Source of the DNA: an uncultured Anaerobiospirillum sp.
Lineage (GTDB): Bacteria; Pseudomonadota; Gammaproteobacteria; Enterobacterales; Succinivibrionaceae
Length of the DNA stretch: 58,615 nucleotides
Reading direction: 5' to 3'
Assembly (NCBI GenBank): GCA_944390115.1
Contig: CALXOW010000119.1
Location: 1-58,615 of the forward strand
Below are positions 1-58,615 of the stretch, piece after piece. Every line of letters begins with the position of its first letter. Position 1 is the first letter of the stretch. The notes under the pieces were generated by a model. That model ran no database searches and had not been told where the DNA came from. It worked only from the letters and a program-made list of their open reading frames with translations. A program made the translations under genes and the position numbers.

Positions 1-337
1 GCAAATCTAAGCGTAGATGGTTAGCCTCCAAAAGCTAGCCCAAATTTGCACTATTTTGATGCGTCAATTAATTTATAACAGCTCCCATGGACCAAAGCCA
101 AGGTTAAGAGAAAAGCCACGGCAGAAAATCATTTAGCAACAGCATACCGCTAGCAGCTTGCCGCAGCATGCAAATAGCTGCAGCTGGTAGCGCTAATTCA
201 GCGATCGATGAAGCGGCTCATTCCGCGCAGGTTCAGAGCTAACATCACCCGATTTCAGCGCAAGTCCAACCAGATTCAGAGCCTGCTCCACCTCTGAGCC
301 AGCTCCTCTCAGGAGTACCACCCTTTGCCAACAGGGC
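1..337. other. Host intergenic or gene-free left edge
   Basis: No convincing coding frame, RNA gene or repeat is visible here. The stretch lies downstream of the leftward membrane-protein gene that ends at 338, so it may hold its 3' untranslated region, but I see no clear hairpin followed by a T-run. Confidence 0.4.
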
Positions 338-751
338 TTAGTTATAAGGGCCGGAGCGGGCAAAGTTTTTGACCGCTAGGTAGAGGCCCTTAAAAGTGGC
401 GCCAACGGCACAGGCTAAAATCAGGTACTTAAAGGACTGGTAGATGGCCACCGCGTGCGCCAGATTTGCCTCAAAGACCTCGCGCTCGATGCCCTCGTTA
501 TTGCTGTTGATGTACCACAGCTCCAGGTAGAACGCCCACGGAATAACGGCAATCGCGCCGTAAAACAGCGAAGATGGGCGACGGCGCTCGCGCGTCATCA
601 ATACCATGGCGTACAAGAGCCACAGAGAAGCCACGGCCAGCACGACGTACTCCAAGAGATTTTGTGGGGTGAGCGGCGCTGAGATATAGGCCAAGGCGTA
701 CAAGGCGACCAAGTGGGCGCCGTTTAACATGATGGGACGATAATCTTCCAT
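338..751 (-). CDS. Small integral membrane protein (host)
   Basis: A 137-residue protein if started at the ATG at 751; an in-frame TTG at 775 would add eight residues. It shows about four hydrophobic helices (around residues 10-30, 35-52, 65-80 and 105-128 from the ATG), separated by a charged RERRR loop typical of the cytoplasmic side. No enzymatic motif is visible and I do not recognise the family. It lies outside the prophage, points away from the tRNA gene and stands alone in what can be seen. It is probably an inner-membrane protein; function unknown. No strong ribosome-binding site decides the start. Confidence 0.65.
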   Translation of the reverse strand: MEDYRPIMLNGAHLVALYALAYISAPLTPQNLLEYVVLAVASLWLLYAMVLMTRERRRPSSLFYGAIAVIPWAFYLELWYINSNNEGIEREVFEANLAHAVAIYQSFKYLILACAVGATFKGLYLAVKNFARSGPYN

Positions 752-1098
752 AGCAGGCAACCAAAAGCAAAACAACCGCCCCTATTTTAGCCGAGATGCT
801 CCCTCAGCGCCCGAACCTTGCACGCTGCACTTGAGCTCCTGCTCGTGTCTTGAGCAGCTCAAGCACGGCCAACTACCAACACAAGATGACACTACTCAAC
901 TCATCGCACCGGAATTTATCGTGCCCCCTCATGCTGCGCCCGCCCCACACAGCACACAGTCAGCACCAACCTTAGCCGGGGCTTGCAGGCAAAAAGAACC
1001 TTAAGGTTTTGGGGAGATGACCTATAAAAGGCGCCTAGCATCAAAATTGGCTTATTTATCAGCTTTGGCTAACAAACTACGGATTTTGTAAAAAATCC
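752..1098. other. Host intergenic region upstream of the tRNA gene
   Basis: Gene-free sequence between the divergent membrane-protein gene and the tRNA promoter. It must hold the promoter of the leftward gene, but no strong consensus is obvious. No other feature seen. Confidence 0.4.
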
Positions 1099-1127
1099 TT
1101 TACCCAGATCACAGCTTTTGCTAGAAT
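1099..1127 (+). promoter_or_regulatory. Sigma70-like promoter of the tRNA gene
   Basis: TTTACC (1099-1104), a 17-base spacer and TAGAAT (1122-1127) form a good sigma70 match about 80 bases upstream of the tRNA. The leader between them contains a short CTGCCG/CGGCAG hairpin and a T-run just before the tRNA. Confidence 0.6.
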
Positions 1128-1208
1128 AGCGCCCGTTCTCACGACAAGGCGCAAGGCCTTGGAAGCTGCCGCCCGGCAGTTAACGAGAGCAATTTTTTTC
1201 TTTTGCGT

Positions 1209-1284
1209 GCTGGATTAGCTCAGTCGGTAGAGCAGTTGATTCGTAATCAAAAGGTCGCAAGTTCGATTCTTGTATCCAGCACCA
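1209..1284 (+). tRNA. thrW: tRNA-Thr (CGT anticodon), prophage attachment gene
   Basis: A 76-base tRNA with acceptor stem GCTGGAT/ATCCAGC, D-arm GCTC/GAGC, anticodon loop TTCGTAA (anticodon CGT, reading ACG threonine codons), the variable region AGGTC, a T-arm with TTCGATT loop and an encoded CCA end. It closely resembles E. coli thrW, a well-known integration target for tyrosine-recombinase elements. The prophage starts inside it: bases 1243-1284 are repeated at 54754-54795, so the 3' half of the functional gene is now supplied by the phage copy and the tRNA stays intact. Its original terminator is displaced to 54804. The symbol is by analogy. Confidence 0.95.
1243..1284 (+). repeat. attL core, 42-base direct repeat
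   Basis: Identical over 42 bases to 54754-54795. It runs from the last base pairs of the anticodon arm through the CCA end of the tRNA. The base before it differs (C at 1242, T at 54753) and so do the bases after CCA, which fixes the core length. Confidence 0.93.
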
Positions 1285-1364
1285 TCCGCATTTAAATCAG
1301 GTTTTACGGCTTAAACAGGCTAAAACGGCCTAGGGCAAGGCTCCGATTATTTTCAGTTTTGCGC

Positions 1365-1433
1365 TTAGTGTCACTAAAAGTGCCACTTAGATCACTCTAA
1401 ATGTTGCAAAGAGTGTACTAAAAAAGCTATGAT
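1365..1433 (+). promoter_or_regulatory. Integrase promoter with overlapping operator-like palindromes
   Basis: TTGCAA (1404-1409), an 18-base spacer and TATGAT (1428-1433) make a plausible promoter 35 bases before the integrase start. Immediately upstream are two adjacent palindromes, TTAGTG-T-CACTAA (1365-1377) and AAGTG-C-CACTT (1378-1388), then CACTCT...AGAGTG flanking the -35 region. The same GTGTCACTAA word recurs at the early control region (51475-51483), suggesting one regulator for both sites. Confidence 0.55.
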
Positions 1434-1468
1434 AAGGGCAGCTATAGAAAATCAGGAGTGCCCAAATC

Positions 1469-2659
1469 ATGGCTAGAGTAAAGCTTACCCAAGCGCTACT
1501 TAACCGCTTGCTTTCCCAAACTTCCCCTAAGGTTACCTTCCGCTATTTGGTCGACGAGAGTGGCTTAACCCTCGTACACCGCACCACCCCCACCGGATCA
1601 ACTCTTCTCTATCAATTTCGCAAGCGCTTCAAGGGCCATCTTTTCGTTAAGGCGATCGGCGGCTATCCGGCTATGAGCATCGCCACGGCCCGCCATGAAT
1701 TTGCCGCCATGGTCACGCAGCTGGTGCACACCGGCAGCCTCGAGGAAGAGCAAGTTAAGGAACCTGCCGCCGCCCCAACTTTTGGCGAACTTTTAGATCA
1801 GTTCCTCGAGTTCAAGAAGGCCCGCGTTAAGGCCTCAACCTTCCGCGCGGTGGATAACTTGTTTAGGCACACGGCTGTGCTGCGCCCAATGCCCATCACC
1901 GAGGTCACTGCCCAAATAGCTTATGAGCAAGTCTTCTCTAAGCTTACCGACCGGCCTGCAATTATGGCCAATCTCAAAATCCATATCCTGTCTTTTGGCC
2001 GGTACTTAGTGGCAATTGAGGCCACGCTTAAGAACCCGTTTGAGGGACTTAGGATCTTAGTTCAGACCGAGCAAGGCGGACACCTGCGCACTTTTGCCGA
2101 TAACGAACTTAAAGAGCGCATGACAGATCTCTTTAACAAGTGCGCAGACCTGCCGCTCGAGCAACAAGCCTTAATTCACTTTCACTTCTTCGTGCCACTG
2201 CGCAAAGCTGAAGTGTATTCGATCACCCTCGACCAAGCTCATAACGCTACCGAGGTCACTGTGAAGACTAAGACCATGGATGCGTTCACCATGCCGCTGC
2301 CCGAGCAGGCTCAAAAGATTGTGGCTTGGATGTATGAGCATAAGCGGCCGCTGCAAAAGTTCCTGTTCTGCGGCCGTCGCGATCCAACTGCGAAAGTTAA
2401 CCCTACCACATGCCAACAAATCTTTGAGGCGCGCAAGATCGACTTTACGATCCACTCGGTGCGCTCTTGCATGACGCAGTATTTGATCAAGTACACGGAC
2501 GTGAAAGAGACGGTGGCTAATCTGTGCCTGTCGCATGTGGTGGGCGGTGCAGTCGAGCAAGCTTATAACCGAGGTTCCTACCTCGAAGAGCGGCGCCATG
2601 CTTTGCAGCTGTGGGCTGATTTTGTGGAGAAGTGCATCGGCCCGCACAAGTTTTACTAA
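1469..2659 (+). CDS. int: Tyrosine recombinase integrase (P4-type)
   Basis: A 396-residue site-specific recombinase that would integrate and excise the prophage at the tRNA-Thr gene. The N-terminal 90 residues resemble the DNA-binding arm domain of P4-like integrases, residues 100-195 the core-binding domain, and the C-terminal half the catalytic domain. Visible catalytic residues are Arg245 (PLRKAEV), His329 and Arg332 (HSVR), the histidine in LCLSH and the nucleophile Tyr366 (AYNRG). An AGGAG site at 1454 supports the ATG at 1469. It lies 184 bases after attL, the usual place. It is transcribed toward the lysis genes, so the integrase separates attP from the late operon in the circular phage. 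Confidence 0.93.
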   Translation: MARVKLTQALLNRLLSQTSPKVTFRYLVDESGLTLVHRTTPTGSTLLYQFRKRFKGHLFVKAIGGYPAMSIATARHEFAAMVTQLVHTGSLEEEQVKEPAAAPTFGELLDQFLEFKKARVKASTFRAVDNLFRHTAVLRPMPITEVTAQIAYEQVFSKLTDRPAIMANLKIHILSFGRYLVAIEATLKNPFEGLRILVQTEQGGHLRTFADNELKERMTDLFNKCADLPLEQQALIHFHFFVPLRKAEVYSITLDQAHNATEVTVKTKTMDAFTMPLPEQAQKIVAWMYEHKRPLQKFLFCGRRDPTAKVNPTTCQQIFEARKIDFTIHSVRSCMTQYLIKYTDVKETVANLCLSHVVGGAVEQAYNRGSYLEERRHALQLWADFVEKCIGPHKFY

Positions 2660-2681
2660 GCCGCCTTTTTTGAGCTATACT
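2652..2681 (+). promoter_or_regulatory. Candidate late promoter (pR'-like)
   Basis: TTTACT (2652-2657) overlaps the integrase stop codon; an 18-base spacer leads to TATACT (2676-2681). A terminator follows within about 45 bases and then the lysis and structural genes. This promoter-plus-terminator arrangement resembles lambda pR'-tR', where the Q protein allows read-through. Assignment is by context and consensus only. Confidence 0.4.
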
Positions 2682-2724
2682 TTAGCTAAAGTCAGAAAAC
2701 TGTATCTTAAGCACGAATCTCGAA

Positions 2725-2753
2725 GGCTGCCGCAGGGCGGCCTTTGTTGTTTT
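2725..2753 (+). terminator. Intrinsic terminator between integrase and lysis cassette
   Basis: A GGCTGCC/GGCGGCC stem with a short loop is followed by TTTGTTGTTTT. It would stop integrase transcripts, and it also lies in the leader of the late operon, so antitermination would be needed for late expression from the promoter just upstream. Confidence 0.6.
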
Positions 2754-2765
2754 AGGACTACCGCC

Positions 2766-3131
2766 GTGACCCAGACAGCTATCTATGTAGGCTTGGGTAT
2801 GGTGCTCGCGTGGTTTATCCAAATGCACTTTGGGCGGCACGGTCGGCGGTTCCGCAATTGGCGTGAGCGTGTGTGGGCGTCGCTAGTCTGTTCTTTTCTA
2901 ACCGCTGCCATAGCCTTGCCTCTCTTCGACTTTTATCCCGAGCTGCCACCTTCTCTAGCCTTGCTAGTTGGGTGCGGTGTGGGCTTTGTCGGGGGTGATG
3001 GGGTGCATCGAGTGTTAGAAGGGTTAATCATGACCCGCTTTGGAATAGACCTGCGCGACAAACATCTGCCAAGCCGTGGGCACAAAGATGCCCAGTCAAC
3101 TCAAGAGAACACTAATAACCATGAAGGCTAG
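2766..3131 (+). CDS. Putative holin
   Basis: A 121-residue protein from a GTG start with AGGA nine bases upstream; the reading frame extends further back but that part is terminator and untranslated sequence. It has three hydrophobic segments (about residues 5-20, 38-55 and 60-82), basic residues between the first two, and a polar charged tail. It lies directly upstream of an endolysin with an 11-base overlap, the standard position of a holin, which makes the inner-membrane lesion that releases or activates the endolysin. The GVGFVGGDG segment resembles helices of LydA/lambda-type phage holins. Function is inferred from topology and location. Confidence 0.75.
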   Translation: MTQTAIYVGLGMVLAWFIQMHFGRHGRRFRNWRERVWASLVCSFLTAAIALPLFDFYPELPPSLALLVGCGVGFVGGDGVHRVLEGLIMTRFGIDLRDKHLPSRGHKDAQSTQENTNNHEG

Positions 3132-3687
3132 CGATAACCTGCGCAAGTTACATGAAATTACCGAAGGCGTACACCCTGAAGCCTATCTGTGCCCAGCTGG
3201 GGTTTTAACGATCGGCATTGGGCACACCGAGCAAAAGAAGCACCCGTTCACTAAAGACAGCAAGTGGACTGAAGAGCAAATTACGGCAGCATGGCGTGAC
3301 GATGTTGCTTGGGCCGAGGCCGAAGCAAATACCCGTCTGACCCGTGATGTTTCGCAAGGTATCTTCGATGCGGTCACTGACCTTATCTTTAACTGCGGCA
3401 CCGGCTGTCGTACGTTCTTAACTCACGTAAACAACAACAATAAAGAACAAGCTGAAGATGCTCTTCTTATGTGGATTAATGCAAGTGGGAAGGCGCAGCT
3501 TGGCTTGATTAAACGCCGTTTTGCCGATCTTGCCCTGATGCGCGGCGATCCAGACTGGGCCCGCTTCGTGACCTGCCCTGCCACAAGCAAAAACTATAAA
3601 GCTCTTAAGGACATGATTGCTGAGATGGGCTGGGCCTTAGAGCCTGATGCCTTAAAGAACTTTGCCTTAAGACGCATCGAGGGCTAA
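3121..3687 (+). CDS. Endolysin, GH24 lysozyme
   Basis: A 188-residue T4-type muramidase that would cleave the peptidoglycan sugar backbone at lysis. The catalytic glutamate is Glu15 (TEG), with the family motif CPAGVLTIGIGHT just after it; Cys24 occupies the place of the T4 Asp20 residue and Thr30 that of Thr26, a variant common among phage GH24 enzymes. No signal peptide is visible, so export should depend on the holin. I chose the ATG at 3121, which overlaps the holin stop; an upstream in-frame ATG at 3076 would add 15 residues before the conserved domain. Confidence 0.9.
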   Translation: MKASDNLRKLHEITEGVHPEAYLCPAGVLTIGIGHTEQKKHPFTKDSKWTEEQITAAWRDDVAWAEAEANTRLTRDVSQGIFDAVTDLIFNCGTGCRTFLTHVNNNNKEQAEDALLMWINASGKAQLGLIKRRFADLALMRGDPDWARFVTCPATSKNYKALKDMIAEMGWALEPDALKNFALRRIEG

Positions 3688-3689
3688 AG

Positions 3690-3797
3690 ATGGGCCACTG
3701 GGTAGATTTCGTTTACGCGGTTTTGATCATTGCGGCAGTTGCGGCCGAGCTGTCTTTAGCTGCGATGTCGCACGTGCATAAGAAGCCGCGCAAATGA
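3690..3797 (+). CDS. Small single-span membrane protein in lysis cassette
   Basis: A 35-residue protein with one hydrophobic helix (about residues 8-27) and a basic HKKPRK tail, giving an N-out/C-in or hairpin-free single-span topology. It starts two bases after the endolysin stop and ends in an ATGA overlap with the inner spanin gene, so it is translationally embedded in the lysis operon. It could be an antiholin or accessory holin; size and position are the only support. Confidence 0.6.
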   Translation: MGHWVDFVYAVLIIAAVAAELSLAAMSHVHKKPRK

Positions 3798-4273
3798 ATC
3801 TGCAACTGATGGTCACTAGTCTCTTAATCGCAGGCATTGTGATCACGAACTGTGAGCGTGAGCGGCACTTAAGTGAGAAGGTCGAGGACTATGAAACTCA
3901 GATCTCCATGCTCACAGCTTCGTACCAACAACGGCTATTAGAGCAACAAAAAGAATATGAAGCGTTGCAAGCGCAAAGCATGGCTAGGTTATCTGAGCTT
4001 AGCGATCTGCGCTCTTACACTGACCGGCTGCGCTCAGAACTCGAGGCCGCTAATGCTCGAGCCGCTGCCTTGCCCCACAGCCAAGATCGATCCGAACCTG
4101 CCGCAGTCGATCTCAGTGGACGGCTTAAAGCGATGGGAAAAGCACTTGATCGAGCTACGGCTATTATCGCCGAACGGGATCAATGCGCCATCAATTACAA
4201 CGCCTTAAGAGCACAGTGCCAAGGGGGTAAAGATGGAAGCTTCACTACAAATCCCACCGCGCAAAAGAAATGA
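3794..4273 (+). CDS. Rz-like inner-membrane spanin
   Basis: A 159-residue protein with an N-terminal hydrophobic anchor (about residues 4-20) and a long, charged, predicted coiled-coil periplasmic region rich in Glu, Gln and Arg. This is the architecture of i-spanins, which pair with an outer-membrane lipoprotein to fuse the membranes in the last step of Gram-negative lysis. A complete lipoprotein gene lies inside it in another frame (3957-4208), the classic Rz/Rz1 nesting. It begins with an ATGA overlap with the preceding gene and overlaps the start of the small terminase gene by 41 bases. Confidence 0.8.
   Translation: MNLQLMVTSLLIAGIVITNCERERHLSEKVEDYETQISMLTASYQQRLLEQQKEYEALQAQSMARLSELSDLRSYTDRLRSELEAANARAAALPHSQDRSEPAAVDLSGRLKAMGKALDRATAIIAERDQCAINYNALRAQCQGGKDGSFTTNPTAQKK
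3957..4208 (+). CDS. Rz1-like outer-membrane lipoprotein spanin, nested
   Basis: An 83-residue lipoprotein encoded entirely inside the Rz-like gene in a different frame. It has a basic N-terminus (KRCKRK), a hydrophobic stretch and a lipobox LTGC with the lipidated Cys25. Proline-containing PLPCP follows, as in many o-spanins. It would be anchored in the outer membrane and bind the coiled coil of the inner spanin. It is longer than lambda Rz1 but in the normal range for o-spanins. Confidence 0.82.
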   Translation: MKRCKRKAWLGYLSLAICALTLTGCAQNSRPLMLEPLPCPTAKIDPNLPQSISVDGLKRWEKHLIELRLLSPNGINAPSITTP

Positions 4274-4808
4274 AGGCAAGTTTCACGAAGAGCTGCCCGA
4301 GGACTTAGAGCCGATTAAAAAGAAATATGAAGCCATGCCTCGAGCTTACTTAGAAGTCCGAGATACTGACTTAGTTACCGTCCGCCCTACCGCGCTGGAG
4401 CGCATCAAGGATGCGGATATGGTCAAGTTGCTCGAGCGTTACGCCACTCAAGATAATATCGATCTCACTTCCCTATGTGAGTGCTTTGGCATCTCTATTA
4501 CCACGCTGCAAAACGTCTTTAAAAGCCCAAAGTGGCGTGATGCCTATCAGGCGGCCAAGAAGGCCCGTAGCTCGATGCTCTTACGCATGTCACTGGAATC
4601 AGCAAGCATGCCTTATGAGATGCTTATGAACGGGAATGAGATCCACCCCTTGCTAGTAAAAGCAGCGCAGCTTAGATCTAACCAATGCTTGGCGATCGCT
4701 AAGGTAGTTGATCCCGATCTTGCCCCGAGCGCCACGCAAGGCGCTGCGCAAGGTGCCAACACAGTTAACATTCAAGTTAACGCCGCTGTCCCAGTGAAGG
4801 ACTTCTAA
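4233..4808 (+). CDS. Terminase small subunit
   Basis: A 191-residue protein directly upstream of the large terminase, with a TAATG overlap at 4808. Residues about 60-110 look like a helix-turn-helix (CECFGISITTLQNVFKSPKW), as expected for a small subunit that recognises the packaging site and regulates the large subunit. The N-terminus is basic and the C-terminus is Ala/Gln-rich and low in complexity. Identification rests mostly on position and the HTH-like helix pair. Confidence 0.75.
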   Translation: MEASLQIPPRKRNEGKFHEELPEDLEPIKKKYEAMPRAYLEVRDTDLVTVRPTALERIKDADMVKLLERYATQDNIDLTSLCECFGISITTLQNVFKSPKWRDAYQAAKKARSSMLLRMSLESASMPYEMLMNGNEIHPLLVKAAQLRSNQCLAIAKVVDPDLAPSATQGAAQGANTVNIQVNAAVPVKDF

Positions 4809-6289
4809 TGGAGCAACAAAAGCCGCAGGCGGTAAACGTAGGCATCGATCTGGGCTTCAAGCCGCGTGCATGGCAGCAAAAGTGTATCGATGCTCGAGAG
4901 AAGTACACGGTTCTAGTGGTGCACCGCCGCGCGGGCAAAACGGTCTTAGCTGCGCAAACTCTCTTCTCTTATGCTCTTAACAAGCCGGGCCATATGTACG
5001 CCTATGTGATGCCTGAACTCAAACAAGGCCGCATGGTAGCTTGGCCGGTGTTTAAGAGTATCCTGCGCAAGGTGCAGGGCGTTCAGATTGATGCTAGCCA
5101 CAAGATTGACCTTGCTCGAGCATATGAATCAGACAACTCGATCCGCTTTAACAATGGATCTGAGATCAAGCTTTTAGGTTCTGATAACCCTGATAGTATC
5201 CGAGGCGCAAAGCTTGCCGGTGTGGTAATGGACGAGGTCGCCCAGATGCCGCGTGAAGTCTGGACTGAAGTAATCTTCCCAGCGCTACTCGATTCCAATG
5301 GCTGGGCCTTGTTTATCGGAACCCCGAAGGGCATTAATCTCTTTTCCGAACTCTATGAGCGCGGTAACGATCCAGCCTTCCCTAACTGGAAGTCGATGGT
5401 GTTCACCGTCTATGAGACTGATGCGCTTTCGCCCGAGCAAATTGCCGAATATCAGGCGGCCTGCTCGGAAGAAGAGTTCAAGCGTGAGATGCTTTGTGAC
5501 TTCACTGCAAGCACTGAAGATCAACTAATCTCGATCGGTGATGTGGTGGGGGCAATGGAGCGCTATCGTGAGCAAGACTACAAGGGCGAACTTAGGCCTA
5601 AGGACGGTGAAAACTTGATCTTAGGTGTCGACGTCTCACGTTATGGCAACGATCGATCGGTAATCTTCATGCGCTGCGGGCTGCGGGCCGAGTTGGTTGT
5701 GATGTTCACCGGCAAAGACACCGCCCAGCTAGCTGACGCAGTGAAGAAGGCTTATGAGCGCTATCGCCCTGCCGCTATCTACGTTGATGGTACCGGTGTG
5801 GGCGGTGGTGTGGTTGATATTCTGCGCGCACGCCGTATCCCATGCTATGACGTGAACTTCTCTAGCTCTTCCTCAGAAGCTATCTACAACAACAAGCGCA
5901 CTGAAATTTGGTGCCGCATGGCGCAGTGGGTCAAGGACAAGGGCTGCCTAAACCCAGAATGCAGCGCACTTAAGATCGACCTGTGTGCCCCGCTCTATAG
6001 CCGTTCTGAGAATGGCGTTTATGCCCTCGAAGGCAAGAAAGAGATTAGGCGCCGTCTGGGCCTGTCTCCAGACTTAGGTGACGCCCTAGCTTTAACCTTC
6101 ACTGATTACATTCCCGAGATCGACGTCTCTGAACAAGACTGCGTAGATATGAGCGTGACGCAGGTCAAGCCTGCCCGCTATACCCCTTTTGAACAATTTG
6201 AACGGGATATGTCCAAACCTAATGAGCAATTTAGCCGATTTTATGGCAGCCCTACCACGGTTCAAGCGCGCATGGGCTTCCCTTTCTGA
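4808..6289 (+). CDS. terL: Terminase large subunit (ATPase and nuclease)
   Basis: A 493-residue DNA-packaging motor. The ATPase domain has Walker A VVHRRAGKT (residues 37-45) and Walker B VVMDE (about 139-143), followed by a coupling-motif-like GTPKG. The C-terminal RNase H-like nuclease has acidic residues in GVDVSRYGNDRS (about 275-286), IYVDGTGVGG and a C-terminal GDALAL. It would dock on the portal and pump DNA into the prohead. The family is well conserved and the length is typical. The start overlaps the stop of the small subunit gene. Confidence 0.95.
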   Translation: MEQQKPQAVNVGIDLGFKPRAWQQKCIDAREKYTVLVVHRRAGKTVLAAQTLFSYALNKPGHMYAYVMPELKQGRMVAWPVFKSILRKVQGVQIDASHKIDLARAYESDNSIRFNNGSEIKLLGSDNPDSIRGAKLAGVVMDEVAQMPREVWTEVIFPALLDSNGWALFIGTPKGINLFSELYERGNDPAFPNWKSMVFTVYETDALSPEQIAEYQAACSEEEFKREMLCDFTASTEDQLISIGDVVGAMERYREQDYKGELRPKDGENLILGVDVSRYGNDRSVIFMRCGLRAELVVMFTGKDTAQLADAVKKAYERYRPAAIYVDGTGVGGGVVDILRARRIPCYDVNFSSSSSEAIYNNKRTEIWCRMAQWVKDKGCLNPECSALKIDLCAPLYSRSENGVYALEGKKEIRRRLGLSPDLGDALALTFTDYIPEIDVSEQDCVDMSVTQVKPARYTPFEQFERDMSKPNEQFSRFYGSPTTVQARMGFPF

Positions 6290-6623
6290 TGTGCCTTTTA
6301 ACCCAGATCTGCCGGTAATTGAGCGGGTCTTTTCGCTGGGCTTGCTTCAATTTCACATCGAGCCTTGTGGGTGGTATGCCTTCTCAGTGACGGTAAACCC
6401 GTTCACAAGCGTGCCTAGGGCTGAGTGCTTTAGTCTCTTCGTTGAGCCCGAGGAACGCAACACCCCTGCCGCACGGCGCCTGATGGTGCGCCTGTATCGA
6501 GAAGCAAAGAAGCAAGGGGCCAAAGAAGTTCTGTTTACGGTGCCCATGTCTCTAGGTCAGGTCGAGGACTGGGCCGCCGCACTAGGCGAACCGATCGACA
6601 TTGTCTTTAGGAGATCTCTGTAA
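6243..6623 (+). CDS. Unknown protein between terminase and portal (GNAT-like?)
   Basis: About 126 residues if started at the ATG at 6243, which overlaps the terminase end; ATG 6222 and TTG 6189 are alternatives and none has a strong ribosome-binding site. The order of strands and helices, with LFVEPEERNTPAARRL followed by an amphipathic helix and a hydrophobic strand (EVLFTVPM), is reminiscent of GNAT acyltransferase folds, and such genes occur at this place in some podoviruses. I cannot see a diagnostic acetyl-CoA motif. It ends in a TAATG overlap with the next gene, so it is part of the late operon. Confidence 0.55.
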   Translation: MAALPRFKRAWASLSDVPFNPDLPVIERVFSLGLLQFHIEPCGWYAFSVTVNPFTSVPRAECFSLFVEPEERNTPAARRLMVRLYREAKKQGAKEVLFTVPMSLGQVEDWAAALGEPIDIVFRRSL

Positions 6624-7012
6624 TGGGTGTAGATCCGTTTTCAATCGCCATCATGGGCGCAATGGCAATTGCTGGAGCTGTAAACCAAGCACAAAACCGC
6701 AAAGACCAAAAGAAGGCGGCCTCGGCGCAGCAAGCGGCACAACGTGAAGCTAACGAACTGCAAAAGAATGCAGCTTCTCAGGCCGAGCAACAAAACAACC
6801 GCGCCAGTAAGCAAACTGTGGACGCTAATGCCATCTTAGGTGCAATTCAAGAAGGCTACAGCGGTAACCTGACCGGTTCGCAGGGCGTTGACCGAAGCCA
6901 GTTGACCTTAGGCACCCCGACTACGCTGGGCAGTCAAAACCCGATGGGCACTTCGAGCGCCATGGGGCGCAAGTCGACATTAGGGAACAAGAATAATGGA
7001 ACGCTTTTCTAA
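6623..7012 (+). CDS. Small virion-associated protein, unknown
   Basis: A 129-residue protein with a hydrophobic N-terminal helix (about residues 6-20) followed by an Ala/Gln/Lys-rich helical or coiled-coil part (25-70) and a Gly/Ser/Thr-rich tail. The start overlaps the preceding stop (TAATG) and the end overlaps the portal start by 17 bases, so expression is coupled to head genes. Composition resembles the small ejection-type protein at 14981-15619. A minor head or ejection component is a fair inference. Confidence 0.6.
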   Translation: MGVDPFSIAIMGAMAIAGAVNQAQNRKDQKKAASAQQAAQREANELQKNAASQAEQQNNRASKQTVDANAILGAIQEGYSGNLTGSQGVDRSQLTLGTPTTLGSQNPMGTSSAMGRKSTLGNKNNGTLF

Positions 7013-8693
7013 AGCCACCCCCAGTGAGCGCCGCGATTACCTTCTTATGCGCTATCAGGCGCTAAAGAGCATCCGTGCGCCGTACCTGCGCTTGTGGGGC
7101 GAACTTGTTAAGTACATTGTTCCTTATTCTGGGTGCTTTACCCCATCAGACAAGATGGGCTATAGAACTCAGCGCTATATCTTCGACCCGAAGGCCGAGC
7201 GGTGCTTAGATGTGTTAGTCGGCGGCTTGTCGACCTACGCGACCCCACCTTCTCTACCTTGGTTCCGCCTTGTGATCGACGGTGCCGACTATAAGTACGA
7301 TCACGACGTGCAGGCATGGCTTAACCAAGTACAGGGCATCATTCTCGATGTGCTGCGCAAGTCCAATACTTACCGCTCTTTACACGAACTCTACGCTAAC
7401 TTGTGCGTCTTTGGCACTGCCGCTTCAGTGGTGTACGAAGACCCGCGCAACGTAATCCACCATCATGTCCTGCCGCTGGGTTCGTTCTGCATCCAGAACA
7501 ATGATAAGGGCGATGTTTCTGTCCTTTATCGTGAGTTTGTCTTGACGGCAGCGCAGGCCGTTGCGCAGTTTGGATTAGATAAGCTATCTAGTCCTTTAAG
7601 GCATGCCTATGAGCAAGGCAACTTAGAAGCTGAGTTTCACTTCTTACACGCGATCGAGCCGCGTGAAGATCGCGACTTATCGAGCTCCAGTAACCTAGAT
7701 ATGGAATATGCGTCATATTACGTCGAGCTAGGTGCAGATAATCCAGGAATCCTTAAAGAAAGCGGCTTCCCTTATTTCCCTTGCATTGTGCCGCGTTGGC
7801 AGGTCTCAGGGAATGAGCCTTATGGCATCTCACCTGCGATCAAAGCCTTGCCTGATGTGAAGCAACTGATGCACGCGACTTATAGGCTTTATGAGTTAGT
7901 GGACAACTTGGTCGAGCCTGCGCTTCAAGTTCCTTACAGTGCGCGGCAGACCCCGATCTCTCTTGCCTCGAAGTCGATCAACTTTGTCCCGAGCACTGGA
8001 GCTGATCAAGCCATTAAGCCGATTGTCCAAAGTACGGGCAACATCGACGTGATTAGCCAAGAGATTGACAAGTTACATCAGCGCCTGCAAGAAGGCTTCT
8101 ATTATGATGCGTTCCTGATGCTTCAGAACTTTGCAAGCACGCGTAAGACTGCCACTGAAGTCCAAGTGCTCAAGGAAGAGAAGATGGCAATGCTGGGCCC
8201 GGTAGTGGAGCGCTTACAGCAAGAATGCCAATCGCCGCTGATCACTATTCCATATGAGATCTTACTTAGGGCCGGTGCGCTGCCGCAGCCGCCTGCCGCA
8301 TTGGGGGGCAAAAGCTTTGACATCGATTTTGAAGGCCTGCTCGCGCAAAGTCAAAAATCTGTGGGCATCAATCCAACAAATCAATTTCTCGGCGCAGTCC
8401 AAAGCCTTAGTGCTTCTTTTCCTGATATTGCTGATCGTCTCGATCCTGATGGGCTCGTTGATGTTTATGCTTATAGCTACGGCGTTGACCGCCATATTTT
8501 ACGGTCTAAAGAACAAGCTGATGAAATGAGGCAGGCCCGCGCTCAGGCCCAAGCCCAAGCCCAGTCCTTAGCTGCAGGGGAATCTTTGACCAACTCAATC
8601 AGTTCTCTTGCTCAGGCGCAGAAGGCTGGTGCTGAAGCTTCGCTTGCTACCCAACAACTAGACCCAGTTACTAACATTGCAGGCGCGATCTAA
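6996..8693 (+). CDS. Portal (head-to-tail connector) protein
   Basis: A 565-residue protein of the podovirus head-tail connector family (T7 gp8-like, BPP-1-like). It begins with the typical helical YLLMRYQALKSIRAPYL and contains RVP-like receptor-independent core segments such as PYGISPAIKALPDVK. The C-terminus is a low-complexity Ala/Gln helix (about residues 505-550), as in the barrel of podovirus portals. Twelve copies would form the DNA channel at the capsid vertex, bind the terminase and later the tail adaptor. Position between terminase and scaffold is canonical. Confidence 0.9.
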   Translation: MERFSKATPSERRDYLLMRYQALKSIRAPYLRLWGELVKYIVPYSGCFTPSDKMGYRTQRYIFDPKAERCLDVLVGGLSTYATPPSLPWFRLVIDGADYKYDHDVQAWLNQVQGIILDVLRKSNTYRSLHELYANLCVFGTAASVVYEDPRNVIHHHVLPLGSFCIQNNDKGDVSVLYREFVLTAAQAVAQFGLDKLSSPLRHAYEQGNLEAEFHFLHAIEPREDRDLSSSSNLDMEYASYYVELGADNPGILKESGFPYFPCIVPRWQVSGNEPYGISPAIKALPDVKQLMHATYRLYELVDNLVEPALQVPYSARQTPISLASKSINFVPSTGADQAIKPIVQSTGNIDVISQEIDKLHQRLQEGFYYDAFLMLQNFASTRKTATEVQVLKEEKMAMLGPVVERLQQECQSPLITIPYEILLRAGALPQPPAALGGKSFDIDFEGLLAQSQKSVGINPTNQFLGAVQSLSASFPDIADRLDPDGLVDVYAYSYGVDRHILRSKEQADEMRQARAQAQAQAQSLAAGESLTNSISSLAQAQKAGAEASLATQQLDPVTNIAGAI

Positions 8694-8974
8694 TGATCAT
8701 GGACTTTGAAAACCAAGAAGAGCTTAAGGCCAAGATCGACCTTAGGCGCCAAAAGTTAGTAGGCTCGATCGAACGCCTTATGACTAACGAAGACTTCCGC
8801 CGCTTTATGGGCGAACTGATGCAAGTCCAAAGCCTCGAAGACTGTGCCCCCACTCAGAACGGTCACATGTTGGCCTATATGACGGGGCGCCGCTCGGTCA
8901 TGGCGCAGATCAAGATTAGCTTCTTTACATCTTCCCAATGGTTCCAATTAGGAGAGTTTGACTTAAATGGATAA
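8693..8974 (+). CDS. Bbp19-like small head protein
   Basis: A 93-residue protein whose core (residues about 28-75: TNEDFRRFMGELM, GRRSVMAQI) matches the pattern of the Bbp19 family described from Bordetella phage BPP-1 and relatives, which always lies between portal and scaffold genes. The function in the virion is not established as far as I know. It starts in a TAATG overlap with the portal and ends inside the scaffold start, so all three are translated together. Confidence 0.65.
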   Translation: MIMDFENQEELKAKIDLRRQKLVGSIERLMTNEDFRRFMGELMQVQSLEDCAPTQNGHMLAYMTGRRSVMAQIKISFFTSSQWFQLGEFDLNG

Positions 8975-9707
8975 TGCTCCAGCATCAGCTAGCGACACCG
9001 CACCCACTAGCCCAAATACGTCGGCACCTGAATCGGCCGCACCTGTATCACAGACCGCACCGCAGTCCCAAAGCTCGGCGCAAGCTCCAGCTTCGGCACC
9101 GGCGGCACCGTCTGCGCAGGCAACTGATGCGGCGCCTCAGTCTGACGCAAGCACTCAAGAGCAAGTAACCACCGAGAACAAAGAAGGTGATGCTAAGACG
9201 CTGCAAGGCGGCGTTCTGGATGCCTATGCCCAGACCCCAGTAACTTATGAGTTTAAGGGTGCTGACGGCAATGCCATTAGTGATGGCAATACCCAGATCG
9301 TTGCTGGTCTTGCGCAAGACCTCGGCCTAAGCCCAGAACAAGCCCAAAAGCTTTACGACAGCGGAATGGGCGCGGATGGCGTGGTGGCCAAGATTAACCG
9401 TCAAGCTCTTGAAAGCTATAACCAAGCTTGGGCGCAGGAAATTCAGTCAGATCCAGAACTCGGCGGCGGCAACTTAGAAATGACTAAGCACAACGTGGCG
9501 AAGGCCATGGCCGTGGCTGATAACGATCTCAAGGACTTCTTAAGCAAGTCTGGGCTTGGCAACTTCCCACCTTTAGTGCGCTATCTGAACAAGGTGGGCA
9601 AGCAACTTCACTCAGATATGGATTTTATTGGCAACAGAGCTGCCCCCGCACAAGAAGAGAAGGACTGGGCTGCGCTGCTTTATGACCATTCACCTAACTT
9701 ACGCTAA
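8967..9707 (+). CDS. Capsid scaffolding protein
   Basis: A 246-residue acidic protein. The first 70 residues are almost entirely Ala, Ser, Pro, Thr and Gln, a disordered tail; the middle is helical (AQDLGLSPEQAQKLYD) and the C-terminus is more conserved-looking. This composition, the place directly before the capsid gene, and the length are typical of podovirus scaffolds that guide prohead assembly and then leave. An eight-base overlap couples it to the preceding gene. Confidence 0.8.
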   Translation: MDNAPASASDTAPTSPNTSAPESAAPVSQTAPQSQSSAQAPASAPAAPSAQATDAAPQSDASTQEQVTTENKEGDAKTLQGGVLDAYAQTPVTYEFKGADGNAISDGNTQIVAGLAQDLGLSPEQAQKLYDSGMGADGVVAKINRQALESYNQAWAQEIQSDPELGGGNLEMTKHNVAKAMAVADNDLKDFLSKSGLGNFPPLVRYLNKVGKQLHSDMDFIGNRAAPAQEEKDWAALLYDHSPNLR

Positions 9708-9720
9708 TGGAGATTAGACT

Positions 9721-10791
9721 ATGCCCGCTACCTTCCCTACTTACAAGCCACGCTCAATCCAAGAGATCGTCTTGCAAGACCTCAAGGAAATGCAAGATGA
9801 GAAGGGCAAGATTATCACCGATATCGTGGACATCTTGGCCGAGAAGAATGAGCTCTTACAAGATATGCGCTTCCGTGCTGCCAACAGGGGCACCGATCGC
9901 TATTGGACTAACGTCACCACTTCTTTCCCTAGGTCGTGGTGGATGCGCTATAACCGTGGCATTCCAGCATCTAAGGCCACCTATGCTTCGATCGAAGAGA
10001 CCTGCGGCGTTTTAGGCGCACGTTCCGAGATCGACGCACGCATGGCCGAAGAGCAAGACAACGGCCGCGCCTTCCGACTGATGCAAGACCGCACCCATAT
10101 TCAACAGATGTCCCAAGATATGACGGAATATCTGTTCTATGGCCAAAAAGCCCTGACCCCAGAAGGCTTTGATGGCTTTATGCCACGCTACAACACCTTG
10201 AACACTGCCGAGGTCACATCAAAGAACGTGATCGACTGCGGTGGCACCGGTAATCACTTAACCTCGATTTGGCTGATTTGCTGGGGCGATGGCGTCTTTG
10301 GCTTCCACCCTAACAACATCCCTGCCGGTATCACGGTCAAGGATTACGGCGCAGTCCCAATGCAAGACCCAGATGGCAACACCATCTTTAAGTACCTGAC
10401 CGAGTTCCGCTGGGGCATGGGCCTTGTGATCACGGATTGGCGCTGCGTTGTCCGTCTGTGCAACATCGATGTCGATGCCTTAGTGAGCGGCACCGGTATC
10501 GGCGATCCAGATGTTCAAAAGGCAGGAAACATGAACCTGCTTATCCGCCTGCAACAAGCTGTCGGCTTGATCAACGGCGTACGCAGCGCAGGTGACCGTT
10601 TAGGCTTCTACATGAACGCTGATGTTTTAAATGGCCTGAACATCTTATCCGCTCGCACTAACTCGAATGTAGTCCGTGTCCAGCAGTCTTTTAACGACTA
10701 TGGCAACTCTAACGATATGGGCAGCTTTGCCGGTATCCCACTGCGTCGAGTTGACCGCTTAAAGTCCACTGAAGATAAGGTTGTTGCCTAA
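9721..10791 (+). CDS. Major capsid protein
   Basis: A 356-residue HK97-fold-type capsid protein by position (scaffold before, cement protein after) and general pattern. The N-terminal helix (KPRSIQEIVLQDLKEMQDE) is followed by strand-rich segments; the FRWGMGLVITDWRCVVRLCN block matches the capsid family of podoviruses near BPP-1. A strong GGAG site lies before the ATG. It should be the most abundant virion protein; no separate protease gene is seen and the N-terminus is not obviously processed. Confidence 0.88.
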   Translation: MPATFPTYKPRSIQEIVLQDLKEMQDEKGKIITDIVDILAEKNELLQDMRFRAANRGTDRYWTNVTTSFPRSWWMRYNRGIPASKATYASIEETCGVLGARSEIDARMAEEQDNGRAFRLMQDRTHIQQMSQDMTEYLFYGQKALTPEGFDGFMPRYNTLNTAEVTSKNVIDCGGTGNHLTSIWLICWGDGVFGFHPNNIPAGITVKDYGAVPMQDPDGNTIFKYLTEFRWGMGLVITDWRCVVRLCNIDVDALVSGTGIGDPDVQKAGNMNLLIRLQQAVGLINGVRSAGDRLGFYMNADVLNGLNILSARTNSNVVRVQQSFNDYGNSNDMGSFAGIPLRRVDRLKSTEDKVVA

Positions 10792-10803
10792 GGAGCTGCC
10801 TTT

Positions 10804-11298
10804 ATGATCCTCGACGATTATGACTTCCTGTGTGAGAAGCAAGTTCTTAACGCAAGTGCTTACGCTAAGAACGGCTTCAACATCTTAAGCCCGCGTGACT
10901 GGGGCCACCGTGCCGTGCCTCTTAACATCCAAGTCTTGATCTTAGGCCCACATGATAAGGACTTGATCATCGACATTGTGGTGAAGAAGGACGCCGCTGC
11001 CGCTGAAGAAGTGGTCGGCACTACCGGCACTATCCCTAAGGCTGATTTAGTTCGAGGCAAGGTGATCACCATGCCGGTACCACCTCTTGATAAGAAGTAC
11101 CAGCTGATCACGCTCAAGTTCCGCCGCGATGGTGTTGCGCCTTCGACTGACCCAACTACCGGCGATACTTGCCCGACTGACCCATTCTTAAACGCACCTG
11201 CTGATCTGCCGAATGGTGTCACGGCCTTGTTCACTCACAACTTCAAGACCACCGTAACTTATCCACACTCGAACGAAGATAAGATCTACAGTGCTTAG
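10804..11298 (+). CDS. Bbp16-like capsid cement protein
   Basis: A 164-residue protein strongly resembling the Bbp16 family, the jellyroll cementing protein that decorates the BPP-1 capsid at the threefold axes. It begins with MILDDYDFLCEKQ and has the alternating strands expected of a jellyroll (PLNIQVLILGPHDKDLIIDIVV). It follows the capsid gene by 12 bases with an AAGGAG site and would stabilise the capsid against internal DNA pressure. Together with the Bbp19-like gene it ties the head module to BPP-1-type phages. Confidence 0.8.
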   Translation: MILDDYDFLCEKQVLNASAYAKNGFNILSPRDWGHRAVPLNIQVLILGPHDKDLIIDIVVKKDAAAAEEVVGTTGTIPKADLVRGKVITMPVPPLDKKYQLITLKFRRDGVAPSTDPTTGDTCPTDPFLNAPADLPNGVTALFTHNFKTTVTYPHSNEDKIYSA

Positions 11299-11310
11299 TA
11301 AGGGGCCAAG

Positions 11311-11949
11311 ATGGATGCTGTCACTATCTGCAATGATGCTTTGGGGCTTATCGGCCATAGCGTGGTGATCGAGAGTATCGATCCCCCTTTTGAAAGTGCC
11401 GAGGCTCGAAGCTGTGCGCGCATCTTCCCGGTATGCCTTGCGCAGGTGCTCGATCTGGGGTGGACTTTCACCCGGCGCGATGAAGTGATAACTGAAGAGT
11501 ACCTGACGGATATCACTTCCCTGCCATGGCGTCACACCTATGAGCTGCCGCCTGATGTTGGCACCATCCTATCTTTGACCGAGATTAACGCCCCGTCTTA
11601 CGTCCATACCATTGGGCAAGAGCGGGGCGTTATCCGTTTTGACCTGCGCAATGTGGACAATAAACGTTATTTGGTCACTGACGCAGATCCAGATTTCACA
11701 ATTCACTACCATGCCAATAACGTAGGGCTGGAGCTTGTTCCGCCCCTAGTGTGCCAAGGCCTCGAGTATATGATCGCAAGCAAGCTTGCCCCCGAGTTCG
11801 TTAAGGGTGATGTGGGCCATGGGCAGGGCATGGATTACCTTCAGCTTAGTAATGAGCTCTTAACTCGAGCATGGCAAAACGACTTAGCTCAAGGCGCCTA
11901 TAGCCTCAAGTCGGTTCAGGTTCCCAGCGCAATTAAGGTTCGCATGTAA
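11311..11949 (+). CDS. Tail adaptor (tail tubular protein A-like)
   Basis: A 212-residue protein of the T7 gp11-like head-completion family: an N-terminal ICNDALGLIG segment, helical ARSCARIFPVCLAQVLDLGWTF, then PPDVGTIL. Twelve copies would bind below the portal and connect it to the tail nozzle. It is followed by the nozzle gene with a TAATG overlap. The length is normal for the family. Confidence 0.85.
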   Translation: MDAVTICNDALGLIGHSVVIESIDPPFESAEARSCARIFPVCLAQVLDLGWTFTRRDEVITEEYLTDITSLPWRHTYELPPDVGTILSLTEINAPSYVHTIGQERGVIRFDLRNVDNKRYLVTDADPDFTIHYHANNVGLELVPPLVCQGLEYMIASKLAPEFVKGDVGHGQGMDYLQLSNELLTRAWQNDLAQGAYSLKSVQVPSAIKVRM

Positions 11950-14900
11950 TGGGCCAAAAGATCCTGCAAAATAGCTTCTTAGGCGGCATAGTGTCACCTG
12001 CGCTCTTAGGGCGGGTGGACTTAGCTACGTACCAACAAGGCGCCTATGAGCTCACTAACTTCTTAGTTAACCCACAAGGCTCGATCACCACGCGCGGCGG
12101 CCTGCGCTATGTTAGCCCAGTGAAGGAACATGGCAAGAAGGTTAGGCTAATCCCATTCCGTTTTAGTTCCGAGCAAACTCTAGTCTTGGTCTTTGGCGAT
12201 CGCTGGATGCGCATCGTGACTGAAGGCAAAGTGCTCATGAAGGGCAGCTCGCCATTTGAGCTTAGTACCCCTTACACTGAAGCCGAGATCTTCGAGCTCG
12301 ATTACACGCAGAATGCGGACATTATTACCCTAACGAACCCTAATCACCCGCCTATGGAGCTTAGGCGCTATGGAGCTACAGATTGGCGTTTAGTGAGCTG
12401 TCAGTTTGCTCCTTCTATCACGCCGCCCTCGAGTGTCTCAGGTTCTGCGGTTTACCCAGATAAGACGGAAGAGAAGGACAAGGGCACGATTGTCGCGCGC
12501 TATGTCGTGACCTCGGTGGATGCTGATGGTAAAGAGAGCGTGGCTTCAGCCCCGTTCACTATCAACTGCAACTATTACGTGACCGGCGGCCGGGTGGAGC
12601 TTGCTTGGTCTCCAGTTGCTGGGGCAATGTACTATCGCATCTATCGTGAGGTCTCGGGCATCTTTGGCTTTTTAGGGCAGACCGAGAGCACCGAGATTAT
12701 AGATGAGGGCGATAACCCTGACACGACTTACACCCCGCCGCGCTATGAAGTAGCCTTCCAGAACAAATCAGGCATCAAAGAAGTAATCGTGGAGAATGGT
12801 GGCTCAGGCTATCTCTCGAGTGCCACTGATGCAGCGATCTCCAGTTCCACTACGCTGCCCATGCCGTGGGGTTTTATTATTGATGTTGTGAGTGGCGGCG
12901 GCCGCCTTAATACATCCTTTCCAGAGCAAGAAAGCTGTAATTTCTACTTTGAGTTAATTGACGCTGCTGGGCGGCAGCTTGCTATTAGTGATCCCATACC
13001 GCTGCGGCGCATCTATCATGAAAACTATCAAGCAAGCGCTGCGCTAGGCCCTTCGTTTAGCGCAAGGCAACAAATTTACGTACCTGCCGCGACCTCGGCT
13101 GATGCTGTCTTTATTCGCTTCTCTAAGCTTTCAGGTGCAGCTTCTAACGCACGCGTACGCATTTTAGGCATCTGGTACAGCGGCCATGCGCCAGTAGTTG
13201 GCGACTATTCAGGATATTACCCCGCGCAATTAGAGTGGGATCGCCATAGCGCTAGCACGACTGTAACCGGGACTATTGGCGGCGTAACCCAAGGCAATCA
13301 ATCTGTTCCTAAGGAACAAGTTTCTTATACCTTTAAATCGTGGCTCGAGGTGCTGCGCACTGACGCTGAAACTCAAGACTATAGTGCCGCACGTCAGACC
13401 TTCCCCGAAGTGTTTTCAGGGCAGCCCCCGGCCTGCTATGCTAAGGCTTATTTGGAAGAAGGATGCACGGTGGGTGAATGGCTGCGTGAGGTCAATGTTT
13501 CTCTTAAGACCGAGAACGCTCAAGACGTGGAGCTTATCGTAACTGACCCCACGGGCTCAGGCGCGCAGTTACTGCCGATCGTCGAGGGCGGGAAAATCGT
13601 AGGCGTCACGGTTATCTCTTCGGGCGAAAACTACAGCAATCCGAGCATCACGGTTAAGGCGTCACAAGGCTCAGGCGCACGGCTTAGGGCGGTGCTCTAT
13701 ACCGAAGGCGACTATGACTACCCTAGCGCCAATACCCAGTATGATCAAAGACGTGTCTTTGCGGGCACCTATGCGCATCCGGTCAAGGTGCTTATGACCA
13801 ATGCCGGTCAACAAGACCTTATGATGTATCACCTGCCGACCATGGCCGATGATCGCATTTCGCTCGAGGCAGTGACTGCGGACGCAGATCGCATCATCCA
13901 TGCGGTGTCTCTAGATTCGTTAATCTTGTTCACGCGCTCGGCTGAGCTTCGTGTTTTCACTCAGAACTCAGATGCCTTGTCACCTGATTCCGTGGCAGTG
14001 CGGCCGCAGTCTTATGTCGGCTCCAACAACGTCCAGCCGCTTATCTGTAACTCTAATGTGCTTTATGCTGCGTCACGCGGTGGGCACCTGCGCTCACTTA
14101 ACTTCTCTTACGCAGCTCAGGGCTACGCTTCGGGCGATTTATCCTTAGTGTGCCCACACTTATTTGACAGCAAAGACATCACTGACCTAGCTTTGTCCAA
14201 AGCCCCTGTGCAGGTAGCTTGGGCCGTGTCTTCAGATGGGAAGCTCTTAGCCCTGACCTATTACCCCGAGCAAGAAGTCGCCGCTTGGTCGATGCTCGAG
14301 ACATCAGGCGAATTTGAATCGTGCTGCGTTGTGTCTGAAGGTGCTGAAGACCATCTCTACGTGGTAGTGAAGCGCAGTGTGAACGGGAATGAACGGCGTT
14401 ACATCGAGCGCCTTGAATACTACAACGTGCCTAAGGACGCCGAGGACTTCCGCCAATTAGATAGCTTTATTGATGCGGTCTGGACTAAGAGCAAGGCGGC
14501 AGGTGAAACAACCTTAACCGGTCTCGAGCACCTCGAAGGTATGGAAGTCACAGCGGTCTGTGATGGGGTCGAGTACTCAGGGCTTAGAGTTCAGAACGGG
14601 CGCACTACGGTTCCGACTGGGGCCTTCTCACGGGCAATGGTAGGCCTGCCGTATGTTTGCCGCGTTACCACTGTTCCTTTAGCTGCGGCAGCTGGAACAA
14701 GTTCGCTGCAAGGTCACGTTAAGAACCCAAGCCAAGTTTATTTGCGCTGCCGCCATGATGGCGATCTCTTCGTAGGTGATGCGCAGTCGCAAGAGCTTTG
14801 GCCGGTCAAGCGTGACGATCTAAGCTTCAAGAAGGGCCCGGCAGGAAGCCAAGTAGTGAGCGTGAACATTACCGGCGCATGGGCTCAAAGTGGACAAGTT

Positions 14901-14981
14901 ACGATCGAGCACCGCAATGCTCTTCCACTGGAGATTAATGCCATTGTGGGCGAATACAGTATCGAGGGGGTTAAGGGATAA
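11949..14981 (+). CDS. Tail nozzle (tail tubular protein B-like)
   Basis: A 1010-residue beta-rich protein. The N-terminus (QNSFLGGIVSPALLGRVDLATY, with TRGGLRYV soon after) is typical of podovirus nozzle proteins such as T7 gp12. A fibronectin-like stretch at about residues 185-275 (VVTSVDADGKESVASAP, YYRIYREVSG) and an inserted carbohydrate-module-like region before the conserved C-terminal part make it longer than T7 gp12 (about 790 residues). Six copies would form the tail tip through which DNA passes and hold fibre proteins. Confidence 0.85.
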   Translation: MGQKILQNSFLGGIVSPALLGRVDLATYQQGAYELTNFLVNPQGSITTRGGLRYVSPVKEHGKKVRLIPFRFSSEQTLVLVFGDRWMRIVTEGKVLMKGSSPFELSTPYTEAEIFELDYTQNADIITLTNPNHPPMELRRYGATDWRLVSCQFAPSITPPSSVSGSAVYPDKTEEKDKGTIVARYVVTSVDADGKESVASAPFTINCNYYVTGGRVELAWSPVAGAMYYRIYREVSGIFGFLGQTESTEIIDEGDNPDTTYTPPRYEVAFQNKSGIKEVIVENGGSGYLSSATDAAISSSTTLPMPWGFIIDVVSGGGRLNTSFPEQESCNFYFELIDAAGRQLAISDPIPLRRIYHENYQASAALGPSFSARQQIYVPAATSADAVFIRFSKLSGAASNARVRILGIWYSGHAPVVGDYSGYYPAQLEWDRHSASTTVTGTIGGVTQGNQSVPKEQVSYTFKSWLEVLRTDAETQDYSAARQTFPEVFSGQPPACYAKAYLEEGCTVGEWLREVNVSLKTENAQDVELIVTDPTGSGAQLLPIVEGGKIVGVTVISSGENYSNPSITVKASQGSGARLRAVLYTEGDYDYPSANTQYDQRRVFAGTYAHPVKVLMTNAGQQDLMMYHLPTMADDRISLEAVTADADRIIHAVSLDSLILFTRSAELRVFTQNSDALSPDSVAVRPQSYVGSNNVQPLICNSNVLYAASRGGHLRSLNFSYAAQGYASGDLSLVCPHLFDSKDITDLALSKAPVQVAWAVSSDGKLLALTYYPEQEVAAWSMLETSGEFESCCVVSEGAEDHLYVVVKRSVNGNERRYIERLEYYNVPKDAEDFRQLDSFIDAVWTKSKAAGETTLTGLEHLEGMEVTAVCDGVEYSGLRVQNGRTTVPTGAFSRAMVGLPYVCRVTTVPLAAAAGTSSLQGHVKNPSQVYLRCRHDGDLFVGDAQSQELWPVKRDDLSFKKGPAGSQVVSVNITGAWAQSGQVTIEHRNALPLEINAIVGEYSIEGVKG

Positions 14982-15619
14982 TGCCAAAAGCTCAAGACTT
15001 TCTGGGTTTGTTCGCCGGTAGTGGTGGCGCCGGGGGCGGTGGTGGTTTAGGCACCCCTAACTTCTACATTCCTGCCGCTGCCGCTATCTCGGGCATCACG
15101 GCTTTGTTCGAGAGTGAGAACCAGAACGAAGGTTATGAACAAAACGCGCTGCAATTTGAAGCGCAAAAGCAAAGTGCTGCCTTTAACGAACGCCTTGCTG
15201 CATTGTCGATTTCTCAGGCGTATGATTCCGGCGCCTATCAAGCCATGGTTCAGGGCTTAAGTGATGCTCAGGCTATTGCCAATACAAGAGCAAGCCGCGC
15301 GGGTTCTGGGGTGCGTCTTGGTGTTGGTTCTGCCCGAGAAGTCGAGGCATCGCAGCGCGTGAACGCAGCGATCAACCAATCTCAAATTCAAAAGAGCACC
15401 ATCAATGCTGCGACTAACGCCATGCTGTCCCAGTACAACTACAAAGTCCAGCAAGTGATAGCGCAGGGCAACGCGGATGCTGCGCGCGCGCTCAAAAGCA
15501 ACTCGGGGCTTACTGGACTTACTAGCTTTATTACTAATGCGGGTATGTTTGATTTTGCCTTCCAAGATGGAGGCAAGAACAAGAGCCCACTTGCTAGCAT
15601 CTTCTCTTCACTGTTCTAA
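14981..15619 (+). CDS. Internal virion (ejection) protein, gp14-like
   Basis: A 212-residue protein with a Gly-rich N-terminus, one hydrophobic helix near residues 26-42, then a long Ala/Gln helical region (about 50-175). Such proteins, encoded just after the nozzle gene, are stored in the head and enter the host envelope to form the outer part of the DNA-ejection channel in T7-like phages. Start and stop are tightly packed with neighbours (TAATG at 14981; ten bases to the next gene). Confidence 0.7.
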   Translation: MPKAQDFLGLFAGSGGAGGGGGLGTPNFYIPAAAAISGITALFESENQNEGYEQNALQFEAQKQSAAFNERLAALSISQAYDSGAYQAMVQGLSDAQAIANTRASRAGSGVRLGVGSAREVEASQRVNAAINQSQIQKSTINAATNAMLSQYNYKVQQVIAQGNADAARALKSNSGLTGLTSFITNAGMFDFAFQDGGKNKSPLASIFSSLF

Positions 15620-15628
15620 GGAAACGCT

Positions 15629-17572
15629 ATGGCTAGTTTGATGGTGCCCACTGCAGGGCCTGCCCAAGGCATCACTAATCGCCTCAATACCTTCGAGTCG
15701 GATTTTAGCGGGATTAACGCCGCTCGAGCACGCCAAAGCCAAGAAGCTGCAAAGCAACAGCAATTAATCTCTAACGCTATTGGCATGGCTACCGCTGCGC
15801 ACAATGCAGCTAATGATGCTTTGGTGCTGGATTACTCGAACCGGCTCGAGCGTGAGCATCAAGAGATCTTGACTGGGCTACAGACTAAGAACAACAAAGA
15901 TGCGATCGACGCCTATCAGCCGACTTTGGATGCCATGAAGAGCGCAGTGGAGCGCTATAGTGAAGAGCTCAAAGACGCAGATTCATCAGTCAAGCTAGCG
16001 TTCACGCAAGCGGCGCAACGTTTATCCTTAAGGTCTAGTGCTGCCGTTGATGCCTATGTGATCCAACAGTCCAAGAAGTACAGAACGAATGAGCTTAAGG
16101 CCCGCGTGGACTTAGCGGCCGAGGACGTAGCGCGTAACTTCGCTAACCCAGTTCTGCGCAGTGCTGCGCTCGAACGGTGGGAAGCTGCGCGTAAGCTGCA
16201 AGATGCCGATCTGGGAATTGAATGGGGTTCGGCCCAAAGCAAAGCTGCCGATCTTGAATCCATGAGCTCGATCTACGCTAACAAGGCCAATATCTTAAGC
16301 TCTATGGATAACTTTTCAGGGGCGCTTCAGGTCGTGCAAGAAGGTCTAGCATCTGGGCTTATGAAGGCCGAGACTGCGGACAAGGCCATCGCCAAGACGT
16401 ACGCGCGTCAAGTAGTGGCCCAGCGTGAAGCTGAAGCTGATGCACGTGCTAACCTTCGACTGCAAAGCCGTTTAGCCGTTGACCAAGAGAAGCTTAAGAC
16501 CGAGCAACTGAAGCAACGCAAGTACCAAAGGGAAGAGATCGCAGAAACAATTAAGACCGCTAATAGCCCTATGACTGCTGCTGAAAAGAGCGCGTTGGCA
16601 GATCAAGTTAAGGTAAAGCTTTTAGCCGATGAGAACTTTGGCAAAGGCCAGCCCGAGAACATGCGTGAAGCTTTTGCCGAAACTCAAGCCGCCATATTTG
16701 TTGAGAACGAAAGTGCATCACGTGACCGTATTGCGGTAGCTGAGAACCGCGCTATCCAGTCGGCTCAAGTATTGTCCTTTATTGGCCAAGGCCATGGCGA
16801 TACCGCTTGGGAAAATGTTTTATGGGCAAGAGATATGATTAAGAGCGGGCAGCTTGCCGCCCCAGAAGGTACAACGCCCGAGCTTATCGATGCTCAGATT
16901 AGCTTGCTTCAGAATAGTACGAAATTCACGCCGGAATCCTTAAACGCCGCGCTTAGGCTTAATGTTGGCTATGCCCCGCAGCGATCGACCGACATGGCTC
17001 TTTATGCCGTGGGTTCGTTGCGCCCAGAACAAATCCCAGTTGACGCTAATGGTAAGGTTGACGAGGTGCGCTTAAGCCAATTTCTGGCTGAGAAGTACGT
17101 AACCAACTTTGACTATAACAAGATTTTAAACGCCGCTCAGTCTAAGGCTGATACTGTGAAAGATCCAACAACTGCCATCTTAGAAGAGACTTACTTAGAA
17201 GATGCGCTGAAGGCTATCTTGAGTGAGCGTGCTGAAGATTGGCTTGATGAAAATTTTGAAGACGTTGATGTGCTGGATACGTTTGACTTCTCGATCGAGC
17301 CGGGTGGCGATCCCGCTGCCACAGCGGCAGGTGCTGCTGTAATTGAGCAAGTGCTTTATGATGCTCGAGAAGCCGCTAAGTCTGAGCGCAAGCATAATCC
17401 TGCTATGACCCCGCCGCAGCTCCAAAGCTTTATTACTCAGTGGGTGCGCGGCGAAAAGGGCAAACAGTCCTTTACTTTGCACCTCAACCAATCTTTAGCT
17501 GATCACGAAGTAACTGACTTGGATACCGAGCTTAGCTTAGGCGCAGCGCAACTCGAGGAGGCGCGTGATTAA
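15629..17572 (+). CDS. Internal virion (ejection) protein, gp15-like
   Basis: A 647-residue, almost entirely helical protein rich in Ala, Gln, Glu and Lys (for instance LQSRLAVDQEKLKTEQLKQR near residue 275). Its place between the gp14-like and the giant gp16-like gene, and its length, match T7 gp15, which forms a tube with gp16 across the periplasm during genome ejection. No enzymatic motif seen. AAGGAAAC precedes the ATG; the end overlaps the next start (TAATG). Confidence 0.7.
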   Translation: MASLMVPTAGPAQGITNRLNTFESDFSGINAARARQSQEAAKQQQLISNAIGMATAAHNAANDALVLDYSNRLEREHQEILTGLQTKNNKDAIDAYQPTLDAMKSAVERYSEELKDADSSVKLAFTQAAQRLSLRSSAAVDAYVIQQSKKYRTNELKARVDLAAEDVARNFANPVLRSAALERWEAARKLQDADLGIEWGSAQSKAADLESMSSIYANKANILSSMDNFSGALQVVQEGLASGLMKAETADKAIAKTYARQVVAQREAEADARANLRLQSRLAVDQEKLKTEQLKQRKYQREEIAETIKTANSPMTAAEKSALADQVKVKLLADENFGKGQPENMREAFAETQAAIFVENESASRDRIAVAENRAIQSAQVLSFIGQGHGDTAWENVLWARDMIKSGQLAAPEGTTPELIDAQISLLQNSTKFTPESLNAALRLNVGYAPQRSTDMALYAVGSLRPEQIPVDANGKVDEVRLSQFLAEKYVTNFDYNKILNAAQSKADTVKDPTTAILEETYLEDALKAILSERAEDWLDENFEDVDVLDTFDFSIEPGGDPAATAAGAAVIEQVLYDAREAAKSERKHNPAMTPPQLQSFITQWVRGEKGKQSFTLHLNQSLADHEVTDLDTELSLGAAQLEEARD

Positions 17573-20500
17573 TGTCAGATCTGTTCTATACCGATAAAGA
17601 CGGCACTCGAGTACCGGTGACCGATGCTGACATCAGTGCATATTTGGCACGCGGCAATGATTATGACCCTGCGGGGAATCCTTCGCAGGCCGAAGTTTTG
17701 AATGAGCACTTTGAAACTCACTTCATTCAGTCGCCTGACGCCATGGCTCAGGACATCTTGGGATCGCACCTCGAGCCTGAACCGGTTGACCCGGTCGAGG
17801 CAGTGGCACGGCCGCGCAATTCGTTCTATGTGGAGAATGCCTTTAAGCGCAGCTTAGAACAGAATACCATCTTTGACGATGTTACTTCTGACAACGAATT
17901 GGCGCGCCTGCGCTCCAATCGCGACTTTGCGCTTTATCAATATGTGAAAGAGCAAGAAGGCGCCGATCCCAAAGCTTTTGCTCAGGCGATTGAGGCTAAG
18001 GCTTTACACCTGCAAGAAGCCATGGGGCGCACTTTAACCCAAGAAGAGTTAGGTGGTTTAGCCGAGATCGAGATCTCAAATGAGATTAAAGAGACTTTGC
18101 AGCCTTTTGGCGGCGGCCTGCCCCTTAACATCTTAGCCGACCCGCGCTTTGCGCAGTTAGTTGACCGCGATACCTATGCACTCCTTACTGCGCAGTATCA
18201 GGCCGAGCACCCTCAAGATCGAGGCTTTTGGTCAGACCTGTGGCTTGCTTGGGATAAGAGCAAGGCAACGAACGAATATAAATCGGCGATCTCTTATCGT
18301 GCCTTATCGCAGCTTGGGGCTGAGAAGCTCGAGCAAGCTGGGCTTAGCACTCTTGCAGAATGGATTAAGCCTAGCGAAGAGATGCCCGACTTCAACGAAC
18401 TCCAGACTAAGCTTAATATCCTCGACCTGTACTACAACACTCAGGACAGCTTTGGCACCACAGTGGGCCAAGTTGCGGAAAGTGTAACGGCGCCATATCG
18501 AGATCTGAGCAACTTAGCTTTGTTGGGCGGCGCTACCTTCTTAGGTGGTGGTTATGGCTTCACTGTAGCTAATGGCCTGATTAACGCTGAGCAAACTTTC
18601 TCTACAACGGTCTTTGATATCGCCTATGAGGCAGCAAAGCTAAATCCTGCCCTGCGTGATAACTTTGCCGATACGATTGTCGAGGCAGTGCCATATGCTG
18701 CCACTGTAGCTACTTTAGACGGCGTTGAAAGTTCGTTCATTCTGGGCAAGGCAGGCAAGGCGTTAAGCCCATTGGTTGATGGTCTGAAGCGCTCGGCCAA
18801 GAAGATGCCGATCACCAATAGTGGAGCGGGCAAGGTAGCAAGTGAGCTCGAGGCCAATACTAAGAAGTTCCGCGATTCCGCTTTAGCCGCTTTTGGCAAA
18901 GACTACCTTAGCGCCTTTACTGCGCAAGCTGTAACCACGGGCATGCAGGGCGCGATCACCCAGTACGGCATCAATCAGTTAGCTGGGGTGGAAGGTCAAG
19001 ATCCGGGCGTTGCTGCTGCAAAAGCGGTGCGTGACAACCTTGGCATCATGGCGGCCTTGTCTCTTATCCCAGGTGCGGCCGGTGCCTTAGGCGTTCACCT
19101 GCAAAATCGCAAGACGGCTTCAGACCTTAATTCTCAGTCCGAGCGCATCGAAGGTGAAGCTATTGCCACAGCCGCGCCGATTAACGATACATCACCACAG
19201 ACCACCGAATTGGTCTTTAGCATGACTGATGGCAGCAAGTATCGCTTTAGCGCAGCTGACATAGTTAAGGCTTATCAAGACCAAGGCTTAACCCCTGACG
19301 AGTTCCGCTCCAGATACGAAATGAGCCCCGGTGACTTTGATGGCCTCGAAGAGCTTGCGCGCACCGGCGGCGATATCGAAATGACTAAGGCGCACTGGAT
19401 GGCCTATTACGCCGAGCAACTCAAGAAGGGGGACAAGGCCGTTTATGACTTCTTTAATCCTTTCCTGCGCGCTGACACTACCCAGCTTAGCTTAGAAGAG
19501 TTGCGTGAGAAGCTTAGCCCCGAGAACTTCGCTAAGGTCAATCAAGAGCTTTTGAACACTATTGGGCGTGAAGCTGAGCGCAACAAGTTAGCTGACTTTA
19601 TCCGCTCAGACATCACAACCAAGATCGGCGCTCAAGACCTGCCTAACCCGCTTAGTGTCGACTATCTTTCGGCTCTTACTTCCCAACTGTTCCGAGGTGT
19701 GTCCGAACGCACTGGGGTGGATGCCTATGAACTCTATAAGGCATACGGCCCGCAGTTCCAGAACAAGGATAAGGCGCTTAACTTATCTGGGAAGGAATTG
19801 GCGCAGGAACGCATCACGGAAGAAGGCGGCGCCTATGACCGCCAAAACGGTGTTTACTATCTGGGCCCTAATTCCAATATCGTGACTGTGGTGCATGAAT
19901 TTGGTCACGCCTATCTGGGCACGCTCGAGCGCATTGCTAGAGACCCTAACTTCAAGGGGGATAAGAGCGTAGTAGAGAATGAGCTTTCCCAAATTCGCCG
20001 TGCCCTTGGTGACAGTGGTGATGGCCCGATCTCCGAGCAACTGCATGAGAAGTTCACAGCCGCGTTAGTTGCTACGATCACCGGTAACCGCTGGGACAAC
20101 AAGGCGCAAACTCGAGCTAAGGACAAAGCTGCTAATGCAGGCAAGACAGATCCAAGCTCTGCCGGTGATGTAACTTTTATCCCAGATACGGCACGCTTTA
20201 ACAAGACCTTCTTCAGACTGAAGGCTATGATGGCGCGCACTTTGGCCAATACTTACCAAAGCAAGAAGCAAGAGCTCGATGCCGAAAATGAAAGCCGTCG
20301 TGCTGCGTACCAAAGGGAAGTAGCCGACTATGATGCTGAGCGTGCGGCAGGCAATACCTCGGTTGAGCGTCCTAGGGTTGATAATGTCGACATTAATCAG
20401 GAATTAGCCTTAGAAGAGTACAGAACGCGCTTCTCGGATGCTGACTACGTACCAAGCCAAGAGATTAAGGACTTCATAAACGCGCACGTGCTGGGTGATA

Positions 20501-23500
20501 TCGCCTTCGAGCAACATGCGCAGTTAGCGGGCCTGCATCCAGTCTTTGACCCAGAACTATTGCGTAACTTTGACGATCCAGAACTTGCGCGCCTTGCTCA
20601 GGACATATCCGATGAGATCGTCGATAAGAATGAAGAGTTAAGAGCATCTTACGTGACCATGCAAGAGCTTGCAGTTAACGTGCTGCGTCGAGGCTCACGC
20701 GCGATCGATCAGTTTAAGCATGCTCTTCTCGCTTCTTACTACAAAGAAAAGAACCTGCCGCAGGATATCCAAGAAGAAGTTAACCGTCGCTTGGACAAGG
20801 TGCGCCGGGATTTTATTAAGAAGTTTAAAGAAGAGAATGGTGCTAAGGCAGCAAGTGACGATCCGCAGATCGTTGCTGCGGCAGAAAAGCAAGCTCAAGG
20901 TGCTTATGAGCGTGAGCTTAAGCGCTATCGTGAGCAACGGGACAAAGCGATTGATGCTCAGTCTCGGGCTAACATCACTAATGCTAAGAAGGTCTTTGAA
21001 GCCTATCGCTTAGTGGCACAAGAGCGCGCTAAGCTCGAGCAAGAACTTCAGGACGCTTCGCAGCAAGATGCTGGGGCGCTGGTTGATGCTGCCAATGACC
21101 GCGTGACCGAAGGCTTAAGCAAGCTGTGGGAAGGTGCTGGGCAAAGTGAGATCGCGGCATCTGAGTGGACTAGTCAAGGCGCCGTTTTTGAGGTAAGCTT
21201 TACCCAAGATGGGAAGGTGACTTTAGAGCAAAGCCCACTGCCCCACACTGAAGTTCTCGAGCAATTTGCCCAAAAGAACGCTGATGGCGGCCTGCGCACA
21301 CGCAAGGCTTATGGCCAAGTTCGTTACGATTACCCAGTTCCCGATCTGGGTGCAATTCGTGCTCACTTCTCTGAGCAAGCCCAAGCCCTCAAAGCCCAAG
21401 AATTTGAACCGAGCACGGCACAGCTCGAAGCTGCGGCCGCAGTTCGTGACGCCCGGCAAAAGGCCTTGTTATCGCAAGGTTCGTTTAGGGCAAGCCCAGA
21501 TGGCCCAACTGTAGCGGAACTTTCACGGCGCGACTTAGAAGAGCGTGCTGCCGCCGCCTTCGAGGCACGGCGTGAAGAGTTCACGGCGCAGGTCACTGCG
21601 GACGTTGAGAACACTAGCCTGATGGGCATGCAGCAAGATGCGAAAAATGCAGCCGCTGCGGCAGCAAAAGGCTATACCCCATCACCTCGAGGCGTTCCAG
21701 CTGAGTTAAAACCGGTCTTTGAGTACTTAGAGAAGCTTGAAGCTTTAGGCAAGCGCAAGGACAGTGACGCTAAGCTTAGAGCGCAGGAAGAGCGCAAGCT
21801 TGCGCGTAATCCAGCATGGGCCTTACTCAAGTACTTTAACGCTATTCCTGCCCAAGAGAAGCTAAACCTTGAAGACGTTAAGCGCACATTAGGTGCACAA
21901 GCTGCCGACCATTTAGAGAAGTCGGGCGTGGCCTCGAGCGAAGGTACTTTGCGGGTAAACGAATTTGCGGCGCAAGGCCCGGTTAAGAGCTTGCTTGATG
22001 GCATGGATGGTGCGTTAAGAGCGCAGGTGCAAGCAACTTGGGAATCGTTCACAAGGAACGAAGGCTTTTCTAAGCTCGGCATCAGGTCGCCTGAACGCAT
22101 GAATGATGCTGCGCGTGGTCGAGCGCTTGCCTTAGCTATGTCGCGCTTTGGCTCGAAGTCAGCAAAAGAGATTGTTGACGAGCGTGTTATGAACCGCATC
22201 CTGACTGAATCCAAGGATGTGGCGATCGATTCGCTCAAGTACAATCCAAATATCGTGAACATCGCTAAGCGTGCCTTCTCTTCCATTGCGCGCAAAGAGC
22301 AAGCTTTGCTTAATCGCTTGTTATCCTTACACAAGGAAGCGCAGGGCGTACATGGGCGACAAACAGATCTGAAGCTCTTATCCGATTCGATTATCAACCG
22401 TAGCACGATCTCGAGCTTCAACGTGACTGCGCTTCAGAACGCAGCGGGGCGTGCGCGTGACAAGGCGATGGCCTTAGCTAACAAGTCGATCGAAGATAGC
22501 AAGAACCTAAATCAGATATCGCAGCTCTTAACCATCGATGCGGTTAACAAGATGGCCTGCCGCGATGGCGCCGAGCGCATCGAGCAAATTGCCCGCGATA
22601 TCGATAAGATCACAACCTTGCTCAAGAAGGGCAGCGCTGACACCTCGAAGACTTACGATGAGAACTATATGCTTGCGCTGCGTTATGCGGCGTCACGCTT
22701 GGGACTTATCTCGAAGGCTAAGGGGCGACAGGCGCGTGACCTGCTAGCTAACAACGCACCGGGCGAAGTAAAGGACTTCTTAGAGCGCGTTGAGACTAGT
22801 GGTCTCTTCTCGGGCGACTACAAGCTCAAGACTATCCCCGAGCTTGAAGCCGCGCTTCAGATTTTCAAGGAAGCTAAGGACTATGCACGCGCACTCAAGA
22901 AGCTGCAAGAAGAGAAGACTTTGGATGCGCAGGTCAGCGATATGGACAAGCTGGCTCAGGTCTTTAAAGAGCGTCTTAAGCCCGAGCAATACTTAGTCAA
23001 GACTAAGGACGGCGGCACTTCTTACAGCATTGGGCGTTTAGCTTTTGCCAAACGCTGGATTGGCACCACCTTCCGCGCTTACTTGGCGAAGGTCGAGCAA
23101 TGGTGCGAAGTGGTGGATGGTTCCGAGAACGGCACCGTTAAGCAACTGATTTACAACCCAATTCGCAACGCCTATAACGAATCTGTGCGTGACCGCGCGG
23201 CCATGACTGCGCGCTATCAGACCTTAGTGAATAAGCTCGAGAAGATCTGCACTCGACGCATTATCGATGCTCCAGAACTTGTGACTAAGGACGGTTCGCA
23301 CATCACCTTTGGTCTGGGCAAAGACTTCGGGAACCGAGGTTCATGGGAACTTATCGGGTACCTGATGCATATTGGCAATGATGGCAACTTGCAGCGCCTT
23401 TTGGATGGTAAGGGGATTGACCCTGCCGACTTTAAGCGCTGGTTCGTAGCTGCGCAGAAGCGTGGCGACATCACCAAGGACATGATGGACGCAGTGCAAG

Positions 23501-25143
23501 AGCTGTGGGATATCGGTGCCACTCAGATGCCTTTAGTGCAGAAGGCCTACTATGCTGCCTACGGCCGTTACATGAATGAGATTAAGCCACGTGAGATCGT
23601 GACTGACTTCGGCACCTATAAGGGCGGCTATGCTCCAGCAATTCGCGACCGTAATCAGGCCAAGAGTGCTTTTGACACTGAAGGCAATGTCGATGCTTTA
23701 GTTACGGGCGACATGATCCGAGAGTTCGTAGGTGAAGCTTCATGGATGAAAGAGCGTGCTGTGAGCGCAGCTGAGCCGCTTAACCTCGATATAGCCTATG
23801 CGCTGCAAACTACTTTGAACGTAGTGCATTACAGCCATATGCTGGAGCCGGTTAAGAAGCTCTATACCTTCTTTGAATCGCCTCAGACTGGAGCTAAGGC
23901 GCTCTTCACAAAGTATCAGCCGCAGTTCTATGAGCGCAATATTAAGCCTTGGCTGTCGCGCACGTTACGTGATAGCTCTTCGAGTTCACCTGCCACTGGT
24001 GAAGCTTTTGCCTTCTTAAGTCGCATGACTAATCGGATCGGCTTAAGCTACATGTTTGCTAACGTATCGAATGCGGTGCAGGGCTTAACCAACTTGGTTG
24101 TGTTGGCAGGTCGCGTGCCGCCGGGTACTATCCTTAAGACGATCACGCACTATACAACGCACTTTGCCTCGATGCGCAGTGAGATGCTCGAGCAAAGCCA
24201 AGCGATGCGGAACCGTTTTGAGGCAGGCAAGCAAAGATCTATTGCTGACATGTTGGCAATAGCTAAGCTGCGCTCGGACAGCGAAGGCCCGGCAGCTCTT
24301 ACCAAGTCGGCCTTAGGCTATGAGCACACGAAACAGTTTATTAGCCGTCATGGTTACTTCTTACAATCTTTCTTGCAAGAAGGCATCGATACCATAGCTT
24401 GGCATGCTGCGCGTGACGATGCGATCTCACGTGGCATGAACAACGCCGAGGCGATTGACTTCGCTGACAGCACGATCCGCCTTACGCAAGGCTCGATGGA
24501 TTCGATCGACCTGAACAACGTCGAGACAGGCGGCCCGATTCTTAAGATGTTTACCCAGTTCACGGGATACTTCAACACCTTACTTAACTTGGTCTGGGTG
24601 CAGCTTAAGCGCAGGTTCAAGACTGACAGCAGGGCAGCTCGAGCGGCACGCGCTGCGTACGTCTTAAGCACGGTGGTGATTGTTCCTGCCATTCTGTCTG
24701 ACTGGATCGCAGCTGCCTTCAAGGGTGAAAACGTCTTTACCGAATCCGAGGATTGGCAAGACTTCATGCTAAATCATGCTTTAATCCCTTCGGGCAAGAT
24801 GTTCACGGCCATGGTGCCGATCTACGGTTCACCTATTGTGTCAGCTTGGTCTATGGGCACTGGCCAACAGTCGATGGGCGGTTTAATCGGTACGCCTGCC
24901 ACTATTGGCGCAGCTGAAAGCATCCTCAAGATGGCAGGAAGGATAGCTAAAGACCAAACAGACAAGATCACTTGGCAAGATGGATTAACGGTGCTCGGCG
25001 TGATGTCCGGTGTGCCGGTGGGCACTGCCGTGGGCCGTCGCCTCGACTATGCGCAGGCTACGGGCGTAGACACTTTTGGTGAAGCGCTGAAGCTCTTGGT
25101 CTCGGGCCAAATGAGTAAAGAAGAGAAGGAAAAGCTTCGTTAA
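17572..25143 (+). CDS. Giant ejection protein with HEXXH motif and LPD38-like end
   Basis: A 2523-residue protein, about 13% of the prophage, in the gp16-like place. A zinc-protease signature VVHEFGHAYLG lies at about residues 773-783 (His775, Glu776, His779), with a possible third ligand in EKFTAALVA about 60 residues on. Glycine/alanine-rich hydrophobic segments occur near residues 305-335 and 475-505. Long Ala/Lys/Glu coiled coils fill 1050-1700. The C-terminal region, ADSTIRLTQGS through FTQFTGYFN, resembles the large polyvalent protein domain LPD38. In T7 the corresponding protein carries a lytic transglycosylase; I see none here. It is probably packaged in the head and ejected with DNA. 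Confidence 0.8.
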   Translation: MSDLFYTDKDGTRVPVTDADISAYLARGNDYDPAGNPSQAEVLNEHFETHFIQSPDAMAQDILGSHLEPEPVDPVEAVARPRNSFYVENAFKRSLEQNTIFDDVTSDNELARLRSNRDFALYQYVKEQEGADPKAFAQAIEAKALHLQEAMGRTLTQEELGGLAEIEISNEIKETLQPFGGGLPLNILADPRFAQLVDRDTYALLTAQYQAEHPQDRGFWSDLWLAWDKSKATNEYKSAISYRALSQLGAEKLEQAGLSTLAEWIKPSEEMPDFNELQTKLNILDLYYNTQDSFGTTVGQVAESVTAPYRDLSNLALLGGATFLGGGYGFTVANGLINAEQTFSTTVFDIAYEAAKLNPALRDNFADTIVEAVPYAATVATLDGVESSFILGKAGKALSPLVDGLKRSAKKMPITNSGAGKVASELEANTKKFRDSALAAFGKDYLSAFTAQAVTTGMQGAITQYGINQLAGVEGQDPGVAAAKAVRDNLGIMAALSLIPGAAGALGVHLQNRKTASDLNSQSERIEGEAIATAAPINDTSPQTTELVFSMTDGSKYRFSAADIVKAYQDQGLTPDEFRSRYEMSPGDFDGLEELARTGGDIEMTKAHWMAYYAEQLKKGDKAVYDFFNPFLRADTTQLSLEELREKLSPENFAKVNQELLNTIGREAERNKLADFIRSDITTKIGAQDLPNPLSVDYLSALTSQLFRGVSERTGVDAYELYKAYGPQFQNKDKALNLSGKELAQERITEEGGAYDRQNGVYYLGPNSNIVTVVHEFGHAYLGTLERIARDPNFKGDKSVVENELSQIRRALGDSGDGPISEQLHEKFTAALVATITGNRWDNKAQTRAKDKAANAGKTDPSSAGDVTFIPDTARFNKTFFRLKAMMARTLANTYQSKKQELDAENESRRAAYQREVADYDAERAAGNTSVERPRVDNVDINQELALEEYRTRFSDADYVPSQEIKDFINAHVLGDIAFEQHAQLAGLHPVFDPELLRNFDDPELARLAQDISDEIVDKNEELRASYVTMQELAVNVLRRGSRAIDQFKHALLASYYKEKNLPQDIQEEVNRRLDKVRRDFIKKFKEENGAKAASDDPQIVAAAEKQAQGAYERELKRYREQRDKAIDAQSRANITNAKKVFEAYRLVAQERAKLEQELQDASQQDAGALVDAANDRVTEGLSKLWEGAGQSEIAASEWTSQGAVFEVSFTQDGKVTLEQSPLPHTEVLEQFAQKNADGGLRTRKAYGQVRYDYPVPDLGAIRAHFSEQAQALKAQEFEPSTAQLEAAAAVRDARQKALLSQGSFRASPDGPTVAELSRRDLEERAAAAFEARREEFTAQVTADVENTSLMGMQQDAKNAAAAAAKGYTPSPRGVPAELKPVFEYLEKLEALGKRKDSDAKLRAQEERKLARNPAWALLKYFNAIPAQEKLNLEDVKRTLGAQAADHLEKSGVASSEGTLRVNEFAAQGPVKSLLDGMDGALRAQVQATWESFTRNEGFSKLGIRSPERMNDAARGRALALAMSRFGSKSAKEIVDERVMNRILTESKDVAIDSLKYNPNIVNIAKRAFSSIARKEQALLNRLLSLHKEAQGVHGRQTDLKLLSDSIINRSTISSFNVTALQNAAGRARDKAMALANKSIEDSKNLNQISQLLTIDAVNKMACRDGAERIEQIARDIDKITTLLKKGSADTSKTYDENYMLALRYAASRLGLISKAKGRQARDLLANNAPGEVKDFLERVETSGLFSGDYKLKTIPELEAALQIFKEAKDYARALKKLQEEKTLDAQVSDMDKLAQVFKERLKPEQYLVKTKDGGTSYSIGRLAFAKRWIGTTFRAYLAKVEQWCEVVDGSENGTVKQLIYNPIRNAYNESVRDRAAMTARYQTLVNKLEKICTRRIIDAPELVTKDGSHITFGLGKDFGNRGSWELIGYLMHIGNDGNLQRLLDGKGIDPADFKRWFVAAQKRGDITKDMMDAVQELWDIGATQMPLVQKAYYAAYGRYMNEIKPREIVTDFGTYKGGYAPAIRDRNQAKSAFDTEGNVDALVTGDMIREFVGEASWMKERAVSAAEPLNLDIAYALQTTLNVVHYSHMLEPVKKLYTFFESPQTGAKALFTKYQPQFYERNIKPWLSRTLRDSSSSSPATGEAFAFLSRMTNRIGLSYMFANVSNAVQGLTNLVVLAGRVPPGTILKTITHYTTHFASMRSEMLEQSQAMRNRFEAGKQRSIADMLAIAKLRSDSEGPAALTKSALGYEHTKQFISRHGYFLQSFLQEGIDTIAWHAARDDAISRGMNNAEAIDFADSTIRLTQGSMDSIDLNNVETGGPILKMFTQFTGYFNTLLNLVWVQLKRRFKTDSRAARAARAAYVLSTVVIVPAILSDWIAAAFKGENVFTESEDWQDFMLNHALIPSGKMFTAMVPIYGSPIVSAWSMGTGQQSMGGLIGTPATIGAAESILKMAGRIAKDQTDKITWQDGLTVLGVMSGVPVGTAVGRRLDYAQATGVDTFGEALKLLVSGQMSKEEKEKLR

Positions 25144-25145
25144 CA

Positions 25146-27188
25146 ATGGGGGCCGCAATGGCTAAGAACGTATCAAGCAAAGCAAAGACAGCGGACGTGA
25201 TGCCGCTTGTGGACGATCAGGTCTATAGCGGTTCGTTCGTAGGCGACTTGACCGGCAATGCTGACACTGCGACCCGCCTTGCGCAGGGCTATCACATCCA
25301 CCTGCAAGGTGATGTAACGGGCACCATCTTGACTGATGGCGGCGCGGACACGACTTGTGAAGTTACTGTCCTTAAGGCGGCCATGGCCACTGATGCACAG
25401 CATGCGGCGGTGGCTGATTCGGTGGGCCATGCTGCCACGGCTGACACTGCCACTCAGGCAGTAAGTGCGCAGCATGCTTTTGCTGCCGACAGTGCCAAGA
25501 CTGCGACTAATGCGGACTTTGCTAAGCAAGCCGAGATGGCGCAGAAAGCATCTGAAGCCACAAGTGCTCTTAGCGCTACCACTGCCACGACTGCGGCGCA
25601 TGCTGACTTTGCTGAGTTAGCCGAGAAGGCGGCGCAAGCTGAGAGCGCGCAAATTGCCTATGAGCTGCAGAATGACGCAGATCACCCAGTCCCTGAAGCC
25701 ACGCATGCCAAGAGCGCCGATGAGGCTCTTCATGCGCAGCGCGCTGACTATGACTGCCTAGGTCGCTTAATCCATGGCACCTATCTGACCAAGGAAGAAG
25801 GCGTTAGCAAGGAAGAAGCTTTTGACCAAGAGTTAGCCGATATCCTTTATGCGCGCAAAGATCAAATTATCACGCAGGCCACGATTACAGGTAAGGCACT
25901 GGGTTCAGGCTTTGTCACGAACCAAACTTTAAACTTAGTTGTGACTGATTTAGCGCTGCGCTCAGACGGCAGTGCAGGTCTATATGAAGATCTGATTTTT
26001 GTTGACCAAGATCACCTGCCGGATAGCCCTAACACCACTAAGGCCTATATCACATCAGATCAAGTCTTATGGCTCTATAACGTCGATGCGCTCCAATGGG
26101 TGGATGTGCGCAGCAAGCTCACGCCCGAGGCGCAGGCGATCTTAGACAAGCTTAAGGACTTTGTCGATCTGACTTCAGATCAAGTTATCCACGGCACTAA
26201 GCAATTTTGGGATCCAGTCTATGCGCCGATCCCTTCTCTGACTGATGCCCCAGATCACGCCGTCGCGGTGTTGCACAACCTGCGCGACTTGAAAGAGAAG
26301 CTCGAGGCGGCGATCAGTTCTGGAGACCAAACCATCAAGATTGACCTTGATGAAATTTGGCAAAAGTTAGAAGAGCTTGAAGATCTTGTTTACGGCGTAT
26401 CGCACTTAGGTGACGTCTATATCACACCGGTAGACCTTAATCTAAGCAACAACACTGTGAACATGATACCGGGCGCGGTCTATGTAGGCTATCTCGAAGA
26501 AGATAAGACATTCATACCACTTAATCCGGACACCTTCGAGCAACTCGACCCCGAGCAAGTCCCGTACTGGGAACGCCGCTGGTCTAAGGACAGCAATGGC
26601 GTAATCAAATACAAGGATGTGCCTTTTGTTGGCAAACAGACTAACTTAAGTTACAAGTTGCTCGATCACGTACCAACTGCCGAAGAAGCTGAAGACTTCG
26701 AGGAAGAGACTTGGTACTACTACCCTGCTCGTGACGCCATTGGTGAAGAGACGGGTGGCGGCGGCGGTGCTGCGCTTTCGGGCGAATTTACATCCATGAA
26801 CTTCTTAGAAAGCGCTTCGATCGATACTGCCACGGTACAGAACGGCCAATTCAATCTTTACCCAGTTGGTGACCTGATTACGGGGCTTGGCAGCGGTGAC
26901 CTGCCGGGCGGTGGCGGCACCTCGACCTTAGCCGGTGACTTCAAGGCGATCGAGTTTAAGGAAGGTGCTGACGTCACAACTGATGTCCCAGCTGTAGGCA
27001 ACCTGAACTTCTACCGTGCGGGCAACATCTTGAATGATGCCGATGTAACCGTGCCGGTGGGGCCGGGTGGAGACTTCACTAAGATGGCCTTTAAGGAAGA
27101 TGCTGACATTAATACTGATGTGGTTGATGCGGGCAGCTTTATCCTTTACCCAGTTGGTGACACCTTAGACAGTGGAGACAAAGACTAA
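25146..27188 (+). CDS. Tail fibre/appendage protein with repeats
   Basis: A 680-residue protein two bases after the ejection gene; the ATG at 25158, preceded by a G-rich stretch, is an alternative start. Residues about 70-205 are imperfect Ala-rich repeats of the ADTATQAVSAQHAFAADS type, likely a fibrous stem. The C-terminus has three repeats beginning near residues 545, 597 and 641, each with a GDFxxMxFxE part followed by FNLYPVGD or similar. The same F-x-Y-P ending occurs in the products of 28192-28650, linking these proteins as a family. It probably attaches to the nozzle and presents or receives adhesin modules. Confidence 0.7.
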   Translation: MGAAMAKNVSSKAKTADVMPLVDDQVYSGSFVGDLTGNADTATRLAQGYHIHLQGDVTGTILTDGGADTTCEVTVLKAAMATDAQHAAVADSVGHAATADTATQAVSAQHAFAADSAKTATNADFAKQAEMAQKASEATSALSATTATTAAHADFAELAEKAAQAESAQIAYELQNDADHPVPEATHAKSADEALHAQRADYDCLGRLIHGTYLTKEEGVSKEEAFDQELADILYARKDQIITQATITGKALGSGFVTNQTLNLVVTDLALRSDGSAGLYEDLIFVDQDHLPDSPNTTKAYITSDQVLWLYNVDALQWVDVRSKLTPEAQAILDKLKDFVDLTSDQVIHGTKQFWDPVYAPIPSLTDAPDHAVAVLHNLRDLKEKLEAAISSGDQTIKIDLDEIWQKLEELEDLVYGVSHLGDVYITPVDLNLSNNTVNMIPGAVYVGYLEEDKTFIPLNPDTFEQLDPEQVPYWERRWSKDSNGVIKYKDVPFVGKQTNLSYKLLDHVPTAEEAEDFEEETWYYYPARDAIGEETGGGGGAALSGEFTSMNFLESASIDTATVQNGQFNLYPVGDLITGLGSGDLPGGGGTSTLAGDFKAIEFKEGADVTTDVPAVGNLNFYRAGNILNDADVTVPVGPGGDFTKMAFKEDADINTDVVDAGSFILYPVGDTLDSGDKD

Positions 27189-28195
27189 TGACGCAGCTGA
27201 TGCAAGGTGACTGCCTTGAGCTGATGGCCAAGATGCCCGAGCACAGCATCGACTTAGTTTTGTGCGACCTGCCCTATGGCGTGACTAACTTCGCTTGGGA
27301 CAAGTGCTTGTCCCTTGATGCGTTATGGGCCCAGTATCAGCGTGTGCTCAAGCCGTGTGGTTTAGCGGTGCTCTTTGCTTCTCAAAGCTTTGCTGTCGAC
27401 CTTGCTGCGGCAGCGCGCTCTTATTACAAATACAGCCTGACTTGGGTTAAGAAGTGGCCTACTAACCCGCAGAATGCCAAATATCAACCACTGCGGCGCA
27501 CCGAGCAAATCTTAGTCTTTGCTATGCCGCGCGCGGGCAATCACAACTTCCTGCCCAAAACGCGCGGCTATATGCTGCAAGAGCGTGAGAAGACTGGGCT
27601 TAGTAACATCGCGCTGCAAGAACTCTTAGGCAGCCAAATGACTAGCCACTATTTCACCAAGGGTGGGCAGTTCATTTTGCCAACTAAAGAAGCTTACACG
27701 AAGCTGCAAAGCACGGGCTTCTTCACTATGCCTTACGAAGAGCTGCGCGCCCAGTACGAAGAAGAGCGCGCGGCCATACCCAAGGCCATGCCGACCTACA
27801 ACCCACAAGGCTTAAAGCCCTGCGGGCGCACCCGACTTAAACGCAAGAATGTAGGGCGTGATGGCTTTGGCTGTCACACGATCTCACAAGAAACAAAGGT
27901 TTATACGCAAGAGTTCACGGGCTATCCCGATGATCTGCTTTACTTCGATGTGGAGCCGGTAGGCGGGCGGGTGCACCCTTCGCAAAAGCCTGTGGACTTG
28001 CTCGAGTGGCTTATTAAGACCTACTCGAACGCAGGTGAAACGGTTTTAGATAATTGCATGGGCTCGGGTTCGACCGGCGTGGCCTGCCTCAAGGCGGGGC
28101 GGCGCTTTGTAGGAATGGAGCTAGACCCACGCTATTTTGAACTAGCGCAAAGCCGCATTGGTGCTGCCGAGCGCATGGAACAAAAGGAGAAATGA
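27188..28195 (+). CDS. Orphan DNA methyltransferase, beta-class N4/N6
   Basis: A 335-residue SAM-dependent DNA methyltransferase. The catalytic motif IV is DLPYG (residues 27-31) near the N-terminus and the SAM-binding motif (CMGSGSTG, about 291) near the C-terminus, the order that defines the beta class. A variable central region (110-260) would choose the target. There is no restriction gene nearby. It could protect phage DNA from host restriction or regulate transcription. It is coupled by ATGs to tail genes on both sides (TAATG at 27188, ATGA at 28192), an unusual location. The target is unknown; GATC is a possibility only because GATC clusters occur in this prophage. Confidence 0.88.
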   Translation: MTQLMQGDCLELMAKMPEHSIDLVLCDLPYGVTNFAWDKCLSLDALWAQYQRVLKPCGLAVLFASQSFAVDLAAAARSYYKYSLTWVKKWPTNPQNAKYQPLRRTEQILVFAMPRAGNHNFLPKTRGYMLQEREKTGLSNIALQELLGSQMTSHYFTKGGQFILPTKEAYTKLQSTGFFTMPYEELRAQYEEERAAIPKAMPTYNPQGLKPCGRTRLKRKNVGRDGFGCHTISQETKVYTQEFTGYPDDLLYFDVEPVGGRVHPSQKPVDLLEWLIKTYSNAGETVLDNCMGSGSTGVACLKAGRRFVGMELDPRYFELAQSRIGAAERMEQKEK

Positions 28196-28650
28196 GCATG
28201 GCAGAGTACGCAAATGCAGCCATTAAGTTTAAGGACAATGATGGCAATTCGGGTACTGTCTACGGTCTGAGCACCAAGGATGTTAACACTCTTAACACCG
28301 CAGTTGCTTTAACCAAGACTAACCAATCTGACATTGCAGCCTTAAAGGCTGCGCTGCCGGGCGTAGGTGAAGGCGAGCCAATTGACCTTAGCAAGATGGC
28401 GAAGGTCGATGCAGCTAACACCTTCACGGCGGCTAATACCTTCTCGCAAAACGTCACCATGTCGGTAGCCCAAGACGATTACAGCGCCATTGAAGACCAG
28501 CACTTAGTCACGGGCAAAGCCTTAAAGGCGGTTGCTGCCATGGCCTCGGCTTCAAGTGTTAAGTTTGTTGACAGCAAGCCTGAAACGGGGGGCATGGAAG
28601 CTGGAACCTTCTACTTCTATCCAGCTGAAGACAATCTCACTAGCGATTAA
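28192..28650 (+). CDS. Small tail-fibre-associated protein
   Basis: A 152-residue protein starting in an ATGA overlap with the methyltransferase (a second in-frame ATG follows at 28198, MAEYANAAI). The middle has the ANTFTAANTFSQNVTM pattern common in phage fibre stems, and the C-terminus ends GTFYFYPAED, matching the repeats of the 680-residue fibre. A run of six G (28585-28590) lies in frame near the end. Role: probable fibre or fibre-cap component. Confidence 0.6.
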   Translation: MSMAEYANAAIKFKDNDGNSGTVYGLSTKDVNTLNTAVALTKTNQSDIAALKAALPGVGEGEPIDLSKMAKVDAANTFTAANTFSQNVTMSVAQDDYSAIEDQHLVTGKALKAVAAMASASSVKFVDSKPETGGMEAGTFYFYPAEDNLTSD

Positions 28651-28661
28651 GGGGGCATGCT

Positions 28662-28868
28662 ATGCCGAGCACTACCCAAGGCCAAAGCTTTGACAATCCG
28701 TTGTTAGTAAACGGCGTGATGCGGGCTAAGGACAAGGATGGTAACCCAGTTTGGATTGCCAACAGAACGGCAGGCCTCGGCGGCGGCATGAATCCTATCT
28801 ATGTGGTGAAAGAGTTGCCCGACCCAGATACCTGTGAGACGGGCACTTACTTCGTAATCAGCGATTAG
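28662..28868 (+). CDS. Very small tail-fibre-associated protein
   Basis: A 68-residue protein with an N-terminal part (SFDNPLLVNGVMRAKDKDGNPVW) and a C-terminal ETGTYFVISD that resembles the GTFYFYP-type ending of its neighbours. It sits in a row of tail genes, 11 bases after one and 7 before the next. I do not recognise the family; a short adhesin or cap subunit is plausible. Confidence 0.5.
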   Translation: MPSTTQGQSFDNPLLVNGVMRAKDKDGNPVWIANRTAGLGGGMNPIYVVKELPDPDTCETGTYFVISD

Positions 28869-28875
28869 GATAGCT

Positions 28876-30021
28876 ATGGCCGCTTTAGAGGACTTCTACA
28901 CAGTGCCGCAGCTGAAGCATCTCTTTGTGAAAGATGGTGCGACTGGGGCAAAAGGCTTCTTTGATTTTGATGGTGTGGTCTCACGGCTTGACAGCATCGA
29001 GTATGACTTAAGCCGCATCAAGGGCGACATCATTGCGATTAACGAAGTGGGGGACAATCTCGAGGCGGCCTTAGCGGAAGTAACGGCCGCGCTTGCTGAG
29101 ATTAAGGACATTAGGGAAGAGCTCTTAGCGCAGTTTGCGGCACTAGAGCAAAGCACTAAAGAAGGATTAGACGCAGCCAATGACCGAATTGATGCGCTTA
29201 ATACTGCGCTGGGTGCCGCCGTTAACCGTATCACTGCCCTCGAGGGCGTAACGGCGCAGCTGACGGCACGCTTAGACAACTTAACTGCCGAGGTCACGCA
29301 GCTCCAGCGTGACTTAGTGGCCCTTCGAGCTGACGTGACTAAGCTGCAAGGTGACTTAGCGCAGCTGCGCACTGACCTCGAGGCCTTAAGCGCCGAGGTG
29401 GATGCGGTTAAGCAAGACCTGCTAGACAACTACGCAAAGCTAGCAAGCCCGAATGTGTTCAGTGCGCAGAATGACTTCACAGCCAAGCTAACCTGCGCGC
29501 AAGCACCTATGACCGAGCTCGATGTAACCAATAAGAGCTATGTTGATACCGAGTGCAAGAAGGCTTACTTGCCTACGGGCTCTATTATCGCTTTTGCGGG
29601 CGTTAACCCGCCTGATGGCTATCTCTTATGTGATGGTGCGGCAGTGGAGAAGCAAGGCTTCCCAGAACTGTACGCAGTGATAGGCGACACCTATGGCGAA
29701 ACAGATTTAACCTTCAACTTACCTGACCTGCGCGACCGCTTCATTCAGGGTGGTACTGAACCAAGCCCAAGGACGCAAGATGCATCGCTGCCTAACATCC
29801 GTGGCAACTTCACGGGCTTTGGCACGCCTGACCTGTATCATGATGGTGCCTTCACGTGCACGGGTGTAGCCTCGGATGCTGTGAGCGGCGTGACCGAAGG
29901 CAATGCACGGCGCATGCTCTTCGTGAACTTCGACGCGTCCGAATATAGTTCTTACTACAAGGATGGAACTAGCAAGGTAGTCCCGCCTTCTTACGTGATG
30001 CTGTATCTGATTAAGGTGTAA
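28876..30021 (+). CDS. Tail fibre with coiled coil and phage tail collar domain
   Basis: A 381-residue fibre. The N-terminal 55 residues (TGAKGFFDFDG, SRLDSIEYDL) share an anchor module with the fibre at 30459. Residues about 60-200 are regular heptad repeats forming a trimeric coiled coil. From about residue 235 there is a phage tail collar domain (GSIIAFAGVNPPDGYLLCDG, DLRDRFIQGG), a module found at the tips of many fibres. It would be a trimeric receptor-contacting or connecting fibre. Confidence 0.82.
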   Translation: MAALEDFYTVPQLKHLFVKDGATGAKGFFDFDGVVSRLDSIEYDLSRIKGDIIAINEVGDNLEAALAEVTAALAEIKDIREELLAQFAALEQSTKEGLDAANDRIDALNTALGAAVNRITALEGVTAQLTARLDNLTAEVTQLQRDLVALRADVTKLQGDLAQLRTDLEALSAEVDAVKQDLLDNYAKLASPNVFSAQNDFTAKLTCAQAPMTELDVTNKSYVDTECKKAYLPTGSIIAFAGVNPPDGYLLCDGAAVEKQGFPELYAVIGDTYGETDLTFNLPDLRDRFIQGGTEPSPRTQDASLPNIRGNFTGFGTPDLYHDGAFTCTGVASDAVSGVTEGNARRMLFVNFDASEYSSYYKDGTSKVVPPSYVMLYLIKV

Positions 30022-30023
30022 GC

Positions 30024-30449
30024 ATGGCCAAAATGAAGTTAGTTCCGTCGTACCGTTTTGACAAATATGGCTATTACATTGGTGCAACGGTATCGATGCA
30101 AGACCTGACCACGGGGCGCATGTACCTGCCGGGTGACTGTGTAGCTTTTGCCCCGCCTGATGGTTCTGGGTGTTGGCGCATTGCGCAGGATAAGAGCGCA
30201 TGGGAAGCGGTGCCCGCAGTAAGCGAACTGGACGCGCATGACCTTGTGGTCGGCCTCGAGGACGTGACCGAGCGCGGGGCCCAGATTAAGGCGCGCATGC
30301 TCGAGGAAGAGCGCAAGGGCAAGATGGTGCGCTGTATCGACCGCGATAACCGCGCATGCTACCTAACGCCGCTTAGGGGCCGTGTTACTGCCACGCCATT
30401 GCCCGAGCTCGAGCGGCGCCGGGCCTATGCCTTAGCGCTGGGATTATAG
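30024..30449 (+). CDS. Small protein between tail fibre genes
   Basis: A 141-residue protein. The first half is beta-like with YGYYIGATV and TGRMYLPGDCVAF; the second half is helical and charged (ARMLEEERKGK). It is encoded two bases after one collar fibre and nine before the next. Fibre assembly chaperones often occupy such places, but I see no diagnostic motif of known chaperone families. Function unknown. Confidence 0.55.
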   Translation: MAKMKLVPSYRFDKYGYYIGATVSMQDLTTGRMYLPGDCVAFAPPDGSGCWRIAQDKSAWEAVPAVSELDAHDLVVGLEDVTERGAQIKARMLEEERKGKMVRCIDRDNRACYLTPLRGRVTATPLPELERRRAYALALGL

Positions 30450-30458
30450 GGGGAATCT

Positions 30459-31499
30459 ATGCCACTGCGACCAAAACAGAACTTAGATAACCTGACCTAT
30501 ATCCTAAGCAAAGATGCGACTTCAGGGGCTAAGGCAGGCTTTGACGTGCAGCGCATGCGTAACCGCCTGACCTCGATTGAGTATGACATCAACCACATCC
30601 AAGGTGACGTAGATAACATCTTAGGTGATGTGGTCACGAACATCTATACCGAGATTAATGACCTGCGCAGCTGGGTCACGGAAGAGTTTGGTGACTTCAA
30701 GGAATGGACGCAGGAAGAGATCGAGAACCTCAAGGACTGGGCGCAAAGTGAGTTCGAGAAGGTAAACGAAGAGCTCACTTACATCAAGACCAACTATGAG
30801 CACTTTGAGACGGGCACGCGCTTGCTCTTCTACCAAGCTGCGGCGCCTTCTGGATGGTCGATAGTACCGGGGCTTGAAGATGCAGCTGTGCGCATTGTCT
30901 CGGTGAACGGCGGCGCGGTAAACGCGGGCACATCCTTCCCAACTGTGTTTAAAGCGCAGGATGTGGGCAACACCACTTTAACCTTAAACCAGATTCCAGC
31001 GCATGGCCACTCCGGTTCTGCAAGCTCCAGCGGCTCGCACTCTCACTCAGGCTCAGCAAGCTCGAGCGGTGCGCATAGCCATAGCCTACTTGACACATCA
31101 GGCGGATCAAGCGGCTCAGGTTCATATGCTTTTGAAATGCAATACGCTGGCCCAGCGCCCGGCTTTTTGCGTGGCAACTTTACTGTGATTGAAAGCCATT
31201 CTGGAGCGCAAACTGTTAGTGGATTCCTGACAGGGGCGAAAAGTGAGCAAGGGACACCACAAACACCACCTAACCTCTCATGGGGCTGGATTGGCTTTGG
31301 CGGTCTTGGCGATGTTAGCTCAATCAAAGCCACTTCCGCTGGCTCACACTCGCACAGTGTCTCGGTAGGCTCCGCCGGTTCCCACACTCACACCGTTTCC
31401 GTAGGCAACACGGGCGGCGGGGGCTCGCATACCCATAGCATCGACCTGACTGTGAAGCATATCTGCGTAATCGTGTGCCAAAAGGAGATTGTTTTCTAA
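30459..31499 (+). CDS. Tail fibre with His-rich metal-binding tip
   Basis: A 346-residue fibre sharing its N-terminal anchor (SGAKAGFD, RLTSIEYDINHI) with the 381-residue fibre. A coiled coil (55-120) is followed by a collar-like domain (LLFYQAAAPSGWSIV) and, from about residue 181, many HxH motifs in Ser/Gly-rich sequence (SHSHSG, GAHSHS, SHTHTV, SHTHSI). In T4 gp37 such HxH motifs bind iron along the fibre needle; the same is likely here. The last residues are hydrophobic. It would be a receptor-binding or fibre-tip protein. Confidence 0.8.
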   Translation: MPLRPKQNLDNLTYILSKDATSGAKAGFDVQRMRNRLTSIEYDINHIQGDVDNILGDVVTNIYTEINDLRSWVTEEFGDFKEWTQEEIENLKDWAQSEFEKVNEELTYIKTNYEHFETGTRLLFYQAAAPSGWSIVPGLEDAAVRIVSVNGGAVNAGTSFPTVFKAQDVGNTTLTLNQIPAHGHSGSASSSGSHSHSGSASSSGAHSHSLLDTSGGSSGSGSYAFEMQYAGPAPGFLRGNFTVIESHSGAQTVSGFLTGAKSEQGTPQTPPNLSWGWIGFGGLGDVSSIKATSAGSHSHSVSVGSAGSHTHTVSVGNTGGGGSHTHSIDLTVKHICVIVCQKEIVF

Positions 31500-31837
31500 T
31501 GGCTAACTGTCCCTTCTTAGGCGCCCCGTGTCCCGAGCACAACAAAGAAGGCGGGTGTGCCCTGTATTTATCCTGCGACACCCAGAGCAACCAAACAAGC
31601 GCACGCATGGAAGGGTGCGCCTTAGTGCTAAGCACGCTGATGCAAGTGCACAGCGTTAACAACATGGCAGCTGTGGTCGATGGGGTGGGCAAGGTGCAGG
31701 CCGAGATCTCCAGCTCGCGCGTAGAGAACCTACAAGGTAATGGACTGGCGCTAAAGGTCTTAGGCCTGATGGCGCAGAAGGTAAAGGCGCAGCAAGGTGC
31801 TGCGTTAGAAGAGAAGGTTGAGGTGGAGCATGGCTGA
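31499..31837 (+). CDS. Cys-rich small protein before the paralogue cassette
   Basis: About 112 residues from the ATG at 31499, which overlaps the preceding stop (TAATG). The first 25 residues contain four Cys and one His (CPFLGAPCPEH...CALYLSC), a possible metal or Fe-S site; the rest is helical. It is coupled by an eight-base overlap to the first of the four paralogous tail genes. I do not recognise it; a maturation or assembly factor for the following proteins is conceivable. Confidence 0.55.
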   Translation: MANCPFLGAPCPEHNKEGGCALYLSCDTQSNQTSARMEGCALVLSTLMQVHSVNNMAAVVDGVGKVQAEISSSRVENLQGNGLALKVLGLMAQKVKAQQGAALEEKVEVEHG

Positions 31838-32629
31838 TTTTGTGGGGGACGGGCATAAGTACGGCCTGCGATGGTATAGCCCTTGGGCCCCGGTAACAAC
31901 GATAAGAGCCTAGGCTTTAGCGAAACTGGCTTTGTTGTATCTATAGGGGGCAAAAGCGTTAAGCTAGGCCTCGACGGGTGGGGCAGGGCTAATAATGTAA
32001 GTACAGGACGCGTCCAGTGTTCTAACGCTGTCGGCCAAGATGTCACTTACTTCCGCTTGGCCTATGATGCCGAGACCGGCGAAGCCTGCCCCTATAACGC
32101 TACCTTTATCACTGATATCCTCGACCAACCACTTGCTGATAACCAAGTGCTAGTTCGGCTTACCTTTAGCTATGCCAAATCTGAGCCTTCTTACTTCAAC
32201 ATCCAGCAATTGCCGTACTTATTTGCTAAAGGCTCCAGCTTTATTTTCACTTGCTACTTCTTAAGCGCAGGCACCAACTGGGATTTATGCTTTGAGTTTA
32301 GCGGCAGCAAGAAGGTCAAGGTGTACAGCCTGACCATGCGCCTTATTAGCGGTAAGTCCGCTCAGTTTGCGCCGTCCCCTATCAAAAGCGGTGCACTTCT
32401 TTACCTCGACACTACCACGGCATCAGTTATTGGCGCAGGTGGCAATAGAACCCCTTACACAGACGCAAACAACCTCAAGACAATTATCAACGTTCTGCCC
32501 CTAGCCCTTCTCTACAAGAGCGCAGGTGGTGGTCTGTACCAAATTAACCCGAGTAACTACGTATTACGCAGTGAGCTCGAAGCTTTGATTAACCGAGTTA
32601 CTGCTTTAGAGGAGAATACAGATGGCTGA
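31830..32629 (+). pseudogene. Tail-tip paralogue 1, broken by a one-base frame change
   Basis: The frame opens with MADF then GDGHKYGLRW, like its three neighbours, but stops at a TAG near 31908. The rest (VSIGG, LGLDGW, YFRLAYD, CFEF, then a C-terminal coiled coil VLRSELEALINRVTALEE) continues in the -1 frame to 32629. The frames overlap only between 31880 and 31908. Aligned with paralogue 2 (PWGEG), one extra G in TTGGGCCCC near 31887 would restore a protein of about 266 residues. This may be a decayed copy, a phase-off copy or a sequencing error. Homologous ATAGGGGG sits where paralogue 4 has ten G. Confidence 0.75.
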
Positions 32630-33458
32630 CTTCGTGCCGGATGGGCATAAGTATGGGTGGCGGTTCTCGAAGCCGTGGGGCGAAGGGTGGCGCTCAAACG
32701 ACCCGGAACACCGCCTTAAGTTCACAAAACTTAGATTCCAAATAGAGGTTGATGGGGCTAGCAAAACCCTTGGCCTTGATTCTTATTACTGCCCTAATGG
32801 CCCAGCTTTTAATTTTCAGGCATCACCGCGTATTTTTTACTTTGTTCTAAGCTATAGCAACGCCGGCGAAGTCCCATACTCGGAAACTAAATTAACATCC
32901 AGCCCCGTTGGGCAGTCTTTAAACAGCAATCAGTTTTTGGTTAGGCTAACTGTATCTGCGACAGATTCTGACTATGCTTCTTGTGAAGGCTCGGTTCCAA
33001 AGCTCTTTAAAGATACCGCAGACAATATGAACGAAGGCAACGAGTATCACATCAGCGCCGCAAGTGAGCCAACAACACAGTATGATTTCTGTTTTGAGTT
33101 TAGCGCCGACAGCTCCCCTCAAGTCCAAAATTTCGGGGTTCGCTTTGCTAACTTCTCTGATGCTAGTGCAGGGGGTGGCAATCCCCCAGAGCTAACCGAA
33201 GAAAGTGAACTCTATTTATATATGGATGAGCTCGAAGTTTTGGCTTCAGGCGGGTGCGTTTTCCGTAATGGTTCAGGCATTGCCGCTGAAAGCTATAAGA
33301 GCATAACGTTGCCTGTCCCTTCCCCTATGTCCTGTCTCTACAAAGACCCCTCAGGTGCGCTCTATCAGCTCGACACTTCGGCCTATGCCACGCAAGCCGA
33401 GTACCAAAGCTTGTTAGCTCGAGTAGCTGCCCTCGAAGCGGCTAAGGCAGGTGCGTGA
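32622..33458 (+). CDS. Tail-tip paralogue 2, intact
   Basis: A 278-residue protein. It begins MADFVPDGHKYGWRF, contains the family landmarks LGLDSYY, FVLSYSNAGE, DFCFEF and CLYKDPSGALYQL, and ends in a short predicted coiled coil (YQSLLARVAALEAA) that could trimerise it. It has no long G run (the longest is five). Start and stop overlap neighbouring genes (8 bases and 3 bases). By position at the end of the fibre operon it is probably a receptor-recognition tip or adhesin; no known lectin or Mtd motif is recognised. Confidence 0.75.
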   Translation: MADFVPDGHKYGWRFSKPWGEGWRSNDPEHRLKFTKLRFQIEVDGASKTLGLDSYYCPNGPAFNFQASPRIFYFVLSYSNAGEVPYSETKLTSSPVGQSLNSNQFLVRLTVSATDSDYASCEGSVPKLFKDTADNMNEGNEYHISAASEPTTQYDFCFEFSADSSPQVQNFGVRFANFSDASAGGGNPPELTEESELYLYMDELEVLASGGCVFRNGSGIAAESYKSITLPVPSPMSCLYKDPSGALYQLDTSAYATQAEYQSLLARVAALEAAKAGA

Positions 33459-34288
33459 TGGCAGGTGAATTTGTGCCTGACGGTCATAAGTACGGACTGC
33501 GCTGGGCTGCGCCTTGGGGTGCAGCCCAAAACACTTACGGCGGCGATACGAAGAATCTCTTCTTCTCTCAGGTTGTCTTTGTTGCGTCAGTCGAGGGCGT
33601 GCCTGTAACCCTAGGCCTCGATGGGTGGTATATGGAAGGGCGTGACACAGCGCCTGCCGGTAACATTGGCGCTAACGCCGCTGATGTAACTCACGTGCTT
33701 TACTTCCGTTTAGCCTATGACCCCGAGACTAAGCAAGCCTGCACTTTTAATTCAACCTACGTGCCTGACCTGCCTGCCCAGTCTCTTGCTGATAACCAAG
33801 TCTTAGTAAGATTAACCTTCAACCTAGCTAAAGCCAAATATCAGAAAGTTAGCGGCGGTGCTTACCCTTATCTTTTTGCGGGCAAGACCTACGGCTCAGG
33901 TTACTTCCGTATCTGGACTAACGCATCACAAACCGGCTCAGGCTGGGATATGTGCTTTGAGTTCTCGGATGCAAAAGAAGTCAAGGTTCATAGCTTCTCG
34001 ATGGGCATTGCCACCCAGTCCGGCAGTCAGATAGGCGCAGCGGCAGGGGCTAGCCTGTACCTCGACGATCAAGAGCTGCCGCTTGTTGGGGGCTTAGTTG
34101 GCAACACTTACGGTGATACTAACGTGCGCACCATCCAGCTAATCGAGCCCGGCGCCTTTACGTATAAAAACAATGTGGGGAGGGGGGGGGGGGTCTATGA
34201 CCTTGGCGGCATGATCATGACCCGAGCACAACTGCGTGCACTCGAGGCGCGCATAACCTTACTAGAGGAAGCACAGAATGGCGAATGA
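33458..34288 (+). CDS. Tail-tip paralogue 3, in frame across G12
   Basis: A 276-residue protein (ATG at 33458 in a TGATG overlap; a GTG three bases earlier is also possible). It has the family start EFVPDGHKYGLRW, LGLDGWY, FRLAYDPET, MCFEFSD and a C-terminal coiled coil (QLRALEARITLLEEA). A run of 12 G at 34182-34193 encodes Arg-Gly-Gly-Gly in the YKN...VYD segment, equal in place to YKSAGGGLYQ of copy 1. With 11 or 13 G the frame would end within a few codons and lose the coiled coil. The current state is ON. Confidence 0.8.
   Translation: MAGEFVPDGHKYGLRWAAPWGAAQNTYGGDTKNLFFSQVVFVASVEGVPVTLGLDGWYMEGRDTAPAGNIGANAADVTHVLYFRLAYDPETKQACTFNSTYVPDLPAQSLADNQVLVRLTFNLAKAKYQKVSGGAYPYLFAGKTYGSGYFRIWTNASQTGSGWDMCFEFSDAKEVKVHSFSMGIATQSGSQIGAAAGASLYLDDQELPLVGGLVGNTYGDTNVRTIQLIEPGAFTYKNNVGRGGGVYDLGGMIMTRAQLRALEARITLLEEAQNGE
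34182..34193 (+). repeat. Homopolymer G12 tract inside tail-tip paralogue 3
   Basis: Twelve consecutive G preceded by GGGGA. The length keeps the gene in frame. Such tracts are prone to slipped-strand mispairing and are classic phase-variation switches. Confidence 0.9.
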
Positions 34289-35082
34289 GTTCACCCCTGA
34301 TGGCAACCGCTATGGTTGGCACTTCTTAAGCGGCTGGGGCATTGTTGGTTATTATGGCAGCAAAGCTACCGGCTTCGGGTTCAATAAAGTCAGTTTTGTT
34401 GTATCTATAGGGGGGGGGGCTTAGGACTTTAGGGCTAGACGGATGGGGCCGAGCTGATAACGCCAATACCCCTAGCTTGGCCCTAGTTCAAGAAGGTGAT
34501 CGCTATGTTGATTCGTTCTACTTCCGCTTAGCATATGACCTCGAGACTGGAGCAGCCTGCGCTTATAACGATTCATTTATCGAAAGCATATGCGAACAGC
34601 CGCTTTCTGCCAATCAGTTTCTTGCTCGTTGCACTATAAGCACTTCTGACCCTTCAGGCTTAAGCAAGAGTTCTCTTGCTTGCTTGTTCTCGAGCACACA
34701 GAATCTTACTTTGAACACTCGCCATGCAGGTGGCGACATGTGGGATTTTAGTTTTGAGTTTGATAAACGCAACTCGCCTGCGGTTAAGTCTTTATCTGTA
34801 AGCTCTCTTCATACTGGGCAGTCAAATGGCGCTCACGTCCGCGTATCTGCCGCGCATGACTTTAATCTCTACCTTGGGGACTATGAACGGCAGTTCACTT
34901 ATAGCCCTAACACTTACACCATTACTAACTTCCTGCCGCTTGGCTTGTCGTACAAGCATACCAACTGCGCGGTCTATATGCTGGAACATGGTGTAGCTAA
35001 GGAAGAGTTTGAAGCTTTAGCCGTTCGGGTCGCTGCCCTCGAGGAAGGTGCTGCGGCAGCTGCGCAAAGTGAGGCGTCTTAG
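34278..35082 (+). pseudogene. Tail-tip paralogue 4, phase OFF at G10
   Basis: The gene starts MANEFTPDGNRYGWHF at 34278 (11-base overlap with copy 3) and runs in frame to a tract of ten G at 34410-34419, after which it meets TAG. The remaining 220 codons (LRTLGLDGWGRAD, FRLAYDLETG, FSFEF, C-terminal coiled coil EEFEALAVRVAALEEG) are open in the +1 frame to 35082. Nine or twelve G would restore a protein of about 267 residues. Twenty bases upstream of and including the start of the tract are identical to copy 1. Because the rest of the gene is undamaged, a reversible OFF state is more likely than decay. Confidence 0.82.
34410..34419 (+). repeat. Homopolymer G10 tract inside tail-tip paralogue 4
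   Basis: Ten G between ATA and CTT codons. Ten is one more than needed for the frame, so this copy is switched off in the sequenced genome. Paralogue 1 has five G at the same homologous place. Confidence 0.9.
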
Positions 35083-35347
35083 CTCTTCAGGTAGGTGGGG
35101 ATTTAGTTGCGGTTTTAACTTGTCGTACAAGTACCCTTTTGTTCAAAAAATTTTAGCTATTCGTGGCGCAGGTGCTGCGCGTGGATTTGAGCGGGTCACT
35201 TTTCACAAGTTGTGAGCTAAGTCTTACTTTTATTAATTTGGGTATGTATGTGTTACATTTTTCTACCCCTTTTCATGTTTATTTCAATTCTGTGATTTAA
35301 GTCGCATTCTTGCGCGCTTTTCATGCTTTCCTTCGAGCTTTGCCCCC
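35083..35347. other. Gene-free gap between convergent operons
   Basis: AT-rich sequence between the rightward tail genes and the leftward helicase gene. It has small inverted repeats (ACTTG-N5-CAAGT near 35117; GCGCAG-GTG-CTGCGC near 35166), but no hairpin with a clear T-run on either strand. Termination of both operons is expected here. Confidence 0.45.
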
Positions 35348-36796
35348 TTAGTAGGCTACGTAAGTGTTACCTGCTACGGGGGCGGCTTTTGTTGTTTGTC
35401 GCTCGAGGAAGAGTGAGCACCTGCCCCACAAGGCTAAAGGCACTTCGCCCAAGGCGCCATGGCGGTTCTTACTGATGTTCAGGGTTGTGGCGTCAGTCTC
35501 ACAAGGTTCGCCCGTGGTGGGTTCTGGGGTGAAGCAAGATTCTGCCGAGGCGTCGCGTGATAAGAGCATCACAACGTCCGCATCTTGCTCGAGCGCGCCT
35601 GAATCTCGAAGGTCGGCGTTAGTTGGGGTGGGGTCGGTGCGGTGCTCGATGTTGCGGTTAAGCTGCGCTAAGGCAAGTACTGGGCAGTGCAGGTCGAGGG
35701 CTAGGGTTTTGAGTTCACGGCTTGCTTCCCCTACTTCGTAGGCACGATTTTGCAAGGTGCGGGAAGGCTTAAGAAGCTGGATGTAATCTACCACTACCAT
35801 GCCGATGCCGCCGTGACGGGCAGCAATGGCGCGCGCTATGTTGCTGATATCACCTGCCGTGATGCTAGTGCGGTCACAAAGGTACATGCATACGTTCTCG
35901 GCGCTGTCCTCGATGCCGTCGAGGTGCAGGCCCTTGATAGCTTGCAGGATGCGTGACCACTTGGCGTTCGGGACTAGGTTGTTGTTAATCTCATAGGTCG
36001 AGACCCGCCCAGCACGGGACATTATACGCGCGACTAATTGTTCTCTTGGCATCTCCAGTGAGACCATCAGAACTGGGAACTTAACGCGGTTGTCGCGGGC
36101 TACGTTCTCGGCAATGTTAAGAGCTAGAGTGGTCTTGCCTACGCCGGGGCGCGCACCGAGCACGCACAGACTGCCGGGCAGGAAGCCGCCGGTTACTGCG
36201 TCGATCTGTGGGAAGCCTGACATGATGGCTGGGCTTGCTTGGCCTGCGCGGTTTTGCAGGTCAGTCAGATAGTCAAGCATGGCCTTGCGCACATCTACGC
36301 ACCCATCTTCTTCGATGGCTTGACTGCCCACAAGTTCGCCTAGCTTGTTCTGGGTAGTGCTTACAATGTCCTCGAGCTTGAAGTTGCCACTTGGGTCGAG
36401 GGCTTTGGCGGCAGCATCTTGCAAGACCTGCCCTAAGCGGCGGATCTGGGCATCGCGCATCACGGCCTTGATGTAATCCTTCAAGGCACTTGCAGGCCCG
36501 CCCGAGGATGGGTTAGCAAGAAGGGCTGCAATGTCTTGGCGATTGAACCCTTGATCTTTCGATCTCGAGCTAACCTGATCGAAGTGTGCCATGACCTGCC
36601 CTACTTCCGTGGTGCCGATCTGTGCCTTGGCTTGCTTAAAGAAGGCAAATATACGCGCATGCTTGATGCTCGAGAAGTCTTGAGGCTTGAGCTGCGCTAA
36701 GTCTTGGGCAAGGTCAGGGTCTGCCCAGTACTCAGGCCGTGCAATGAGATCGCCTAATAGTCTTGCTTCTACTTCCAGAATGTGTGCGTTAGCCAT
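35348..36796 (-). CDS. dnaB: Replicative DNA helicase, DnaB-like
   Basis: A 482-residue replicative helicase. The N-terminal domain (about 1-110: EVEARLLGDLIARPEYW) is DnaB-like; the RecA-type ATPase has Walker A GARPGVGKTT (about 210-219), an arginine- and acid-rich Walker B VVVDYIQLL and the DLRDSGALEQDADVV motif near the C-terminus. It would unwind phage DNA at the fork and recruit host primase and polymerase; no phage polymerase is present. It is the last gene of the leftward middle operon. A GAGG site lies 12 bases before the ATG. Confidence 0.94.
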   Translation of the reverse strand: MANAHILEVEARLLGDLIARPEYWADPDLAQDLAQLKPQDFSSIKHARIFAFFKQAKAQIGTTEVGQVMAHFDQVSSRSKDQGFNRQDIAALLANPSSGGPASALKDYIKAVMRDAQIRRLGQVLQDAAAKALDPSGNFKLEDIVSTTQNKLGELVGSQAIEEDGCVDVRKAMLDYLTDLQNRAGQASPAIMSGFPQIDAVTGGFLPGSLCVLGARPGVGKTTLALNIAENVARDNRVKFPVLMVSLEMPREQLVARIMSRAGRVSTYEINNNLVPNAKWSRILQAIKGLHLDGIEDSAENVCMYLCDRTSITAGDISNIARAIAARHGGIGMVVVDYIQLLKPSRTLQNRAYEVGEASRELKTLALDLHCPVLALAQLNRNIEHRTDPTPTNADLRDSGALEQDADVVMLLSRDASAESCFTPEPTTGEPCETDATTLNISKNRHGALGEVPLALWGRCSLFLERQTTKAAPVAGNTYVAY

Positions 36797-37122
36797 TGTT
36801 CGTTAATCCTCGATGGTGTAAGCTTAAAGGGAACAAGCCCGAGCGGATGGGCTCAGGCTTGCAACTTTGACCGCGTTACTGCGGTGCCGTTGGGTTTTCT
36901 CCGTGTTGGCCTAATGGCCTTCCTAGTGTACCAGTTTGCCTTGAGTTCTATGGCTAAAATATGTACACTAAAGAAGTGACCGGCCTCTAGCCCCGTTTTC
37001 TATAGTTAATATCTGATGGTTAAGCTTTAAGCATAGCCGTTGGGTTTTCTCCGTGGGCTACGCCGGTCGCTTCTTATACGGGCTAGGGTCTGGGCCGGGG
37101 CCCTAGCTCGGAAGGTCTGACC
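36797..37122 (-). other. Leader region with a 20-base direct repeat
   Basis: Non-coding gap between helicase and antirepressor genes. A 20-base word GCCGTTGGGTTTTCTCCGTG is repeated exactly 150 bases apart (36886-36905 and 37036-37055). On the minus strand it reads as a GGAGAAAACCCAA translation-initiation leader, similar to those before the genes at 43380 and 51375. Behind the second copy is a four-codon frame (Met-Leu-Lys-Ala-stop); behind the first there is no start codon. These may be remnants of lost genes or regulatory leaders. Confidence 0.55.
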
Positions 37123-37974
37123 CTAAACGGCTTTGTCTAGTTCAGTCACTAGGGTCTGGGCTAGGTTCGCAATGGTCTTGCTTCGAGGGTTCTCTAAGAT
37201 GCTCTTAACAAGGCCGCAAGCAAGCTCAAGTTTGGTGCGCAGTTCCTGCGTATCGGCTTGGGCTTTCTTGTTTTCTGGAGCTGCCTCAAGTTCCTCGATG
37301 TACTCTTGAGCTTTAGCAAGCTGTGCCTTCAAGCAGGTGGTGCTAGCCTCGACGCGCTTGCGCACATCTTCTTCAGACAATCCCCAGTTGACCTGCGTGC
37401 CGCCGCATTGGTGCTTAGCTATGGCGTACCCTTGTGCCTTCGCTCGGTCGATGCACCAAGCAAGAAGGTCACGCCCTTGCTGCGTCATGCCGTAGTGGTC
37501 GCCCAGTTCACCCATCACTTGGATGTATGAGACCGAGAAGTTCCCGTTTTGATCGCAGGTCGGCACCTGCGGAAGAGTGTCATCGGTTAAGGCTGGAGCT
37601 GGGGTGCGCACTTCATAGTGACCGGTCTTGCGCAGTGTTGGCAGCAAGTCACTGTAGACCCACTGACGGAAGCGGCGTGCCGTGTCCGAGCGGCCGCGCA
37701 TCATAAGGAAGTACAGATGCATCTCTTCGATCATGGTCATGTTCTGGATGCCGCCTGCCGTCTGGAAAGGGGCTAACTTAAAGTTAGACCCCTCAAATTC
37801 TATGCTGATTTGCTGAAGTGCCTTGGAAGGATTGGTCAGGCCGCATGCTGCGCATACGTCAGCAAGGCAGAAGGTCAGGTCACTGCCATGCTCCAGCACC
37901 TTGATCGGGTGCCCTTCAAAGAAAACAGTGCACTGGGTGCTGCCGTTCGCAAGCTGGATGTAAGTTGGGTTCAT
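37123..37974 (-). CDS. BRO-N/antirepressor family protein
   Basis: A 283-residue protein. The N-terminal 110 residues match the BRO-N domain (FFEGHPIKVLEHG, LADVCAACGLTNPSKALQQI, FRQWVYSDLLPTLRKTGHYE). The C-terminal part (LLAWCIDRAKAQGYAI, then helices and coiled coil) is similar in layout to phage antirepressors with a KilAC-like end. Such proteins bind DNA or repressors and affect the lysis-lysogeny decision or replication. A GAGGAACG site precedes the ATG. It is transcribed together with the helicase. Confidence 0.82.
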   Translation of the reverse strand: MNPTYIQLANGSTQCTVFFEGHPIKVLEHGSDLTFCLADVCAACGLTNPSKALQQISIEFEGSNFKLAPFQTAGGIQNMTMIEEMHLYFLMMRGRSDTARRFRQWVYSDLLPTLRKTGHYEVRTPAPALTDDTLPQVPTCDQNGNFSVSYIQVMGELGDHYGMTQQGRDLLAWCIDRAKAQGYAIAKHQCGGTQVNWGLSEEDVRKRVEASTTCLKAQLAKAQEYIEELEAAPENKKAQADTQELRTKLELACGLVKSILENPRSKTIANLAQTLVTELDKAV

Positions 37975-37985
37975 GGTTCGTTCCT

Positions 37986-38192
37986 CTAGATGTAAGGTGT
38001 AAGGTCTTCGGGCAGGTGAACAACGATAACACCCTGCCCCGGTCTTGGGCCTAGACGCGGCCCGCCGAGTTCGCTTGGCTGTGGCTTCGGGAAGTCGGCA
38101 GTGATCTCAGGGTGATGGCCGCGCCAATAGCCTGCCGGTTCGTTAGCTGCCTTGATGCGGGTGATGCCTAAGGACTTCGCTGGAACTCTCAT
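37986..38192 (-). CDS. Small protein, unknown
   Basis: A 68-residue protein from the ATG at 38192, preceded by an AGGGGGTG ribosome-binding site. It is short and basic at the start (MRVPAKSLGITRI), ends LPEDLTPYI and has no motif I recognise. It lies between the BRO gene (11 bases away) and the 349-residue gene (10 bases away) and is probably cotranscribed with them. A longer reading of the frame would run into the upstream gene and is not supported. Confidence 0.55.
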   Translation of the reverse strand: MRVPAKSLGITRIKAANEPAGYWRGHHPEITADFPKPQPSELGGPRLGPRPGQGVIVVHLPEDLTPYI

Positions 38193-38202
38193 GGTGCACC
38201 CC

Positions 38203-39252
38203 CTAGCACCCAAAGATGTGCTGCCAAAAGGGCTCATCGTCGCTCCAGCCGAAGGCCGAGCCGCAGGGCCGGGGCCCCGCCCCATCACCCCCGCCAAGAC
38301 CCTGATTTTTATGGGATTTATACGCGCTATCGAGCTCAGGCTCAAGAAAACCACCGCCGCAGGTGTCTTGGTCTAATTCTTCTTCAGAACCGTAGCTTGG
38401 GCCGCTAACCCAGTCGCTCCAGTCTTGGTGATCGCAGATCGCGATCTGAAGATCGCTGCCTTGCTCGAGTGGCCCCGGCAGGCCCTGCCCTGCCGCGTTG
38501 GTGCCTTCTTCGTACTCGGGGTCGAGACCGTCGATCTCGGCGCGCATCAGATCGTGATCGCTGAAGGTCGAGATCGTGCCGTCTTCTTCGACTACGATGC
38601 CGATCTCTTCTTCAGCGGGTTCGATGCCGTCGCATGGGCTTTGGCTGTTGTGTTGATCCTTCGAGGCAGGGGCGGTGTCTTGGGCAGGAAGTTCGGCGGC
38701 AGTGGCTTGGTCTTGAGCCGAGGCCGGGCACAGAATGGCGCTTAAGGCCTTGAGCAAGTCGACTTGCTCGGAAGGTTGTGGGGCTGGAGCTTCAGCGGCT
38801 TCGGTCTTGGCCTCGACTGGGGCGGCCTTAGCTACCTTCTTAGCGGCGCGGGCAAACTCGAGGTAGGCATCAGCCATCATGGCGATCGCCTGTAAGATCA
38901 CGTTGTCGCACTCACAGCGTGGCACTACGCTCTTCTTAGCGGTGACCCAGTTCTCGCCCAGCTTGCGCTTAGCTGCGCAGTCGAGGGCTTCGTTAAGCTC
39001 GGCGTCAGTTAAGACTTCACGGGCGGCGGCAGTAAGGTAGCCACGGCCTTGAGCCTTGAGGCGGCTTTGAGCGGTCTTGGTGCTTACGCCCAGCACCTGC
39101 GTGCACAGGTGCTCAAAGAAGCTGTAGGTGAAGGTGACGGTGCGGTCGGTGCCGATGTGGGCCTCGAAGGCTTGAGACTGGGTGCCGTCTTGGGCTGTAT
39201 GGGTGAAGGTGACGATGCGGGTATCGGCGTTGCTCGAGATAAGATTTAACAT
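38203..39252 (-). CDS. Unknown protein with folded N-terminus and acidic tail
   Basis: About 349 residues from the ATG at 39252 (AGGTGG five bases upstream; a GTG three codons earlier is possible). Residues 1-125 look folded, with a helix-turn-helix-like stretch (FFEHLCTQVLGVSTKTAQSRL); residues 130-349 are low-complexity, Ala/Pro/Glu then Asp/Glu/Gly-rich, and end GCHIFGC-like with several Cys/His. The coding strand holds several GATC words. It could be a DNA-mimic-like or adaptor protein, but this is only suggested by the acidity. Confidence 0.65.
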   Translation of the reverse strand: MLNLISSNADTRIVTFTHTAQDGTQSQAFEAHIGTDRTVTFTYSFFEHLCTQVLGVSTKTAQSRLKAQGRGYLTAAAREVLTDAELNEALDCAAKRKLGENWVTAKKSVVPRCECDNVILQAIAMMADAYLEFARAAKKVAKAAPVEAKTEAAEAPAPQPSEQVDLLKALSAILCPASAQDQATAAELPAQDTAPASKDQHNSQSPCDGIEPAEEEIGIVVEEDGTISTFSDHDLMRAEIDGLDPEYEEGTNAAGQGLPGPLEQGSDLQIAICDHQDWSDWVSGPSYGSEEELDQDTCGGGFLEPELDSAYKSHKNQGLGGGDGAGPRPCGSAFGWSDDEPFWQHIFGC

Positions 39253-39352
39253 AATTACCACCTTGATGCTTTTGGTTGAGACTGCGGGGCCTTGGGTCTT
39301 GCCCCTGCCCCCTTGATGTGGGCAGGGCCTTGCGCCCCGCCCGAGGCCCGGC

Positions 39353-39526
39353 TTAGCGGGCCATGCTGCGCTTCAGTACGTCACTGTTCAGGCAGCGGCT
39401 CCAGCGGTCGCCACGGATCAGGCTGCGGCGGGCGTTTGCTGCGCGGCCCAGCTTCTTGTTCTCTTCAGCTAAGGCGGCGTCGTAAGCATCAATCTTGGTG
39501 GTGTTGGTGTTCTTGGCATTGTTCAT
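39353..39526 (-). CDS. Very small basic protein, first gene behind strong promoter 1
   Basis: A 57-residue basic protein (MNNAKNTNTTKIDAYDAAL at the start; RAANARRSLIRGDRW and KRSMAR near the end). AGGA lies about 12 bases before the ATG. It directly follows a near-consensus promoter (39584-39612) with a hairpin in the leader. Small basic early proteins of this sort often act on host functions; nothing specific can be read from it. Confidence 0.6.
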   Translation of the reverse strand: MNNAKNTNTTKIDAYDAALAEENKKLGRAANARRSLIRGDRWSRCLNSDVLKRSMAR

Positions 39527-39583
39527 TTTAACGTCCTCGATTCAAGTTCTTGGGGTCGCCCCCGTTTGTCTTTGTATGGGTTC

Positions 39584-39612
39584 ATTATAGACAGGCTTTA
39601 GAACAGTGTCAA
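39584..39612 (-). promoter_or_regulatory. Strong sigma70 promoter 1 (cassette copy 1)
   Basis: On the minus strand TTGACA, 17 bases, TATAAT: a perfect consensus. Upstream lie an A/T-rich stretch and GGAACAAAA-N7-TTTTTTCAA, a variant of the GGTACAAAA operator, then GATGGG-N12-CCCATC (39663-39686). Downstream the leader carries a GGGG/CCCC hairpin (about 39552-39563). The layout is shared with copies at 40213 and 41091. Confidence 0.8.
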
Positions 39613-39842
39613 CAATTTTTTGAAAAAATTTGTGATTTTGTTCCAAAACGATCGAGAATTGAGATGGGAAGCGGCCTGCGCCCATCTGGGATTTAGTCCA
39701 AAGACGGGACTAAGGGCCGGGCAGGCCGCCTTGTTGCACCTTCGAGCGGCGCTTAAGGCGGGGTGGGGTGTTGGTGGGAAGTGGCGATCTAGAGATCGCT
39801 AGATCGCGCAGTGGAATGGCGGGGCTGGGCCCCGCCGGGGGC
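39613..39842. promoter_or_regulatory. Upstream region of promoter 1 with palindrome and GATC cluster
   Basis: Together with the promoter and leader this belongs to a 316-base gene-free stretch (39527-39842). It holds a perfect 6-base-arm palindrome GATGGG-N12-CCCATC at 39663-39686 and three GATC sites within 39786-39805. The same order of elements recurs upstream of promoter 2, so the two gaps look duplicated. Confidence 0.55.
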
Positions 39843-40145
39843 TTAGGCCTGCCCCTCACGGAAGGCCTTGAGGGCCTCAGGGTCGATCTCATCCAGGCCG
39901 TCGAGGCCGTTATCTTCAACTGGGGTGGTGGCCATATCGCTGAAGTCGCCGTCGAAGTTGATCATCTTCTCGTTCCAGCGTTCCCAGCGGCGCTTGGCAT
40001 TGCGGATGGCGCGCTTGCCTGCCGGGGTTTTGTAGTAATCACGAAGGTCGGCCAAGATTTCGTTGCCCATCTCGATCCAGTCTTCTTCAGTGCGGCAGAT
40101 GATCTCTTGTAACTCGGTAGCTTGGCAGGAAATGATCTTGTTCAT
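39843..40145 (-). CDS. Unknown 100-residue protein with KIISCQATEL start
   Basis: Starts at the ATG at 40145 with GGAG nine bases upstream. The first residues MNKIISCQATELQ are shared with the neighbouring gene at 40518-41033, while the rest differs: a helical basic middle (KRAIRNAKRRWERWNEKM) and an acidic end (DGLDEIDPEALKAF). The shared start together with the shared promoter suggests that a promoter-plus-start module was duplicated and joined to different bodies. Function unknown. Confidence 0.65.
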   Translation of the reverse strand: MNKIISCQATELQEIICRTEEDWIEMGNEILADLRDYYKTPAGKRAIRNAKRRWERWNEKMINFDGDFSDMATTPVEDNGLDGLDEIDPEALKAFREGQA

Positions 40146-40212
40146 GGTTTTAATCTCCATTCTTCTTTCTTCTTTCTTCTTTGGGGTGCTCCCCCTGTCT
40201 TTGTATGAGTTC

Positions 40213-40241
40213 ATTATAGACTTGCCCCGCATGTGTGTCAA
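40213..40241 (-). promoter_or_regulatory. Strong sigma70 promoter 2 (cassette copy 2)
   Basis: TTGACA, 17 bases, TATAAT on the minus strand. A GGTACAAAA-N7-TTTTTTCAA box lies just upstream, GATGG-N14-CCATC at 40292-40315, and a GGGG/CCCC hairpin in the leader at 40183-40194. It would drive the 100-residue gene and those behind it. Confidence 0.8.
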
Positions 40242-40517
40242 CAATTTTTTGAAAAAATTTGCGATTTTGTACCTAAACAGGGTCAAAACGTGATGGGTGG
40301 CGCCTTTTGACCATCTTTGTTTTAGTCTAAAAGCCTGCGCAGGGCGGGGGTTGAGGCGCTTTGATGCACCTTCGAGGGGCTGGAGATAGCGATCTAGTGA
40401 TCTGAAGTAGCGATCTAGCGCTCTCCAGATCGAGATCTCGATCTGAAGTGGGGCGGGACTGGGGTGGGCGGCCCCTAGTGCAGGGACCTTGGGAAGGCGG
40501 GGCACTGCCCCGCTGCG
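40242..40517. promoter_or_regulatory. Upstream region of promoter 2 with palindrome and six GATC sites
   Basis: Part of a 372-base gap (40146-40517). It carries the palindrome at 40292-40315 and six GATC words inside 40391-40443, far above the chance rate of one per 256 bases. Order and several words (TGCACCTTCGAG) match the gap upstream of promoter 1. Confidence 0.55.
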
Positions 40518-41033
40518 CTAGTCTAGCTTTAGGCCGAGTTGGACTAACTCAAATGTCCCGACGTCGATGAGCTCGATGTCGATGTCGTTATCGATGTCTC
40601 GGTCTAAGCACTCGAGGCCCGGCAGCGTCAGGTCGAAATCGGTGTTAGGTTCTGGGCGGCCGAGCTCACCCCAGTCGATACCTACGCCCGTAACTTCAGC
40701 CCGAACTAAGTCAAGGCTAACGAAAAGGAACAGCTTGAAGATCTCGAGGGTAGCCGAGCCCGTGCCTAAGAAGTGCTCCAGCATCTTCTCTAAGGTCTCG
40801 GCTTCGTGCATGAAGGTGTAAGGGGCATCGGCCTCGGCGCAGAAGTCTACGGCTTCCCAGTAGTCAGCGCCGATCTGATCGGCAATGTAGTCGCGGACGT
40901 CATTGCCAAAGTAGGTGTGGGTCTCGCTTACGTAAGCGGTGAAGGTGCGGTTGGCGTGCTCGAAGTAGACTTTGTTGAGGGTCTCGCCGTTGGCGGTGGT
41001 TAACTCAGTGGCTTGGCAGGAGATGATCTTCAT
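40518..41033 (-). CDS. Unknown 171-residue protein with KIISCQATEL start
   Basis: Begins MKIISCQATELTTANGETL; the first ten residues match the product of 39843-40145. The following part (RTFTAYVSETHTYFGNDVRDYIADQIG) looks folded, and the C-terminal 60 residues are acidic with DRDIDNDIDIELID. A GAAGG-type site precedes the ATG. It is the first gene behind promoter 3. Function unknown; the high acidity would suit a DNA-mimic or a partner-binding protein, without further support. Confidence 0.65.
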   Translation of the reverse strand: MKIISCQATELTTANGETLNKVYFEHANRTFTAYVSETHTYFGNDVRDYIADQIGADYWEAVDFCAEADAPYTFMHEAETLEKMLEHFLGTGSATLEIFKLFLFVSLDLVRAEVTGVGIDWGELGRPEPNTDFDLTLPGLECLDRDIDNDIDIELIDVGTFELVQLGLKLD

Positions 41034-41090
41034 ATCTTTTACCTTCTTATCTTTAGGGGCTTAGCCCCGTTCTTGTCTTTGGATGGGTTC

Positions 41091-41118
41091 ATTTTAACAT
41101 GGGTTTAGGCGTTGTCAA
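41091..41118 (-). promoter_or_regulatory. Strong sigma70 promoter 3 (cassette copy 3)
   Basis: TTGACA, 16 bases, TAAAAT on the minus strand. The GGTACAAAA-N7-TTTTTTCAA box lies upstream, GATG...CATC (41181-41202) further up, and a GGGGC-TTA-GCCCC hairpin (41056-41068) in the leader. Confidence 0.75.
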
Positions 41119-41180
41119 CAATTTTTTTGAAAAAATTTAGAATTTTGTACCTAAATCATGCGATGCCCATCACAAATAGC

Positions 41181-41202
41181 GATGATTAAGCCACTGCCCA
41201 TC
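41181..41202. promoter_or_regulatory. Palindromic operator candidate upstream of promoter 3
   Basis: GATG...CCATC with flanking bases extends to AGCGATG-N14-CATCGCT. It belongs to a family with sites at 39663, 40292 and 51729, two bases shorter than those. Words CTGCCCATC are shared with the promoter region near 43425 and 51729. Confidence 0.45.
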
Positions 41203-41247
41203 GCTATTCTAGCCCAGTGCTAAAGCCAAAAGCCGTGCTACAATGAT

Positions 41248-41337
41248 CCTGCCGGGCTACTGCGCCTATACAAGACCGGCAGGGAAGGGCGCAGGCCCTT
41301 GGGTTGTCTTTGTATAAGGGGTTTGTTCATCCCCTTG
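41248..41337 (+). ncRNA. Structured element with three hairpins, possible small RNA
   Basis: Three stems follow each other: CCTGCCGG/CCGGCAGG (41248-41283, perfect 8 bp), AAGGGC-GCAG-GCCCTT (41285-41300) with a weakly T-rich tail, and AAGGGG/CCCCTT (about 41317-41337). TACAAT at 41240 could be a -10 box on the plus strand, without a good -35. It lies in a 421-base gap (41034-41454) in an otherwise leftward region. It may be a small RNA or a bidirectional terminator of the operon ending at 41455. Confidence 0.3.
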
Positions 41338-41428
41338 ATCTTCGTTTTATACCTTCCCCAAGGTGCACCAAGGCCCGGCTTTTAAAGGGGTCGAGAATGT
41401 GGGGACATAGATATGAATTTAGAAGCGC

Positions 41429-41454
41429 GATCTCGAGATCGCGATCTGCCGATC
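41429..41454. repeat. GATC cluster (four sites in 26 bases)
   Basis: Four GATC words between 41429 and 41454, ending at the stop of the gene 41455-42132. It is the third such cluster in the gaps of this block; more GATC words continue into the coding sequence. Confidence 0.6.
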
Positions 41455-42132
41455 TCACAGCACAAAGCCCCCTCGACCTACCTGCGTGCCGAGAAGGAAT
41501 GAGCCCAGATACAAGTGTTCGATCTGTAGATCGCCACATACGCTCAAGGCCGCGCCGCAGTTGGTCACATAGGCTCGAGCGGTGATCTTCAGATCGCCTT
41601 CTGCCCAGCGGGGCTTGAACCAAGTCTTGAACAAGCGATCGATCAGCTCCAAAAGCGGCAGGGCAAGGGTCGCATCTGGGCGCATGCTCAAGGGCTGCGC
41701 AGGGCGCGGGGTGATCGCACTTAAGATCGAGCTATACCACCCCAGATCGCCACTGAAGGGCACCATCAGGGGCGCCCCGCTCATAGGTTCTGGGCCTAGG
41801 TCGGGATAGCGCGCTAGATCGGTGCTTACCCTGCGGTCAAAAGCCGAAAGGCCTGCGAAGTTGTACATCCAGCACTGCGCGATCATGTTCTCCTTCGGCA
41901 CTAAGCGCAGTGGGAATGGGGCCAAAAGCAAGGCCCACCACCCGCCGCTAAGCTCTTGGCTTGGCCGCTCGAACCATGGCCCCCACTGCCACAAGGCGCG
42001 GCGCGGCAGGTCGAGGTTAGCCACTGGATCGCCCTCAAGGGCGTCAGGGCACAGCTCGATCACGCAGGTCGGGGCGTCACCTGCGATAGAGTTCAAGGCT
42101 TCTAAGAAGCCCACTGGGACAGCTAAAGTCAT
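41455..42132 (-). CDS. Unknown 225-residue protein
   Basis: Starts at the ATG at 42132 in an ATGA overlap with the preceding gene; the frame extends upstream but that part lies over the neighbour. It has many Trp and Pro residues (LWQWGPWFERPSQ, SGGWWALLLAPFPLRLV) and ends RGGFVL. No family recognised. With the genes 42129-42734 and 42748-43380 it forms a compact three-gene leftward operon, so a joint function is likely. Confidence 0.65.
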   Translation of the reverse strand: MTLAVPVGFLEALNSIAGDAPTCVIELCPDALEGDPVANLDLPRRALWQWGPWFERPSQELSGGWWALLLAPFPLRLVPKENMIAQCWMYNFAGLSAFDRRVSTDLARYPDLGPEPMSGAPLMVPFSGDLGWYSSILSAITPRPAQPLSMRPDATLALPLLELIDRLFKTWFKPRWAEGDLKITARAYVTNCGAALSVCGDLQIEHLYLGSFLLGTQVGRGGFVL

Positions 42133-42734
42133 AAGTAACCAATAGATACAACAAGGGTGTAATGCCCACCTGCCCCGAAGCCCCCGCGCACAATCAGGCC
42201 TCGACTGCCGGGGGTCAAGGCTATTCGAGGTTGGCCATGCTTGAAGGCGCCCAGTGTCTTGAGCAAGGCAGTGCACTTGGCCATCTCACCTAGGTTCAAG
42301 GTAGCGCCTTGAGGGAAGGGCGCGGCCTCGACCTGCGCCCAGTTCTGCGCTACGAAGTCGCTTAAGAACAGTTCCCAAGATTCAGCCCCGCCGGGTGCAA
42401 CTTCGGGCAGGTCGGCAGATGGGATGTCAGCTAAGGCCCACTTCGTAGACGCAGCTAGCTTGCTGATAGCTACGCCATCAACCGCTCGAGCGTTAGCTAG
42501 GAAGCCCGAAGGCGGCACCACATCAGGCATGGCGACATCAGTCAGGAAGAGCAAGTGATGGCCATTAGTGTGGATTAAGCACGAACCTATCTGATGGTCT
42601 GGATGCTTGATAGATACAACATCAGCTAGGTAAGTAAGGCGATAAATATCGCGATACTCGGCTTTGTCAGTTAAATCCGAGATTGCCTTCAGGATGCGGG
42701 CAGTGATAGCGACTTGAGTGGGCTTGATAGTCAT
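42129..42734 (-). CDS. Unknown 201-residue protein (weakly clamp-like)
   Basis: Alternating strands and helices with IHTNGHHLLFLTD near residue 55, which slightly recalls the TDGHRL motif of sliding clamps, and a strand-rich end (GLIVRGG, YTLVVSIGYL). I would not assign a function on this. It overlaps the following gene by four bases (ATGA) and follows the 210-residue gene by 13 bases. Confidence 0.6.
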   Translation of the reverse strand: MTIKPTQVAITARILKAISDLTDKAEYRDIYRLTYLADVVSIKHPDHQIGSCLIHTNGHHLLFLTDVAMPDVVPPSGFLANARAVDGVAISKLAASTKWALADIPSADLPEVAPGGAESWELFLSDFVAQNWAQVEAAPFPQGATLNLGEMAKCTALLKTLGAFKHGQPRIALTPGSRGLIVRGGFGAGGHYTLVVSIGYL

Positions 42735-42747
42735 GTTACTTCTCTAG

Positions 42748-43380
42748 TTACCATGGGCCGAGGCCGGGAACAGATGGGGCTTTAGGGGCTGCCGGGCGGC
42801 AGTGCCAAAAGGGCGGTGCTTCAAAGCTTGCAGGGCCCCGCAGTGGCTTGAAGCTGTAGCCTGCGCAGGTCATGCGCTCACCTAGTTGCTTCTCTTCCAG
42901 ATACTCACGCATAGCCTTGCGCTCGAAGTAGTTCCAGTGGCTAAAGCCATGCTCTTTGCGCCACTTCATGATGCCGTCTAGCTCAGCTTCGCTTAGCTGA
43001 AGAGCGAAGGCCCAGTGCTGGAGACAATCAGGCGCGCGGAAGAGCAGGCGATACGTTGCTACGTGATCGCGCTTCATATAGCGTGAAGTATCTAGGTAAT
43101 CGAAGATCTGATGTATCTGATCGATCGTGATGTAAGCCTTAGGCTTAGTGTTGGGCGTGGTCGAGAACTCATAGCACTGCCGAGATTCGACCCAAGGGCT
43201 GATTAAGAGCTTGTTCACGTAGGCGCGACCTGCCCGAAGACGCAGGCCGGTTAAGAAGCTACTTGCCTCGACTAAGAAGTCGTTACGGAAGATCTTAAGC
43301 TTCGTGTCGATAGCACCGAGGGAACAAGTGAAGACGTGCTCACTAGCCCCTTCCAGCTTGACCGGGTATCTAGGTTCCAT
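42748..43380 (-). CDS. Unknown 210-residue protein, first gene of its operon
   Basis: Starts at the ATG at 43380 behind the conserved leader CGGAGAAAACCCA. The N-terminal 60 residues are strand-rich; residues 95-165 contain basic and aromatic helices (ITIDQIHQIFDYLDTSRYMK, ELDGIMKWRKEHGFSHWNYF) that could bind DNA. The C-terminus is Pro/Ala-rich. It directly follows the three-palindrome operator array at 43485-43579 and a possible promoter around 43408-43437, so it may be autoregulated. It is a candidate regulator or replication initiator, but I do not recognise the family. Confidence 0.6.
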   Translation of the reverse strand: MEPRYPVKLEGASEHVFTCSLGAIDTKLKIFRNDFLVEASSFLTGLRLRAGRAYVNKLLISPWVESRQCYEFSTTPNTKPKAYITIDQIHQIFDYLDTSRYMKRDHVATYRLLFRAPDCLQHWAFALQLSEAELDGIMKWRKEHGFSHWNYFERKAMREYLEEKQLGERMTCAGYSFKPLRGPASFEAPPFWHCRPAAPKAPSVPGLGPW

Positions 43381-43484
43381 TGGGTTTTCTCCGTTCAGAA
43401 AGTGAACCCAGAATAGCGCAGGGCGATGGGCAGTTGCAAGCTCAAACCTGCCCAAAGGGCAAAGATGTGAACTGCGTCAAGATG

Positions 43485-43579
43485 GGTACAAAACACGCGA
43501 TTTTGTACCAAGAAGGGCAAGTTAGGTACAAAAAGGGCAGTTTTGTACCCATTAGGTACAAAAAACGGTTTTATGTACC
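43485..43579. promoter_or_regulatory. Array of three GGTACAAAA-N7-TTTTGTACC palindromes
   Basis: Sites at 43485-43509, 43525-43549 (both perfect, 9-base arms, 7-base spacer) and 43555-43579 (one mismatch in the right arm). Their starts are 40 and 30 bases apart, close to whole helical turns. Half-matching versions of the same box lie upstream of promoters 1-3. A dimeric repressor, activator or replication initiator is expected to bind. Confidence 0.75.
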
Positions 43580-43639
43580 TTTGTAGTATCTAGTTGTAAC
43601 TAGACTTGCATATTTTCACTAAAGTGGTGCAAAAATTGG

Positions 43640-44800
43640 CTAAATTCACCATTTTGGACATGTGAACTAGCTACAACATGACCTCTAGAGAAGCTGATAA
43701 AATCAAGCTTTGTGAAGAAATTTTCAAAAAATGTCAAAAAGGTCTTGACAAATAAAATTTAGTTTGGTTCTATATTACTTGAGGTATTTCAGGGACACAC
43801 GTTCTTAGATCAAGTTATCTAGCTCAATTAAATCTTATCAAAAGTTCAGGTGATGTGTGTGTCTCGAAGTCGATTTTGGTGATAAGTGTGTCTGTAAACA
43901 GACCAAGGCCACTGATGGGCAGCTGTTCGCAAGCTCACAGCTGACACACACATCAAGACCTGCCGAGAAGCTCGAAGTTCAAAAACTCACAAACTCACAA
44001 AGAAAGAAAGTACCAAAGAAAGAAAACACACTCTAAGAGACTTGAGCTAAGAAGTTTGAACACTCACTGGAGTTTAATCGAGTTCAGTAAGCTAAAGCTT
44101 AAGCCTTCCCACTTAGAGACCTGTCACTAGCTTGCTCAATCTCAGAACCCAGATTGAGACTGCTCATAAGCTCTTATCACCCCCTTACCCCCTAAGTGCC
44201 GCAAATCCCCCTTTCCCCCTCAAAGTCCCAGTACTGGGCTTAGTCCCTTCTCATTCCCTTCTCATAACCTCAAGTCATAAGCTAATAGCTTATGGTTATG
44301 AACTTCCTCGAGGCTCTATAGCGCAGGTACACACGCGATTAGAGATCACACACTCACACACACGCTATAAGAACCCCTACGCATTTGGTAGTGATGCCCT
44401 ACTCAACTCGAAGGCCATAAGGTTCCGTGTTAATCACTGACCCTTAGGACTGCTCGAAGCGGCTGACCCGAAGTGCCTTCTCTAAGCTCTAGAGCTTATG
44501 AGCTCTAACCCATTGGATGGCTATGGGTAGACCGCCGAGTTCAGTCACTGAAGAGTTCTGGGCAGGTTGTGAGTTTGGACTTCTTGGCTTATGAGCTCTA
44601 GAGACTTTGAGCTTAAGCTTACGTGTGTGTTGCGTGTGTGTTCTCTTAGCGCAGGTGTGTTGGCAGGTGTGTGTTATGTGCCTTCTGAGCTTTGATGTGA
44701 GTTCTGGGATTTGTGAGAAGTCTGGAGCTTATGGGCAGTGTTCTGTGTCTTATGAGCTTAGAGCTAAAACTAAGATCCTGATGTTTATGAGCTTTGTGTT
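43640..44800. other. Strand-skewed, palindrome-rich non-coding region, candidate origin
   Basis: About 1.2 kb without a credible gene. The left part of the plus strand is A/C-rich (CACACA, CTCAAA words), the right part T/G-rich (GTGTGTG, TGAGTT), with the switch near 44450. The word CATAAGCTC occurs on the left and its complement GAGCTTATG on the right. Perfect palindromes are CATAAGCT-AAT-AGCTTATG (44276-44294) and TAAGCTCTAGAGCTTA (44483-44498); further GCTTATGAGC words are near 44493, 44587, 44727 and 44750. Such symmetry is typical of replication origins with iterons. No experiment or homology supports it. Confidence 0.45.
43745..43776 (+). promoter_or_regulatory. Possible rightward promoter into the non-coding region
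   Basis: TTGACA at 43745-43750, with TATATT at 43771-43776 (20-base spacing) or a poorer -10 at 17 bases. A-rich CAAAAAATGTC sequence precedes it, as in promoters 1-3. If active it would transcribe the gene-free region to its right. Confidence 0.35.
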
Positions 44801-45347
44801 CTTTGAGTAGGGCTAAGTGGGTGCCGGGGCAGTGGCGGCGAAATGGCGCGGATTTGCTTCGAGGCGCGTTTTTGGCGCAATTTTCGGCTTTCAGCGCTTT
44901 GGCCGCTTTTGGCGCTTTTCGGCACTTTTTGGCCCAGTTCTGCGCCTTCTCAAGCTCCAGAAGGTCAGGGAACTCACTTACTTCATTTTGTTATCGAAAA
45001 TCTCAAAGCTGATATATAAGCCATTTATGACTAAGAATAGTGTACTAAGTTAGTGATTTAGTGCACTTTTGGGGTCAATTTGGGCAGTTTGAGCGCCTCG
45101 ACGCGTGAGCGCAGGCCCTGATAGCGCGACAGGGGGATGGGGCTTTGAGCCGCCGCCGAGTTCGCCGCCGCCGCCAAATTTTCGCCGCCGCCTGATGCCG
45201 CTTCGGCACGCCCCCAGGGCCCCCACGCCGCGCCCTCCTTCGCCTAACCTAGCCCACACACAATTTTTCTTCAATTTCACCCACTACCGCCCTAACGCCC
45301 TTAATCTCACCTTCCCACCCTAAACCCCCCGCCTCCACTTCGGCGCC
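44801..45347. repeat. Low-complexity gap with GCC-triplet runs
   Basis: First a T/G-rich stretch with repeated TTTTTGGCGC-like words (about 44850-44940), then GCC/CGC triplet runs at 45149-45197, then C-rich sequence. Frames that are open here have strongly biased composition and no ribosome-binding sites, so I call no gene. Confidence 0.45.
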
Positions 45348-45452
45348 CTAAAGCACAACCCCGATCACGCCCTCGAGCCCGAACCACAGCAAGAGCCCAA
45401 TAGACGCAGCCAAAGCAAACCACGCCATAAAGGCGACGGCCTTCTCTACCAT
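45348..45452 (-). CDS. Small single-span membrane protein
   Basis: A 34-residue hydrophobic peptide (VEKAVAFMAWFALAASIGLL and on) that starts inside the stop of the preceding gene (ATGGTAG overlap), so translation is coupled. With the two-span protein upstream it forms a membrane pair at the end of the leftward operon. A second holin/antiholin pair or superinfection-exclusion proteins are possible; nothing discriminates. Confidence 0.6.
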   Translation of the reverse strand: MVEKAVAFMAWFALAASIGLLLWFGLEGVIGVVL

Positions 45453-45808
45453 AATCCACCCCTAATCACACCCTTGTCTTTAAGCACTGGGTACACAACC
45501 AGCCAAAACTCAAAAAGGATCACACCTGACAATGGCCAAGCTGGGGGCAGACCGACACAGATAGTGATCGAAGACACCACGAAGATGTAAACGAAGGACA
45601 GCACTCGAGCCCAGTCCCAGATCTCTTCACTAGAAAGCCCTCTACGCTTCGATTTAGCGCCCTTTTCTTTCTTACGCGCATCTGTGCCCCGTTCACGTCC
45701 TTCGAGCTCCAGCGCATCGCTAGAGGCCTCTACGTGCGCCTTAGCACCACGCGGGTCTAAGGCATCTTTGAGCAGGTAAGGTGTAGCCCCCTTCTCTTCT
45801 TCTTTCAT
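45446..45808 (-). CDS. Two-span membrane protein with charged N-terminus
   Basis: A 120-residue protein: about 60 hydrophilic, highly charged residues (RERGTDARKKEKGAKSKRR), then two hydrophobic helices (about 68-86 and 91-108) with a short loop. It lies behind the hairpin array, and the first hairpin is in its leader. Likely an inner-membrane protein facing the cytoplasm, expressed with the 34-residue peptide. Function unknown; superinfection exclusion is one option for such early-operon proteins. Confidence 0.6.
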   Translation of the reverse strand: MKEEEKGATPYLLKDALDPRGAKAHVEASSDALELEGRERGTDARKKEKGAKSKRRGLSSEEIWDWARVLSFVYIFVVSSITICVGLPPAWPLSGVILFEFWLVVYPVLKDKGVIRGGLW

Positions 45809-45828
45809 TCTCTTGTTCCAGATATAGA

Positions 45829-46443
45829 AAAGCCCAAGGCGTGGGACACCTCGGGCTTTAAGTCATGTTGAGTTGTAATGCAGTGTTTGCAGTGTGTAGC
45901 TGTTTTTTTTTGCGTTTCCGCGTTCTGCCAATGCTTAGGCACTTCCCAGTATACGCCTACCACCTGTAAAAACGAAAGCCCGAGAACCATCGGGGGCACT
46001 CGGGCTTTGAAGTACGTCATGCTAAGAGATTTTTCAAATGTTTTCGCTCACTTGCAGGCTCAGTCTACTCTATTGCTCAGAAAAACGAAAGCCCGCAGCG
46101 GGCTGTTTCTCACTGCGGGCTTTAATTGGAACCCGGATTTTCCCTTCATGGGGATATTTGGTCTAATCCGTCTGGGACGTTGGACTTAAACAAATACCAA
46201 AGCAAGTCTACATCACTTAGCGAAGAATAGAAAGCCTCGAAGTTGTGAGCCCCGAGGCCTTGCGAAGTAATCATTGTGAACGGCTCAAGTCTACAGCGGC
46301 AGGCTGAAAATGAAAAGCCCCAGCATCGACCAAATGCCGGGGCTTTAAGCCTTCAAAAAGGAAAAAATATAACCAGACCTCAGTTTACAGCCATAGGCCA
46401 AGAATGAAAAGCCCCAAGCTCAGGCCTAGCTAAGTTCGGGGCT
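45829..46443. repeat. Array of six terminator-like hairpins with AGTCTAC boxes
   Basis: Six stem-loops of the AAAGCCCG...CGGGCTTT type: 45829-45859, 45975-46008, 46088-46123, 46231-46262, 46314-46346 and 46408-46443. Stems are 7-13 bp and loops differ. On the minus strand four of them run into TTTTCATTTTC-like tails, as in intrinsic terminators. On the plus strand five are preceded by AGTCTAC or a variant: exactly 19 bases separate box and hairpin in four (46062, 46205, 46288, 46382) and 20 in one (45948). The array fills the 676-base gap between the genes at 45808 and 46485. No open frame runs through it. Confidence 0.7.
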
Positions 46444-46484
46444 CAGTCTCAACTTTTATTCAGGAGTTTTAATGTAGCTCTAGT

Positions 46485-47063
46485 CTACGAAGATTGAGGC
46501 CACTTAGCAAGCTCAAGCCACTCTTTGCGCAGGTCAGACCACTTAAACTTCTTTTCGTACCACTCGGCGTGCGACTGTTTATAGAGCTGCGCTAAGGCCC
46601 CATTAACATCTGAGAACTCTTCCAAGGTGGGCAGTGGAGCAATGCAGCGATCCCAAAAGGTGATCATAGGCTCAGCGTCAGGTGCGAATAGAGCCCACAT
46701 ATCGCCTATTTGCCGCCTAGCGTCGATCTCATTTAGCACGAAGTCCATTGCAGCCGCGTTCCATAGCTCTTCTAAGCGCGCATCTGGGATAGCGTTGACC
46801 TGCGCAAATAAACGGTGCTCGAGATTAGTGATTAGGTACACTTCCCCGCGCACATCATATGACTTGCCCTTGCTACGAAAATACTCATGCGTAATAGGAA
46901 GAGCCATAGCAAAGCGGCTGAAGCGCCGGTTGTGCCCCTTGTAGTACTCTTCGGCTATAGGCTTCGCTTGTGATGTTACTAAGTGATCGATGCGCTCTAA
47001 CATCGAGAATGGGCGCTGCGCTTTTTCTAAGACAGCTTGATGCTCTGGGCTAGTGCTAGGCAT
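46485..47063 (-). CDS. Unknown 192-residue protein
   Basis: Mostly helical, with aromatic and charged residues (AEEYYKGHNRRFSRFAMALP, WYEKKFKWSDLRKEWLEL). No motif recognised. It overlaps the end of the nuclease-like gene by 37 bases, so the two are coupled. The TAG stop lies in an AGTCTAC-complement box, the same word that precedes hairpins in the adjacent array, so the array may have arisen from copies of this gene's 3' end. Confidence 0.6.
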   Translation of the reverse strand: MPSTSPEHQAVLEKAQRPFSMLERIDHLVTSQAKPIAEEYYKGHNRRFSRFAMALPITHEYFRSKGKSYDVRGEVYLITNLEHRLFAQVNAIPDARLEELWNAAAMDFVLNEIDARRQIGDMWALFAPDAEPMITFWDRCIAPLPTLEEFSDVNGALAQLYKQSHAEWYEKKFKWSDLRKEWLELAKWPQSS

Positions 47064-47656
47064 TGTCTCTTAACCTCGGCTAAGCCTGAACGTAGTTTGT
47101 AGATATCGACGTGCGCGGCAGTCAGTTCCGAGGACATTCGGCGAACCATCGCGGTATCAATCAAGGCAGTGTCACGCTTGGGGTCGGCCTTGAGCGGTTC
47201 AGGCCTGCGCACAAGCTTGCATTCTAGGTTCTTATCTTCGTTATAGCCTACCGTTATTATGCCGTAGGGCAGCATCTCAGTGTCGAGGTACTCAGTGACA
47301 AGGCCCAGAATTTCGGGCGTGATAGCAAAGTAAAAGTAGTTATAGAAGCGTCCGTCACCACGCTCTTTGTGCTTATCTTTCTTGTGCCAAAACTCACGCT
47401 TAAAGTCGCTTTCTGAGATTTTGACCTCGATCGCATGGTAGAGAAGCTCTTCACCGCGCGATTCGCGGATCACAATGTCCTCGATGCAATTTGAAGAAGG
47501 GTCTGTGAGCTCGGTGCAACACATGGCCACGCCGCTGCGGTTATAGCGGAAGTAGTAGAGCACTTCGCCCTTGATGTGCTCGGCTGTGATGTCGAGTGGA
47601 GCTAGATTAAAGCGGTCTTTGACGTAGGAAGCGCTTTTGCCTGTATAGAACGCCAT
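47027..47656 (-). CDS. PD-(D/E)XK nuclease-like protein (MmcB-like)
   Basis: A 209-residue protein with a putative nuclease core: IEDIVIRES, then AIEVKISESDFKRE (residues about 71-84, E-x-K) and a strand YFYFAITPE, a layout seen in MmcB-type PD-(D/E)XK repair nucleases. An AAGGTG site precedes the ATG. It belongs to the recombination operon downstream of exonuclease, RecT and SSB genes, where it could act in DNA repair, recombination or degradation of foreign DNA. The C-terminal 60 residues are helical. Confidence 0.65.
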   Translation of the reverse strand: MAFYTGKSASYVKDRFNLAPLDITAEHIKGEVLYYFRYNRSGVAMCCTELTDPSSNCIEDIVIRESRGEELLYHAIEVKISESDFKREFWHKKDKHKERGDGRFYNYFYFAITPEILGLVTEYLDTEMLPYGIITVGYNEDKNLECKLVRRPEPLKADPKRDTALIDTAMVRRMSSELTAAHVDIYKLRSGLAEVKRQCLALAQSIKLS

Positions 47657-47922
47657 ATTTCACCTTGCAGCTCTATGAGCTTTTGAGCTACGCACCCCAC
47701 ACATACACCTTCTTTAGGTGGGGTGGCATAGGCAAAGGGTTGACCTGAAGAATTAAGGCCGCAGTGGATTGTGACAGACCTAGTAAGCCTAGTTTTAGCG
47801 GCCTTAACCACAGTTTGAAAAGAGAACTGGGCCGGGGGCAGGTCAGAGTCTAAGTAGCTTATCTCGACCTTGCCCTCGGGTGGATTGATATAAGTAGCAA
47901 GCACAACCAAGCTTAGGTTCAT
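47602..47922 (-). CDS. Unknown 106-residue protein with Cys motifs
   Basis: Strand-rich first half (LVVLATYI, KVEISYLD) and a second half with HCG and CVGC, a possible zinc site. It starts directly after the stop of the MerR-like gene (TAAATG) and overlaps the nuclease-like gene by 55 bases. Function unknown. Confidence 0.55.
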   Translation of the reverse strand: MNLSLVVLATYINPPEGKVEISYLDSDLPPAQFSFQTVVKAAKTRLTRSVTIHCGLNSSGQPFAYATPPKEGVCVGCVAQKLIELQGEIWRSIQAKALPTSKTALI

Positions 47923-48201
47923 TTAGACCCTTTTACGCTTAAGCGCAAGCTTGATGGCGTTGATGTCTTTAAGTGAGTACATTGGCCTAAGACCGTTCTT
48001 TAGGCGCGGTTCTGGGATATTAAGCCCGCCGCGTTCCCAAAGCTTGATTAGGCCGTTACGCGATACCCCAGCTAAGGCGGCAGCTTGCTTGATGTTGTAA
48101 ATCGGTTCTGCGGCCGATTCAAACTGGATCGTGAAGAGCGCCTTGAGCTCGGCTATTTCGTGCTGGATGCCCTGCAAAAGGGCTTTGGTCTCTGCGTCCA
48201 T
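47923..48201 (-). CDS. MerR-like helix-turn-helix protein
   Basis: A 92-residue DNA-binding protein: an N-terminal helix, then YNIKQAAALAGVSRNGLIKLWERGGLNIPEP (quoted in part: AAALAGVSRNGLIKL), a winged helix-turn-helix of the MerR/excisionase type, and a basic end KLALKRKRV. It could be the excisionase or a regulator of the operon. It is three bases from the SSB gene stop, inside the recombination operon rather than beside the integrase. Confidence 0.7.
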   Translation of the reverse strand: MDAETKALLQGIQHEIAELKALFTIQFESAAEPIYNIKQAAALAGVSRNGLIKLWERGGLNIPEPRLKNGLRPMYSLKDINAIKLALKRKRV

Positions 48202-48204
48202 AGC

Positions 48205-49065
48205 TTAGAACGGAATATCGTCATCGGACTGGGCGGCAGGTGCAGGGGCCATGTCCTGTGTTGGCAGTGGAGCGGCATAGAAGCCACTTGGCGGCGTTGG
48301 GATAGATTGAGGATTAGGCATAGTGTACGCACTGACACCTGCCGCCGCAGCTTCCTCACCGGTTAAGCCTGCCCAAGAGTTGTAACGGGCCTGCAAGACC
48401 TCGAAGAAGGTATCATAATCGCACTTAGGTGCCTTGTATTGGCGGCCGTGGCTAAACTCATAAGGGCTAAAAGGCTTGTTAGGGCCGTTCGAGGCAAAGA
48501 AGTAGGCACCGTACTCGATGCGGTCACGGAAGCTATCGACTGGGCAGAAAGCTACAAGGCCTTGCGCGCCGATAAGCTCAGGGAAGTGTAAGCGATCTTC
48601 GCTCCAAGTCTTATCTTTGTTTGAGACGTTGAGGCTAATCGGCGATGCGAAGGCCTTAGGGCCTAAGGTAGCTAAAGCCCACTGACCGAACTCACGATAG
48701 TTGCTTGAGCCTTCTCTAATCACACTAGCTTCAGGGCCTGCCGATAAGCCTTCGCCCCACAGCTTAAAGTAAGCGAAGGTGCTCGGGCCAATCAGGCCGT
48801 TGACTGGAGCAAGCTCGACCTTGAGGTGCAGGGTTTGGTTTACCGTGCTGCCGTCTTTGGACACGCGCTGCGTTTGGTAGCACTCTAAGATACTAAAAGG
48901 CGTGCAGATCGGGTGCTCGAAGTTGTCTTGAAACTCAGTAAGTTCGTTGTACCACCCTTCTTTGTAGTTTGGGTTGGCAAGCTTCAGGCGTGACGCAGTT
49001 GATGGCGGTTCTGCCGCAGTCTGGGCTAAGTCGGCGTTTAGGTCAAAAGCGGCTGGATTAATCAT
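48205..49065 (-). CDS. SSB-like single-stranded DNA-binding protein
   Basis: A 286-residue protein. The C-terminus is a Pro/Ala/Gln linker ending DDDIPF, the hallmark acidic tip by which bacterial SSB proteins bind partner enzymes. The N-terminal 220 residues are strand-rich and could be an OB fold (TLHLKVELAPVNG, FAYFKLWGEG), larger than E. coli SSB. It lies next to RecT and exonuclease genes, overlapping RecT by eight bases. It probably coats ssDNA during phage replication and recombination. Confidence 0.72.
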   Translation of the reverse strand: MINPAAFDLNADLAQTAAEPPSTASRLKLANPNYKEGWYNELTEFQDNFEHPICTPFSILECYQTQRVSKDGSTVNQTLHLKVELAPVNGLIGPSTFAYFKLWGEGLSAGPEASVIREGSSNYREFGQWALATLGPKAFASPISLNVSNKDKTWSEDRLHFPELIGAQGLVAFCPVDSFRDRIEYGAYFFASNGPNKPFSPYEFSHGRQYKAPKCDYDTFFEVLQARYNSWAGLTGEEAAAAGVSAYTMPNPQSIPTPPSGFYAAPLPTQDMAPAPAAQSDDDIPF

Positions 49066-49963
49066 TCTGGGCCTCGCTCATGTTTGCTTGTGGGATATTG
49101 GTTAATTGTTGCTTGCGTTCTTGGTAAGCGGCGGCAATCATTGGGTTATTGCGATCTTGTGGTGGAATCTGGATGTAAACGGCGTCAAGGGCGGCAGCAT
49201 CTTGGGCCGCGCTTAAAGCTTGCAGCGCTGGATGGGCTGGAGCTACGTTAAGCGCAGGTACTGCGGGCACTGCCGGTGCTGCCACTTGCTCGGTTACTGG
49301 AGCTTGAACCACCCTAGACGCACGCGGCGCTTCATTTTCTTGGTGGTAGATGCTGCGGGCCTCATCTTCGTCATAGGCGCCGATACCGAAGGCCATGGCA
49401 CAAGCATGAGTAAAGGCACGGGTACACAGCATGATCTTCGGGTTCGACGTCCAGACACCTCGACCTAAGTCAAACTCATCCGAGAAGACGCGCGGGCCCT
49501 GAATTTGGGTGCCGTCACGCTTGGTGATGGTAGCTGCCACCCACTCATAGCGGGAAGGACTGCGCGGCTTAGAAGGTGGAATGAGCGGGCCATATTCGTA
49601 GCTAACTGAACCGCCCCTGCTATCTAAGACCTTCGACCAGCCGCGCTTTGAGATCCCCACAATCACGCGATCGCCGGTCTTGAAGGCGAACACATCATCG
49701 GATGTTGGGTCGAGGCCTGCCGCCACTGCCGTTTTGATTACGGTCACAACATCCATGGCGTTAGGCTCTTTACCTGCCTTAGGGAACTTGTCTAAAACCA
49801 GCTGATAGAGCGCTTCGATGCTAAAGGACAGTTTGCCATTAGCTACGCACTTGCGGATCTCTTCTGCGTAAGCTGGAGCTACGCCGTAAAAAGCTTGGCC
49901 TTGGCCTTGCCCCTGTACTGGAGCCATAGCGCGGCCTTGTGGGAAATTTTGAAAGTTGGCCAT
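49058..49963 (-). CDS. recT: RecT-family single-strand annealing protein
   Basis: A 301-residue recombinase. The core (about 35-205: LDKFPKAGKEPNAMDVV, AVAAGLDPTSDDVFAF, GISKRGWSKVLDSRG, then WVAATITKRDG and MLCTRAFTHACAMAFG) matches the RecT/Redbeta-like family. It anneals complementary strands exposed by the exonuclease encoded just upstream. N- and C-terminal tails are Gln/Ala-rich. Spacing to the exonuclease gene is three bases, so both form one operon, as in the Rac RecE/RecT pair. Confidence 0.88.
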   Translation of the reverse strand: MANFQNFPQGRAMAPVQGQGQGQAFYGVAPAYAEEIRKCVANGKLSFSIEALYQLVLDKFPKAGKEPNAMDVVTVIKTAVAAGLDPTSDDVFAFKTGDRVIVGISKRGWSKVLDSRGGSVSYEYGPLIPPSKPRSPSRYEWVAATITKRDGTQIQGPRVFSDEFDLGRGVWTSNPKIMLCTRAFTHACAMAFGIGAYDEDEARSIYHQENEAPRASRVVQAPVTEQVAAPAVPAVPALNVAPAHPALQALSAAQDAAALDAVYIQIPPQDRNNPMIAAAYQERKQQLTNIPQANMSEAQND

Positions 49964-49966
49964 GCT

Positions 49967-51256
49967 TTAATCCTTATCTTGTACGAAGCTGATGCGGGTT
50001 GTTTGCTTCTTAGTCATGTATTTGCGATAAATGTCAGGGTGATCGTTAGCTAAGGCTTTGGTGTCAAAGCTCGAACGGCTGTAAGTGCTGCGCCGCAGCA
50101 ATACCTTCTCAGTGTTAGGGTCTTTGACCTCGGTGCCCTTCTCTCCTAAGCGGGCGATTAACTGTTCTTTGAGGGCATCAGCTTGCTCAGTGAACTCTTT
50201 GCCTTGGGCTACCAATTGGTAGTAATGCTCGAGGTCGGCCAAGAAGGTCGAGTCGGCAATAACCACCCCGCGCTCGGCGTCACTTACTTCGAGCTCAGAA
50301 ACTACGTTAGCCATTTTGAGCGGCGGTTGACCTGCCATCACATTGTTGGCCATGAAGTAGAGACTAGTCGAGAACATCCATGATTGAACGTCCAGATCTG
50401 CATCAATCTTGTAGAGACGCACATCGGCATTGCCCGCGATATCAGCCGCTAAGAAGGCGTGATCTGCGTTATAGCCCGGCGCTTGGGCTAAGGCGTTGAG
50501 GATGCGCAGCATGAGAAGTTGCCACTGGACTTGATAGTAATAGTGGTCTGGGATTACCGGGCGGCCGTTCTCGGTTAACTCTTGATCTTCGATTGCGTCA
50601 CCATAATCATTGAGGCCTAATCCCTTGCCCCAAAGATAGAGCCCACTATTATCCTTGCGCTTTGGGTTGTGGTTCGCAGTCTTGCATTCGCAGATCGTAA
50701 ATCCATTGCTCGAGGATAAGAGCGCATCAATCTGGCAGGACATGTGGAAGAAGTCCAGATCGTCAAAGAACACCTGCCGCGTACCCGTGCCGCTTGCATT
50801 GTCTTCATACCAATGGGCGCGGTTCTGCCAATAGCCTACCGTGGTGCTATAGCTTGGGGTGTACAGGCTGCGGTTTAATAGTTCTGCGGCACGACGGGCG
50901 ATGGCTGTCTCTAAGGCAAGGCCGCGCATGGTCAGATAATTGCCGCTGTGAGCTGGGATTGGGCCGGTTAAGGTCTTGTAGACGTCATCGGCTGTGGTGT
51001 AAGGGTTATAGCCAATAATGGCACTAGCTGCCGTACCGCCGATCGAGAAGCCGTGACGTAAGAGAAGAGCTTCTTCCCCGTCAAGAGCGATCTCAGTGGT
51101 GTCGAGGTCTTTAGTGAGCTCTTCGATGCGGCCCCTGCGCCATGCTGCATAAGCGGCAGCAAACTCATTTGACAGGCCCAAGGTCTCACAAAGCTGTGGA
51201 TACTTGTTCACGTCACCGTCGTCAGAGACCCAGACTTCATGTGCAACTTCAGTCAT
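49967..51256 (-). CDS. YqaJ/lambda-exonuclease-type recombination nuclease
   Basis: A 429-residue nuclease. GGTAASAIIGYNPYTTADDVY (in part: GGTAASAIIGYNPY) near residue 72 is the substrate-binding start of YqaJ-type exonucleases; the catalytic acids are in FFHMSCQIDALLSS and ICECKTA (E-x-K, about residues 170-195). It would degrade one strand from double-strand ends to give substrates for RecT. The C-terminal part is helical. It is coupled to a 38-residue membrane peptide gene upstream. Confidence 0.87.
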   Translation of the reverse strand: MTEVAHEVWVSDDGDVNKYPQLCETLGLSNEFAAAYAAWRRGRIEELTKDLDTTEIALDGEEALLLRHGFSIGGTAASAIIGYNPYTTADDVYKTLTGPIPAHSGNYLTMRGLALETAIARRAAELLNRSLYTPSYSTTVGYWQNRAHWYEDNASGTGTRQVFFDDLDFFHMSCQIDALLSSSNGFTICECKTANHNPKRKDNSGLYLWGKGLGLNDYGDAIEDQELTENGRPVIPDHYYYQVQWQLLMLRILNALAQAPGYNADHAFLAADIAGNADVRLYKIDADLDVQSWMFSTSLYFMANNVMAGQPPLKMANVVSELEVSDAERGVVIADSTFLADLEHYYQLVAQGKEFTEQADALKEQLIARLGEKGTEVKDPNTEKVLLRRSTYSRSSFDTKALANDHPDIYRKYMTKKQTTRISFVQDKD

Positions 51257-51258
51257 GG

Positions 51259-51375
51259 CTAGATCTCCCCTAAGAAGGTGACAACGATAGCGAAGGCAAG
51301 CAAGCCTAAGGTGCCTACGACAAGGCGGAAGATAAAGGGCAGCGCAAGGTTAAGCGCATAGTTAAAAGTTAGCAT
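51259..51375 (-). CDS. 38-residue membrane peptide, first gene of the leftward operon
   Basis: A peptide that is nearly all hydrophobic (MLTFNYALNLALPFIF, LVVGTLGLLAFAIVVTFLG) and should span the membrane once or twice. The leader GGAGAAAACCCAA precedes its ATG, the same leader as at 43380, 36886 and 37036. It ends two bases before the exonuclease start. Function unknown; an early host-membrane-targeting peptide is possible. Confidence 0.65.
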   Translation of the reverse strand: MLTFNYALNLALPFIFRLVVGTLGLLAFAIVVTFLGEI

Positions 51376-51425
51376 TTGGGTTTTCTCCTGCCGCATCATG
51401 CGGTCTATTTTCTGATCTCTATTTG

Positions 51426-51484
51426 ACACTATAAGTGGAACTTAGTCAACTGTTTTAACTTAGAGTTCTCTAAGTGTCACTAAG
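51426..51484. promoter_or_regulatory. Early leftward promoter and operators
   Basis: On the minus strand TTGACT, 17 bases, TCAAAT is a fair promoter for the recombination operon; TATAGT is an alternative -10. Directly upstream are CTTAGAG-TT-CTCTAAG (51459-51474) and CTAAGTGTCACTAAG (51470-51484). The latter shares GTGTCACTAA with the integrase operator at 1365-1377. Confidence 0.5.
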
Positions 51485-51523
51485 CGACCTAACTTTGATC
51501 GAGTAAGCGCAGGAAGAAAAATA

Positions 51524-51560
51524 AAAAGGCGCCTCTAGGATTAACCCAGCGGCGCCTTTT
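51524..51560. terminator. Bidirectional intrinsic terminator
   Basis: A perfect stem AAAAGGCGCC/GGCGCCTTTT with a 17-base loop (51524-51533 and 51551-51560). It has T-runs on both strands and separates the leftward and rightward early promoters. Confidence 0.85.
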
Positions 51561-51887
51561 GAGTTGATATAAATGGCACGTACAAGAAAGTTTGCCATGC
51601 TGCGACAGCCTCACGGCGTTGCTATGCACGAGGATTGTATCTTTCCAAATCGTTAGGACGTGGCCCCCTTGTGGCTAGGAACCATGTCACTATGCTTGTT
51701 ATTACCGGCTTGGACTATATCATAATCAGATGGGCAGCTTCGTTTGACCATCGCTATTTTTGGTGCGTAGGTCGCATTTTTCGTTTTTGCGATCATAAAT
51801 TTTTGCAAAAATTTTAAGTTTTTGCTAAAATCCAAGACATAGAAAACAAAACCGCATCACTTCGAGCGGTTAACGGAGAAAACTCAA
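51561..51887 (+). promoter_or_regulatory. Early rightward control region
   Basis: A gap after the terminator. It holds GATGGG-N13-CCATC (51729-51752), very similar to the site at 40292; TCGCA-N11-TGCGA near 51772-51792; a promoter TTGCAA (51802-51807), 17 bases, TAAAAT (51825-51830); and the leader CGGAGAAAACTCAA before the gene at 51888. A 27-codon frame at 51573 has no ribosome-binding site and is not called. Confidence 0.6.
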
Positions 51888-52874
51888 ATGCCTAGATTTA
51901 AGCCTGTCCTGACGCCTGATCAGGTCTTAGTCTTTGACTATATCAAGCAAGTACGCTCTTGCAGCCGTGCCGACATGCAGAGCGCTTTAGGTTTAACCCC
52001 TGCCAAGCTAAGTGCAGCGCTGGAACTCTTCTTTGTTGTTGACAAGATCGCCGAGGTTAACGACGTTCTTTATTTCTGCGAATCGCCTTTGCCGGTTGCC
52101 TTGCGCAACACTTTGGCCGGTGTTGCCCCTGCCGAAGGCACCCCAGCACCAGATGCTGCCCCTAAGAAGCGCACCTCTAATCCTAACTTTGAGCAATTAA
52201 AGGAAGCCGTGCAGGCTCACCGCCGCCCAAAAGACGTGAACGAAGTGGTCGAGCTGCTCAAGGGGCTTGAAGGCGATGACTACTCTTACTTACTTTCGCC
52301 GGGCACTAACTTCGAGGCCACTGCGCAACAATTCTTCAATTTCATGGAAGCTAAGGGTTGGCGTGTTGGCACCAGCCCACTAAGAGATTGGCGCGCTGCC
52401 GTACGCCGTTACGCCTCGGATGGTCAAAACCATTGGATTGTGCGCAAGTATCCGGGCATGAATAACGCCTTTGTGGCCTTAGATGCCGAGCGTGATGTGC
52501 GCCACGCCGTTCCAGCTTCAGTCACCGGTTATCCTTTATCTCAAGTTCAGGCCGTACCGCAGGTCGAGCAACTGCCCCCACCATCTGCCCCAGCTCCAGC
52601 CCCTGCCCTGATGGCGCCTCAAGCTGGGATGGTGCCGTTTGACCCTTCTCACGACTGGGCAGCTGAAGACTACAGATGCCGCCGTGCTTTGGTCGAGGCC
52701 AAGTACAGCGCGCTTTATGGCCCTGCCCCAAGCGAAGGCGCCCCACAAGAAGAGTTCGAGGCGTACACCCAAGCCCGCGATCGGTTCGTTGATACGGTCA
52801 TGCATGACTGCGAACACATGACTTACGGCGAACTCTCTCAACTCGACTTAACCAGCTGGGCCGCAGCAAGCTAA
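51888..52874 (+). CDS. Unknown protein with winged-helix-like N-terminus
   Basis: A 328-residue protein, first gene of the rightward early operon. Residues 9-65 resemble a winged helix (VFDYIKQVRSCSRADMQSALGLTPAKLSAALE). Residues 140-200 form a compact domain (FFNFMEAKGWRVGTSPLRDWRAAVR) like the end of phage replication-initiator proteins. Pro/Ala-rich linkers separate the parts. In a lambda-like layout this is where cro, O and P genes are found, so a replication initiator is a reasonable inference, not a demonstrated identity. Confidence 0.65.
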   Translation: MPRFKPVLTPDQVLVFDYIKQVRSCSRADMQSALGLTPAKLSAALELFFVVDKIAEVNDVLYFCESPLPVALRNTLAGVAPAEGTPAPDAAPKKRTSNPNFEQLKEAVQAHRRPKDVNEVVELLKGLEGDDYSYLLSPGTNFEATAQQFFNFMEAKGWRVGTSPLRDWRAAVRRYASDGQNHWIVRKYPGMNNAFVALDAERDVRHAVPASVTGYPLSQVQAVPQVEQLPPPSAPAPAPALMAPQAGMVPFDPSHDWAAEDYRCRRALVEAKYSALYGPAPSEGAPQEEFEAYTQARDRFVDTVMHDCEHMTYGELSQLDLTSWAAAS

Positions 52875-52884
52875 GGGGCGTACC

Positions 52885-53631
52885 ATGAACCAGAACCAAT
52901 CCCAACTTTATTGCGCGTTAGGCCCATTCCTGATGGCCAACAACGTCATAACCGATGACGGCTCCAGTGAGAAGAGCCGCATAATCCTTAAAACTTTTGG
53001 CTTAGCTTTAGAGCCATATGGCGATGACGTTGTGCAGCGCGCCTTGCTTAAGGCACTGCGCACTAAGTTTGACTATAAGCCAACACCCGGCGACTTAGTT
53101 GAAATAGTGCGGGAATCCTTAGGCGTGTCCAAGGCCCAGATTAAGCGCGACGGTTCCTGCCGCTATCTGACCTTAACCGGCATGACGCTAGGCAATGACT
53201 TGATTACTGACGATTGGCGTGTTGTGTACGCGATCAAGAAGGCCTTTGGCTCTCTTTACGGCTTTGCTAAAGATCAATCCCCTGACCACTTGCGCAAGCG
53301 TGACTTTGTCGAGGCTTATAGCGCTGTGAGCTATGAGGATTCCTTCAGCACGCCTAAAGAGTTCTATCTTAAGGGCTACGCTCAGAAGTCTGGTTATGGG
53401 CAGCGTCACGTTTCTTTCCTTGGTGACTATCAGGCCTGCTTGTCGATCGCTAAGTCCCGCCCGGACTTCTTAAACCTTCAAGTCCCGCGTGACCCTAACG
53501 CACCTAAGCCTAAGCTTCTTACTGCGCAAGTGCCGCAGCTTAGTGAAGAAGAGCGTGAAGCATCTCGGCAGGCCCTGACGGCCATCATGGCTCAGTTAAG
53601 TGGATCTTACGTTGACCAGCTTACAGCTTGA
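52885..53631 (+). CDS. Unknown replication-region protein
   Basis: A 248-residue protein ten bases after the previous gene. Helical N-terminus (IILKTFGLALEPYGDDVVQRALLKALR, followed by the YKPTPGDLVEIV segment) typical of phage replication-associated proteins that pair with a winged-helix protein, and a C-terminal tail. It may be a helicase loader for the DnaB-like helicase encoded elsewhere in the prophage. No ATPase motif is seen. The family is not firmly recognised. Confidence 0.65.
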   Translation: MNQNQSQLYCALGPFLMANNVITDDGSSEKSRIILKTFGLALEPYGDDVVQRALLKALRTKFDYKPTPGDLVEIVRESLGVSKAQIKRDGSCRYLTLTGMTLGNDLITDDWRVVYAIKKAFGSLYGFAKDQSPDHLRKRDFVEAYSAVSYEDSFSTPKEFYLKGYAQKSGYGQRHVSFLGDYQACLSIAKSRPDFLNLQVPRDPNAPKPKLLTAQVPQLSEEEREASRQALTAIMAQLSGSYVDQLTA

Positions 53632-53680
53632 CGATCTCTTTAATAACTACGCATGGCGGCAGGTAGACAGTAACATCACC

Positions 53681-54184
53681 ATGAGCGGCCATAAGATGCA
53701 AGGCCGCTTGTTCTTACTGCCCCTGCCGCCCAGTGACAATGAACGTCACCAGCTTTCAAGAAATGGGCGGCGCATTATCAATACGCCGGTTTATAACCGT
53801 TGGCTTAAAAGAGCTGCAAGCGTAATGCACAAAGGGGGACTGCCCTTGTTCTCTTCGGACAAGGCTGAGCCCCTTTTTATCTATACGGTGGTGGTGTACC
53901 GCAATGCCCTGCGTGACCCTACCAACTATGAGAAGGCGCTATATGACGCAATGCAGCAAAGCGAATCGGTGTTTGTTAACGATCGTCAGATAAAGGAACG
54001 GCACACTAAAGGCGAACTGCGCAAGGCGGCACCTTTAGAGTATGTGATCTGTTACTTGCTGCGGCAAAAGGACTTGCCCGAGGTCATGGACTTCTACGTG
54101 AGTGAAGAGCAATTACGCGGCTATGACGACTTTATCTTGCGTGGAGCGCAAGCGCATGGCAATAAAGTTCACCCCCAACTTTGA
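53681..54184 (+). CDS. RusA-like Holliday junction resolvase
   Basis: About 167 residues from the ATG at 53681; the frame is open back to GTG 53600 inside the previous gene and the start is uncertain. Motif LPPSDNERH at the beginning and RDPTNYEKALYDAM (Asp79, Asn82, Asp89) with FVNDRQI (Asp101) match the acid residues of RusA (Asp70, Asp72, Asp91 in E. coli). It would resolve recombination intermediates before packaging. It lies next to the Q-like gene, as in many lambdoid phages. Confidence 0.82.
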   Translation: MSGHKMQGRLFLLPLPPSDNERHQLSRNGRRIINTPVYNRWLKRAASVMHKGGLPLFSSDKAEPLFIYTVVVYRNALRDPTNYEKALYDAMQQSESVFVNDRQIKERHTKGELRKAAPLEYVICYLLRQKDLPEVMDFYVSEEQLRGYDDFILRGAQAHGNKVHPQL

Positions 54185-54656
54185 CTACATCTTTAGCTTA
54201 AGCTTAGAAGACCAAAAGCCCGAGATCGTCGATGCAATGGAAGAGCTTCTTAAGGCTTGGGGCAGGGTGCACCGGGGTGAACTCTTATCCTTAGGCTATG
54301 CGGCGGCGCATATCTGGGCCTCGGCGCGGCGTGACAGGGTTCGTTCTGTCGCTATCAGTGACGATGAATATATGGCACTTGATGCGGCCTTGCTCGAGCT
54401 TAGGGCAGATGCCCCCGAACAAGCTCAGGCTTTAAGTTATCGCTACCTCGAAGGCCTGCACTGGGACAAGGTGGGCAAGATGGTGCACCGCTCGGCCCGT
54501 GTTGCTGCGCGCAGGTCAGAACTGGGCATGCAGCTAATCTATAACCACCTTGCGATCTGTGGAGATCATAGTGAGCGCTTCCCACTGTCGAGCAAGATCT
54601 TAGGTGAAGAGATCGTGATCAAGTATGGTGGTGATAAGAGCCCAAAAGTGCACTAA
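54156..54656 (+). CDS. Q-like late regulator (antitermination-type)
   Basis: A 166-residue protein from the ATG at 54156, overlapping RusA by 29 bases. The C-terminal part has a sigma-region-4-like helix-turn-helix (YRYLEGLHWDKVGKMVHRSA, then RVAARRSELG) as in phage Q/ArpU-type late regulators. It is the last rightward gene before attR. In the circular phage it would stand just before attP and the integrase, followed by the candidate late promoter and terminator at 2652-2753. Function by layout and HTH pattern. Confidence 0.68.
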   Translation: MAIKFTPNFDYIFSLSLEDQKPEIVDAMEELLKAWGRVHRGELLSLGYAAAHIWASARRDRVRSVAISDDEYMALDAALLELRADAPEQAQALSYRYLEGLHWDKVGKMVHRSARVAARRSELGMQLIYNHLAICGDHSERFPLSSKILGEEIVIKYGGDKSPKVH

Positions 54657-54753
54657 TCCGAAAATGGCAAAGTGCTAAACGCAGTATCCTAATCAGTATC
54701 CTACGACATGGCTTTGCTTCGATTTTTGGCTTTTTATCGCCTTCTTGTCAATT

Positions 54754-54795
54754 GTAATCAAAAGGTCGCAAGTTCGATTCTTGTATCCAGCACCA
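54754..54795 (+). repeat. attR core, partial tRNA-Thr copy
   Basis: Forty-two bases identical to the 3' half of the tRNA gene at 1243-1284. It is the original host 3' end, now separated from its 5' half by the prophage. Confidence 0.93.
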
Positions 54796-54803
54796 AACAA
54801 CGC

Positions 54804-54828
54804 AAACAGCTTCGGCTGTTTTATTTTT
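54804..54828 (+). terminator. Original terminator of the tRNA-Thr gene
   Basis: AACAGC-TTCG-GCTGTT followed by TTATTTTTG, nine bases after the attR CCA. A UUCG tetraloop hairpin with a T-rich tail is a strong terminator. Before integration it would have ended the tRNA transcript. Confidence 0.85.
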
Positions 54829-54926
54829 GCCTTTTATTCAAGATAATCTCCACAATTACTAGCAATCAACGCACTTTATCTAATTATTACCAGTAAAGAA
54901 CTTATTACAGAGCTAGCGTTTTGTTA

Positions 54927-55868
54927 TCAAGGGCTCGGAGTTAACAGAGCCCCCGGTACCGCATTGCGTTTTTCGGCAGCAAGACGTTTGTAGGTTTGAG
55001 GGGTGATTTCGTATTCCTTGAGAAAGGCACGGTAGAAGTTAGAGTAATCCTTAAAACCCGAACTTAAGGCCGCCTCCTTAGCTGATACTCCTTGTAACAA
55101 CAGCTCCTTGCTATTGACCAAACGCTGACGCAGCAAGTACTGATAGAACGAGACGCCACAGTACTTCTTGAATAGGTGGGCAAGGCTAAAGCGGCTCATA
55201 AAAAAGCTCGCCGCCACACTCTCAAGACTCAAATCCTCGGACAGATGCTCATGCAGATATGAGAGCACCTCGGAAATAGGCAGATGCTCAGGCTGAAGCT
55301 GGGTTTGCTCGTCGTTAGCCAGCAAAGACTGATTGTAGAGTGAAAGCAATAGGATAATCGAGCCCATAGTAATGGGATGCCACAGGCCCCGACGCTGACT
55401 AGGCTCAGCACTCAGGCCCGTGCTTTGACACAGACAGAGCTCAAGACGAGCAAAGCAGTCATTGAGCATCAAGAAATCGCTGCGCTGAGGGCGTAACAGA
55501 TAGCGCCGCTTAATGCCTCTGCGAGTAAAGAATAAAAGATCGGAGTCGATACGCTCGAGCTGCTCAAGAATGGCAGGACTAACCCAGAGCACGTAGCGAT
55601 CGTAGCTTTGCCGAAAATCCTCAAAGATCGGATTGTGCAGGGTATTAGGCGGAATGATGAGCATATCGCCCGGCTCAAGCTTCATACTGCGATCACCCAC
55701 GATATAGCTGACATGGCCACTTAAGAAGAAGATCAGCTCGTAAAACTCATGGTAGTGCGGTGCCACCGCTGGGTAGGAGTTGTCTCGGTTATGGGTCAGC
55801 TCAAAATCAGGCGCTTGCATAAAGTGCGTGAAGATCTTTTCCTTGCCCGAAGGCCGTGCTCGTGCCAT
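54927..55868 (-). CDS. AraC-family transcription regulator
   Basis: About 313 residues from the ATG at 55868 (an in-frame GTG at 55886 adds six). The N-terminal cupin-like domain (PHYHEFYELIFFLSG, LEPGDMLIIPPNTLHNP) would sense a ligand, and the C-terminal 100 residues hold two helix-turn-helix units (LSLESVAASFFMSRFSLAHLF; AALSSGFKDYSNFYRAF). It is divergent from the TRAP transporter operon and likely controls it in response to the imported substrate. Confidence 0.9.
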   Translation of the reverse strand: MARARPSGKEKIFTHFMQAPDFELTHNRDNSYPAVAPHYHEFYELIFFLSGHVSYIVGDRSMKLEPGDMLIIPPNTLHNPIFEDFRQSYDRYVLWVSPAILEQLERIDSDLLFFTRRGIKRRYLLRPQRSDFLMLNDCFARLELCLCQSTGLSAEPSQRRGLWHPITMGSIILLLSLYNQSLLANDEQTQLQPEHLPISEVLSYLHEHLSEDLSLESVAASFFMSRFSLAHLFKKYCGVSFYQYLLRQRLVNSKELLLQGVSAKEAALSSGFKDYSNFYRAFLKEYEITPQTYKRLAAEKRNAVPGALLTPSP

Positions 55869-56314
55869 TCCCCTGTTCCCTCTCACTTAACGCCCGCACC
55901 GGCCTATTCTGCTCTGCACCAGTCTATTCTGCTCTGCGCTTGCCCCAAGCTGCTCTCTGCGCCTGTACCATTCTGTTTTGCACCGATCAATTCTAATCTG
56001 CGCCAACTTCAGCTTAAATCGCGGCATCTTGCTGAATCCACAAGGGCACGACGCCTATAACACAACTAGTTAAAGACTTTCGCTGGAGCCTCAGTTTACG
56101 TCAAGATAGCATGGGACTTGTGGCGTCTTTGGAGTGGTTAATTGCAATATTTGATGCGCATCACCTTTTTGCACAGTGCGCAAGATTCACAATCTTTTTA
56201 CCATTTTTTGCAATTTCAGCGCGAAAAGCTTGTCTATACAATGGCCTTAGCCTCGACCGAACGGGACTTTTCCTGTGAGTCCTACTGCTGTCGTGAAGGC
56301 TAATGGAGATCACT
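55869..56314. promoter_or_regulatory. Divergent control region between regulator and TRAP operon
   Basis: Contains degenerate tandem repeats around CTATTCTGCTCTGC (two good copies 21 bases apart near 55905-55940, weaker ones after), a GATGCGCATC palindrome at about 56153, and A/T-rich sequence with TTGCAA and TCTATACAAT near 56208-56240 as possible promoter parts. GGAG seven bases before the ATG at 56315 fixes the dctP start. Confidence 0.45.
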
Positions 56315-57334
56315 ATGAGAACAAAGCTCACTGCGCTGCTCTGCGCCCTGACCATGACGGCGGGAGCACTGCTCAGCGGCTGTGGCGGGCAAGAGAAAGC
56401 GAGCACCCACTTGCTCATTGCCCATACCCACAGCACCAACCATCCTGTGCATACGGGCTTGAGTGCCTTCACCCAAGAACTTGAGGCCAATACCGACCTA
56501 AACTTCACCATCTACGCTAATGGCACCTTAGGGGGCAATAGCGACTTAATCCAAATGATACGCGCCGGAGTCTTGGATATCGCCAAAGTCAGCGCACCAT
56601 CCTTGGAGCAATTCAACCCTGCCTACGCTATCTTCTCGTTGCCTTACGTCTTCGTGTCGCAAGAACACTACTTCAACGTGATGCATCATAGCGCTATGGT
56701 TAAAGAAATCTACGAGGCCACCCGCGCGCAAGGCTTTATTGCGATCGGTTGGTTTGACTCGGGCTCACGTTCGATTTACACCACCAAAGGACCAGTGCGC
56801 ACCCCTTCTGATTTACATGGTCTTAAGATCCGCACCCAAGATAGTCCCACCTCGATTGAGATGATTAGCTATATGGGCGGCTCAGCCACTCCAATGTCCT
56901 CAGGTGAGGTTTACTCTTCGTTGCAGCAAGGCATTATCGACGGTGCTGAGAACAACGAGACCGTGCTCTCAGACGACGGCCATGGCCAAGTTGCCAAGCA
57001 CTACTCCTATACCGAGCACCAATACACCCCAGATATCGTGATTATGTCAACCAAGACCTTCGATCGCCTCTCGCCAGAAGATCAGGCCGCTATCTTACAG
57101 GCTATGGATACGGCGTGGGCAGCACACGAAGAGCAATGGCAGCAAATCGTAGCGCGCAATATCACCGAGGCCAAGGAGATAGGGGTTAACTTCTACCGCA
57201 TCGATAAAACGCCATTTATTGAAGCTTGCACCCCAATGCATGAGGAATTTAAGACCAAGGCGCCGCGCAATGCCGCCTACCTTGAAGACTTCTTGAGCTT
57301 CATTCCTCAAAACGAAGGAGGTAACACGCCATGA
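56315..57334 (+). CDS. dctP: TRAP transporter substrate-binding lipoprotein, DctP-like
   Basis: A 339-residue solute receptor. The signal sequence ends in a lipobox LLSGCGG, so it should be a lipoprotein rather than a free periplasmic protein. The mature part shows DctP-family features: HSTNHPVHTGL, a GGNSDLIQMIRAGVLD segment, then FDSGSRSIYT, LKIRTQDSP with the conserved arginine that contacts substrate carboxylates, and YSSLQQGIIDGAENN. It delivers an organic acid to the DctQM permease. A GGAG site supports ATG 56315. It overlaps dctQ by four bases. Confidence 0.93.
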   Translation: MRTKLTALLCALTMTAGALLSGCGGQEKASTHLLIAHTHSTNHPVHTGLSAFTQELEANTDLNFTIYANGTLGGNSDLIQMIRAGVLDIAKVSAPSLEQFNPAYAIFSLPYVFVSQEHYFNVMHHSAMVKEIYEATRAQGFIAIGWFDSGSRSIYTTKGPVRTPSDLHGLKIRTQDSPTSIEMISYMGGSATPMSSGEVYSSLQQGIIDGAENNETVLSDDGHGQVAKHYSYTEHQYTPDIVIMSTKTFDRLSPEDQAAILQAMDTAWAAHEEQWQQIVARNITEAKEIGVNFYRIDKTPFIEACTPMHEEFKTKAPRNAAYLEDFLSFIPQNEGGNTP

Positions 57335-57834
57335 GAGCCTTATTAGATCGCCTGATCGCGCTGCTCATCACCGTGATTATGGCATTTATGGTCATCGCCG
57401 TATGCTGGCAGGTGTTCACCCGCTATGTGCTCAATGACCCATCCACGGTCACCGAAGAGATGCTACGCTACTTGCTGATCTGGGTCACTATGGTGGGCGC
57501 GGCCTACGCCTACGGCCGCCGCAAGCACTTGGCTATCAACATGCTACCCAAGAAGCTCAAGGGCAAAAACGCCATCTTTTTGGATCTCTTCCTCCAAGCT
57601 TTGGTCTTATTCTTCTGCTTTGCAGTGCTGATGTACGGTGGCTATAACTTGGACTTAACCGCTGAGGGCATGGTCTCGGCTGTCTTAGGTATCCCGATGA
57701 TCTACATTTACTCCTCGCTGCCTTTAGCTGCTGTCCTTTTTATCTTCTATGCTCTGTGCTTTGTGCTTGATGACATCAAGCACCTCACCCACCCTGAACT
57801 TGCTAACACTGACAGCTCAGCTGTCAAGGAGTGA
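57331..57834 (+). CDS. dctQ: TRAP transporter small permease, DctQ-like
   Basis: A 167-residue protein with four membrane helices (about 8-30, 46-64, 86-106 and 128-150) and the family motif EEMLRYLLIWVTMVGAAYA after helix 1. It starts in an ATGA-type overlap with dctP and is followed three bases later by dctM. It couples the substrate receptor to the large permease in Na+-driven uptake. Confidence 0.92.
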   Translation: MRALLDRLIALLITVIMAFMVIAVCWQVFTRYVLNDPSTVTEEMLRYLLIWVTMVGAAYAYGRRKHLAINMLPKKLKGKNAIFLDLFLQALVLFFCFAVLMYGGYNLDLTAEGMVSAVLGIPMIYIYSSLPLAAVLFIFYALCFVLDDIKHLTHPELANTDSSAVKE

Positions 57835-57837
57835 CGC

Positions 57838-58566
57838 ATGACCATTGGTTTGACCGCGTTAATCCTCTTTGGATTGTTCTTTTTCCTGCTCATCATCGGC
57901 TTACCGGTGGCTATGAGCTTGGTGATCTCATCGGTAGTGACTATGGCCAGCCTGATGCGCCTTGATTTAGGTGCCTTTATTGCCTGCCAAAAGATGATCT
58001 CCGGCGTCGACAGCTTCTCCTTACTAGCGGTGCCCTTCTTTATCTTAACCGGCGTCTTGATGAACTCAGGCGGTATCGCGCAAAAGCTCATTAACTTTGC
58101 CAAGGTCTTGGTCGGCAAGATGCCCGGCGGCCTTGCCCACACCAATATCGTAGGCAATGCTATCTTCGGCACTATCTCAGGCTCGTCGGTTGCCGCATCT
58201 ATCGCTGTGGGCGGCGTTATGATCCCGATGGAAGTCAAGGAAGGCTACGACAAGAAGTACGCTGCTGCCGCAAATATCGCTTCGGCTCCAGCCGGTCTGA
58301 TCATTCCACCTTCGGGCATCTTGATTATCTACCCAGTCTTAGTTGGCACCTCGGTTGTCGGTATGATTATGAGCGGCTATATCCCAGGCCTTATCTGGTG
58401 CTTAGCCTGCATGGCGGTAGCCTTCATTATTGCCAAGAAGAATGGCTACTACTCAGATAACCGCGTCAGCCTTAAAGTGTTCTTATACTGCACCTTAGAC
58501 GCACTGCCATCGCTCTTCTTAATCTTCATCATTATCGGACCGCGACTGAGCAGCTACTTTTGGTGA
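57838..58566 (+). CDS. dctM: TRAP transporter large permease, DctM-like, shortened
   Basis: Begins like a normal DctM (MTIGLTALILFGLFFFLLI, FFILTGVLMNSGGIAQKLI, FGTISGSSVAASIAVGG, LIIPPSGILIIYP) but stops at 242 residues, whereas the family has about 425. After LIFIIIG the expected loop and the second six helices are missing; the sequence turns to PRLSSYFW and a stop, then a terminator. The gene may be truncated by rearrangement, or the assembly may be wrong at the window end. With half the permease missing transport is unlikely unless the rest is elsewhere. Confidence 0.8.
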   Translation: MTIGLTALILFGLFFFLLIIGLPVAMSLVISSVVTMASLMRLDLGAFIACQKMISGVDSFSLLAVPFFILTGVLMNSGGIAQKLINFAKVLVGKMPGGLAHTNIVGNAIFGTISGSSVAASIAVGGVMIPMEVKEGYDKKYAAAANIASAPAGLIIPPSGILIIYPVLVGTSVVGMIMSGYIPGLIWCLACMAVAFIIAKKNGYYSDNRVSLKVFLYCTLDALPSLFLIFIIIGPRLSSYFW

Positions 58567-58573
58567 ATTATCG

Positions 58574-58607
58574 GCCCCGTCCAAACAGTCTTTTCGGAGG
58601 GGCTTTT
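58574..58607 (+). terminator. Intrinsic terminator after the shortened dctM
   Basis: GCCCC...GGGGC stem (58574-58578 with 58599-58603) followed by TTTT. Its presence directly behind the early stop suggests the truncation joins real 3' sequence of some operon. Confidence 0.6.
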
Positions 58608-58615
58608 GCTGCATA

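What the first reader, a model, noticed from the sequence alone, without database searches (positions are those of the whole stretch)
31830..35082. Four tandem tail-tip paralogues with G-tract switches: a phase-variable receptor-recognition cassette in a prophage
Seen: four consecutive related genes at the end of the fibre operon, all starting with GHKYGxRW-like words (NRYGWHF in copy 4), sharing LGLDGW/LGLDSY, YFRLAYD-like and FEF landmarks and C-terminal coiled coils. Two contain runs of 12 and 10 G, at two different homologous places. In this sequence copies 2 and 3 are ON, copy 4 OFF by one G, and copy 1 broken by one base. Known: poly-G slippage in receptor-binding proteins has been reported for Campylobacter phages, and BPP-1, whose capsid proteins resemble those here, switches tropism with a diversity-generating retroelement. 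Inferred: combinations of ON/OFF states would give virions with different receptor sets, a different solution to the same problem.
Basis: partly seen in the sequence, partly recalled or inferred. Interest (0 to 1): 0.92.

Follow-up and report, generated by a model that had tools for sequence, protein, structure and literature searches.

The report
Phase-variable tail-protein cassette in a prophage
A virus lying dormant in a bacterial chromosome carries four related tail-type genes side by side, two of which contain long runs of G that probably switch them on and off, much as known Campylobacter viruses do with unrelated genes.

Summary
Four tandem paralogous genes (31,830-35,082) end the tail-fibre operon of a prophage that I bounded between two 42-base copies of a tRNA-Thr 3' end (1,243-1,284 and 54,754-54,795). 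Runs of 12 G (copy 3) and 10 G (copy 4) are the only G or C runs of 7 or more in the window and lie at two different aligned places. Copies 2 and 3 are open; copies 1 and 4 are each interrupted once. After either tract the two other frames stop within 6 codons. The genome has 12 further G/C runs of 9 or more, 7 in restriction-modification-like genes (6 Pfam-supported) and 2 in acyltransferase-type genes, which argues against a local assembly error. The proteins have no detectable relatives where I searched; a moderate-confidence model is a beta-sandwich with a C-terminal helix. Best reading: slipped-strand phase variation of receptor-recognition proteins. Closest precedent: Campylobacter phage F358, whose rbp1-rbp4 are tandem, with annotated polyG tracts in rbp2 and rbp3. 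Proteins, phage type and lifestyle differ, so I call it a new variant of a known kind. Switching and receptor binding are inferred, not shown.

The parts
1243..1284 (+). tRNA-Thr 3' end, left attachment repeat (tRNA at 1209-1284)
   Evidence: ARAGORN; direct repeat found again at 54754
1469..2659 (+). integrase of the prophage
   Evidence: phrog_1 integrase E 3.6e-22
28876..30021 (+). collar-domain tail fibre
   Evidence: Pfam Collar E 5.7e-20; phrog_523
30459..31499 (+). second tail fibre, shares N-terminal domain with 28876-30021
   Evidence: phrog_2097 tail fiber E 3.8e-15; BLASTP E 6e-12
31499..31837 (+). small gene upstream of the cassette, function unknown; overlaps the start of copy 1 by 8 bases
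31830..32629 (+). copy 1, interrupted once near its start (pieces 31830-31913 and 31880-32629 in different frames)
32622..33458 (+). copy 2, open, 278 aa, no tract
33458..34288 (+). copy 3, open, 276 aa, with 12-G tract near its C-terminal end
34182..34193 (+). 12-G tract in copy 3, in a low-confidence loop before the C-terminal helix
34278..35082 (+). copy 4, out of frame across its 10-G tract (pieces 34278-34424 and 34411-35082)
34410..34419 (+). 10-G tract in copy 4, at the turn of a predicted N-terminal beta-hairpin (by alignment with copy 3)
54754..54795 (+). right attachment repeat (42 bases identical to tRNA-Thr 3' end)

Best explanation
A temperate phage with BPP-1-like late genes (probably a podophage) carries a cassette of four tandem paralogous tail-tip or accessory fibre proteins at the end of its late operon. 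Two copies hold long G tracts inside the reading frame. During DNA replication, as prophage or in lytic growth, slipped-strand mispairing changes the tract length; two of the three frames after each tract stop within 6 codons, so each tract gives one working state and two OFF states, and in-frame changes only alter the number of glycines in a surface loop. The phage population would therefore be a mixture of particles bearing different subsets of the proteins, which suits a host whose own surface and restriction-modification genes carry the same kind of tract. Shown: the tandem paralogues, the tracts, the frame consequences, the prophage boundaries, the tracts elsewhere in the host genome. Inferred: that the tracts change length at a high rate, that the products are on the virion, and that they recognise receptors.
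For: Tracts are the only G/C runs of 7 or more in the window and both fall in the cassette, above Markov expectation. Off-frame stops after 6 and 1 codons (copy 3) and 3 and 0 codons (copy 4). Open reading on both sides of each interruption with normal codon usage. Both tracts fall in predicted loops or turns. Cassette follows two fibre genes and one small gene in a bounded prophage. Stop-start overlaps of 8, 8, 1 and 11 bases join the preceding gene and the four copies. Own genome: 12 further G/C runs of 9 or more, 7 in R-M-like genes (6 by Pfam, 1 by eye) and 2 in acyltransferase-type genes; all 11 genus genomes have runs of 10 or more. Precedent with the same layout: phage F358, with switching reported in passages of PMC8713573.
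Against: No tract-length variation was observed: only one assembly is held and no relative of the cassette was found. No virion protein family matched any copy with significance. Copy 1 is broken at a place without a long tract, so simple decay is also at work. The one related prophage found (genome G028) has neither the proteins nor, in the 38 kb fetched, a G/C run of 8 or more. Runs of 10 G are not rare in the order: 67 of 98 genomes have one, and 18 of 47 genus tracts had no sense frame of 100 codons beside them. The structural match to Campylobacter phage tail-fibre proteins is weak and was not repeated with the second, poorer model.
Confidence: 0.62

Rival explanations
1. Decaying duplicates: the cassette is a relic of gene duplication, copies 1 and 4 are pseudogenes, and the G tracts are incidental or drift products.
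For: Two of four copies are interrupted and copy 1's break has no long tract. Similarity within the array is low, 32-44% to copy 3. G runs of 10 occur in 67 of 98 genomes of the order.
Against: Each interrupted copy has a single break and is otherwise open with normal codon usage over 220 or more codons. Two G runs of 10 or more in one 3.3 kb cassette are not expected by composition. The same tract type recurs in R-M and acyltransferase-type genes of the genome.
Confidence: 0.17
2. Phase-variable, but not receptor-binding: the proteins are accessory products (virion decoration, superinfection or lysogen-surface proteins) switched by the tracts.
For: No family match places them in the tail; no homologue was found, so none has a known role.
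Against: Position after the two fibre genes at the end of the late operon; beta-sandwich plus terminal helix; the best viral structure matches are Campylobacter phage tail-fibre-type proteins, weakly.
Confidence: 0.13
3. Assembly or sequencing error: the tract lengths, and hence the ON/OFF calls, are artefacts.
For: Fragmented 123-contig assembly; two other contigs (C51, C81) begin about 80 bases from a long tract.
Against: Tracts in this genome, and the genus tracts whose frames could be classified, lie largely in the classic phase-variable gene classes, which errors would not produce; even if a length is off by some bases the tract itself remains.
Confidence: 0.05
4. Programmed slippage of RNA polymerase or ribosome on the G runs makes both products from one DNA sequence.
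For: Long homopolymers can do this in principle (recalled).
Against: A paralogue lacking a tract is simply open (copy 2); tract positions are not conserved between copies.
Confidence: 0.03

Closest known systems
Phase-variable RBP cassette rbp1-rbp4 of Campylobacter Fletchervirus phages (F358, MT863721)
   Same: Four tandem RBP genes, RBP2-4 alignable over their N-termini; polyG tracts annotated inside two of them, 9 and 17 bases. A PMC8713573 passage says two RBPs are phase variably expressed and create phenotypically diverse phage populations. The original paper (Cell Rep 35:109214) is not held.
   Different: Campylobacter phages with pectin-lyase-type RBPs and a DUF4376 chaperone gene, described as lytic (abstract of PMC10877375); no sequence relation found (copy 3; profiles); both tracts there sit at one shared N-terminal glycine site, here at two different sites, one near the C-terminus; here an integrated prophage.
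Bordetella phage BPP-1 and its diversity-generating retroelement
   Same: Partly related particle genes: 17572-25143 matches BPP-1 Bbp10 over 20% of its length at 25% identity, E 2e-18. Same purpose, variable receptor recognition, by inference (reverse-transcriptase-mediated tropism switching is cited in a PMC10579305 passage).
   Different: No reverse transcriptase match in the genome; variation would come from tract slippage and a set of paralogues, not from mutagenic homing.
Invertible tail-fibre segments (Mu and P1; cited in a PMC10579305 passage, otherwise recalled)
   Same: Reversible switching among tail-fibre alternatives.
   Different: An invertase was not looked for; all four genes are on one strand and switching would be at tracts.
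PolyG phase variation of host genes (Campylobacter surface genes, type III mod phasevarions)
   Same: Same tract type and gene classes occur in this host genome and its genus.
   Different: Here the switch lies in a phage late operon.

Membership tests
PolyG phase-variable RBP cassette (Fletchervirus type) | Several RBP genes in tandem | tested here: inconclusive
   Four tandem paralogues confirmed; that they are RBPs rests on position and fold only
PolyG phase-variable RBP cassette (Fletchervirus type) | Long polyG tract inside the reading frame of at least one | tested here: met
   12 G in copy 3, 10 G in copy 4, off-frames stop within 6 codons
PolyG phase-variable RBP cassette (Fletchervirus type) | Tract length varies within a population | not testable with these tools
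   No reads and no second strain available
PolyG phase-variable RBP cassette (Fletchervirus type) | Sequence homology to Fletchervirus RBPs | tested here: not met
   Copy 3: no tblastn match at E 0.01 in 50,697 phage records; hhalign of the four copies against RBP1-4 of F358: probability 0.3 on a 0-100 scale, E 0.18
PolyG phase-variable RBP cassette (Fletchervirus type) | DUF4376 chaperone gene next to the cassette | tested here: not met
   Upstream genes 31499-31837, 30024-30449 and 28192-28650 have no such Pfam match; the downstream gene is a DnaB-type helicase on the other strand
Diversity-generating retroelement | Reverse transcriptase gene | tested here: not met
   PF00078 gives no match in the genome (92.85% complete); the control rings in 3 of 14 known genomes
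BPP-1-like podophage | Late genes of that lineage | tested here: inconclusive
   One gene matches BPP-1 Bbp10 weakly and some other phages more strongly, 22 records in all; head-tail adaptor phrog_332 E 6.7e-138 and tail phrog_376 E 4.3e-160 do not name BPP-1; morphology not testable
Integrated temperate prophage | Integrase and duplicated attachment site | tested here: met
   Integrase, tRNA-Thr, 42-base repeats at 1243 and 54754

The most novel reading that the evidence does not exclude
A second, independent invention of polyG phase-variable receptor-recognition cassettes, in a temperate phage outside Campylobacter, with switch tracts arising separately in different loops of an otherwise unknown adhesin family; phage and host then run mirrored polyG phasomes, the host switching surface and restriction, the prophage switching adhesins.
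Probability: 0.5. Interest if true: 0.78.

Novelty: new variant of a known kind. Interest (0 to 1): 0.6.

Why it matters
Tract-based phase variation in phages appears only for Campylobacter phages in the passages I saw. A convergent case in an unrelated temperate phage would show that tract-based switching of adhesins is a wider phage strategy where hosts switch their surfaces, and that prophages can store a pre-diversified particle population. A 2025 review (PMC11868660, passages) remarks that multi-locus phase-variable genomes look restricted to pathogens, perhaps through database bias, and points to wider sampling across microbial and phage phylogenies; this host genus and prophage may be such a case.

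Tried and rejected
Homologues of the cassette: apart from the window itself none in viral contigs, genome contigs, phage records (copy 3), 98 relatives, 57 family genomes or 395 genomes of the order; the N-terminal motif as a DNA pattern gave 3 viral and 11 genome stretches, all 14 judged chance after an HMM check (best E 0.011). Related phages through neighbouring genes: tail-fibre alignment A2 drew generic fibre repeats (79 loci kept of a capped list; none with a cassette homologue); alignments A3 and A4 and the tail protein found nothing in viral contigs. One related prophage, in genome G028, has other genes at the fibre end and no G/C run of 8 or more in the 38 kb fetched.

Literature: the listings show, by title and start of abstract, no paper on polyG switching of tail genes in a temperate phage or prophage; several listings were capped (10 of 14, 15 of 127, 12 of 53, 12 of 27 shown). 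PMC10877375, PMC8713573, PMC11868660, PMC10579305 and PMC7099621 were read as passages only; the Cell Reports paper was not seen.
Full report
Setting. The window is the whole contig C119 of a 3.64 Mb, 123-contig genome that the tool places with 10 same-genus and 46 same-family genomes. Its name is not given; from the make-up of the order I suspect a Succinivibrionaceae-like bacterium, which is recall and not a result. The window holds a prophage: tRNA-Thr at 1,209-1,284, integrase at 1,469-2,659, terminase, head-tail adaptor (portal-type), major head and tail genes, a large late gene with distant matches in 22 phage records including BPP-1, DnaB-type helicase, antirepressor and RecE/RecT-type genes, and a second 42-base copy of the tRNA 3' end at 54,754-54,795, beyond which lie an AraC-type regulator and TRAP-transporter genes, presumably of the host. 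So the element is about 53.5 kb and looks intact. 'Podophage' is inferred from the BPP-1 match.

The cassette. The late operon ends with a fibre gene (25,146-27,188; phrog_454), a DNA methyltransferase gene (27,188-28,195), two fibres that share an N-terminal domain (28,876-30,021 with a collar domain, 30,459-31,499), small genes, and then four related genes. Against copy 3, copies 2, 1 and 4 are 34, 44 and 32% identical, copies 1 and 4 by their C-terminal pieces. Genes overlap stop to start by 8, 8, 1 and 11 bases, so they are probably translationally coupled and an OFF state in copy 3 could also lower copy 4 (inference).

The tracts. There are 12 G at 34,182-34,193 and 10 G at 34,410-34,419, and no other G or C run of 7 or more in the window. 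Simulated windows gave one G/C run of 10 or more in 2 of 40 (order-2) and 0 of 40 (order-3) cases, never two. Copy 3 is open through its tract. Copy 4's start frame ends right after its tract at 34,424, while its remaining part is open for 223 codons in another frame. After copy 3's tract the two unused frames stop after 6 and 1 codons; after copy 4's they stop after 3 and 0. The tract sites are different: copy 4's lies where the copy 3 model has a turn between strands 34-45 and 48-59; copy 3's lies in a loop with pLDDT under 50 before the terminal helix 256-274. Both are places where extra glycines would be tolerated (inference). Copy 1 shares the flank of copy 4's tract but has a short, interrupted G run there, and its own break lies upstream and not in a long run.

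Host context. The genome has 14 G/C runs of 9 or more, two of them in the cassette. Of the 12 others, six lie in genes with Pfam-supported restriction-modification domains (one MmeI-type, two N6/N4 methyltransferases, three type ISP), a seventh (C81) resembles the type ISP N-termini by eye, two lie in acyltransferase-type genes (C17, C40), one in a protein without a Pfam match (C33), one at a contig end without an assigned gene (C51) and one in a G-rich stretch without a clear gene (C24). All 11 genus genomes have runs of 10 or more. I fetched 40 places from 9 of the 10 other genus genomes, not every listed place. They hold 47 tracts of 9 or more: 18 had no sense frame of 100 codons within 60 bases; for the other 29 I scanned 30 sense frames: 11 DNA methyltransferase or R-M, 6 glycan or surface-modifying enzymes (one below its Pfam cut-off), 1 autotransporter-type protease, 2 AMP-binding, 3 oxidoreductases, 7 without a Pfam match. 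Six of those seven and four neighbouring frames gave no PHROG match except one at E 0.009 of unknown function. So among the tracts I classified the prophage cassette is the only phage case. Runs of 10 G also occur in 67 of 98 relatives across the order, so their mere presence is not special; their gene context is.

What the proteins are. No Pfam or PHROG family reached significance (best E 0.2), and no relative was found in any searched collection (see Tried and rejected). The copy 3 model is a beta-sandwich with a terminal helix. Position, fold and paralogous diversification point to tail-tip or accessory fibre proteins, which remains inference.

Comparison. The library lists five papers with all four of my terms on polyG, phage, receptor binding and phase variation; [quoted passage not shown] I fetched F358 itself: rbp1-rbp4 in tandem, polyG tracts annotated in rbp2 and rbp3, chaperone gene next to them; RBP2-4 align over their N-termini with the tract at a shared glycine motif. 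The window's cassette works like this by the features that can be read from sequence, but no relation was found, the chaperone is missing, and it sits in an integrated prophage. Hence a new variant of a known kind, probably convergent.

Weighing. For switching: tract length, frame logic, host context. Against: no variation observed, one break without a tract, no relatives, and G runs being fairly common in the order. For receptor recognition: location and precedent only. I put 0.62 on the whole reading.

Noticed in passing
own genome C2, C3, C4, C17, C33, C40, C48, C78, C81 (loci L048-L058): A set of long G/C tracts in MmeI-type, N6/N4-methyltransferase and type ISP restriction-modification genes and in acyltransferase-type genes: a candidate phasome of a non-model bacterium, with several type ISP copies carrying a tract near the same N-terminal place.
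   Followed up: partly
own genome C51:82-93 and C81:83-93 (L056, L058): Two contigs share a stretch of about 35 bases before the tract, then diverge just ahead of a long C run close to the contig end; assembly broke near the tracts or the loci recombine.
   Followed up: no
window 27188-28195: A DNA N6/N4 methyltransferase gene sits inside the tail-fibre operon.
   Followed up: no
window 25146-27188: The fibre protein ends in what look like three diverged repeats separated by glycine-rich linkers (by eye).
   Followed up: no
window 28876-30021 and 30459-31499: Two fibre genes share an N-terminal domain (BLASTP E 6e-12) with different C-terminal ends, so the particle may carry two fibre types besides the cassette.
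   Followed up: partly
L236:25911-30010 (phage CP8): The gene 48 tail fibre of NCTC12673 (one 4,098-base gene) corresponds to two annotated genes in CP8, and in several relatives the tblastn match to the second of these comes in two pieces.
   Followed up: no
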